42,592 bases of DNA from Pectobacterium versatile. Lineage in GTDB: Bacteria > Pseudomonadota > Gammaproteobacteria > Enterobacterales > Enterobacteriaceae. A program made the position numbers and the translations under genes. The notes beneath the pieces are model-generated. The model saw nothing but the letters and a program-made list of their open reading frames with translations. It did no database searches and was not told the DNA's origin. Below are positions 1 to 42,592 of this stretch, piece by piece. The stretch is taken from the NCBI RefSeq assembly GCF_020166435.1, contig NZ_JAINZP010000029.1:1-42592 (forward strand), written 5' to 3'. The stretch's first letter is position 1. Every line of letters starts with the position of its first letter.

Positions 1-27
1 TCGCTTGTCTACTATTTGCACACAAGG

Positions 28-888
28 CTATGAAAGTGGCAGTTTTTCCAGCGAATCGAAGCCATAACGCTGCAATATTGGCCACAGCGTAGCGACTTTA
101 GGCGTAATCGCCAGGCAGTAAACCAGATTCTTATCTGTCGAAAGTGAGGGATTATCCAGATTAGCAATCAGCCATGCTGTTCTTTTAGCTATAGCAGCGC
201 CAGAATCCACAAGACGCGTACCATCTGGCAAGGCCATTTTCAGTTCTTCTGCTAATAATGGAAAATGCGTACACCCAAGTACGACCGTATCTGGCGGTTC
301 TGGTAAACGCAGCCAAGGGCGCAGAATTTTTTGCAATTCAGAAATAGAGATCGTCTCACCCTGCAATTTCGATTCTGCTAACTCGACCAGTTCTGACGAT
401 CCCAATGACAAAATCTGGCAATCCGTCGCAAAACGGGCAATCAGTTCGTGCGTATAGGGGCGTTGAACCGTTGCGCGAGTCGCCAATAGGCCAACAACAC
501 CGTTGCGTGTCAGCTTAGCCGCCGGTTTAACCGCTGGGACGACGCCCACGACAGGGAAAGTAAAGCGCTCACGTAGCGCAGGAAGGGAAATCGTACTCGC
601 CGTATTGCAGGCAATCACAACTAATGCAAGCTGATGGCGTTGTTGAACTGCGTTAACAATCTCAACCACGCGCTCGATAATAAACTGCTGTGATTTCTCA
701 CCATAGGGAAACGCTTCGTTATCGAATGCGTATATATAGTGAAGATCCGGCAAGAACTGCCGGATTTCGTCATAAACAGACAGCCCGCCTACGCCGGAAT
801 CGAAGACCAGAATCGTAGGACGGGATGGCAGGTTAGAAGGTATAGCTTCCTGTGAGATAGTATTCTCGCCCTGCCGTGCGGTAGCCAT
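28..888 (-). CDS. murI: Glutamate racemase
   Basis: Cytoplasmic cofactor-independent racemase that converts L-glutamate to D-glutamate for peptidoglycan. The protein shows the N-terminal FDSGVGGLS loop and both catalytic cysteine motifs, ACNTAS and GCTHFPLL. The ATG at 886-888 (MATARQ...) gives 286 residues, matching E. coli MurI (about 285, also beginning MAT). A GTG start at 933 would add 15 residues with no family counterpart, so I reject it. With this start the gene overlaps the 3' end of btuB by 56 nt, as I recall for the btuB-murI pair in E. coli, so translation is probably coupled. The stop lies 27 nt from the window edge, so its terminator and downstream neighbour are not visible. Confidence 0.97.
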   Translation of the reverse strand: MATARQGENTISQEAIPSNLPSRPTILVFDSGVGGLSVYDEIRQFLPDLHYIYAFDNEAFPYGEKSQQFIIERVVEIVNAVQQRHQLALVVIACNTASTISLPALRERFTFPVVGVVPAVKPAAKLTRNGVVGLLATRATVQRPYTHELIARFATDCQILSLGSSELVELAESKLQGETISISELQKILRPWLRLPEPPDTVVLGCTHFPLLAEELKMALPDGTRLVDSGAAIAKRTAWLIANLDNPSLSTDKNLVYCLAITPKVATLWPILQRYGFDSLEKLPLS

Positions 889-2710
889 ATGCCGTCTCAT
901 AATCTTTATCAAACAGGTTGGCGATTCTACCACGAACTGTTAGATGAGAGGTGATCGGATATGAGGCTGCGAGATCCCAAGTACTATACCCGCCGAGCTT
1001 AACAGGTTGAGAGGGGAAAACATCAAAATTAGTATCGGAACGAGCGCCTTGGTAAAGCCATGTCAACGACACATTTACATTATTTTCTAATGTCGTAGAA
1101 AGTTCATACTTCGCTTTTTTATGGGCACGACGAGCTAAAGATTTATCTGCCGTTTTATCCTTGGCATCCAAATATTCCAGAGTCATCTGATGCGACAACC
1201 ACCATGTATCATAGGCAGCAGTAAACTCAGCTCCGGTCATTACCGCTTTGCCAATATTATCGTATGTACCTAGCATCGGAGTAATCGCACGATAGTTGAT
1301 TAAATTATCAACTTCATTCCGATAACCAGAAAGACGCCAGTTTACAGGGCCACTTAGGCCTTCTAGGCCAATTTCCCACTGCTTACTTTCTTCAGGCGAT
1401 AAATTGGGATTCCCCTGCGAGTATGCCGTGTCATATATCTTGTCAAATGTTGGTGCTTTAAATGCCGTACCGTAAGAACCTACAATTCGATAACCTTCAA
1501 CAAATTCCCATGCAGCACCGGTTTGCCACGTACCATGTCGACCATATTGTTGATTATCATCACCACGTACAGCGCCTTCTAATGTAACAGAACCAAACTG
1601 TTGCTGAGTGGTCAGGTATACCCCTGTGTTATCGCGGCTTTGAGCGTTCGTATACGCAGACATTCCTCCCGCGTCAGCGCGCTCATTGCGCCAATCCGCC
1701 CCCAGACTTAAGCTACCATTTCCAACACTGAAGACGTTACCCCATTGCAGATTACGCTGCTCAATCTGCGTAATTGTTCCGTTATATTTCCCGGTTGCAT
1801 CGTTAAAATTCAGATCATCATAGGTTTGGTAACTGGCCGTTAATTGACTTGAATATATACCTTCATTGAACTTCAATCCCGCATCATAATTTCGAGTATT
1901 CAAATAGCGCTTATCACTGCTACCGCTAAAAACGGCGTCATAATCCGTATTGTTGTCATATCCATAAGCACGGAAAAAGCCAGAAGTACTTTCAGAAAAA
2001 CGCTGCTCCAACGCTCCCCAAAAAGATTTGCTGCGATAACCATCATTGTCTCTGTCAATCGGCAAAGACGAGGAAGGATAAACATTATATCCGTGGGTCG
2101 CTTCATAACTTCCAGCAACGCTTACCACTGTATTGTCACTCACATGTCCACGTACTGAGCCATCATAGTTTTGGTATGCATGTGAGCCGTAACCAGCATT
2201 TAACACCCCGCCATCCTGGGCACGTTCAGTGATAATGTTAATAACCCCGCCGATAGCATCAGAACCGTAGACTGCTGAGCGAGGGCCGCGAATATATTCA
2301 ATACGCTGCACCAACGACATTGGTATCTGGCTAAAATCAACACTACCTGTTACGCCAGAAGATGCCATACGAACACCATCAATCAGTACCAATACATGGC
2401 TAGCACTTCCACCACGGATAAATACTGATCCAAGCTGCCCGCGGCCACCATTCTCAGCAATATCTACACCCGGCAAACGACGCATCACATCATTGAGCGA
2501 CTTTGCCTGCCAGCGATCGATATCGGCTCGAGTTACAATACTGTTTGCCGCCAGCACCGAAGAAACCGGCTGTGCGAAACGGTTTGCGGTTACCACTATG
2601 TCATCGGTATTTTTTTCCGATGACAAATTTGGAGATGAACTGTTTTCCTGTGCCCAGCCAGAAAACGCCGTGACGGAAAGCGCCGTCAGCAGCGAAACTT
2701 TTTTAATCAT
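833..2710 (-). CDS. btuB: TonB-dependent vitamin B12 outer-membrane receptor BtuB
   Basis: Outer-membrane 22-strand barrel that imports cobalamin using TonB-ExbBD energy. A signal peptide of about 20 residues (MIKKVSLLTALS...) is followed by the TonB box DDIVVTANRF near residues 36-45. Next come a plug domain with the RRLPGVDI and IRGPRSAVYGSDAIGG motifs, a long beta-rich barrel, and a C-terminal phenylalanine (GSYTF) typical of BAM substrates. At 625 residues it is close to E. coli BtuB (about 614). The long leader holds a cobalamin riboswitch, and a hairpin over the ribosome-binding region lies directly before the ATG. The 3' end overlaps murI. Confidence 0.97.
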   Translation of the reverse strand: MIKKVSLLTALSVTAFSGWAQENSSSPNLSSEKNTDDIVVTANRFAQPVSSVLAANSIVTRADIDRWQAKSLNDVMRRLPGVDIAENGGRGQLGSVFIRGGSASHVLVLIDGVRMASSGVTGSVDFSQIPMSLVQRIEYIRGPRSAVYGSDAIGGVINIITERAQDGGVLNAGYGSHAYQNYDGSVRGHVSDNTVVSVAGSYEATHGYNVYPSSSLPIDRDNDGYRSKSFWGALEQRFSESTSGFFRAYGYDNNTDYDAVFSGSSDKRYLNTRNYDAGLKFNEGIYSSQLTASYQTYDDLNFNDATGKYNGTITQIEQRNLQWGNVFSVGNGSLSLGADWRNERADAGGMSAYTNAQSRDNTGVYLTTQQQFGSVTLEGAVRGDDNQQYGRHGTWQTGAAWEFVEGYRIVGSYGTAFKAPTFDKIYDTAYSQGNPNLSPEESKQWEIGLEGLSGPVNWRLSGYRNEVDNLINYRAITPMLGTYDNIGKAVMTGAEFTAAYDTWWLSHQMTLEYLDAKDKTADKSLARRAHKKAKYELSTTLENNVNVSLTWLYQGARSDTNFDVFPSQPVKLGGYSTWDLAASYPITSHLTVRGRIANLFDKDYETAYGYRTAGREYYLTGSYTF

Positions 2711-2712
2711 TG

Positions 2713-2750
2713 TTAAAGCATCCGAGAAATAATAAGGATGCCGCAGGCTC
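2713..2750 (-). promoter_or_regulatory. Expression-platform hairpin over the btuB ribosome-binding region
   Basis: Read on the minus strand, GGCATCC and GGATGC flank an AT-rich loop a few bases before the btuB ATG at 2710. In E. coli the same position carries a ribosome-binding-site hairpin that forms when adenosylcobalamin is bound. I infer the same translational switch here. Confidence 0.75.
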
Positions 2751-2789
2751 TGTTAATAGCACGCGATATGCAGAACCAATTGCGACGTA

Positions 2790-3182
2790 TTCCGGCAGGT
2801 CTTCGGGCTTGGATGCCGCTGTTACCACAAACCGTCAACGACGGTAAGGGATACAACGAAAGCGATGACTTCCCATCTATACCCGTCATACTTCAAGTTG
2901 CATGTGCGTTGGCTGCGTTCAGTCACCCGAATCACTTACTTAAGTAAGCTCAGCGGGATTCCTTCGCTTGCCGCATTACGAGGAACATAAAATGTCCCTC
3001 GCCCTGACGGGCCAACGCCTTGCGTTGTTCAAAACGCTAACGTTTTGTCCTGAAACTCGAATTATTTAGGGTACATAACAGTGTCTGCATAATAATGCTA
3101 TCGCTGGGGCTTTCCTTACCGCTGCGCGTCAGCTCCAGATTTACACTGGATTCCCTTTTGACTTGTGATACAAGGCCGGACG
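2790..3182 (-). promoter_or_regulatory. Cobalamin riboswitch of btuB, interrupted by an ERIC element
   Basis: On the minus strand the 5' half reads GGGAATCCAGTG, then the core GCTGACGCGCAGCGGTAAGG, then GACACTG. The 3' half has GGGAAGTC and the B12 box AAGCCCGAAGACCTGCCGG (about 2792-2810). CCGGC near 3176 can pair with GCCGG at the 3' end to close P1. These blocks match the E. coli btuB leader closely. The RNA is about 390 nt instead of about 200, because roughly 195 nt of ERIC sequence lie between GACACTG and GGGAAGTC. Every conserved block I recognise is retained, so the aptamer is probably still functional. Confidence 0.92.
2878..3075 (-). repeat. ERIC element (copy 1) with internal insertion
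   Basis: One end reads ACCCGTCATACTTCAAGTTG and the other AATTATTTAGGGTA, the two termini of the enterobacterial repetitive intergenic consensus. The central ERIC palindrome is present in diverged form (CACTTACTTAAGTAAGCTCA). About 70 extra bases (2979-3051) with four small hairpins are inserted near one end. The ends are inverted (TACCC...GGGTA), so the whole element can fold as one long hairpin. It lies entirely inside the btuB riboswitch. Confidence 0.88.
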
Positions 3183-3205
3183 CTCATCCTACAATCGCGA
3201 ATTAC

Positions 3206-3221
3206 AGAAGTCTAGACTTCT
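3206..3221. promoter_or_regulatory. Candidate MetJ operator between btuB and trmA
   Basis: AGAAGTCTAGACTTCT is a perfect 16-bp palindrome made of two adjacent 8-mers, AGAAGTCT and AGACTTCT. Each matches the met box AGACGTCT at 7 of 8 positions. Two tandem boxes are the minimum MetJ operator. The site ends about 25 bp upstream of the start of the btuB riboswitch, where the btuB promoter must lie. A TGTAAT hexamer on the minus strand partly overlaps it. Regulation by MetJ is inferred. Confidence 0.6.
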
Positions 3222-3326
3222 ACCTCACTACAGATGAATAACGTAACAAAACTGGACTTCCTAGCCGGATTCCCTACAATTCTCGGCCAATAACCTCCTT
3301 TTAGACGCTGTTCAGACGAGAAAACC

Positions 3327-4430
3327 ATGACGCCAGAAATTCTGCCCATCGAACACTATGACGATCAGCTTGCAGAGAAAACAGAGCGTCTGCGTGGAAT
3401 GATGGCACCTTTCAATGCCCCAGAGCCTGTGGTCTTCCGTTCTCCCGTCAATCACTATCGGATGCGCGCCGAATTCCGTATCTGGCACGATGGTGACGAG
3501 CTTTATCACATCATGTTTGACCAACAGACCAAGCAACGCATCCGAGTTGATCGGTTCCCAGCAGCCAGCGAACTGATTAATCGCCTGATGCCCGAGCTAC
3601 TTGCCGCAATCCAGCCTGACCCCGTGCTGCGCCATAAACTGTTCCAGATAGATTATCTGTCAACCATGAGCGGCAAAGTGATCGTTTCGCTGCTGTATCA
3701 CCGCGCACTGAACGAGGAATGGCAGGAACAGGCCCGCGCGCTACGCGATAGCCTGACAGCACAGGGATTCCATCTACAGTTGATCGGTCGCGCGACAAAA
3801 ACCAAAATCTGCCTCGATCGCGATTATGTCGATGAATGCCTGCCGGTTGCAGGTCGGGATATGATTTACCGGCAGGTAGAAAACAGCTTCACGCAGCCGA
3901 ATGCCGCTATCAATATTCAGATGCTGGAGTGGGCGTTGGATGCAACAACGGGATCAACAGGGGATTTGCTGGAACTGTATTGTGGTAACGGTAATTTTTC
4001 ACTCGCGCTGGCAAGAAATTTCGAACGCGTGCTAGCAACCGAAATCGCCAAACCATCTGTCGCGGCGGCACAATATAATATCGCCGCAAATCAGATAGAG
4101 AACGTACAAATCATCCGCATGGCGGCAGAAGAATTTACGCAAGCCATGCAGGGCGTGCGTCAGTTTAACCGTTTACAAGGTATCGATCTGACAAGCTACC
4201 AGTGCGAGACTATTTTTGTTGACCCACCGCGCAGCGGACTGGATGACGAAACGGTGAAACTGGTGCAGGCGTATCCGCGCATTCTTTATATTTCCTGTAA
4301 CCCGGAAACGCTAAGCAACAACCTGAAAACGCTATCGGAAACCCATGAGATTCGCCGTCTGGCGCTGTTCGACCAATTCCCTTACACCCACCATATGGAG
4401 TGTGGCGTGCTGTTGGAAAAACGTCAGTAA
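3327..4430 (+). CDS. trmA: tRNA (uracil-5-)-methyltransferase
   Basis: Forms 5-methyluridine at position 54 of tRNA T-loops using S-adenosylmethionine. The protein is 367 residues (family about 366). It shows the SAM-binding ELYCGNGNF motif at about 216-224, FVDPPRSG at 297-304, the nucleophile Cys324 in ISCNPETL, and the general-base Glu358 in HHMECG. Gln190 is also kept, so numbering matches the E. coli enzyme. It is divergent from btuB and convergent with yijD. The start follows GACGAGAAAACC, a moderate ribosome-binding site. Confidence 0.97.
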
Positions 4431-4440
4431 CGCACACAAT

Positions 4441-4460
4441 CTGGCGGGTTACCCCGCCAG
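4441..4460. terminator. Hairpin between convergent trmA and yijD
   Basis: CTGGCGGG and CCCGCCAG form an 8-bp stem with a 4-nt loop, 11 nt after the trmA stop and 11 nt from the yijD stop. There is no clear U-run on either side, so termination is inferred from position. Confidence 0.55.
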
Positions 4461-4470
4461 CATCTACCCG

Positions 4471-4857
4471 CTACAGCGTCTCGCTCTCGTCTGCGGATAA
4501 GGTATCCGTCTCTTTTCTTCGGCGCAGCTTCAGGCCAATCCAGAAAACCAACACCACGCACAGGATTGAAGGAATAAAGTTCGATCCAATAGCGGGATAT
4601 TCGACACGCACGATGGCGCTGTAAATCAGTAATCCCAGCAGAAAACTGGCTGCCGCCAGCATCGGAATGCCTTCCGGCATACTGTGGTGCAAATAACGTT
4701 GATGCAGGCAATAAATGGACAATACCAGCGCAATCAGGGGAAAAATCGAGAACGGAACAATACTGCTGAACAAGGCGGCGAATGCGCCATTAACGGATAA
4801 GCCCGCAACTAGCGCCAGAATCAGCGTACCTTTTTCTTGGTGAGGTTTTTCTGTCAT
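4471..4857 (-). CDS. yijD: Small inner-membrane protein YijD (DUF1422 family)
   Basis: A 128-residue hydrophobic protein with about four predicted membrane segments (near 12-30, 35-52, 65-82 and 95-111) and a basic, then acidic, C-terminal tail. The segments [20 protein letters not shown] and YCLHQRYL are near identical to E. coli YijD, which is 119 residues. No biochemical function is known to me. It lies 35 nt downstream of fabR on the same strand, the conserved enterobacterial fabR-yijD pair, and is probably co-transcribed with it. Confidence 0.9.
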
Positions 4858-4892
4858 GGTTTCTCCCTTTTCATGTTGTTGGTATAGAGGAT

Positions 4893-5522
4893 TTATGGCA
4901 CGGTAAAGCTACTATCGTGTTCTTTTCTGTACCAGTAATAAGCCCCTTTGGCGATCATCCGCAATTGCAGTACTAGCCGCTCTTCTAACTGTTTACGCTG
5001 TTCCAGGGAAACATCCAGAGCTTCCGCCCCCGCGCTGAAAACAATGGTCACCATCGCTTCCGACTGCGCTTCCGCGAAACTGCGGGGAATATGGTTTTCC
5101 ACCTCAAGATAATCCGCCAGTTCAGCGATAAAATGCTGAATTTCCCGCGCGACCGCCGCACGGAACGCCGCCGACGTACCTGAGCGCTCACGCAGCAACA
5201 GCCGGAACGCATTAGGATTATTGCCGATAAATTCCATGAAGGTGGAAACCGATGTCCTGATTACGCTACCGGTTTTGGCGATACGTTGCCGAGCCTGCCG
5301 CATTAACTGGCGCAGCATCAGCCCGCTTTCGTCGACCATTGTCAGCCCCAGCTCATCTACGTCACGAAAATGACGATAGAAAGAGGTCGGCGCGATACCC
5401 GCCTCGCGGGCAACTTCACGCAGGCTCAGGCTGGCAAAGCTGCGCTCAGCGCTTAACTGGCTAAATGCAGCTTCAATAAGGGAACGACGAGTCCGTTCTT
5501 TTTGTTGTGCTCTGACACCCAT
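4893..5522 (-). CDS. fabR: TetR-family repressor FabR of unsaturated fatty acid synthesis
   Basis: DNA-binding repressor that in E. coli senses acyl-CoA/acyl-ACP and controls fabA and fabB. The N-terminal helix-turn-helix ([21 protein letters not shown], about 34-54) is essentially identical to E. coli FabR, as is the ligand domain ([20 protein letters not shown]). I chose the ATG at 5520-5522 ([13 protein letters not shown], 209 residues), because all similarity begins there. The frame stays open for 59 more codons upstream, but that stretch resembles no FabR and covers the promoter. A 9-bp inverted repeat lies upstream at 5568-5604. Divergent from sthA. Confidence 0.95.
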
Positions 5523-5567
5523 TATGCTGCCCAAATGATCTACTCCCTTTTCCAGAGAGGCACTATA

Positions 5568-5604
5568 GCAAACTTTATTGTCCGCAGAATGAGACAAAGT
5601 TTGC
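5568..5604. promoter_or_regulatory. Inverted repeat in the fabR-sthA divergent promoter region
   Basis: GCAAACTTT at 5568-5576 and AAAGTTTGC at 5596-5604 are exact inverted 9-mers separated by 19 bp. They lie 46-82 bp upstream of the fabR start, overlapping its likely promoter (a TATAGT hexamer on the minus strand near 5562-5567). A regulator site is possible; the binding protein is unknown. Confidence 0.4.
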
Positions 5605-5734
5605 CATATTAAGAATGTGAGAATCTGTTTCCATAGTAAAGGCAGGGATGATTGGGTTCTTCCGCAGTCGATGCTACAATCGCACGATGTTAAGGCCACG
5701 TTATTATTTTGTATAAAAACAGGTTTAACCTACC

Positions 5735-7141
5735 ATGACTCTAGAACATCAATTCGATTACGATGCCATCGTTATTGGTTCCGGGCCCGGCGGTGAAGGT
5801 GCAGCAATGGGATTGGCCAAGCACGGGGCCAAAATTGCGGTGATTGAACGTCACTACAATGTCGGCGGCGGCTGTACCCACTGGGGTACGATTCCTTCCA
5901 AAGCCCTCCGCCACGCCGTCAGCCGTATTATCGAGTTCAATCAAAACCCCCTCTACAGTGACAACTCCCGCATTATTCGCTCCTCATTTTCCGACATCCT
6001 GCGCCACGCCGACAGCGTCATTGGTCAGCAAACTCGTATGCGACAAGGATTTTATGAGCGTAATCAGTGCGAGCTGTTTTCCGGTGAAGCCAGCTTCATC
6101 GATGCACACACGATTGCCGTTCACTACCCAGACAATACCCATGAGACGCTGACCGCCGCGAATATCATCATTGCGACCGGTTCACGTCCGTATCATCCGG
6201 CAGACGTCGATTTCAACCACCCACGCATTTATGACAGCGACTCGATTCTGCAACTCGACCACGAACCCCAGCACGTCATCATCTATGGTGCAGGCGTTAT
6301 CGGCTGCGAATATGCCTCTATCTTTCGCGGCCTGAGCGTGAAGGTCGATTTAGTCAACACCCGCGACAGGCTGCTGGCCTTTCTCGATCAAGAAATGTCG
6401 GATGCCCTGTCCTACCATTTCTGGAACAACGGCGTGGTGATTCGTCACAACGAAGAGTTCGAGAGTATTGAAGGGCTGGCTGACGGCGTTATCGTCAATC
6501 TGAAATCAGGCAAAAAGATGAAGGCAGATTGTCTGCTCTATGCCAACGGGCGCACGGGGAACACGGAAACGCTGGGGCTGGAGAATATCGGCCTGAGCAC
6601 CGACAGCCGCGGGCAGCTCAAGGTCAACAGCATGTACCAGACGGCGCTGGCGCATATTTATGCCATCGGCGATGTCATTGGCTATCCGAGTCTGGCATCG
6701 GCGGCGTACGATCAGGGTAGGCTTGCCGCACAGGCGATCATCAAAGGCGATGCCAGCGCGCATCTGATCGAAGATATCCCGACCGGTATTTATACCATCC
6801 CGGAAATCAGCTCCGTGGGGAAAACCGAGCAAGAGCTCACCGCGATGAAAGTGCCTTACGAAGTCGGGCGGGCACAGTTTAAACATCTGGCACGGGCGCA
6901 GATTGTCGGGATGAATGTGGGGAGTTTGAAGATTCTGTTTCACCGCGAAACGAAACAGATTCTGGGTATTCACTGCTTTGGTGAGCGCGCCGCGGAGATT
7001 ATCCACATCGGGCAGGCCATCATGGAACAGAAAGGTGAAGGTAATACTATCGAATATTTCGTTAATACCACCTTCAACTATCCAACCATGGCAGAAGCGT
7101 ACCGCGTAGCGGCGCTAAACGGGCTTAACCGCTTATTTTGA
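5735..7141 (+). CDS. sthA: Soluble pyridine nucleotide transhydrogenase
   Basis: Cytoplasmic FAD enzyme that moves hydride between NADPH and NAD+, mainly reoxidising NADPH. It has 468 residues (E. coli 466). The FAD-binding [11 protein letters not shown] lies at 15-25, the NAD(P)-binding [13 protein letters not shown] near 185-197, and a C-terminal dimerisation domain includes [15 protein letters not shown]. At the site where related disulfide reductases have two redox cysteines it reads [14 protein letters not shown], with Cys47 but Thr52. This loss of the second cysteine is normal for SthA. The stop overlaps the convergent oxyR stop by 9 nt. Confidence 0.97.
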
Positions 7142-8041
7142 CAGGGTTTCCATATAGCCCTGCATATGCTCGCGGATGGTATCAGCAAGTTGCTCATAGC
7201 GTCCGCGCAGCGGTGAACCGGGGCGATACACCAGCGCGATAGTGCGCTTGGGCTCCGGTTTATAGCACGGCAAATAGCAGACGCCATCGCGCTCGCGCTC
7301 ACGCGGCACCGATAACGCAGGCAACAGCGTAATACCGCTTCCTGCTGCGACCATGTTACGCAGCGTCTCCAGACTGGTCGCCCGGAAATGCGTATCTTCA
7401 TCCGCCCCCGCCTGAAAACAGAAGCCCATGGCCTGATCGCGCAGACAGTGGCCGTCTTCCAACATCAGTAGTTTTTCACCCGCCAGATCGGACATCGCCA
7501 CGCGTTCGCGATTCGCCCAAGGGTGATCCTGATAAATTGCCAGCTTCATCGGCTCGTCAAAAAGGGGAACTTCGATAAAGGCTTCGGACTCTTTCACCAT
7601 TGCCAAAATGGCGCAGTCCAGTTTGCCACTGTCTAACTGGGCCAGCAGTTGATGGGTTTGTGCTTCGTGCAGATACATTTCGAGTTTGGGGAACGTGCGA
7701 TGCAGCATCGGAATGATTTGCGGCAGCAAATAAGGCCCCACGGTGGGGATCAGGCCAATGTGCAGCGGCCCAGACATGGATTCACCCTGCTGGCTCGCCA
7801 TCTCTTTTAGTACCTTGACCTCGCGTAATACCGTTCGTGCCTGCTCGACAAGCAGCAGCCCAGCCTGGGTAAACAAAACTTTACGACTAGTTCGTTCCAG
7901 CAGCATCACACCTAGCTCATCTTCCAGTTTACGAATCTGCCCACTGAGCGTCGGCTGGCTGACATGGCAGGAATCTGCCGCACGCCGAAAGTGGCGATGT
8001 TCCGCCAGCGCAACAAGATACTCTAAGTCCCGAATATTCAT
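7133..8041 (-). CDS. oxyR: Peroxide-sensing LysR-type regulator OxyR
   Basis: Activator of hydrogen-peroxide defence genes and repressor of its own gene. The N-terminal winged helix-turn-helix ([20 protein letters not shown]...) is followed by a periplasmic-binding-like sensor domain. The redox pair is visible as Cys199 and Cys208 in [15 protein letters not shown], with E. coli numbering. The ATG at 8039-8041 gives 302 residues (E. coli 305) and follows a strong AAGGAGA. An in-frame start 25 codons upstream would run through the operator, so I reject it. It overlaps sthA tail-to-tail by 9 nt. The upstream sequence has an OxyR-type site. Confidence 0.97.
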
Positions 8042-8060
8042 TATTATTCTCCTTATCATG

Positions 8061-8106
8061 ATAGCTAACAGCGATAGATAGGATACCAATGAACGATAAT
8101 CCCTAT
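8061..8106. promoter_or_regulatory. OxyR operator upstream of oxyR
   Basis: The stretch holds four ATAG/CTAT-type half elements in the order ATAGCTAACAGCGATAG and ATAGGATACC...CCCTAT. This fits the tandem ATAG-N7-CTAT pattern that an OxyR tetramer contacts. It starts 20 bp from the oxyR start, the usual autoregulatory position. Confidence 0.6.
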
Positions 8107-8676
8107 CAACATCCAAAATGAATAATATATCCCACCGAAGCGTATCTATTTATTTCGACAAGAATAAAACAATATTTTTACGGTTTCGGCACCGCTAGGG
8201 CATGCCTACCAGCCTTCAGCCACGCTATAACAAGCGGGCTGGCATCTTCAAGCGATTTGGTATCGACAGCATTTTGTGTGCGTCGGTCAACGATACTCCC
8301 GCGATCGACGCCGGGAAATCTGACCAGCAGGCAAAGCCATTAACGATATGGGAGTAGGCGGAGAGAAATAGAGGATTCGAATAGTCAGGGAAGTGGTCAT
8401 AACGCCGCCGAGCGGTCATCGTACTGTTATGAATGATAGAAACGATTATTTATAGGAACTACTAGCGATAAAAATGGGGATAAGAGATAAAAACAGGCGC
8501 TGGAGATAATCATTGAATCGGTCAGTAGCAATCGGTCTAACCGCGTGAATAGGAATCTCATCCCTGAGACTCCTCCTTTTCAGAGCCGCCGTAAGTGACG
8601 TTGAAAGGCATTCCAATACCGTTACTCTTCGTCACCGCGTTGCGGTCTCTTTCTTCCTGAAATCTTGCGCGTCGCC
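8107..8676. other. Gene-poor oxyR-metF junction
   Basis: No convincing gene. A 64-codon frame on the minus strand (8225-8419) resembles nothing I know and has no clear ribosome-binding site. A hairpin CCAGCC...GGCTGG lies at 8209-8242, and a decayed hairpin repeat at about 8550-8625. I looked for OxyS, the peroxide-induced RNA expected divergently from oxyR, and could not recognise it: no E. coli-like GAAACGGAGC start and no terminator with a U-run. In E. coli the arg cluster, katG and other genes lie between metF and oxyR; none is present here. Confidence 0.6.
8550..8625 (+). repeat. Decayed copy of the hairpin-module repeat (copy 4)
   Basis: AGGAATCTCA...TGAGACTCCT is a 10-bp stem with one mismatch. 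It is followed by GAGCCGCCGTAAGTGACGTT, then GGCATT-CC-AATACC. Order and spacing match the modules at 31991-32163 and inside both ERIC copies, but the later stems carry mismatches. It lies downstream of the metF stop. Confidence 0.55.
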
Positions 8677-9646
<970 letters not shown>

Positions 9647-10085
9647 AATGACGTAATCCGCTTAAAGAGTCAACGTTTTTCAGCACGACAAGCCGTGATG
9701 ATTGCTCACGGTAAATGAAAAAAGTTCATAATGGGTTTCCAGCAAAAGTGCTGCCTCTTCGTCACATTGTTATGTAGATGCGGAGACGGTTTCGTGCGTC
9801 ACAATATTGCTATTCCATGCTACTTCGTCGCACACGCCCGACACGGGGCGGCTCAAACGCCGCTCGCCCCGTGACCCCAGGCTTTCGGCGAGAATTATGC
9901 CGCTGACGCGGTGCCTTCGTCGGTATCTGGCTTTACGGACCGCTTGCGACACGTTCCCGACGTGGCGCAAGCTCTCGCCGCGTCCTGCGGCTCATCCTAA
10001 TCCAGCTATCTCCTCAGAATAATTTTTTACGCCGGATAACAGCAAAACCATCTCTCAGGCTGCATGAACGAAAGGAAACACGCCG
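9647..10085. other. Intergenic region rich in hairpins, downstream of the phosphodiesterase gene
   Basis: No supported gene; short frames here are GC-rich by-products of the stems. A run of strong inverted repeats fills 9842-9992. CACGGGGCG pairs with CGCCCCGTG (9842-9873). CCGC pairs with GCGG near 9899-9910. GCTTGCGxCACGT pairs with ACGTGxCGCAAGC (9942-9972). GCCG pairs with CGGC at 9978-9992. CGGCGAGA and TCTCGCCG additionally bracket the third hairpin. It looks like a structured intergenic repeat of a family I cannot name. Confidence 0.6.
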
Positions 10086-10847
10086 TCAGCAACAGGGGAA
10101 ATCATGAAAATGTACGGTATGCCCTTCTTCTGTCGTCAGAAAAATGGCGTACTGCGGGGCTTCCAGACTGGTTTCAAATCCGGGAGCGAAACGCAGCGCG
10201 GACTGATGGTTGGTGCCACGTACCGTGCTGAACGATATGCCTCGCCAGCCACCGCTAGCAGGACGATGCACGTGCCCCGCAGAAATATGCCGCACATTGC
10301 CGAAACGGTGACACACTTGAGACAGCGCGTCTGCTGCCTCGGGTGCCAATCGAACGCTATCCAGCGCCGGAAGCCCGATCGACATCGGAGGGTGATGCAG
10401 GAACAGGAACACGTTCTTTCCTTCCGCGGCCTGAAGCTGTTGCTCCAGCCACGCCAGCCGCGCTGAACACAGCGTTCCGCCCACCTCACCAGCCTGCAAC
10501 GAGTCCAGCAGAATGACGCAATCATCCCCCACGGGCGTGACGCTCTGCACAAACCCGTTTTCATCCACCAGCGTCGGGAACTGGGCTAAAAACGTCTCCC
10601 GGTCGTCGTGATTCCCCATCGTCACACGCCAGGGAAGCTGTAGCTCGGACAGCACCGAGGCCAGAAACGCATAGGATGCCGCACTGCCGTCATCGGACAG
10701 ATCGCCGGAGATGACCACCAGATCGGCATCGCAATGGTGTGCGTTGATATCGGCAATCGCCGCTTTCAGTTGCTGCTCCGGGTCGCGACCATGCAAATTA
10801 CCGCCTTGTGCGGTCAGATGGAGGTCGGAGAGTTGAATCAGTTTCAT
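10086..10847 (-). CDS. Class III metallophosphodiesterase (CpdA/GpdQ-like)
   Basis: Calcineurin-like binuclear metal phosphoesterase of 253 residues, predicted cytoplasmic (no signal peptide). Metal-ligand motifs appear in family order: SDLHL (Asp8, His10), SGDLSDDG (Asp49), MGNHD (Asn79, His80), FLHHPP near 157-161, and AGHVHR near 200. Relatives hydrolyse cAMP (CpdA) or glycerophosphodiesters (GpdQ). I chose the ATG at 10845-10847, preceded by GAGGATACAT. The frame continues 67 codons upstream into the repressor gene, but that part is not family-like. It is the last gene of the ABC operon, 47 nt after the repressor. This suggests it cleaves a phosphodiester brought in by the transporter, which is an inference. 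Confidence 0.85.
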   Translation of the reverse strand: MKLIQLSDLHLTAQGGNLHGRDPEQQLKAAIADINAHHCDADLVVISGDLSDDGSAASYAFLASVLSELQLPWRVTMGNHDDRETFLAQFPTLVDENGFVQSVTPVGDDCVILLDSLQAGEVGGTLCSARLAWLEQQLQAAEGKNVFLFLHHPPMSIGLPALDSVRLAPEAADALSQVCHRFGNVRHISAGHVHRPASGGWRGISFSTVRGTNHQSALRFAPGFETSLEAPQYAIFLTTEEGHTVHFHDFPCC

Positions 10848-10894
10848 ATGTATCCTCGGTTTCACTATCGACGCGCTATCGCCTGCCAGTACCG

Positions 10895-11899
10895 TTATGC
10901 CGACTGGCGGCGGATGAGCGGGGCAGCCACTTTTGCTCGACACGCAGGTTCTTGTACCTGAGACTGGCGTCGATCGAGCAACGCCAACGCCTGTGCCGCC
11001 ATCGTTGCGGGATCCTGACGAAACGTCGTCAACGCATAGGCATCCCACCCCGCGGCCGGAATATCATCAAACCCGATGACCATGAGATCCTGCGGAACGG
11101 CAAGCCCACACTGCTTTGCGCGATCGATCACGCCGAACGCGACTAAATCGTTAACACAGAACACCGCATCTGGTCTGACGCTTTCCGGGAGCGAAAACAG
11201 CTTCTGCCCCACCGCCAGCCCATCGTCATAATCTGTATCAGTGCCGCGCACTACGGCCACGGGCAGCCCTAACGCGCATGCCTCCTCACAAAACGCCTGC
11301 TCGCGTTCAATAATATTGGGCGTTGCCGACGCCGCTCCAGCCAAAGCCAAACGCGTTCTGCCCGATGAGGCAAACAGCCGCGCAGCCATACGCGCGGCTG
11401 TGTCATTATCGATGTGTACGCTGTCACACGCCGGTTCGTGCCGCCCAATAACAATCAGCGGCTGGCCATTTAGCTGCGCCAGTTCGACAAATTCTTTTGG
11501 CGGCGAGCCGGAAAGCACAATCGTCGCTTCCGCACGGTGACCAAACAGGATCGAGCGCGCAGCGGCCATCGCTTCCCGCACATGGCCGGTATTGATGAGC
11601 ACCGGAATCGAACCACGTTGGATTAACGCCTGCGACAGCTCTGCGACCAAATTGGCGCGAAACCCGACCTCGGGGTGCGTCACCACCAGCCCAACCAGAC
11701 GGCTACTGTTCGCCAGCAGACCGCGGGCCAGATCGTTAACCTGATATCCCAGTTCCTGCGCCGCCGTCATCACTTTGGCATAGGTGGCAGCCGACACGCT
11801 GGCGCCGGGAGTAAAACTGCGGGACACCGCCGAGCGCGATACACCAGCCCGACGCGCGACATCCTGTGCGCTAACGTAGCCCTGTTTACCTGCCGTCAT
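10895..11899 (-). CDS. LacI-family transcriptional regulator of the ABC operon
   Basis: A 334-residue repressor. The N-terminal helix-turn-helix reads SAQDVARRAGVSRSAVSRSF (about 10-29), followed by the hinge helix VNDLARGLL and a periplasmic-binding-protein-like ligand domain. That domain contains VGLVVTHPEVGFRANLVAEL, DNDTAARMAARLF and DLMVIGFDDIP. Its ATG overlaps the preceding permease stop (ATGA), so it is translated with the transport genes. The likely target is its own operon promoter, where palindromes occur at 15977-16011. The inducer is unknown, probably the transported compound or its product. Confidence 0.88.
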   Translation of the reverse strand: MTAGKQGYVSAQDVARRAGVSRSAVSRSFTPGASVSAATYAKVMTAAQELGYQVNDLARGLLANSSRLVGLVVTHPEVGFRANLVAELSQALIQRGSIPVLINTGHVREAMAAARSILFGHRAEATIVLSGSPPKEFVELAQLNGQPLIVIGRHEPACDSVHIDNDTAARMAARLFASSGRTRLALAGAASATPNIIEREQAFCEEACALGLPVAVVRGTDTDYDDGLAVGQKLFSLPESVRPDAVFCVNDLVAFGVIDRAKQCGLAVPQDLMVIGFDDIPAAGWDAYALTTFRQDPATMAAQALALLDRRQSQVQEPACRAKVAAPLIRRQSA

Positions 11900-12702
11900 T
11901 TCCCTATCCTTGCCATTACGTCGGCCTTCAAGAAACGCTCCACCACCAGCATGAACAGCACGGAAGGAATCAGCAGCACCAGCGCAGTAATAGAAGCGAT
12001 CTGATAGTTACCGCCCGCCCCTGCGGTATAGAGCAGCAGCGGCATCATCTGCACATCCGGTGCCCCAACGAAGTAGCTGCCGGTAAACTCATCCAGCGAT
12101 TCGAGGAAGACGAAGATGGCTGATGCCATCAGCCCCGGCATAGCCAGCGGCAGGGTGATATCGACAAAGGCACGCCATGGCCCGGCACCAATTGACCGTG
12201 CCGCCTGTTCCATTTCACGCCCCACCGCCGAGAACGCCGCCGAGGCAATCCAGACCGCAAACACCAGCCCGTGAACCGTGTGAACCAGCACGACGCCCAG
12301 CAACGTGCCGTTCAGCCCCCACTGATAAAACAGGCGGGCAATGTTGACGTACACCGTCAAATTCGGGAACGCCTGCGGGATCAGGAATACCAGCAGTATC
12401 AATCCACGAGCAGGCAACGGCAGGCGCGCTAGTGCATATCCCGCCGGAATCGCCAGAGACAACGAGGCCAGCACGGTGAACACCGCCACCAGCACGCTAT
12501 TTCCTAACGCTTCCCAAGCCACACCGCGCGGCGAAAACACCCGCTTCCAGAAGGCGAAGCCCCACTCATTGGGCAGCAGGTGAGGATAGAACCATTTCTC
12601 CGCTACCGACCACAGCAGGAGGTTAGCCAATGGCCCAAAGATCAAGAAGATCAGCGTCCCCAGAATCAGCATTCTCGGGATCCACCACAGTACGTTCTTC
12701 AT
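11896..12702 (-). CDS. ABC transporter inner-membrane permease, second subunit
   Basis: A 268-residue permease of the binding-protein-dependent (MetI-like) superfamily with about six membrane segments, the first near residues 9-34. The cytoplasmic EAA loop that contacts the ATPase reads EMEQAARSIGAGPWRAFVDI and continues into TLPLAMPGL. The start overlaps the previous permease stop by 4 nt and the stop overlaps the repressor start by 4 nt. It belongs to the Fbp/Pot/PhnUV type of importer, in which two different permeases pair. Confidence 0.88.
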   Translation of the reverse strand: MKNVLWWIPRMLILGTLIFLIFGPLANLLLWSVAEKWFYPHLLPNEWGFAFWKRVFSPRGVAWEALGNSVLVAVFTVLASLSLAIPAGYALARLPLPARGLILLVFLIPQAFPNLTVYVNIARLFYQWGLNGTLLGVVLVHTVHGLVFAVWIASAAFSAVGREMEQAARSIGAGPWRAFVDITLPLAMPGLMASAIFVFLESLDEFTGSYFVGAPDVQMMPLLLYTAGAGGNYQIASITALVLLIPSVLFMLVVERFLKADVMARIGK

Positions 12703-13538
12703 GCCTTCTCCCTCATGTTCAAGCGGAGATAAATCACGGCAAACAGGCCAGTCATCAGCAGAGAAATCACCCCCAACGCATTCGCGACGCCGTAATCGCC
12801 GTAGGCGTTAATGCGGAAGGCAATATTGGCGGTTAACATTGTTGGCGACTGGGCATTGATCATCATCGGTACGGACAGCACCGACATCATGGTGACGAAA
12901 GAGAGAATGAGTCCGGTGAGCAGCGTTTGCCCAACCTGAGGCACCACAATTTCACACAAGATACGCAGGCGAGATGCGCCTAAATTACGGGCGGACTCTA
13001 TCATCGTGCGATCCAGCGACGCCATCGCGCCTGCAACCAGCAATGCCACAAACGGCGTCTGTTTCCAGACGAAAGCGAACACGATGCCGCGCCAGTCTAG
13101 CCAGTTGCTGGCGCTGGCGAGATCGACAATGCCAAGCGTATCCAGCGCGCCATTCAGCCAGCCGTTCTTGGCCAGAAACGTGCGTAAAATTTGCCCGGTC
13201 ACGATAAACGGGATAAACAGCGGCCAGCGATAGACCCAGCGCAGCAGCGCCACCATACGCGGGCTTTCCCCCAGCGTCAGGTAGCCGCCGATCATGACGG
13301 ACAGCAGTCCGATCAGTAGCGTCGCGAGGCTCACAATCAGTAAGGTAAACAGGATATCGGGCAGATACAGCGTCAATGCCGTGACAAAATTATCAATGCC
13401 CACGCCATTCTGACTGACAAAAGCGCCCCCAACCGACAGCCCCAGCGGCGTGATAAAACAGACAGCCACCACCGCCAGCGCGGGTAGCACAAGCGCGATA
13501 CCCGCCAGTCGGGAAGAGAATTGGGATACTTGCAACAT
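12699..13538 (-). CDS. ABC transporter inner-membrane permease, first subunit
   Basis: A 279-residue permease with hydrophobic segments beginning near residue 12 (LAGIALVLPALAVVAVCFI). Its EAA loop is MIESARNLGASRLRILCEIV followed by VPQVGQTL. It pairs with the next permease, with which it overlaps by 4 nt (ATGA). A 71-nt gap containing a strong hairpin separates it from the binding-protein gene upstream. The predicted role is one half of the membrane channel of an importer of unknown substrate. Confidence 0.87.
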   Translation of the reverse strand: MLQVSQFSSRLAGIALVLPALAVVAVCFITPLGLSVGGAFVSQNGVGIDNFVTALTLYLPDILFTLLIVSLATLLIGLLSVMIGGYLTLGESPRMVALLRWVYRWPLFIPFIVTGQILRTFLAKNGWLNGALDTLGIVDLASASNWLDWRGIVFAFVWKQTPFVALLVAGAMASLDRTMIESARNLGASRLRILCEIVVPQVGQTLLTGLILSFVTMMSVLSVPMMINAQSPTMLTANIAFRINAYGDYGVANALGVISLLMTGLFAVIYLRLNMREKA

Positions 13539-13548
13539 GAATGTCTCC

Positions 13549-13576
13549 GCGCTCTGGCTTCATCCCGCCAGAGCGC
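13549..13576 (-). promoter_or_regulatory. Intercistronic hairpin between the binding-protein and permease genes
   Basis: GCGCTCTGGC and GCCAGAGCGC form a perfect 10-bp stem with an 8-nt loop. It sits between the binding-protein stop and the permease start, with no U-run. Such stems commonly protect the upstream mRNA, so binding protein is made in excess over permease. Confidence 0.65.
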
Positions 13577-13609
13577 ATGTGATGCTAAGGGGTATCTAAG
13601 CCAGCGGCA

Positions 13610-14743
13610 CTATTTTGCCATCGCCTGCTCGTAGGCGTTTAAAATCGCGGTGTGATAAGGCGCGATAGGGAATGTCTTCCCTTTGCTCGCCAGTTCATCA
13701 GGCGTCACATCCGTGAACAGGCGTTGCCATACGGCGGGCTTCAGCTCAGCCTGAACGTACTTGGCATCGATCCCCGGATACCAGTTAAAGCGTTCCACGA
13801 TCCCTTCGGCCTGCACTTTGGCGCTGGTTGCCAATTCGACAAACTGTTTAGCCAGTTCGCGGTTCGGTGCCTGCGCGGGGATGACATAGTGCATCGGCTG
13901 CCCCGGCATACCGGGCGCAGGAAGCAGCAACTTGAAATTGTCCGGCAGCTGTCCACTCGCTTTCCAGGAATAGAACATATCGACCCACACCGGCCCCATA
14001 GCGATTTCACCGCGGCTCAGCATGTCGAGCGTGCCAGCGTTGCCCGGCGTCAGCGTCACGTTCTTGTTAAAGGCTTTCAGGCGTTCAAACGCGGGTTGCC
14101 ATTTCTTCGCTTCCGCCTCATCAAACGGTCCGTTCATCAGTTTCTGGGCATCGCCGCCGTAAGCGTAAATCCAGCCCATGACGAAGCTCACGCCCGATGC
14201 GCCGCCCTTAATGCCGTTGTAGCCGAACATCTTCGGATTCGCGGCTGCCCACTGTTGGATTTCGTCATAGCTTTTAGGTGGATTCGCTACCATGCTGGGG
14301 TTATAGGCCAGCGCCGTCTGGCTACTGAACATCGGCATGACATAGCCTTTCACGTCTGTACCCATGGCTTTATCCGCAGCAGCCATGCTGACCAGCTTGC
14401 CGCTGGCGATATCATCGCGATATTTCAGCAGGTCGCCCTTTTGCACCATCGGACCGACAAACTTCTCATGCACAACCGCCACATCGGTGTCCCAGACTTT
14501 GGCACCGGCGGCCTGTTGTGCATTAAAACGCTCAAGAATCTTCTGCGACCCCGCATCACCTGGCCCAGTACCGACGGCGCGTACTTTTACGCCGGGATGC
14601 TGCTTTTCAAACAGCGGCCCTAAGTATTCATTCACATAGTCGACCATGTTCTGGTCACCTGCCGTCAACACCGTTAATTCCTGTGCCTGTACCGCCGCCA
14701 GCGGTGTACTCATCATCAGCGTTGCAGCAAAAATGCGTTTCAT
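13610..14743 (-). CDS. Periplasmic solute-binding protein of the ABC operon
   Basis: A 377-residue secreted binding protein. A signal peptide (MKRIFAATLMMSTPLAAVQA, cleaved before QE) is followed by LTVLTAGDQNMVDYVNEYL, as in the family 1 / iron- and phosphonate-type extracellular binding proteins. I chose the ATG at 14741-14743, because GGAGAC lies 9 nt upstream. A TTG five codons earlier would overlap that ribosome-binding site. It follows the ATPase gene by 22 nt. The ligand cannot be read from sequence. The phosphodiesterase in the operon and the resemblance to phosphonate and sugar-phosphate binders favour an organophosphate, but ferric iron or a polyamine cannot be excluded. Confidence 0.85.
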   Translation of the reverse strand: MKRIFAATLMMSTPLAAVQAQELTVLTAGDQNMVDYVNEYLGPLFEKQHPGVKVRAVGTGPGDAGSQKILERFNAQQAAGAKVWDTDVAVVHEKFVGPMVQKGDLLKYRDDIASGKLVSMAAADKAMGTDVKGYVMPMFSSQTALAYNPSMVANPPKSYDEIQQWAAANPKMFGYNGIKGGASGVSFVMGWIYAYGGDAQKLMNGPFDEAEAKKWQPAFERLKAFNKNVTLTPGNAGTLDMLSRGEIAMGPVWVDMFYSWKASGQLPDNFKLLLPAPGMPGQPMHYVIPAQAPNRELAKQFVELATSAKVQAEGIVERFNWYPGIDAKYVQAELKPAVWQRLFTDVTPDELASKGKTFPIAPYHTAILNAYEQAMAK

Positions 14744-14765
14744 ATCATTTGTCTCCAATTCAGGA

Positions 14766-15956
14766 TCAGGCCGTCAGGCCGGGAAGCGAGGAATAACGTG
14801 AAGTGGTATCCGGTACCGCCGTCAAAGGCATAGCCTCTTCTGCCAGCGGGAAAAGAAACAGCGCCTCGGCAGGGATCTGCACGGCAACCCGCTGCCCGAT
14901 GGCATAGGGATGCGACGCATGAACCTGTATCCGCCAGGTGCCGCTGGAAATCGTATGCTGCCAGTATCCGCCGGGGTAGCTCTGTGCCTGTACCGTGCCG
15001 TAGCGCATCAACATGCCGGGCTGGATGAGCGGAACCTCTGCCGGATCGTAAAGACGAGCGGCTTCCGCACGAAAGCGCGCTTCTATCGGGCCGGGCTGTA
15101 GCGACGTATTCTCAGGGACCAGCGAATGGCTCTCGGCATCACCGGGAATCATCAGCGTATCGCCGTCATAACGCGCTTCCAGCACAAGCCGATTTTCCGC
15201 CCCCATAAACGCTGCGACAAACGCGCTGGCCGGATGGTGGTACACCTCTTGCGGGCTACCCGCCTGCATGATGCGACCCTGATTCAAAATCACGATGCGA
15301 TCCGCCATCACCATCGCTTCTTCCCGATCGTGCGTCACGTGGATCGCAGTCAGCCCCAGCCGCTGTTGCAGCGCACGGATCTCATCACGTAGCTGTAGGC
15401 GAATACGGGTATCCAGATTGGAGAGCGGTTCGTCCAGCAGCAGAATATCGGGCCGTACCGCCAGCGCACGACCCAAGGCGACGCGCTGCCGCTGTCCACC
15501 AGACAGTTCCGCTGGCTTACGGGCGCTCAGTCCCGTTAAACCGAGCATCGTTTCCAGCTCCGCCACCCGGCTGGCAATTTCCGCACGTGGGACGCGGCGC
15601 AAACGCAGTCCGTAAGCAATATGCTGCGCCACCGTCATGTGCGGCCACAGCGCATAGCTCTGAAACACCAGCGCCATTCCGCGTTTCTCTGGCGGCGCTT
15701 GCGTCATGTCCTGTCCGTTAACGCGAATCGCCCCCGCACGCGGTGACGAGAATCCAGCGACCGTACGCAGTAACGTCGTCTTGCCGCATCCTGACGAACC
15801 GAGCAACGCCACGAACTCGCCCTGTGCAATCTCCAGATGGATATCGTTCAATACGGCTGTCGTGCCGTATCCAACATGTAGATGGTCGATGACAATGTGC
15901 GGGGCTGCCGCAGAGGAAGTTGTTTTTTGCACAGCTGTGCATTCCACGATAATCAA
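14766..15956 (-). CDS. ABC transporter ATPase, first gene of the importer operon
   Basis: Importer ATPase of up to 396 residues. Walker A GSSGCGKTT is at 53-61, signature LSGGQRQ at 151-157, Walker B ILLLDEP at 171-177, and the H-loop HVTHDREEA near 206-214. A C-terminal TOBE-like region starts near 240. The start is uncertain. The longest form begins with TTG at 15956 and no clear ribosome-binding site. GTG codons at 15947 and 15932 are alternatives that keep the whole ATPase domain. A perfect palindrome TGCACAGCTGTGCA (15928-15941) covers this start region. Similar in type to FbpC/PotA/PhnT. Confidence 0.87.
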   Translation of the reverse strand: MIIVECTAVQKTTSSAAAPHIVIDHLHVGYGTTAVLNDIHLEIAQGEFVALLGSSGCGKTTLLRTVAGFSSPRAGAIRVNGQDMTQAPPEKRGMALVFQSYALWPHMTVAQHIAYGLRLRRVPRAEIASRVAELETMLGLTGLSARKPAELSGGQRQRVALGRALAVRPDILLLDEPLSNLDTRIRLQLRDEIRALQQRLGLTAIHVTHDREEAMVMADRIVILNQGRIMQAGSPQEVYHHPASAFVAAFMGAENRLVLEARYDGDTLMIPGDAESHSLVPENTSLQPGPIEARFRAEAARLYDPAEVPLIQPGMLMRYGTVQAQSYPGGYWQHTISSGTWRIQVHASHPYAIGQRVAVQIPAEALFLFPLAEEAMPLTAVPDTTSRYSSLPGLTA

Positions 15957-15976
15957 ACAATGCGCTGATTGTGCGG

Positions 15977-16011
15977 TGACATCGTGTCAGTGGCGTGTTG
16001 TCACTGTGACA
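15977..16011. promoter_or_regulatory. Paired palindromic operators upstream of the ABC operon
   Basis: TGACATCGTGTCA (15977-15989) and TGTCACTGTGACA (15999-16011) are each palindromes with 5-bp arms and 3-bp centres. Their centres are 22 bp apart, about two helical turns. They use the same TGACA/TGTCA half-sites in opposite order. They lie 21-55 bp upstream of the longest start of the first gene and are good candidates for the LacI-type regulator of this operon. Confidence 0.5.
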
Positions 16012-16092
16012 TTTCAATGACACGACTGACGGGAAGATAGCGGTGGGGATTTTTTAGCGAAAAGGGAAACGAGGGAATGGGTCTCTTGAGTA

Positions 16093-16124
16093 TTGGCCAT
16101 CTCCCCATGCGCGGAGACGGCCAA
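16093..16124 (-). terminator. Hairpin downstream of metL
   Basis: TTGGCC(A/G)TCTCC pairs with its complement over 12 bp (one A/C mismatch, or G-U in RNA) around an 8-nt centre, 26 nt after the metL stop. There is no U-run, so termination would be Rho-assisted or the stem protects the mRNA. Confidence 0.6.
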
Positions 16125-16149
16125 CGGTATGTTGCGCTTACAGCAGATT

Positions 16150-18585
16150 TTACAGTAACTGTGCCAGACGGTTTAGGTCAGATTGAAGCGCACCCGCCGT
16201 GACATCGCGCCCTGCACCTGGCCCACGGATAACCAACGGGTTATCCCGATACCAGCGGCTTTCGATCGCAAACACGTTATCACCCGGCAGCAGTGAGGCC
16301 AGCGGATGATCGGGGCGAACCGCTTCAACGCCCACGCGCGCTTTACCATTGCTGTCAAAGCGTGCGACGTGACGCAGAACCAAGCCCATTTCCTGTGCTG
16401 CTTCCAGACGTTGCAGCATCTGTTCGTTCAGCGAATCGCCGTTCTCGAAGAAGTAATCGACAGAGCCCTGTTCACAGCCCGGCGGCACCAGCGACTCAAC
16501 CCGAACCTGACTCGGTTCGATATCATAGCCAGCCTCACGCGCCAGAATCACCAGCTTGCGCATAACGTCCTGACCGGAAAGGTCAACACGCGGATCCGGC
16601 TCGGTCAGCCCCTGCTGACAAGCCTGATCGACCAGTTCGGTGAACGGCACGGTGCCGTCAAACTGCAAGAACAGCCAGGAAAGCGTGCCGGAGAAAATCC
16701 CGCTAATCGCCAGAATACTGTCGCCGCTTTCTCGCAGATCGCGTACCGCAAAGTTGACTGGCAACCCTGCGCCGACGGTCGCGTTATACAACCAGTGACG
16801 ATCCGTTTTCGCGAACGCGTCGCGGATCTGGCGATAGTTATTGCCGCCTGATGCACCCGCCAATTTATTGGCGCTGATGACATGGAAACCATAGCTGGCG
16901 AAGTCCAGATACAGATCGGCGACCGACTCACTGGCGGTGACGTCCAGCACCACCAAATCATCGAAGGGATGCGAACGCATCCACAGGAACAGATCTTCGC
17001 CATCCCGCTCTTGCGCTTCACTTTCGAAGAACGCCAACGCACGGCTGGCATCCAGTCCGTCATAGTTCAACAGGCTGCGCGTACTGTCCACCACACCGGC
17101 CAGTACAAACTCAAAACCGGTACGTGCAGACAGGTTACTCTGCTCACGCGCAAACAGCTCCAGCCAGCGTGAACCAATATTCCCTTTGCCAAACAGCACT
17201 AACCCAATACGTTTTTCTGCCCGGAACAGTGAATGGTGCAACCCACGAATCAAATGCTCCGTCGGACCAACGCGCAGCACAGCAACCAGACTGATGCCAT
17301 CATCGGCCTGGCGGACAAATTCAATCGGCTGATCTTTCAACTGCTGATAGAAACGGTGACTGTGCAGCGGATTTTTACCCACGCCTGCACCGACCATCGC
17401 GACCATCGCCAATCCGTCACGCTGGTTGAGCTCAACGGGCAACGCAGCCTGTGCCAGCAGTTGCAGCGAGCTATCCACCACTTCGGAGGTGTAGCACAGT
17501 TGCAGCAGGTTACGATCCTGATGAACGCCGATCGCCAGCGGTTTCAACTGCGCACGGTTCAGAAGCTGTTCGACTTCTTTTTGCAGCAACGCGAAATCGT
17601 GTTCGGAAGGAACCTGAACTTCAATCAGGCAGACATCGTCGTGGCTGGTGACAATTTTGGCACCCGTTCCTGACGCCAACACGCGTTCAATGCGCGTCGA
17701 TCCCTGTTCAGGCTGATAGCTGCAACGCAGTTGCAAATCGATATCGCTGCCGGAAACAGGCTGTAAGGTACGCGTATGTAACACTGGCGCAGCCAGACGT
17801 GCCAGTTCACTGGCTTCATCCAAACGCAGCAGCGGCAGCAGGCAGGCATCTTTCACTTTGCGCGGGTCAGCGCTATACACCCCGGCGACGTCGCTCCAGA
17901 TGGTCACGCGCTCAACGCCCGCCAACGCACCAATTTGTGTAGCGGAATAGTCACTCCCGTTGCGCCCCAGCAGCACCGTTTCACCCGCATCATTGCGGCT
18001 GATAAAACCGGTTACCACTAAGCGCTGCCCTGTGTGTTGCGTCAGATATTGCTGCAACAGCGGCCAGGAACGGCCTTCATCAACCTGCGGCTGCGCGGCA
18101 CGCTCCGCACAGAGAAAATCACGCGCATCCAGCCACGCTGCATTCATATCCCGGTGATTAAGCACAGCGGACATCAGGCGAGCCGACCAGATTTCACCGT
18201 GCCCGACCACTTCGGCGTAGACGGCATCCGTCATCTTGCCATCCAGCAGCGCAGCCAAACGCTCCAGATCGCGAATAAACTGGGCGGTCAGCGCTTCTGC
18301 CTCTTGCGCAGGCAGAAGCCCGGCAATCAGTTCACTGTGGTAGCGGCGTAATGCCTGCTGAACCTGATGTGCCGACAGACGATCGCTTTGGCTCAGTTTC
18401 AACCAGCTAATCAGCTGGTTTGTGGTACTGCCAGCGGCAGACACCACCATCAAATCACCGGGGTGGCTATACTCCGCCATAATACCGGCTACGCGCAGGT
18501 AACACTTCACATCGGCCAGACTGCTACCGCCAAACTTATGCAGCTGTCGGCCCGTTACCGATGGCGCTACTCCTAATGCACTCAT
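16150..18585 (-). CDS. metL: Bifunctional aspartokinase II / homoserine dehydrogenase II
   Basis: Catalyses the first and third steps from aspartate to homoserine for methionine. It has 811 residues (E. coli 810). The N-terminal kinase carries KFGGSSLAD (about 17-25) and GRNGSDYSATQIGAL (near 210). A central ACT-like region follows. The C-terminal dehydrogenase has the NAD(P) loop LVLFGKGNIGSRW (near 470) and SANKLAGASGGNNY and NATVGAGLPV near 590-625. It starts 2 nt after the metB stop, so metBL is one operon under the MetJ operator at 19810-19841. Unlike E. coli, metF does not follow directly. Confidence 0.97.
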   Translation of the reverse strand: MSALGVAPSVTGRQLHKFGGSSLADVKCYLRVAGIMAEYSHPGDLMVVSAAGSTTNQLISWLKLSQSDRLSAHQVQQALRRYHSELIAGLLPAQEAEALTAQFIRDLERLAALLDGKMTDAVYAEVVGHGEIWSARLMSAVLNHRDMNAAWLDARDFLCAERAAQPQVDEGRSWPLLQQYLTQHTGQRLVVTGFISRNDAGETVLLGRNGSDYSATQIGALAGVERVTIWSDVAGVYSADPRKVKDACLLPLLRLDEASELARLAAPVLHTRTLQPVSGSDIDLQLRCSYQPEQGSTRIERVLASGTGAKIVTSHDDVCLIEVQVPSEHDFALLQKEVEQLLNRAQLKPLAIGVHQDRNLLQLCYTSEVVDSSLQLLAQAALPVELNQRDGLAMVAMVGAGVGKNPLHSHRFYQQLKDQPIEFVRQADDGISLVAVLRVGPTEHLIRGLHHSLFRAEKRIGLVLFGKGNIGSRWLELFAREQSNLSARTGFEFVLAGVVDSTRSLLNYDGLDASRALAFFESEAQERDGEDLFLWMRSHPFDDLVVLDVTASESVADLYLDFASYGFHVISANKLAGASGGNNYRQIRDAFAKTDRHWLYNATVGAGLPVNFAVRDLRESGDSILAISGIFSGTLSWLFLQFDGTVPFTELVDQACQQGLTEPDPRVDLSGQDVMRKLVILAREAGYDIEPSQVRVESLVPPGCEQGSVDYFFENGDSLNEQMLQRLEAAQEMGLVLRHVARFDSNGKARVGVEAVRPDHPLASLLPGDNVFAIESRWYRDNPLVIRGPGAGRDVTAGALQSDLNRLAQLL

Positions 18586-18587
18586 TC

Positions 18588-19748
18588 TTACCTCTTGGCA
18601 GCGGCTTGAAACGCACGATCCAGATCGGCAACCAGATCATCGCCGTCTTCAATGCCAGTGGAAATACGCAGTAATGTTTCAGAGATACCCGCTGCGGCAC
18701 GCGCTTCTGGCGCCATACCGGCATGCGTCATCGTTGCCGCATGAGAGATGAGGCTTTCAACGCCGCCCAGCGATTCTGCCAGCGTGAACAATTCCAGCGA
18801 CGCCAGAAAACGCCGCAAGGTGTCTTCATCCCCATCCAGCTCAAAACTTAGCATAGCGCCAAAGCCGGATTGTTGACGGCGGGCAATATCATGACCGGGA
18901 TTATTCGGCAGTGAAGGATGGTACAGCGCCTTCACCAGCGGCTGCGTCTGTAAGAATTCAACCACTTGTTGCGCATTACGCTGCGCGGCTGCCATACGTG
19001 GCGATAAGGTACGCAGGCCGCGTAGCAGCAGATAGCTGTCAAACGCCGCGCCCGTAACACCGATGTTGTTCGCCCACCAGGCCAGTTCAGTAATGGTATC
19101 GGCATCTTTGGCGATCACCGCACCCGCGACGACATCAGAGTGACCATTCAGGTACTTGGTGCACGAATGCACCACCAGATCGGCACCCAGCTCCAGCGGC
19201 TTCTGCAACGCCGGGCTCAGGAAGGTATTATCCACCACGCTGACCGCGCCAGCTTCCCGCGCAGCCTGACAAATTGCAGCAATATCCACGACGCGCAGCA
19301 GCGGATTGCTCGGGCTTTCCACCAGCACCAGCTTCGGCTTTTCTGCCAGCGCCGCGTTGAGTGCATCGGTATCACTTTGATCGACAAATTTGACGCGAAA
19401 CGCGCCGCGCTTGCTCAGACTGTCAAACAGACGATAACTGCCGCCGTAGCAATCATGCGGTGCCACCAGCAGATCGCCGGGACGCAGGAACACCGTGCAA
19501 ACCAGCATAATCGCCGACATTCCGCTGCTCGTCATTACCGCACCTGCACCGCCTTCCAGTTCGGCAAGCGCACGCTGCACAACATCACGCGTGGGGTTAC
19601 CGCGACGCGAATAGTCGTGTGCGCGTGGCTGGTTGAATCCGGTAAAGTTATACGTGCTGGAAAGGTGAATGGGGGGGACGACGCAGCCATACTGCTCATC
19701 ATCATTTAACCCACTGCGGACTGCGATCGTTGCCTGTTTACGCGTCAT
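18588..19748 (-). CDS. metB: Cystathionine gamma-synthase
   Basis: PLP enzyme that condenses O-succinylhomoserine with cysteine to cystathionine. It has 386 residues, the E. coli length. The PLP lysine is Lys198 in HSCTKYLNGHSD. SRRGNPTRD (47-55), SSGMSAI and DNTFLSPALQKPLELGADL are typical of the Cys/Met-metabolism PLP family. The ATG at 19746-19748 follows AGGAAATGAGCCG. First gene of metBL and divergent from metJ, with MetJ boxes between them. Confidence 0.97.
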   Translation of the reverse strand: MTRKQATIAVRSGLNDDEQYGCVVPPIHLSSTYNFTGFNQPRAHDYSRRGNPTRDVVQRALAELEGGAGAVMTSSGMSAIMLVCTVFLRPGDLLVAPHDCYGGSYRLFDSLSKRGAFRVKFVDQSDTDALNAALAEKPKLVLVESPSNPLLRVVDIAAICQAAREAGAVSVVDNTFLSPALQKPLELGADLVVHSCTKYLNGHSDVVAGAVIAKDADTITELAWWANNIGVTGAAFDSYLLLRGLRTLSPRMAAAQRNAQQVVEFLQTQPLVKALYHPSLPNNPGHDIARRQQSGFGAMLSFELDGDEDTLRRFLASLELFTLAESLGGVESLISHAATMTHAGMAPEARAAAGISETLLRISTGIEDGDDLVADLDRAFQAAAKR

Positions 19749-19809
19749 CGGCTCATTTCCTGGCTGGAGGCTGAAAAGATAGGAACTTAAGAGTAAACGC
19801 AGTTTTAAT

Positions 19810-19841
19810 GGACGTCAACACATCTAGACATCTAAACTTCT
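19810..19841. promoter_or_regulatory. MetJ operator in the metB-metJ divergent promoter
   Basis: Four contiguous 8-mers, GGACGTCA, ACACATCT, AGACATCT and AAACTTCT, each match the AGACGTCT met box at 5-7 positions. They lie 62-93 bp from the metB start and about 95 bp from metJ, so both directions can be repressed. Confidence 0.88.
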
Positions 19842-19935
19842 TTGCGTATAGATTGAGCATAAGCATAATAACCGCTAGAATTGTGGCATTTCATGACAGA
19901 TGCTGTCTTCATTAGATTAATTTTTAAGGTATCCC

Positions 19936-20253
19936 ATGGCTGAGTGGAACGGCGAGTATGTCAGCCCTTACGCTGAACACGGTAAAAAAAGCGAGCAAGT
20001 CAAGAAGATAACAGTATCTATCCCATTAAAAGTATTAAAGATACTGACTGACGAACGCACGCGTCGTCAGGTGAACAACCTGCGCCACGCCACCAACAGC
20101 GAGCTGCTGTGCGAGGCGTTTCTGCACGCGTTCACGGGACAACCGTTACCGAATGACGAAGACCTGCGTAAAGAACGCAGCGATGAAATTCCTGAAGCCG
20201 CGAAAATCATCATGCGTGAAATGGGTATCGACCCAGATACGTGGGAATACTGA
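19936..20253 (+). CDS. metJ: Methionine repressor MetJ
   Basis: Ribbon-helix-helix repressor that uses S-adenosylmethionine as corepressor and binds tandem met boxes. It has 105 residues, the E. coli length. The DNA-contacting beta strand is [20 protein letters not shown] (about 23-42), followed by [20 protein letters not shown]. It starts after AAGGTATCCC. Three operators in this window (metF, metBL and a candidate at btuB) are likely targets. A Rho-independent terminator follows. Confidence 0.98.
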
Positions 20254-20283
20254 TCGCGTTTGCACTATCGATTTTCTTGCTAA

Positions 20284-20308
20284 CCCCGCCTCCTCTGGCG
20301 GGGTTTTG
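20284..20308 (+). terminator. Rho-independent terminator of metJ
   Basis: CCCCGCC and GGCGGGG form a 7-bp stem with a 6-nt loop, followed by TTTT, 30 nt after the metJ stop. Confidence 0.85.
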
Positions 20309-20424
20309 CTATGCAGAGAATCCCGCTCAACACATCACTCCTCATTAACCTGAACCTCAACCTCCGCCGCTCGCACTTCTTCCTTTCTTTCCGCTCACGT
20401 TGTGAATCGGGATTGCATTTAATT

Positions 20425-20441
20425 TGTTATGTTATAACATA
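20425..20441. promoter_or_regulatory. Zur-like operator upstream of the FecCD-type importer
   Basis: TGTTATGTTATAACA (20425-20439) matches the gammaproteobacterial Zur core TGTTATA-N-TATAACA at 14 of 15 bases. A one-base shift gives a perfect 14-bp palindrome, TATGTTATAACATA (20428-20441). It lies 36-52 bp upstream of the first ABC gene in AT-rich sequence, where a promoter is expected. It does not resemble the Fur box (GATAAT repeats). Confidence 0.55.
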
Positions 20442-20468
20442 TCACTTTTAGCGTATAACGGTGATATG
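20438..20468 (+). promoter_or_regulatory. Leader hairpin just before the ABC start codon
   Basis: CATATCAC (20438-20445) and GTGATATG (20461-20468) are exact inverted 8-mers with a 15-nt loop, ending 8 nt before the ATG at 20477. The ATG inside the second arm opens a four-codon frame (ATG CCC GCA TCA TGA) whose stop overlaps the gene's start codon. No clear ribosome-binding site precedes the gene itself. Confidence 0.4.
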
Positions 20469-20476
20469 CCCGCATC

Positions 20477-21274
20477 ATGACAGAGCTTCTCTCCACGAAA
20501 CCCGTGCTGCTACAGCTTCACCATGTTTCCGTTGCCGACGCCAATCGCACGCCGAGGCTCAGTGATATTTCTCTGTCCATGCAAGCTGGAGAGCGTTTGG
20601 CGCTGGTTGGGCCCAACGGCAGTGGTAAGTCCACGCTGCTACGCGTGTTAACCAGCGAACTCGGCGCGACAACGGGGTACATCCAGTTGAACGGCCAGCC
20701 GTTGAACACACTCAGCCGCCATGAACGAGCAAAGCGCATCGCAATTCTGGCGCAGAACGATGCACCGGATCTGCGTTTGCGGGTCGCGGAATACGTCGCC
20801 TTAGGACGAATTCCACACCACGGGTTCAGCACACCTGCGCAGGATCGCCAGCTCATCGAAGAAGCGCTGGACGATACTGGCTTATTACCGCTGCGCCACC
20901 GCCTGCTGGGCACACTCTCCGGCGGGGAACGTCAACGCGCGGCACTGGCGCGTGCTTTTGCACAAACGCCGCAGCTCCTGCTGCTGGATGAACCGACTAA
21001 CCATCTCGATCCGTTAGCGCGCGCGCAGTTGCTGTCTCTCGTGCGGAAACGCGGTATTTCAACGCTGGCGGTGCTACATGACCTGCCACTCATTACCCCC
21101 TTTGCCGACCGCGTCGCCGTTTTGCAGCAGGGAACGCTACTCCGCTGGGGAACGCCCGCACACGCGCTGAGCGCCGACTGTGTGAAATCCGTATTTGGGA
21201 TGGAGAGCTTTACGGTGCCGCATCCGCTAAACGGCTCGCCCATTCGCATCTTTGAAGCCCCTGAACTGCACTAA
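20477..21274 (+). CDS. FecE/BtuD-type ABC transporter ATPase
   Basis: A 265-residue ATPase of the iron-siderophore/cobalamin import class. Walker A GPNGSGKST is at 45-53, signature LSGGERQ at 147-153, Walker B LLLLDEP at 167-173, then TNHLDPLARAQL and the H-loop LAVLHDLPL. It is the first gene of a tight three-gene unit, with a 6-nt gap to the binding protein. Upstream is a Zur-like box, which points to a metal, a metallophore or a corrinoid as substrate. The operon sits between metJ and rpmE, where E. coli has a different gene (yiiX). Confidence 0.9.
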   Translation: MTELLSTKPVLLQLHHVSVADANRTPRLSDISLSMQAGERLALVGPNGSGKSTLLRVLTSELGATTGYIQLNGQPLNTLSRHERAKRIAILAQNDAPDLRLRVAEYVALGRIPHHGFSTPAQDRQLIEEALDDTGLLPLRHRLLGTLSGGERQRAALARAFAQTPQLLLLDEPTNHLDPLARAQLLSLVRKRGISTLAVLHDLPLITPFADRVAVLQQGTLLRWGTPAHALSADCVKSVFGMESFTVPHPLNGSPIRIFEAPELH

Positions 21275-21280
21275 GGAACC

Positions 21281-22246
21281 ATGATGAAAATAACGCTTCT
21301 GTCTGGACTGCTGGCATTGACGTCGTGCTGGGCACACGCTTCTGGTTTTCCGATCACGGTCGACAGCTGTGGACAACCGCTCACTTTCACCCAGCCGCCG
21401 CAGCGAGCCGTTATCCATGACCTGAACATGACGGAAATGGCGTTTGCGCTTGGGCTGCAAAAGAATATCGTCGGGCTGACTGGGATCACCGGCTGGTATA
21501 AGGCACCTCCAGACTTTATCAAGCAGCAGGGCACGATCCCTGAACTGGCAGCAAAATACCCGACGTTAGAAAACCTGCTGGCCGTACACCCGGATTTCTT
21601 CTTTGCTGGGTGGAACTACGGCATGAAAGTGGGCGGTGAAGTCACCCCGCAATCGCTGAAAAAATACGGCATTCAGACGCTGGTACTCAGCGAAAGCTGC
21701 GTGTTCACCGATCAACAGCAACAGCGTCCACGTGCCAGCATGGATCTGCTCTACGGCGACATGCTGAAACTGGGGAAAGTTTTTGGTAAGCAGGAACAGG
21801 CTCAGGAACAGATTGACGGCTGGAAACAGCAGATTGCCGAACTGCAAACCCATATTGGCAATCAGCCAAAGCAGAAAGTTTTTCTGTATGACTCTGGCGA
21901 CGATAAGCCCTTTACCAGCGGGAAATTCGCTATGCCAACCGCCATCATTGAAGCGGCTGGCGGTAAGAACGTAATGGACGATATGGAAACGAGCTGGGCT
22001 TCCACCTCGTGGGAAAGCGTGGCGGCCCGCGAGCCCGACTTTATTATTTTGCTGGATTACCAGACGGGCAACGGGGCGGATGCGTTAAGGCGCTTTCTGG
22101 AATCACATCCGCTAATGAGATTTACCCCAGCCGTACAGCAGCATCGCTATCTGAAACTGCAATATGCAGAACTTACGCCGGGACCAGCGAATATCGCCGC
22201 TATTGATAAACTGGCACGCGCACTCTACCCGGATGCCTTTAAGTGA
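21281..22246 (+). CDS. Periplasmic binding protein of the FecCD-type importer
   Basis: A 321-residue class III (FecB/BtuF-like) binding protein. It has a short signal peptide with two readings: cleavage after AHA, or a lipobox LTSC ending at Cys16. The mature part begins ITVDSCGQPLTF and has HDLNMTEMAFALGL, FFFAGWNYGMKVGGEVTP and LSESC. That set is shared, as far as I recall, with a widespread subgroup of uncharacterised siderophore/cobalamin-type binders. Cysteines in VDSCG and SESC could form a disulfide. Two adjacent ATGs start it, after AAGGA. Its stop overlaps the permease start (GTGA). The ligand is unknown. Confidence 0.88.
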   Translation: MMKITLLSGLLALTSCWAHASGFPITVDSCGQPLTFTQPPQRAVIHDLNMTEMAFALGLQKNIVGLTGITGWYKAPPDFIKQQGTIPELAAKYPTLENLLAVHPDFFFAGWNYGMKVGGEVTPQSLKKYGIQTLVLSESCVFTDQQQQRPRASMDLLYGDMLKLGKVFGKQEQAQEQIDGWKQQIAELQTHIGNQPKQKVFLYDSGDDKPFTSGKFAMPTAIIEAAGGKNVMDDMETSWASTSWESVAAREPDFIILLDYQTGNGADALRRFLESHPLMRFTPAVQQHRYLKLQYAELTPGPANIAAIDKLARALYPDAFK

Positions 22247-23256
22247 ACCCAACGTCTTCACGTTATGCCGCTACCGTCGTTATCGCGCTGCTGATATTGG
22301 TTGGGCTGATGCTGTTAAATATTGCGACAGGCAGCACAACGATTCCCCTTACGCAGGTCGCCAGCGTATTGGGGTTATCATCGGCAGACGTCTCGCCGAT
22401 GACGTCACGCATCATTCTGGAGCTGCGTATTCCCCGCAGCCTGCTGGCAGCGTTGTGCGGTGCAGGTTTAGCGATGGTCGGTGCCTTTTTGCAAACGGCA
22501 ACCCGCAACGATCTGGCCGACCCTTTTCTATTCGGCCTGTCTGCCGGAGCCTCAGCAGGCGCGGTCGCCGTCATCACCCGCTTTGGCGAGCAACTCGGTG
22601 ACTGGGCGCTGCCGATGGCGGCCTTCTGTGGCGGCATTTTATCGGCCGTCGCCGTGACGGTGTTGTTCCTGCTGCAACAGGCGCGGGGCGCAGAGCGATT
22701 GATCATCTGCGGATTGGCGATCTCGTTTCTGTTCGGCGCCCTGACGAACTATCTGGTGTTTTCCGGCGATCAGCGGGCCGCCAGCTCGATTCTTTTCTGG
22801 TCACTGGGCGGGCTGGGTCTTGCCCGTTGGGACACATTACCGTTCGCGGTGTTCAGCGTCCTGCTGCTATTCGGCCTCACCGCTCTGCGCTGGCGGGCGC
22901 TCGACGCTCTGCTGGCGGGCGGACAAACGGCGGCCTCAATGGGCGTTAATCTGTCCCGCGTACGGGTGGAAATTTTTATCTGCTGCGCGTTCGCCACGTC
23001 GCTGTTAGTCGCGCTGACCGGCGTGATCGGTTTTATCGGCCTGATGATTCCCCATCTGGCTCGCCCGTTGAGCGGCGTACTGCACAAGAAGCTGCTGCCA
23101 CTGACCGCCATACTGGGCGCGATACTGCTGTGCGGCGGCGATTGGCTCAGCCGACAGTTGCTGGCCCCCCAGGAATTACCCATCGGGATTATTACAGCGG
23201 GATTGGGCGGCATCTTCGTTCTGGGGATGCTGGTAAAACGCCAGCAGGGACACTGA
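22243..23256 (+). CDS. FecCD-family ABC permease
   Basis: A 337-residue permease of the FecCD/BtuC family with about ten membrane segments. Family motifs include LRIPRSLLAALCGAGLAMVG (near 66-85), DPFLFGLSAGASAGA, and the C-terminal FIGLMIPHLARPLSG, GGDWLSRQLLAPQELPIGII and GGIFVLGML. It starts with GTG at 22243, overlapping the binding-protein stop by 4 nt, so translation is coupled. A single permease gene implies a homodimer, as in BtuC. It converges on rpmE across a shared terminator. Confidence 0.92.
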   Translation: MNPTSSRYAATVVIALLILVGLMLLNIATGSTTIPLTQVASVLGLSSADVSPMTSRIILELRIPRSLLAALCGAGLAMVGAFLQTATRNDLADPFLFGLSAGASAGAVAVITRFGEQLGDWALPMAAFCGGILSAVAVTVLFLLQQARGAERLIICGLAISFLFGALTNYLVFSGDQRAASSILFWSLGGLGLARWDTLPFAVFSVLLLFGLTALRWRALDALLAGGQTAASMGVNLSRVRVEIFICCAFATSLLVALTGVIGFIGLMIPHLARPLSGVLHKKLLPLTAILGAILLCGGDWLSRQLLAPQELPIGIITAGLGGIFVLGMLVKRQQGH

Positions 23257-23270
23257 TACGCCAGAAACAA

Positions 23271-23294
23271 CAAAGGCACCTGTCGGTGCCTTTG
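23271..23294. terminator. Bidirectional terminator between the ABC operon and rpmE
   Basis: CAAAGGCACC and GGTGCCTTTG form a 10-bp stem with a TGTC loop. T-rich and A-rich flanks suit either direction. Confidence 0.82.
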
Positions 23295-23328
23295 CAGAAA
23301 GTTACTAGGCCGATGAGGCCAGTAAAAC

Positions 23329-23544
23329 TTATTTTTTAGCGCCTGGTACGGAGAAACGCTTGTTGAAGCGGTCAACACGGCCACCAGTTGCAACATCACG
23401 TTGTTTGCCAGTGTAGAACGGGTGGCATTCGCCACAAACGTCCAGGTTCAGGTCACGACCCACAGTAGAATGGGTTTTGATCACGTTACCGCAAGAGCAA
23501 GTTACAGTAACTTCAGAATAATTCGGGTGAATACCTTTTTTCAT
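23329..23544 (-). CDS. rpmE: 50S ribosomal protein L31 (zinc-binding form)
   Basis: A 71-residue ribosomal protein (E. coli 70). It retains the zinc-binding cysteines Cys16, Cys18, Cys37 and Cys40 ([15 protein letters not shown]) and ends with [16 protein letters not shown]. It is therefore the C+ paralogue, which stores zinc and is replaced by a C- form under zinc limitation in many bacteria. It is divergent from priA and convergent with the importer that has a Zur-like box. That adjacency may be chance, since rpmE-priA adjacency is conserved. Confidence 0.97.
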
Positions 23545-23718
23545 GGGGAAACCTCTGTTAAGGCCGTGTCGCTATCCAGCCCTGTTCCGCCAGACACCAC
23601 ACGAAAGTTGTATAAGTAAGTTTCATTATGCGAACAGCATAGTGGCGGCGGATCATACAGAATCTGATACCCCGATGCAATCGCATCCACACATTATCCC
23701 TCGCAGCATGTACACTAG

Positions 23719-26016
<2,298 letters not shown>

Positions 26017-26306
26017 CGCTTCCTGTTAGATCATTTCGGTTTCTTGCCATTCATTTTTTGCGATCGGCGTCGAGAACACGACATTCATCACACTTTTTGT
26101 GCAAATTAAGCAACAAAACCTGCGTTCAATCTGTTATCACTGTCTGCGCAGGCCGTATGCTGAGGCCAGACCGTTTACTGAGGTATAGCACCGTTCCATC
26201 GGCATACCGTCCCTGAAAAGCGTTACCCGTAATCATAGAAAGTCAGTAGACAGGGGCGTTCTGCTGACAGTCAGCGCCAGTTAACGCTGACGCAAGGAGA
26301 AAAGCG

Positions 26307-27350
26307 TTGAAGCAGAAGAAAGGTGTCACCACGGCGACGATGAAAAACGTGGCGGATGAGGCGGGTGTTTCCACCGCGACCGTATCCCGAACGTTGATGA
26401 ACCCAGAGAAAGTCTCTGCGACCACCCGCAGGAAGGTCGAGCAGGCTGTCATCGCCGTTGGTTATTCGCCTCATGCACTCAACAGAAACCTCAAGCGTAA
26501 CGAATCGCGCACTATCCTGACGATCGTGCCAGATATCTGCGATCCTTATTTCTCCGAAATATTTCGCGGGATCGAGGAAACGGCAGCCGAACATGGCTAT
26601 CTGGTGTTGATTGGCGATTGCGCTCATCAGCATCAGAAAGAAAAAACCTTCGTCGACCTGATTATTACCAAGCAGATCGACGGCATGCTATTACTCGGTT
26701 CCAATCTGCCGTTTGACGCAGGCCAGGAAGAACAGCGTAATCTGCCACCGATGGTGATGGCAAATGAGTTTTCACCGGATCTGGCGCTGCCAACCGTGCA
26801 TATCGATAACCTGACTGCCGCCTTTGACGCCGTACATTATCTGTATCAGACGGGTCATCAGCGCATCGCCTGCATTGCCGGCCCAGAGCACATGCATCTG
26901 AGCCAATATCGTTTGCAGGGGTACATTCAGGCCTTGCGCCGCAATGGCATTCTCATCGATAACCAGTACATCTTTCGGGGTAATTTCGCCTATGAAACTG
27001 GGATCAGCGGCCTGATTGCGCTGATGCAACACCCACAACCACCCAGCGCGATCTTCTGCCATAGCGATCTCATGGCGCTGGGCGTACTGGCGCAGGCTAG
27101 AAAAATGGGGCTGAATATCCCGCGTGACCTCTCCATCATTGGTTTCGACGACATTGAACAAGCGAAGTACTGCTGGCCTCCTCTGACATCTGTCGCCCAG
27201 CCGCGTTATCAGATCGGACGTGAGGCAATGCTGCTACTCTTAGAACAGTTGCAAGGTAACACGGTACAAAGTGGTTCGCGTCTATTGTCCAGTGAGTTGG
27301 TCATACGCGACAGTGTCGCAGCCCCGAATTATTCCCGTAACAGGCTTTAA
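26307..27350 (+). CDS. cytR: LacI-family repressor CytR
   Basis: Represses nucleoside uptake and catabolism genes together with CRP; cytidine is the inducer. It has 347 residues (E. coli 341). The helix-turn-helix is MKNVADEAGVSTATVSRTLM (12-31), followed by RNESRTILTIVPDICDPYFS and IITKQIDGMLLLGS, near identical to E. coli. The start codon is TTG at 26307, supported by AAGGAGA 6 nt upstream and by alignment with the E. coli N terminus (MKxKK). The next ATG, 11 codons later, would cut into the DNA-binding domain. About 290 nt without a gene precede it; I see only its leader there. Confidence 0.96.
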   Translation: MKQKKGVTTATMKNVADEAGVSTATVSRTLMNPEKVSATTRRKVEQAVIAVGYSPHALNRNLKRNESRTILTIVPDICDPYFSEIFRGIEETAAEHGYLVLIGDCAHQHQKEKTFVDLIITKQIDGMLLLGSNLPFDAGQEEQRNLPPMVMANEFSPDLALPTVHIDNLTAAFDAVHYLYQTGHQRIACIAGPEHMHLSQYRLQGYIQALRRNGILIDNQYIFRGNFAYETGISGLIALMQHPQPPSAIFCHSDLMALGVLAQARKMGLNIPRDLSIIGFDDIEQAKYCWPPLTSVAQPRYQIGREAMLLLLEQLQGNTVQSGSRLLSSELVIRDSVAAPNYSRNRL

Positions 27351-27439
27351 GACTTCAGGTGCTGGTCAAATATTTGAGGGTTCAGTAACATGACCCCCCT
27401 AATTATGTTATTTACCTATCAATTCACAGCGAAAAAACA

Positions 27440-28315
27440 GTGGCACAAAGAGACTACGTGAGCCGGGGACGTTCATCAGGAACGCGCCGGAAAACGACAA
27501 ATAGCCGAAAAAAAGGCAACGCTTCAGGTGCGTCCAAAACGATGGTCGCGCTCGCTGTTGCCGTTTTGGTCACCTTCGCGGGCGGTCTGTACTTCATCGC
27601 CCATAATAAACCCGAAGAATCCCCCGTCCTTCCGCATCAGAACGCGGGCAAAGGTAATGGGCTACCGCCCAAGCCAGAAGAACGTTGGCGCTACATCAAA
27701 GAGCTGGAAAATCGTCAGTTGGGCGTCACCACGCCAACAGAACCTTCGGCTGGTGGAGAAATTCAGTCTCCAGTGCAGTTGACGGATGAACAGCGCCAAC
27801 TGCTGGAACAGATGCAGTCTGATATGCGTCGTCAGCCAACACAGCTTTCCGAAGTGCCGTATAACGACCAGACGCAGGTTCCGCGCTCTCAGGTGACGAT
27901 TAAGCCGCCGACCCAATCGATGCAGCAGCCACCTGTCGTAACGACGCAGCCCACCACGCGGGCACCTGTGGTCACGCAAACGACGCCTGTGGTACCAAGA
28001 CAAGACATTCCAAGACCAGAAACGCCAAAACAGGAAGCGCCGAAGCAGCAACCCATCAAACAGCCTGAAGCACCAAAAGTCGAGAAAACGCAACGCTGGG
28101 CAATTCAGTGCGGCTCCTTCAAAACCCTCGATCCTGCCGAGTCAGTAAGAGCACAGCTAGCGTTTGCGGGTATTGAAAGCCGCATCACCTCTAACGGTGG
28201 CTGGAATCGTATTATGCTGGGGCCTTATAACAACCGTGCTGCCGCAGATAGCATGCTCCAACGTCTTAAGGGCGCGGGCGCATCAAACTGTATTCCTCTT
28301 GCCAGCGGGGGTTGA
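27440..28315 (+). CDS. ftsN: Essential cell division protein FtsN
   Basis: Bitopic inner-membrane protein that triggers septal peptidoglycan synthesis through FtsA, FtsQLB and FtsWI. It has 291 residues. The cytoplasmic tail MAQRDYVSRGRSSG carries the conserved FtsA-interacting segment. One membrane helix follows near 34-54, then the periplasmic activating segment with LPPKPEERWRYIKELENRQ. A long Pro/Gln/Thr-rich linker (about 125-210) is shorter than in E. coli and more Pro/Lys-rich. The C-terminal SPOR domain (about 215-291) keeps both cysteines, in IQCGSF and SNCIPL. It begins with GTG. Its stop codon lies in the -35 element of the hslVU heat-shock promoter. Confidence 0.95.
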   Translation: MAQRDYVSRGRSSGTRRKTTNSRKKGNASGASKTMVALAVAVLVTFAGGLYFIAHNKPEESPVLPHQNAGKGNGLPPKPEERWRYIKELENRQLGVTTPTEPSAGGEIQSPVQLTDEQRQLLEQMQSDMRRQPTQLSEVPYNDQTQVPRSQVTIKPPTQSMQQPPVVTTQPTTRAPVVTQTTPVVPRQDIPRPETPKQEAPKQQPIKQPEAPKVEKTQRWAIQCGSFKTLDPAESVRAQLAFAGIESRITSNGGWNRIMLGPYNNRAAADSMLQRLKGAGASNCIPLASGG

Positions 28316-28339
28316 AAAAACCCGCGCTTTCCCCCATTT
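28311..28339 (+). promoter_or_regulatory. Sigma-32 heat-shock promoter of hslVU
   Basis: GTTGAAA (28311-28317) and CCCATTT (28333-28339), 15 bp apart, closely match the sigma-32 elements CTTGAAA and CCCATNT. The -35 element contains the ftsN stop codon. Confidence 0.78.
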
Positions 28340-28353
28340 ATAAAATCAATGTG

Positions 28354-28377
28354 CCCCGAATCATACGGGGATCTTTT
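28354..28377 (+). promoter_or_regulatory. Stem-loop in the hslVU 5' leader
   Basis: CCCCG and CGGGG form a 5-bp stem with a 7-nt loop, followed by ATCTTTTT, 22 nt before the hslV start. It lies downstream of the heat-shock promoter. It may stabilise the hslVU mRNA, as described for E. coli, and could also weakly terminate ftsN transcripts. Confidence 0.5.
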
Positions 28378-28398
28378 TCTTCAAACGGGGACTGACTC

Positions 28399-28929
28399 GT
28401 GACAACAATTGTAAGCGTACGCCGCAAAGGCCTAGTGGTCATTGGCGGTGATGGACAAGCCACTCTGGGCAACACCGTGATGAAAGGCAACGTGCGTAAG
28501 GTACGTCGTCTCTACCATGACCGCGTCATCGCGGGCTTCGCAGGCGGTACAGCAGATGCCTTCACCCTTTTTGAGCTTTTTGAGCGCAAGCTGGAATTGC
28601 ATCAGGGTCATCTGGTGAAAGCCGCTGTCGAGCTGGCGAAAGACTGGCGTACCGACCGTATGCTGCGCAAACTGGAAGCCTTGCTGGCCGTCGCGGACGA
28701 AAATTCCTCACTGATCATTACCGGTAATGGTGATGTTATACAGCCTGAGGACGATCTTATCGCCATTGGTTCTGGTGGCCCTTATGCACAGGCCTCCGCA
28801 CGCGCTTTACTGGAAAATACCGAACTGGGTGCCCGTGATATTGTAGAGAAATCTCTGGGGATTGCTGGCGACATCTGTATCTACACCAACCAATTCCACA
28901 CGATAGAAGAATTAGCCTCCAAGGCGTAA
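28399..28929 (+). CDS. hslV: ATP-dependent protease peptidase subunit HslV (ClpQ)
   Basis: Proteasome-beta-like threonine peptidase forming two hexameric rings that dock with HslU. It has 176 residues, like E. coli. After removal of the initiator the N-terminal nucleophile is Thr (M-TTIVSVRR). [20 protein letters not shown] and [19 protein letters not shown] are family hallmarks. The start codon is GTG, preceded by ACGGGGACTGACTC. First gene of hslVU, driven by the sigma-32 promoter, 9 nt before hslU. Confidence 0.97.
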
Positions 28930-28938
28930 GGATCAACT

Positions 28939-30270
28939 ATGTCTGAAATGACCCCGCGCGAGATAGTCAGCGAACTCGACAGCTACATCATCGGCCAGCA
29001 TAAAGCGAAACGCGCCGTCTCCATCGCGCTGCGTAACCGCTGGCGCCGTATGCAGTTGGATGAAGCTCTCCGCCATGAAGTGACGCCTAAAAACATTCTC
29101 ATGATCGGCCCGACCGGCGTCGGTAAAACCGAAATCGCTCGTCGTCTGGCGAAGCTTGCCAATGCGCCGTTCATCAAAGTAGAAGCAACCAAATTCACCG
29201 AAGTCGGCTATGTTGGTAAAGAAGTTGACTCCATCATCCGCGATCTGACGGATTCCGCGATCAAAATGGTGCGCCTTCAGTCTATCGAAAAAAACCGCTT
29301 CCGTGCGGAAGAGATGGCGGAAGATCGCATTCTCGACGTGCTGATTCCTCCGGCGAAAAACAACTGGGGACAGGCAGAAAGCACACCGGAGCCTTCCGCC
29401 GCACGTCAGGCATTCCGCAAGAAACTGCGTGAAGGCCAGTTGGACGACAAAGAGATCGAGATCGATCTGGCTGCCGCTCCTGTTGGCGTAGAGATCATGG
29501 CACCACCGGGCATGGAAGAGATGACCAATCAGCTACAGTCCATGTTCCAGAATCTGGCAGGACAGAAGCAGAAAGCCCGTAAGGTCAAAATCAAAGATGC
29601 CTTCAAGCTGTTGATAGAAGAAGAAGCCGCTAAGCTGGTGAATCCAGAAGAGCTGAAACAGCAGGCGATTGACGCGGTCGAACAGCACGGTATCGTATTC
29701 ATCGATGAGATCGACAAAATCTGTAAGCGCGGCGAAAGCTCCGGCCCGGATGTGTCCCGTGAAGGCGTTCAGCGCGATTTGCTGCCTCTGGTTGAAGGCT
29801 GCACTGTATCGACCAAGCACGGTATGGTCAAAACCGACCACATCCTGTTTATCGCGTCCGGTGCGTTCCAGGTTGCCAGCCCGTCCGATCTGATTCCAGA
29901 ATTGCAGGGGCGTCTGCCGATTCGCGTAGAGTTGCAGGCACTGACCACAGAAGATTTCGAGCGCATTCTGACGGAACCCAGCGCCTCGCTGACCGAGCAG
30001 TACAAAGCGCTGATGGCGACAGAAGGCGTGGAGATTTCATTCACCGCCGATGGTATCCGCCGTATTGCCGAAGCAGCCTGGCAGGTAAACGAAAGCACCG
30101 AGAATATCGGTGCGCGCCGTCTGCATACCGTGATGGAGCGTTTGATCGAAGACGTCTCTTACGACGCCAGCGAAATGAACGGTCAAAGCGTTACCATTGA
30201 CGCAGATTATGTACGTAATCATCTGGATGAATTAGTAGCAGATGAAGATCTGAGTCGATTTATCTTATAA
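28939..30270 (+). CDS. hslU: HslU (ClpY) AAA+ unfoldase of the HslVU protease
   Basis: Hexameric ATPase that unfolds substrates and feeds them to HslV. It has 443 residues, exactly as in E. coli. Walker A GPTGVGKT is at 57-64, the pore loop GYVG at 90-93, and the I domain lies roughly at 110-240. Walker B is [10 protein letters not shown] near 252-261. The C-terminal tail EDLSRFIL inserts into HslV to activate it. It is co-transcribed with hslV and closed by a strong terminator. Confidence 0.98.
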
Positions 30271-30300
30271 TCCGTTTTCGCGGATCGCACGATTAACGAT

Positions 30301-30330
30301 AAAGTGGGAGGCGTTGGCCTCCCACTTTTG
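30301..30330 (+). terminator. Rho-independent terminator of hslVU
   Basis: AAAGTGGGAGGC and GCCTCCCACTTT form a 12-bp stem with a short GTTG loop, continuing into TTTTG, 30 nt after the hslU stop. Confidence 0.9.
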
Positions 30331-30373
30331 TTTCTGACACCGCCATCACTGACTTTTTTGTTTATAAACGGAT

Positions 30374-30391
30374 GATTCACGCAAGTGAATC
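30374..30391 (+). promoter_or_regulatory. Leader hairpin before menA
   Basis: GATTCAC and GTGAATC form a perfect 7-bp stem capped by GCAA, a stable GNRA tetraloop, 23 nt before the menA ATG. It could affect translation or be a dyad operator; the role is unknown. Confidence 0.4.
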
Positions 30392-30414
30392 GTCAATAAA
30401 AATTGAAGCACACC

Positions 30415-31332
30415 ATGACCTTATCGATCCATAGCAGCAAAACCAAAGCCTGGCTGGATAGTCTGCGTCCAAAGACGTTGCCATTAGCTTTTGCGTCCAT
30501 CGTCACTGGCTCGGCGATTGCGAGCTGGCATAGCAGCTTTAAACCGAGCGTAGCATTACTAGCATTGTTGACCGCCGGACTGCTACAAATCCTTTCCAAT
30601 CTGGCGAACGACTATGGGGATGCGATAAAAGGCAGCGACACCGAGGAACGTATCGGGCCATTGCGCGGCATCCAGACCGGTGCTATTACGCTGGCACAAC
30701 TGCGCACTGCGCTGATCGTAACCATCGCGCTCACCATTATTTCCGGTGTGGCGCTGGTCATTCTCGCGTGTGAAAAACCAGCGGATATCTTCGGTTTTCT
30801 GATTCTGGGACTACTGGCAATTTTCGCCGCCATTACCTATACCGTCGGTAATAAACCCTATGGCTACATCGGGCTCGGCGATATTTCGGTGCTGATCTTT
30901 TTCGGCTGGCTCAGCGTTGCGGGGTCGTATTACCTGCAAACCGGACATTTCGACAGCATCGTGATGCTACCTGCGACAGCCTGCGGTCTATTGGCGACGG
31001 CGGTACTCAACATCAACAATCTGCGCGATATCGACAACGATCGTATCAGTGGAAAGAACACGCTGGCAGTGCGTCTGGGTGCGGAAAAAGCGCGCTTCTA
31101 CCACACAATGCTGCTGTTGCTGGCTCCGGTTTGTCTCGGTCTGTTTGCAACGTTTTATCTGCACAGTCTGGCAGGCTGGCTCTTTATTCTGACGCTCCCG
31201 TTACTGATTCAGCAAGCGCGCTATGTGCTGCGTGAAACCAGCGCATTCAGTATGCGTCCGATGCTGGAAAAAACAGTGAAAGGCGCGCTGTTGACCAACA
31301 TTCTTTTCGCTGTCGGCGTGATATTGAGTTAG
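30415..31332 (+). CDS. menA: 1,4-dihydroxy-2-naphthoate prenyltransferase
   Basis: Inner-membrane UbiA-family enzyme that attaches the octaprenyl chain in menaquinone synthesis. It has about 305 residues (E. coli 308) and eight or nine membrane helices. The two Asp-rich, Mg-diphosphate-binding motifs are NLANDYGDAIKGSD and NINNLRDIDNDRISGKNT. WLDSLRPKTLPLAFA marks the N terminus. I chose the ATG at 30415; a TTG four codons earlier (30403) is possible. The ribosome-binding site is weak for both, and a small hairpin lies at 30374-30391 in the leader. Confidence 0.95.
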   Translation: MTLSIHSSKTKAWLDSLRPKTLPLAFASIVTGSAIASWHSSFKPSVALLALLTAGLLQILSNLANDYGDAIKGSDTEERIGPLRGIQTGAITLAQLRTALIVTIALTIISGVALVILACEKPADIFGFLILGLLAIFAAITYTVGNKPYGYIGLGDISVLIFFGWLSVAGSYYLQTGHFDSIVMLPATACGLLATAVLNINNLRDIDNDRISGKNTLAVRLGAEKARFYHTMLLLLAPVCLGLFATFYLHSLAGWLFILTLPLLIQQARYVLRETSAFSMRPMLEKTVKGALLTNILFAVGVILS

Positions 31333-31439
31333 TGCGGGTAAAGTGAGCACAGGCGAAAAGCAGCGCGTATTTACTGATACGCATCAAGTTAACATTTGAT
31401 GATTTTGCCAACAGCCGCCAGAAAGGGATATACTCATGA

Positions 31440-31952
<513 letters not shown>

Positions 31953-31990
31953 TATCGTTGAATTTTCAGGGGATTTATCACGTCGAGCGA

Positions 31991-32163
31991 TGATAATGGG
32001 TAGATCGTAAAGACGCTGTGAATACATCCCTGTACGCTCGAGCCGCGCAATATGAATCTCATCCTGAGATTCACCCTTACAGGGCCGTCGCAAGCGACGT
32101 TCAAAAGCGTCAATGACGCTTTTGCCCCTGGCGCGGACGCCTTACTCTTCTATCCCATTATCA
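31991..32163 (+). repeat. Stand-alone hairpin-module repeat with inverted ends (copy 3)
   Basis: TGATAATGGGTAGA (31991-32004) and TCTATCCCATTATCA (32149-32163) are inverted ends with one bulged base. Inside are consecutive perfect hairpins: TGAATCTC/GAGATTCA, CCCT/AGGG, GTCGC/GCGAC and AAAAGCGTC/GACGCTTTT. The last three share order and linker sequence (GGGCC...GTTCAAA) with the insertions inside both ERIC copies. It has the size of a MITE, with no coding capacity, and sits between convergent rraA and zapB. Confidence 0.68.
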
Positions 32164-32209
32164 CCGTTCTACTTCAGTGAATAGGCTTCTCTGGCTGTCA
32201 AAAGTCCGA

Positions 32210-32449
32210 TTAGACTTCTTCCATTTTGCCTAACAGCGCGCGCAAGCGCTCTTGCCATACCACTTGCTCTTCTTTCAACTGCTCGTTCTCGCGCACCAGC
32301 GCTTCACGTGAACCCGCTGCCGCCTGAACATCCTGCGACAGCGCGTTGTTCTGCTCTTTCAGCTCTTCAATTTCCATTTGCAGCAGCGTGATGGTATCAA
32401 TCGCCTGCTGAACTTTCGCTTCCAGCTTTTCAAACACTTCAAATGACAT
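32210..32449 (-). CDS. zapB: Cell division factor ZapB
   Basis: A small coiled-coil protein (79 residues; E. coli 81) that links ZapA-FtsZ at mid-cell to MatP at the terminus region. The whole chain is a heptad-rich helix ([20 protein letters not shown], then [20 protein letters not shown] and [15 protein letters not shown]). A GGGG stretch lies upstream of the ATG. It is transcribed toward rraA, with the 257-nt repeat region between the two stops. Confidence 0.95.
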
Positions 32450-32675
32450 TCTTCAAACCCCTTTTAATCGCAACAAGGCAAAGATCGGTTAACGCTGGCT
32501 TTCGAACGCTGTAACCAACACCCAACGGTGTCGCCATCCGCCCGTAAACATAATCCTGACCGCGGGACGGCTGGCAAGACAGACCATAGCGAAATTGTAT
32601 GTAGCCAATGGCCCCCTGTCTAGCGCACATCCCCCACTACGCGAGTGTGGCAGCTTTTCTTGCTTAACACTATCG

Positions 32676-32738
32676 GTACAAACTGAAAAATCAGCAGTAC
32701 AAACCGAAAAACTAGCAGTACAAACTGAAAACGACTCC
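32676..32738. repeat. Three tandem 21-bp repeats
   Basis: GTACAAACTGAAAAATCAGC(A), GTACAAACCGAAAAACTAGC(A) and GTACAAACTGAAAACGACTC(C) run head to tail at 32676, 32697 and 32718. Period 21 bp, about two helical turns; the first ~14 bases are best conserved. They lie between zapB and the ERIC copy upstream of glpF. I see no gene here: the frames through the repeat lack starts or are repeat artefacts. Confidence 0.8.
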
Positions 32739-32761
32739 GGTTCGCTTCCCCATTACTCCTA

Positions 32762-32957
32762 TAGACCCTAAATAATTCAAGTTGTAGGAAGGCGGCAATC
32801 GCACAAATCCCCAGGAGCTTACACCAGTAAGTGACTGGGGTGAGTAAAGACAAATCGGCCTAGCCGATTTGAACGCCGCTTGCGGCGGCCCTTCAGGGCG
32901 AGGCTCAGTGATGAGCCGAGTATTGTCAACGCATCTACAGCTTGAAGTATGACGGGA
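32762..32957 (+). repeat. ERIC element (copy 2) with about 70-bp insertion
   Basis: It begins TAGACCCTAAATAATTCAAG and ends CTTGAAGTATGACGGG. The central palindrome holds AATCCCCAGGAGCTTACA and AGTAAGTGACTGGGGTGAG, the segments used as ERIC-PCR primer sites. An insertion (about 32844-32928) carries hairpins AAATCGG/CCGATTT, CGCCGC/GCGGCG, GCCC/GGGC and GGCTC/GAGCC. It lies 237 bp upstream of glpF. Confidence 0.9.
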
Positions 32958-33068
32958 AGTGTTAATAAATTTAACCTGAGCGTTACTATCAACCGTGGGC
33001 AAAAAACCACCGCGAGTCATTTTATAAGCGAATACGCTCATTTTCTTGACGCACAACACACATTTCAA

Positions 33069-33101
33069 TTTCGATATTTCTCGTTTTCGAGCATTAACGA
33101 T
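33069..33101 (+). promoter_or_regulatory. Possible GlpR-type sites upstream of glpF
   Basis: TTTCGATATTTCTCG and TTTTCGAGCATTAACGA carry TTCG/CGAA-like half elements resembling the GlpR operator (TGTTCGATAACGAACA). They lie about 90-125 bp before glpF. The match is loose and is offered mainly because glpFK is a GlpR/CRP target in enterics. Confidence 0.3.
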
Positions 33102-33193
33102 AAATTCACATCATAAATACATTTAAAACAGAGGATGCCCCCAACGGTATCCTTAGACCTACCACTCTGTACGTTACCCAGCAGGAAAAAAAT

Positions 33194-35598
<2,405 letters not shown>

Positions 35599-35620
35599 TC
35601 GATCCACTAATCCATCAACA

Positions 35621-35650
35621 ACGGGCGCGCCTGTCGCGCCCGTTTTTTCC
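35621..35650 (+). terminator. Rho-independent terminator after glpK
   Basis: ACGGGCGCG and CGCGCCCGT form a 9-bp stem with a 5-nt loop, followed by TTTTT, 22 nt after the glpK stop. Confidence 0.9.
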
Positions 35651-35732
35651 CTATCGCCCAACCGCCACTCTCCCCCGTTGTGATAAAATCCTCGTCCACA
35701 CCCTAATGTTGATCGTTTAAGAACCGAGATAC

Positions 35733-35787
35733 CGGGGCGACCACGGTGCGAGGCGTCCCTGCGGGAACCTCATCACCGTGTTTCCCC
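35733..35787 (+). repeat. Long nested hairpin in the glpX leader
   Basis: Successive arms pair in nested order: GGGG/CCCC, CACGGTG (35742-35748)/CACCGTG (35774-35780), GAGG/CCTC and TCCC/GGGA, around a TGC loop. It lies 66 nt upstream of the glpX ATG and downstream of the glpK terminator. It may be a structured leader or a dispersed palindromic repeat. Confidence 0.6.
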
Positions 35788-35853
35788 TAAATCCATGCTT
35801 AAGTGGCTAACATGAGGCCGCACCTTTTCCCGATCGACAATAGACAGGTATTT

Positions 35854-36864
35854 ATGAAACGTGAATTAGCCATTGAGTTCTCGCGCGTCACCGAAGCAGC
35901 CGCACTGGCAGGCTATAAGTGGTTAGGGCGTGGCGATAAGAATGCCGCCGACAACGCTGCCGTACAGGCAATGCGCATCATGCTGAATCAGGTCAATATC
36001 AACGGTCAGATTGTTATCGGCGAAGGGGAAATCGACGAAGCGCCTATGTTGTTCATCGGCGAGCAGGTCGGTACAGGTCAGGGTGATGCCGTAGACATCG
36101 CTGTCGATCCGATTGAAGGCACACGGATGACGGCAATGGGTCAGGCTAACGCGCTGGCCGTGCTGGCCGTTGGCGAAAAAGGCACGTTTTTGCACGCGCC
36201 AGACATGTACATGGAAAAGCTGATTGTCGGCCCCGAGGCAAAAGGCGTGATTGACCTCAACCTGCCGCTGGCGGACAACCTGCGTAATGTCGCACTGAAG
36301 CTGGGTAAACCGCTGAGCCAGTTAACAGTGACTATACTCGCTAAACCGCGCCACGATGCCTGCATCGCAGAAATGCAGCAGTTGGGCGTGAAGGTATTCG
36401 CGATTCCAGACGGCGACGTCGCCGCATCCATCCTCACCTGCATGCCAGACAGTGAAGTTGACGTGCTGTACGGCATCGGCGGCGCGCCAGAAGGCGTGAT
36501 TTCAGCAGCCGTTATTCGCGCACTTGATGGCGATATGCAGGGGCGTTTGCTGGCACGTCATCAGGTCAAAGGCGATAGCGCTGAAAACCGCCGCATCGGT
36601 GAAGATGAGCTGGCACGCTGCCGACAAATGGGCATTGAAGCCGGTGGCGTCCTCAAGCTTGATGACATGGCGCGCAACGACAACGTGATTTTCTCCGCGA
36701 CTGGCATCACCAAAGGTGATTTGCTGGACGGGATCGCGCGTAAAGGCAATATGGCCACCACAGAAACGCTGCTGATCCGCGGTAAATCCCGCACGATCCG
36801 CCGGATTAAATCGACGCACTATCTGGATCGTAAGGATCGTACGCTCCACGAATTCCTGCTGTAG
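35854..36864 (+). CDS. glpX: Class II fructose-1,6-bisphosphatase
   Basis: Gluconeogenic phosphatase that lets glycerol-derived triose feed hexose synthesis. It has 336 residues from the ATG at 35854 (MKRELAIEFSRVTE), matching E. coli GlpX exactly in length. A GTG 17 codons upstream is in frame but adds non-homologous sequence. Metal and substrate motifs include GEGEIDEAPM (about 57-66), DPIEGTRMTAMGQ (near 85-97), YGIGGAPEGV and SATGITKGDLLDGI. It completes a glpF-glpK-glpX block and has its own leader with a long hairpin. Confidence 0.97.
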   Translation: MKRELAIEFSRVTEAAALAGYKWLGRGDKNAADNAAVQAMRIMLNQVNINGQIVIGEGEIDEAPMLFIGEQVGTGQGDAVDIAVDPIEGTRMTAMGQANALAVLAVGEKGTFLHAPDMYMEKLIVGPEAKGVIDLNLPLADNLRNVALKLGKPLSQLTVTILAKPRHDACIAEMQQLGVKVFAIPDGDVAASILTCMPDSEVDVLYGIGGAPEGVISAAVIRALDGDMQGRLLARHQVKGDSAENRRIGEDELARCRQMGIEAGGVLKLDDMARNDNVIFSATGITKGDLLDGIARKGNMATTETLLIRGKSRTIRRIKSTHYLDRKDRTLHEFLL

Positions 36865-36981
36865 CTGACCACCGATCGGCAGACTGATTGTTTCACAGTT
36901 GTTAATAAATGGCGTATCGTAGATGCACGACTTACATGCAAAAATAGCAGCGTCTAATGCAAGCAACAGGAGCAGAAAAAT

Positions 36982-37728
36982 ATGGCTGAATGGGTGACAG
37001 GCAAGGTGGTTCAGGTGGAAAACTGGACAGAAAGTCTGTTTAGCATTCGGGTTCACGCGCCCGCTGATGCATTCACTGCCGGGCAGTATGGCAAACTGGC
37101 GCTGGAGATTGATGGCGAGAAAGTGCAGCGCGCTTATTCCTACGTGAATGCGCCTAGCGATCCCACGCTTGAGTTCTATCTGGTGACGGTACCAGAAGGC
37201 AAGCTCAGCCCGCATCTGCATGCATTGCAGCCCGGTTCAGACGTCATGATCGTCAAAGAGGCTGCTGGCTTTTTCGTGCTGGAAGAAGTGCCTGATTGTG
37301 AAACGCTGTGGATGCTGGCAACAGGCACGGGCATCGGCCCTTATCTGTCGATTCTTCAGGAAGGTAAAGGTCTGGAGCGCTTTAAGAATATCGTGCTGGT
37401 TCACGCCGCCCGCTTCTCACGCGATCTGAGCTATCTGCCGCTGATGCAGCAATTACAGCAGCGCTACCACGGTCAACTGCGTATTCAAACGGTCGTCAGC
37501 CGGGAAGAAGAAACGGGCTCGCTGACGGGCCGCATTCCCCAGCTTATCAGCAGCGGTACGCTGGAAGCCGCCGTGGGCTTGCCGATGAATGCAGCAACCA
37601 GCCACGTCATGCTGTGCGGTAACCCGCAGATGGTACGCGACACTCAGCTGTTGCTGAAAGAAGAGCGTCAAATGACCAAGCACCTGCGCCGCAGACCCGG
37701 TCATATGACTGCTGAAAACTATTGGTAA
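36982..37728 (+). CDS. fpr: Ferredoxin/flavodoxin-NADP+ reductase
   Basis: FAD enzyme that reduces flavodoxin or ferredoxin with NADPH, supporting radical-SAM enzymes and oxidative-stress repair. It has 248 residues, the E. coli length. The FAD motif is RAYSYVN (50-56), the NADP-side loop is ATGTGIGPYLSIL, and the C terminus is MTAENYW, ending in the aromatic residue that stacks on FAD. The ribosome-binding site is CAGGAGCAGAAAAAT. It is convergent with yiiR, 17 nt apart. Confidence 0.97.
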   Translation: MAEWVTGKVVQVENWTESLFSIRVHAPADAFTAGQYGKLALEIDGEKVQRAYSYVNAPSDPTLEFYLVTVPEGKLSPHLHALQPGSDVMIVKEAAGFFVLEEVPDCETLWMLATGTGIGPYLSILQEGKGLERFKNIVLVHAARFSRDLSYLPLMQQLQQRYHGQLRIQTVVSREEETGSLTGRIPQLISSGTLEAAVGLPMNAATSHVMLCGNPQMVRDTQLLLKEERQMTKHLRRRPGHMTAENYW

Positions 37729-37745
37729 ACCACGTTCTATACCAC

Positions 37746-38168
37746 CTAGCGGCGGAAACGAAACGGCTCCGCCGCTGCTCCAAAACGATTTTCCCCTTTT
37801 GTCCCCAGAAAAACGCCGCAGTCGAGCAGCGTCATCACGACAATCAGGATCGGCAAAAAGCGGCCAATGCCCCACTGCCAGATGGACGAGAACATCGTCC
37901 AATTCCCCGAGACCAGCATCCACGCCACCACTAACAACAGCGCCCACCAGCCGCTCTTATTACGGTCGTGCAGCCGTTTCACCATAATCGCCGCCGTCGG
38001 CCACAGCAATACCACCAAACCAAACGCCGTCGATTGCGTATCCAGCCAGCTTTGGCCGGATAGCGTAAACAGCACCGCCATCAGCGCGACCCAAATCGCC
38101 ATCCAAAGCCAGAAATCACGACGACCGACTCGGCCTTTAAACGAGAAGCACCACTGCTGTAATGTCAT
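37746..38168 (-). CDS. yiiR: DUF805 inner-membrane protein YiiR
   Basis: A 140-residue membrane protein with about four hydrophobic segments. The DUF805 signature is W.FSFKGRVGRRDFWLW at the N terminus and AIMVKRLHDRNKSGWWALLL in the middle. Position between fpr and yiiQ equals that of E. coli yiiR. No function is known to me. An AGCGGCGG/CCGCCGCT hairpin (37748-37776) covers its last codons and could end transcription in both directions, because the gap to fpr is too short for a separate terminator. Confidence 0.9.
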   Translation of the reverse strand: MTLQQWCFSFKGRVGRRDFWLWMAIWVALMAVLFTLSGQSWLDTQSTAFGLVVLLWPTAAIMVKRLHDRNKSGWWALLLVVAWMLVSGNWTMFSSIWQWGIGRFLPILIVVMTLLDCGVFLGTKGENRFGAAAEPFRFRR

Positions 38169-38290
38169 TAACGATAACGCCCTGAATTGTCAGCCTGTCT
38201 GGCCGAATTAATCTGTATTTTATTGTGGCTGATTTTACCTCAACCCGAGTATTTTCCTGCAATCTTTACGCGATTTTTGTCAGCCACGTT

Positions 38291-38330
38291 CAATTTCTCA
38301 CAACGACGTACAATTTTTGACAACGACGTA
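38291..38330 (+). repeat. Tandem 20-bp direct repeats between yiiR and yiiQ
   Basis: CAATTTCTCACAACGACGTA and CAATTTTTGACAACGACGTA are adjacent and differ at two positions. A third partial unit (CAAAT) follows. They sit 76-115 bp upstream of the yiiQ start, in a promoter-like AT-rich region between divergent genes. Confidence 0.75.
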
Positions 38331-38405
38331 CAAATGCCGCTTTAATCGAATGTATTCTGCCGTTATCGGCCTGGACACCTTCTGAAATGGCTGACCCGAA
38401 TCCCT

Positions 38406-39005
38406 ATGACACGAAAACGCATCGCTTCACTTTTAGTTTTATCATCGCTGGTGCTGTACCAGACTCACGCGGGAGCCGATCCGACGTTTCCGCCCAAAAC
38501 CTCAGCCAATGCGCCGTATCTGCTGGCTGGTGCCCCCACCTTCGATCAAACCATCACGCAGTTCCGTTCTCGCTACAATCTGAGCAACCCTACGCTGCTG
38601 ATCGGTGAATTTCGGGTTGTCGATACCAGTAATATCACCAGCATGTTGACCCGCGCAGCCAGCCGGATCAACGACCACCTCTATGCTTCAACCGCGCTGG
38701 AGAAAGGCACCGGGAAAATCAAAACGCTGCAAATTACCTGGTTGCCGCAGCCGCAGAGCGAACAGGAAACCGCAGTGTGTCGTAAGCAGGCCATCGACTA
38801 TATGGCTGCGCTGGCACGCACGTTCGCACCGTCACTGACGGAAGAACAGAGTGTGAAAAAAGTCACCGAACTGCTGGGAAAAGGCAAAGGACGGCGCTTT
38901 TACCAGCAGACGGAAGGAGCCTTGCGTTATGTTGTTGCAGATGATGGTGAAAAAGGGCTAACTTTTGCTGTTGAACCGATTAAGCTAACGCTATCTGAAC
39001 CGTGA
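38406..39005 (+). CDS. yiiQ: Periplasmic protein YiiQ (DUF1454)
   Basis: A 199-residue secreted protein, the E. coli length. A signal peptide (MTRKRIASLLVLSSLVLYQTHAGA) is cleaved before DPTF. The mature chain carries the family segments APYLLAGAPTFD, NLYAST-like DHLYASTALEKGT and EGALRYVVADDGEKGLTFAV. The function is not known to me. It sits between yiiR and tpiA as in E. coli, with 148 nt before tpiA. Confidence 0.92.
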   Translation: MTRKRIASLLVLSSLVLYQTHAGADPTFPPKTSANAPYLLAGAPTFDQTITQFRSRYNLSNPTLLIGEFRVVDTSNITSMLTRAASRINDHLYASTALEKGTGKIKTLQITWLPQPQSEQETAVCRKQAIDYMAALARTFAPSLTEEQSVKKVTELLGKGKGRRFYQQTEGALRYVVADDGEKGLTFAVEPIKLTLSEP

Positions 39006-39114
39006 TCAACACGGTAATTAATGACGAAAAACAGAGCCACAGTCACATTTCGTCTCTATACTGTGGGCAGGTTATATTGCCTGACGGCAGTACTTTAATG
39101 CATTGATTCATTAA

Positions 39115-39921
<807 letters not shown>

Positions 39922-39960
39922 GCTTTTATCGAAAACAGACGGACGAAGGTTCGTCTGATA

Positions 39961-40000
39961 AAAAGCCGGTTCACGCTATCGCGCCAACCGGCTTTTTTTA
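39961..40000. terminator. Bidirectional terminator between tpiA and aguA
   Basis: AAAAGCCGGTT (39961-39971) and AACCGGCTTTTTTT (39986-39999) form an 11-bp stem. T-runs occur on both strands, serving convergent tpiA and aguA. Smaller stems flank it: CAGACG/CGTCTG just before, and GGCGAG/CTCGCC at 40002-40020. Confidence 0.9.
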
Positions 40001-40055
40001 TGGCGAGCAAAATACTCGCCCTCTTCTTTTCAGCAATCTGCTAACGGCGCAACGC

Positions 40056-41159
40056 TTACTTCGCCGCAGGGATTTGCTGCGTAATGCAGTGAATATTTCC
40101 CCCACCCAGCAGGATTTCCCGCGCAGGCACGCCGCTAATCAGGTAACCAGGGAACATCTGTTGCAGCAGATCGCGTGCAACGTCATCCGTCTTCTCATCC
40201 AGCAGCGGGAACACGATCTGCTGATTGCTGATCAGGAAATTCACATAAGAACCCGCCAGACGGGAACCGGCAAGGCGTTCAACGGCATCGCCGCTGTCGA
40301 CACCCTGCGCTTCCTCTTTGGTTGCATACAGCGGGCCGGGTGCAGGCAGCTTCCAGATTTTTAACTCACGCCCTTGCGCATCCCGCGCAGCCGACAGCAC
40401 CTCATAGGCGGCAACGGAGCGTGCATACTGCGGATCGTTTTCATCATCCGTCCAGTGCAGCGCCACTTCACCGGGGCGCACGAAACAGCACATATTATCG
40501 ATATGCCCATCGGTTTCGTCGTTATACACGCCTTCTTCCAGCCAGATAACCGTCGAAATATCGAGGTAATCACGCATCAGCTGTTCGATTTCCGCCTTGC
40601 TCAAATGCGGGTTACGGTTCGGATTGAGCAAGCATTCCGCCGTAGTCAGCAGGGTGCCTTCACCATCAACATGGATCGACCCACCTTCCAGAATCAGCGG
40701 CGCGGCATAGCGTGCGGCCTGATGATAGTCCAGCACCTGTGCCGCCACTTTCTCATCCTGACGCCAGTCTTCATACAGACCTCCCAGTTCGCCGCCCCAA
40801 GCGTTGAACTGCCAGTCGATACCCCGACGCTCACCGGCCTGATTCAGCACGATGGTTGGACCGGTATCACGCATCCAAGCGTCGTCACTTTCCATTTCCA
40901 CCAGCGTGACGTTCACTGGCATCACTCTTTGCGCATCTGCCATGTAGCGTGCAGGCACGCCCATGATAACCGGCGTGTTCTGGGCGATGGCTTCCGCCAC
41001 GCGCGCGAACGTTTTCTGCGCCGGAACGCCCTGCTCGCGCCAGTTGTCGGTACGATACGGCCAAATCATCCACACGGCATCATGCGGTGCCCATTCGGCG
41101 GGCATCGCAAAGCCATCCTGCTGCGGCGTAGTGAGATGAGGAATCGCTAGCTGTGACAT
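40056..41159 (-). CDS. aguA: Agmatine deiminase
   Basis: Converts agmatine to N-carbamoylputrescine and ammonia. It has about 367 residues and belongs to the guanidino-group-modifying (PAD-like) superfamily. Visible motifs are [13 protein letters not shown] (about 90-102), [12 protein letters not shown], the DETDGHIDN segment with a catalytic His, and the C-terminal nucleophile Cys358 in [14 protein letters not shown] chose the ATG at 41157-41159, with GGAG at good spacing; a GTG one codon earlier is possible. It starts 3 nt after the aguB stop, so the two are translated together. Confidence 0.96.
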
Positions 41160-41162
41160 CAC

Positions 41163-42047
41163 TTATCTCCGGGTCTTGCCGTCAGAGGTGGCAATCGTGC
41201 CGTACATTTCTGGACGACGGTCGCGGAACAGGCCCCATGACGCACGCTGTGCCGCAATGGCCTCTAAATCAAATTCATGCACCAGAATCGCTTCATCCGT
41301 CTTATTGGCCTGTGCCAACAGCGCACCCGTTTGGTCGGCAATGAAGGACGAACCGTAGAACGTCATTTCCAGACCGTCGATGTATTTGCTGGCTTCTGTA
41401 CCAATACGGTTGGATGCGATTACCGGCACCAGATTCGCAGCGGCGTGACCTTGCTGAACGCGGGTCCAGTGCGGCTGGCTGTCGATGTCTGGGTAAGCGG
41501 GTTCAGAACCAATCGCGGTAGGATAGAAAATCAGCTCGGCACCCTGCAACGCCAGGCTGCGTGCGGTTTCTGGGAACCACTGATCCCAGCAAATGCCCAC
41601 GCCGATTTTTGCGTAGCGCGTCTGCCAGACTTTAAAGCCAGTATCGCCCGGAATGAAGAATTGCTTCTCCTGATACGCCGGGCCATTCGGAATGTGCGTT
41701 TTGCGATAAACATCCAGCACGGAGCCGTCCGCGTCAATCATCACCAGCGAGTTGTAATAGGCGTTATTGGCACGCTCAAAGAAGCTCAACGGCAACACCA
41801 CGTTCAGCTCCGCCGCCAGTGCGGAAAAATGCTTAATCAGCGGGCTGGTTTCCAGCTCCTGCGCCAGCGCATAGTGCTCTGGGCTTTGATCGATACAGAA
41901 ATACGGTGCGGCAAACAGTTCCTGAATCAGGATAACCTGCGCGCCCTTTGCATGCGCTTGTCGCACCAGTTTTTCGGCGTTTTCGATATTCTTGGGCAGA
42001 TCCCAGGAACACGCCATTTGTGTTGCGGCAACGGTAACTTTTTTCAT
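41163..42047 (-). CDS. aguB: N-carbamoylputrescine amidohydrolase
   Basis: Nitrilase-superfamily enzyme that hydrolyses N-carbamoylputrescine to putrescine, CO2 and ammonia. It completes with AguA an arginine-decarboxylase-dependent putrescine route without agmatinase. It has 294 residues. The catalytic triad is visible as Glu43 (IQELFAAPYF), Lys116 (VYRKTHIP) and Cys153 (GVGICWDQWFPE). It is the first gene of the aguBA pair, and the promoter must lie in the upstream 545 nt. E. coli K-12 lacks this pair next to tpiA. Confidence 0.96.
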   Translation of the reverse strand: MKKVTVAATQMACSWDLPKNIENAEKLVRQAHAKGAQVILIQELFAAPYFCIDQSPEHYALAQELETSPLIKHFSALAAELNVVLPLSFFERANNAYYNSLVMIDADGSVLDVYRKTHIPNGPAYQEKQFFIPGDTGFKVWQTRYAKIGVGICWDQWFPETARSLALQGAELIFYPTAIGSEPAYPDIDSQPHWTRVQQGHAAANLVPVIASNRIGTEASKYIDGLEMTFYGSSFIADQTGALLAQANKTDEAILVHEFDLEAIAAQRASWGLFRDRRPEMYGTIATSDGKTRR

Positions 42048-42592
42048 GCGAAAACCTCAATAATAGCGATGTATACCCGCTCCTGCGCGGCAGATATCAA
42101 TAGTGAGTGCGCTCGTTCAGGATAATGACAGCTATTCGTCTGCATTAACGAGTTCAACCCCGACGAGTTTAGGCCAACACACCACCCTATGCCCGATACG
42201 AAGGTAGCCTATTCACCGAAAATGACATGTGCATTATGCCAGTTAATGGCGGCACTTCACTATGCTGAAAATGAATGATCTCGCGTGATGAATTCCACAG
42301 GAAAAATCGGCGCGTAATTTGGCGACACCTTCAAAATCATCGACTTTCCCTAACCATAACAGCACCCGTTTTTCTTACGAAAACCTCAATTTTTAAATGT
42401 ACATTTTTTCACCAAATGTGAGTAAGCACCCACATACACACAATGTTTATATGATTTATTTATCACCTAAAATAGAACCAAACCTATTAATAAACACCAA
42501 TTAAATAGGAACCACCTTGCATTAATTAATTCCTAACTCAAACTTTCAGCATAACTGCGCATTCTGCGCAACTTATTGCTCACTTCCCAGTG
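42048..42592. other. Non-coding region upstream of aguBA to the window edge
   Basis: No convincing gene on either strand. The right 200 bases are markedly AT-rich. They include the perfect palindrome AAATGTACATTT at 42395-42406 and several T-tracts, suggesting a promoter region for aguB or for a gene beyond the edge. No repeat of the ERIC or hairpin-module type is seen here. Confidence 0.6.

Follow-up and report, generated by a model that had tools for sequence, protein, structure and literature searches.

An ERIC repeat in the P11 hairpin of the btuB cobalamin riboswitch of Pectobacterium versatile, and ERICs in place of the P8-P11 branch in a second genus

The closest described system to the locus analyzed here is the adenosylcobalamin riboswitch of Escherichia coli btuB (class I, RF00174), which belongs to the same gene and has the same core, L5-L13 kissing loop, P10-P11 and J11/10. 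The accessible portions of the literature describe regulation of E. coli btuB in terms of P13/P14, a pseudoknot and Rho (PMC11162775), divide cobalamin riboswitches into classes I, IIa and IIb (PMC11260477), and include a four-way junction with an L4-L6 contact (PMC10907184). The btuB leader of Pectobacterium versatile differs from that of E. coli in that its P11 tip holds a 194-bp repeat, and in that a gathering-level Rfam scan of the whole window (the complete stretch of 42,592 nt that was analyzed, contig NZ_JAINZP010000029.1) does not report its aptamer, which bears out an earlier warning that covariance searches would easily miss it. The repeat has the inverted TA ends, single stem-loop and many copies that the available text of two papers attributes to the ERIC (IRU) elements of enterobacteria (PMC2229807, PMC2267715), but whereas an ERIC usually lies beside a gene, this long-form copy lies within a folded riboswitch domain.

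Other small repeats have been described in or near structured RNAs. The leader of the pneumococcal trp operon likewise combines a repeat, BOX, with riboswitches, and the folding of the two is said to be largely independent in the part of PMC3049150 available; BOX, however, lies between two T-box riboswitches, whereas the ERIC lies inside one aptamer. Palindromic elements of Rickettsia are likewise found within structured RNAs, namely tmRNA and RNase P RNA, but they form another repeat family and their host RNAs are not metabolite sensors, as far as the excerpt of PMC2229807 goes. A 2024 review, in the portion available, treats the formation of riboswitches by MITEs as conceivable (PMC10969869), and RNase E work on ERIC transcripts in Yersinia is recounted in the accessible text of two reviews (PMC2229807, PMC10969869). 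No report of an ERIC inside a riboswitch was found among the titles, abstract openings and passages covered, from a literature collection in which subscription journals are only sparsely represented.

The btuB gene lies on the minus strand of the window (833..2710) and its product, a TonB-dependent vitamin B12 receptor, matches the NCBIfam equivalog NF007926 at 917.8 bits (cut-off 836). The divergent open reading frame upstream (3327..4430, plus strand) is putatively trmA, a name given from its position beside the btuB leader; in an annotated record from E. coli, trmA and the btuB riboswitch are likewise neighbours. Between them, cmscan and a genome search place the cobalamin riboswitch aptamer, split by the ERIC, at 2777..3193 on the minus strand. 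When positions 2550-3330 were scanned, RF00174 matched at 58.1 bits (gathering threshold 31.5; E 9.8e-14), with a local end that bypasses the 197 nt separating GACACUGUUA from AGAUGGGAAG. A genome-level search (E up to 10, with 150 of 190 candidates scored) also recovered it at an E of 1.5e-13. By its score above the curated threshold and by its conserved core, J11/10 and B12 box, the sequence matches RF00174. A candidate second cobalamin riboswitch among the same 150 of 190 scored candidates was rejected, as it was a 19-bit match inside a 465-aa reading frame on the opposite strand. The sole gathering-level match of the whole-window Rfam scan was an L31 ribosomal protein leader (RF03157, 59.7 bits, 23551-23603).

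The conserved blocks can be read directly on the minus strand on both sides of the repeat, where they had been predicted. Upstream of the ERIC are GGGAATCC and the GCTGACGCGCAGCGG core, followed by GACACTG (3085-3079), which forms the 5' side of P10 and the start of P11 and is equivalent to E. coli nt 88-94. Beyond the ERIC are GGGAAGTC (2874-2867; J11/10 and the 3' side of P10; E. coli nt 104-111, in a leader numbering that starts 240 bases before the start codon) and, from 2810, the B12 box with J6/3, AAGCCCGAAGACCTGCCG (2793..2810), placed by the RF00174 alignment and the letters. The L5 half of the kissing loop, ACGCG (3129-3125), is complementary to L13, CGCGT (2765-2761), which lies upstream of btuB in a hairpin formed by 2777-2771 and 2752-2746 and whose role is taken from the accessible parts of PMC11162775 and PMC10907184. 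No intrinsic terminator was found on the minus (sense) strand of the leader; the plus strand has one terminator-like site.

The available part of PMC5359240 places P10-P11 of the E. coli riboswitch at 90-93, describes contacts of J11/10 with J5/6 and J6/3, and assigns L9, J10/11, P11 and J11/10 to four stretches, 97-100 and 106-109 among them. From these assignments and the E. coli positions of the two flanking blocks, as far as that text gives them, the ERIC lies past the contact loop, at the P11 tip. Of the 80 btuB loci that were read, 71 lie outside Pectobacterium, and in these the tip measures between 7 and 54 nt; the stretch from the P11 hairpin to the B12 box is variable as well. Long hairpins of 34-54 nt without an ERIC occupy the P11 tips of Rahnella and Ewingella (L050, L056, L057, L059, L064, L065, L067-L069). 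The tip of Leclercia UBA7405 (L090), 54 nt from GACACTG to GGGAAGTC, contains TTTATACCCC, possibly the remnant of another repeat.

Alignment with copies from the same genome and with six other Pectobacterium leaders gives the ERIC limits of 2880..3073 on the minus strand (194 bp, TACCC...GGGTA). The site inside the btuB aptamer that had been proposed thus holds, with limits narrowed from 2878..3075, and the identity of the repeat is confirmed by at least 41 distinct places in the same genome that match it, the leader copy included (62 aligned pieces); this number is a lower bound, since 40 of the 253 candidates were scored. The ends TACCC and GGGTA are inverted, as in other ERIC copies. The length is 194 bp, not 127 bp, and the difference belongs to a length variant that is common in this genome: among the 28 other best-scoring copies, counted only where both ends could be placed, 12 were short, 11 exceeded these by about 70 nt and 5 by about 145 nt. 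The leader copy falls in the middle class, its extra 71 nt (2978..3048, edges approximate, from alignment with short ERICs) following CGAGTTTCAGG, and the same internal insert is common to other ERIC copies of the genome. A match to AaHKsRNA22 (RF02902, Aggregatibacter sRNA 22) at 2968-3056 reached 26.5 bits, below the gathering threshold of 39.8, and was set aside as chance or a common hairpin shape; the resemblance of the 71-nt insert may perhaps reflect a shared repeat module.

The original prediction had the repeat replace a few bases of a hairpin loop, but the leader alignment reads instead as an insertion at TA. On the minus strand, the ERIC is flanked on the left by TTATG (3074..3078) and on the right by TAGAT (2875..2879), so that TTATG-[TACCC...GGGTA]-TAGAT stands in register with a 12-nt allele, TCTTT-TA-TAGAT, found in Pectobacterium. 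The right flanks are identical, and the 12-nt allele fits an empty TA site, whose TA the ERIC would have duplicated. As four of the five left-flank bases differ between the two alleles, this target sequence is a reconstruction.

The repeat was also predicted to fold into a single rod that extends the helix, and the self-contained part of that fold agrees with the folding calculations, which give the ERIC a single stem-loop. The pairing probability kept inside the insert was 0.98 in the P. versatile leader and 0.95-0.99 over the seven ERIC leaders, whereas shuffled inserts had means of 0.65-0.74 and none of 100 reached the natural value in each of three leaders (L001, L023 and L025). A clean extension of the helix fared less well: the predicted means for P10 and P11 were 0.49 and 0.42 in the seven ERIC leaders vs 0.77 and 0.88 in 18 ERIC-free ones, with 0.22 and 0.24 in the P. 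versatile leader, 0-0.06 with shuffled inserts, and a scatter for P11 from 0.05 (L023) to 0.86 (L022) between single ERIC leaders. The predicted P6 was 0.00-0.01 in all 25 leaders, so the folding model is poorly suited to judging the fold with ligand bound.

The insertion is not private to one genome. RF00174 matched in all 25 Pectobacterium genomes searched, above threshold in 24, and the leader alignment places an ERIC in the P11 tip of seven of them, with identical junctions and orientation; the other 18 have a loop of 11-18 nt. Four forms of the ERIC occur: a short one (L022, L023, L024), the long one of P. versatile, another long one (L025, L026) and a shrunken one (L021). Its presence requires at least five changes on the trmA tree and is thus not a stable trait. 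In a tree of the ERICs themselves, which included 28 of the 29 other copies from the P. versatile genome (L113-L141, with L123 unplaced), the seven leader copies did not form one clade and needed three changes. This scattering, together with internal inserts that differ among the P. versatile copy, L021 and L025/L026, could reflect repeated insertion, or exchange of ERIC copies, at one favoured TA rather than a single old insertion. However, a single clade was not rejected (p-AU 0.176) and all seven leaders have the same odd left flank, TTAT(G/C), so that we regard repeated events as a possible but rather doubtful origin of the shared site; gain, loss and exchange appear not to be separable from these trees. 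Among the 24 other Pectobacterium genomes, the DNA identity of the btuB side to the P. versatile copy was 83-98% in eight and 58-65% in 16, and the leader outside the insert kept 95-97.5% identity despite the divergent btuB alleles, a pattern that suggests replacement of the receptor allele.

From the position of the repeat, its identity as an ERIC, its predicted self-contained fold, the intact motifs and the low divergence of the aptamer, we infer that the RNA would still bind B12 and regulate btuB, and that the leader is probably a working riboswitch of class-I type with a transposed ERIC in its P11 hairpin. The ERIC, a small repeat that is non-autonomous and has TA at its ends, would have entered at a TA of the P11 tip, a region whose length varies freely among enterobacteria; owing to its inverted ends it would fold into a long hairpin of its own, so that P10, J10/11, J11/10 and the core could still form and adenosylcobalamin could still repress btuB via the L5-L13 kissing loop. 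The claim that the binding-core blocks were left intact held up well: of 252 columns that do not vary among ERIC-free leaders, only one was changed in the P. versatile aptamer outside the insert. It is unlikely that the insertion damaged the switch and that the ERIC leaders are slowly decaying, with btuB expressed without control by B12. Such decay would agree with the lower predicted P10 and P11 and with the leaders L021-L025, which changed at 5, 7, 4, 9 and 5 otherwise invariant columns (gaps accounting for 2, 2, 0, 2 and 1 of these) and, in L024, within the conserved GGGAA block, compared with 0-7 changes when ERIC-free rows were left out one at a time (0-2 in 16 of 18 rows, with near-identical pairs among the rows). 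It would also agree with a divergence of the aptamer without the loop of 0.042 in the seven ERIC leaders (0.042-0.044 over two counts, one of which omits L021) vs 0.030 in the 18 ERIC-free ones. However, the value for the ERIC leaders is still about six times below that at four-fold sites of trmA (0.252; 0.244 for the ERIC-free leaders), L026, like the P. versatile aptamer, has a single change at the invariant columns, and the kissing loop is intact.

Less probable again is that the ERIC has been kept because it is useful to btuB, for example through an exposed RNase E site or an altered folding speed. Its presence in 7 of 25 Pectobacterium genomes could be taken in this sense, as could the effect of ERICs in transcripts on mRNA stability in Yersinia (according to the accessible text of PMC2229807 and PMC10969869) and the divergence of the shared backbone, 0.064 among six leader copies (0.093 once L021 is included) vs 0.269 at four-fold sites. 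Yet the repeat is absent from 18 of 25 genomes and changes its internal form freely, and the whole aligned insert differs at 0.14-0.16 between copies. Moreover, a distance of only 0.024 separates the leader copy from the nearest ERIC at another site of the genome, so that exchange or recency can explain the low divergence. The Pectobacterium case is read most simply as a tolerated insertion.

A second genus of the same family, g91, came to light when 15 genomes with weak best RF00174 matches were re-read from a family sample of 392; further ERIC leaders may exist in the remainder of the sample, which includes 156 genomes without an RF00174 match. Among the 24 g91 genomes, btuB leaders with an ERIC arm were found in 13 (L158, L164, L170-L180), armless leaders in six and leaders with a full arm in four, with no hit in one genome. 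In the ERIC-arm leaders, the repeat stands in place of the expected P8-P11 branch, in the orientation opposite to that in Pectobacterium, and comes after CGGTAATTAAGG, a strand that we interpret as the 5' side of P6-P7 and that is exact in 11 of the 13. The armless leaders close P6 with UAAAAGU (five) or UAAAGU (one). J6/3 reads GATACC in all 19 leaders without a full arm vs GAAGACC in the four that have it, and L5 ACGCG and a downstream GCGCG are kept in 23 of 23. The core of the armless leaders diverges by 0.058, whereas their 5' flank reaches 0.256 and four-fold sites 0.52. A search for the g91 core variant elsewhere in the family matched 5 of 392 genomes, four from g91 itself and one (G009) within a coding frame, and no further case was accepted. 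The g91 genomes measure 3.8-4.9 Mb, with a GC content of 0.39-0.42 in the stretches analyzed. In a trmA+btuB tree, the 19 leaders without a full arm group together (support 90/96) and at least five changes between the ERIC and armless states are needed, so the arms have probably been lost, or regained, several times.

The ERIC hairpin of g91 has 97.7% of cells paired over the 13 sequences, vs 24-43% in slid versions. Five pairs show double changes (mean 2.0 in shuffles, of which 2 of 500 reached five) and the covariation score is 0.109 vs 0.076 in shuffles (0 of 500 as high), for a structure derived from the same 13-sequence alignment on which it was tested; the 18 further pair types are not above shuffles (407 of 500 as high). 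The leader ERICs diverge by 0.097 over all 13 sequences and by 0.070 without L164, the corresponding values being 0.096 and 0.093 for the core P3-P5 and 0.238 and 0.194 for the linker after the ERIC. Four-fold sites, at about 0.5, lie far above this, but strong constraint as deduced from that comparison was weakened, given that orthologous ERICs elsewhere are also slow: between G114 and G412, 16 of them pool to 76/1319 = 0.058 and the leader ERIC differs at 1/98, with 1 of the 16 lower. This control used 20 of 21 pairs (L190/L226 omitted for a partial flank) and its pool 16 of 19 controls (L184, L196 and L207 omitted, under 60% aligned). In comparisons with G424, the leader ERIC differs by 0.061 for G114 and by 0.051 for G412, the lowest of six loci although partial for G412, and the other loci range over 0.09-0.37, some of them perhaps different ERIC copies. 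ERICs in general thus seem to drift slowly, with the g91 leader copy at the slow end.

The compensatory changes and low divergence together suggest that the g91 ERIC may have been domesticated. We tentatively propose, at somewhat less than even confidence, that an ERIC took over from P8-P11 as a structural arm of the btuB riboswitch while J6/3 changed from GAAGACC to GATACC, that repeated loss of this arm would then have left a switch with a bare P6, which we take to resemble class II RNAs, and that Pectobacterium would represent a milder entry into the same arm. Mobile repeats are usually seen as spacers beside genes, and these leaders place one inside the fold of a metabolite sensor, so that repeats such as ERIC can become physical parts of RNA sensors. 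That two genera each show ERIC entry into one arm, at distinct points, in opposite orientations and with different outcomes, would be unexpected to a specialist. The Pectobacterium series (short loop, short ERIC, two long ERICs, shrunken ERIC) and the g91 series (full arm, ERIC arm, no arm) form a ready natural set for asking what B12 riboswitches need of their peripheral domains and how their choice of ligand evolves. Switches of this kind can escape curated RNA searches, as seen in the whole-window scan and in the 14 of 24 g91 genomes that lack an RF00174 match above threshold.

Two further ERIC arrangements were observed in g91 and near an armless leader. A partial ERIC match lies at C1:4183412-4183476 in G421, about 65 nt 5' of an armless btuB aptamer (near L165). 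The g91 genome G424 carries head-to-tail ERIC arrays with a spacing of about 125-128 bp, for example at C1:4058953-4059671 and C1:2848301-2849162.
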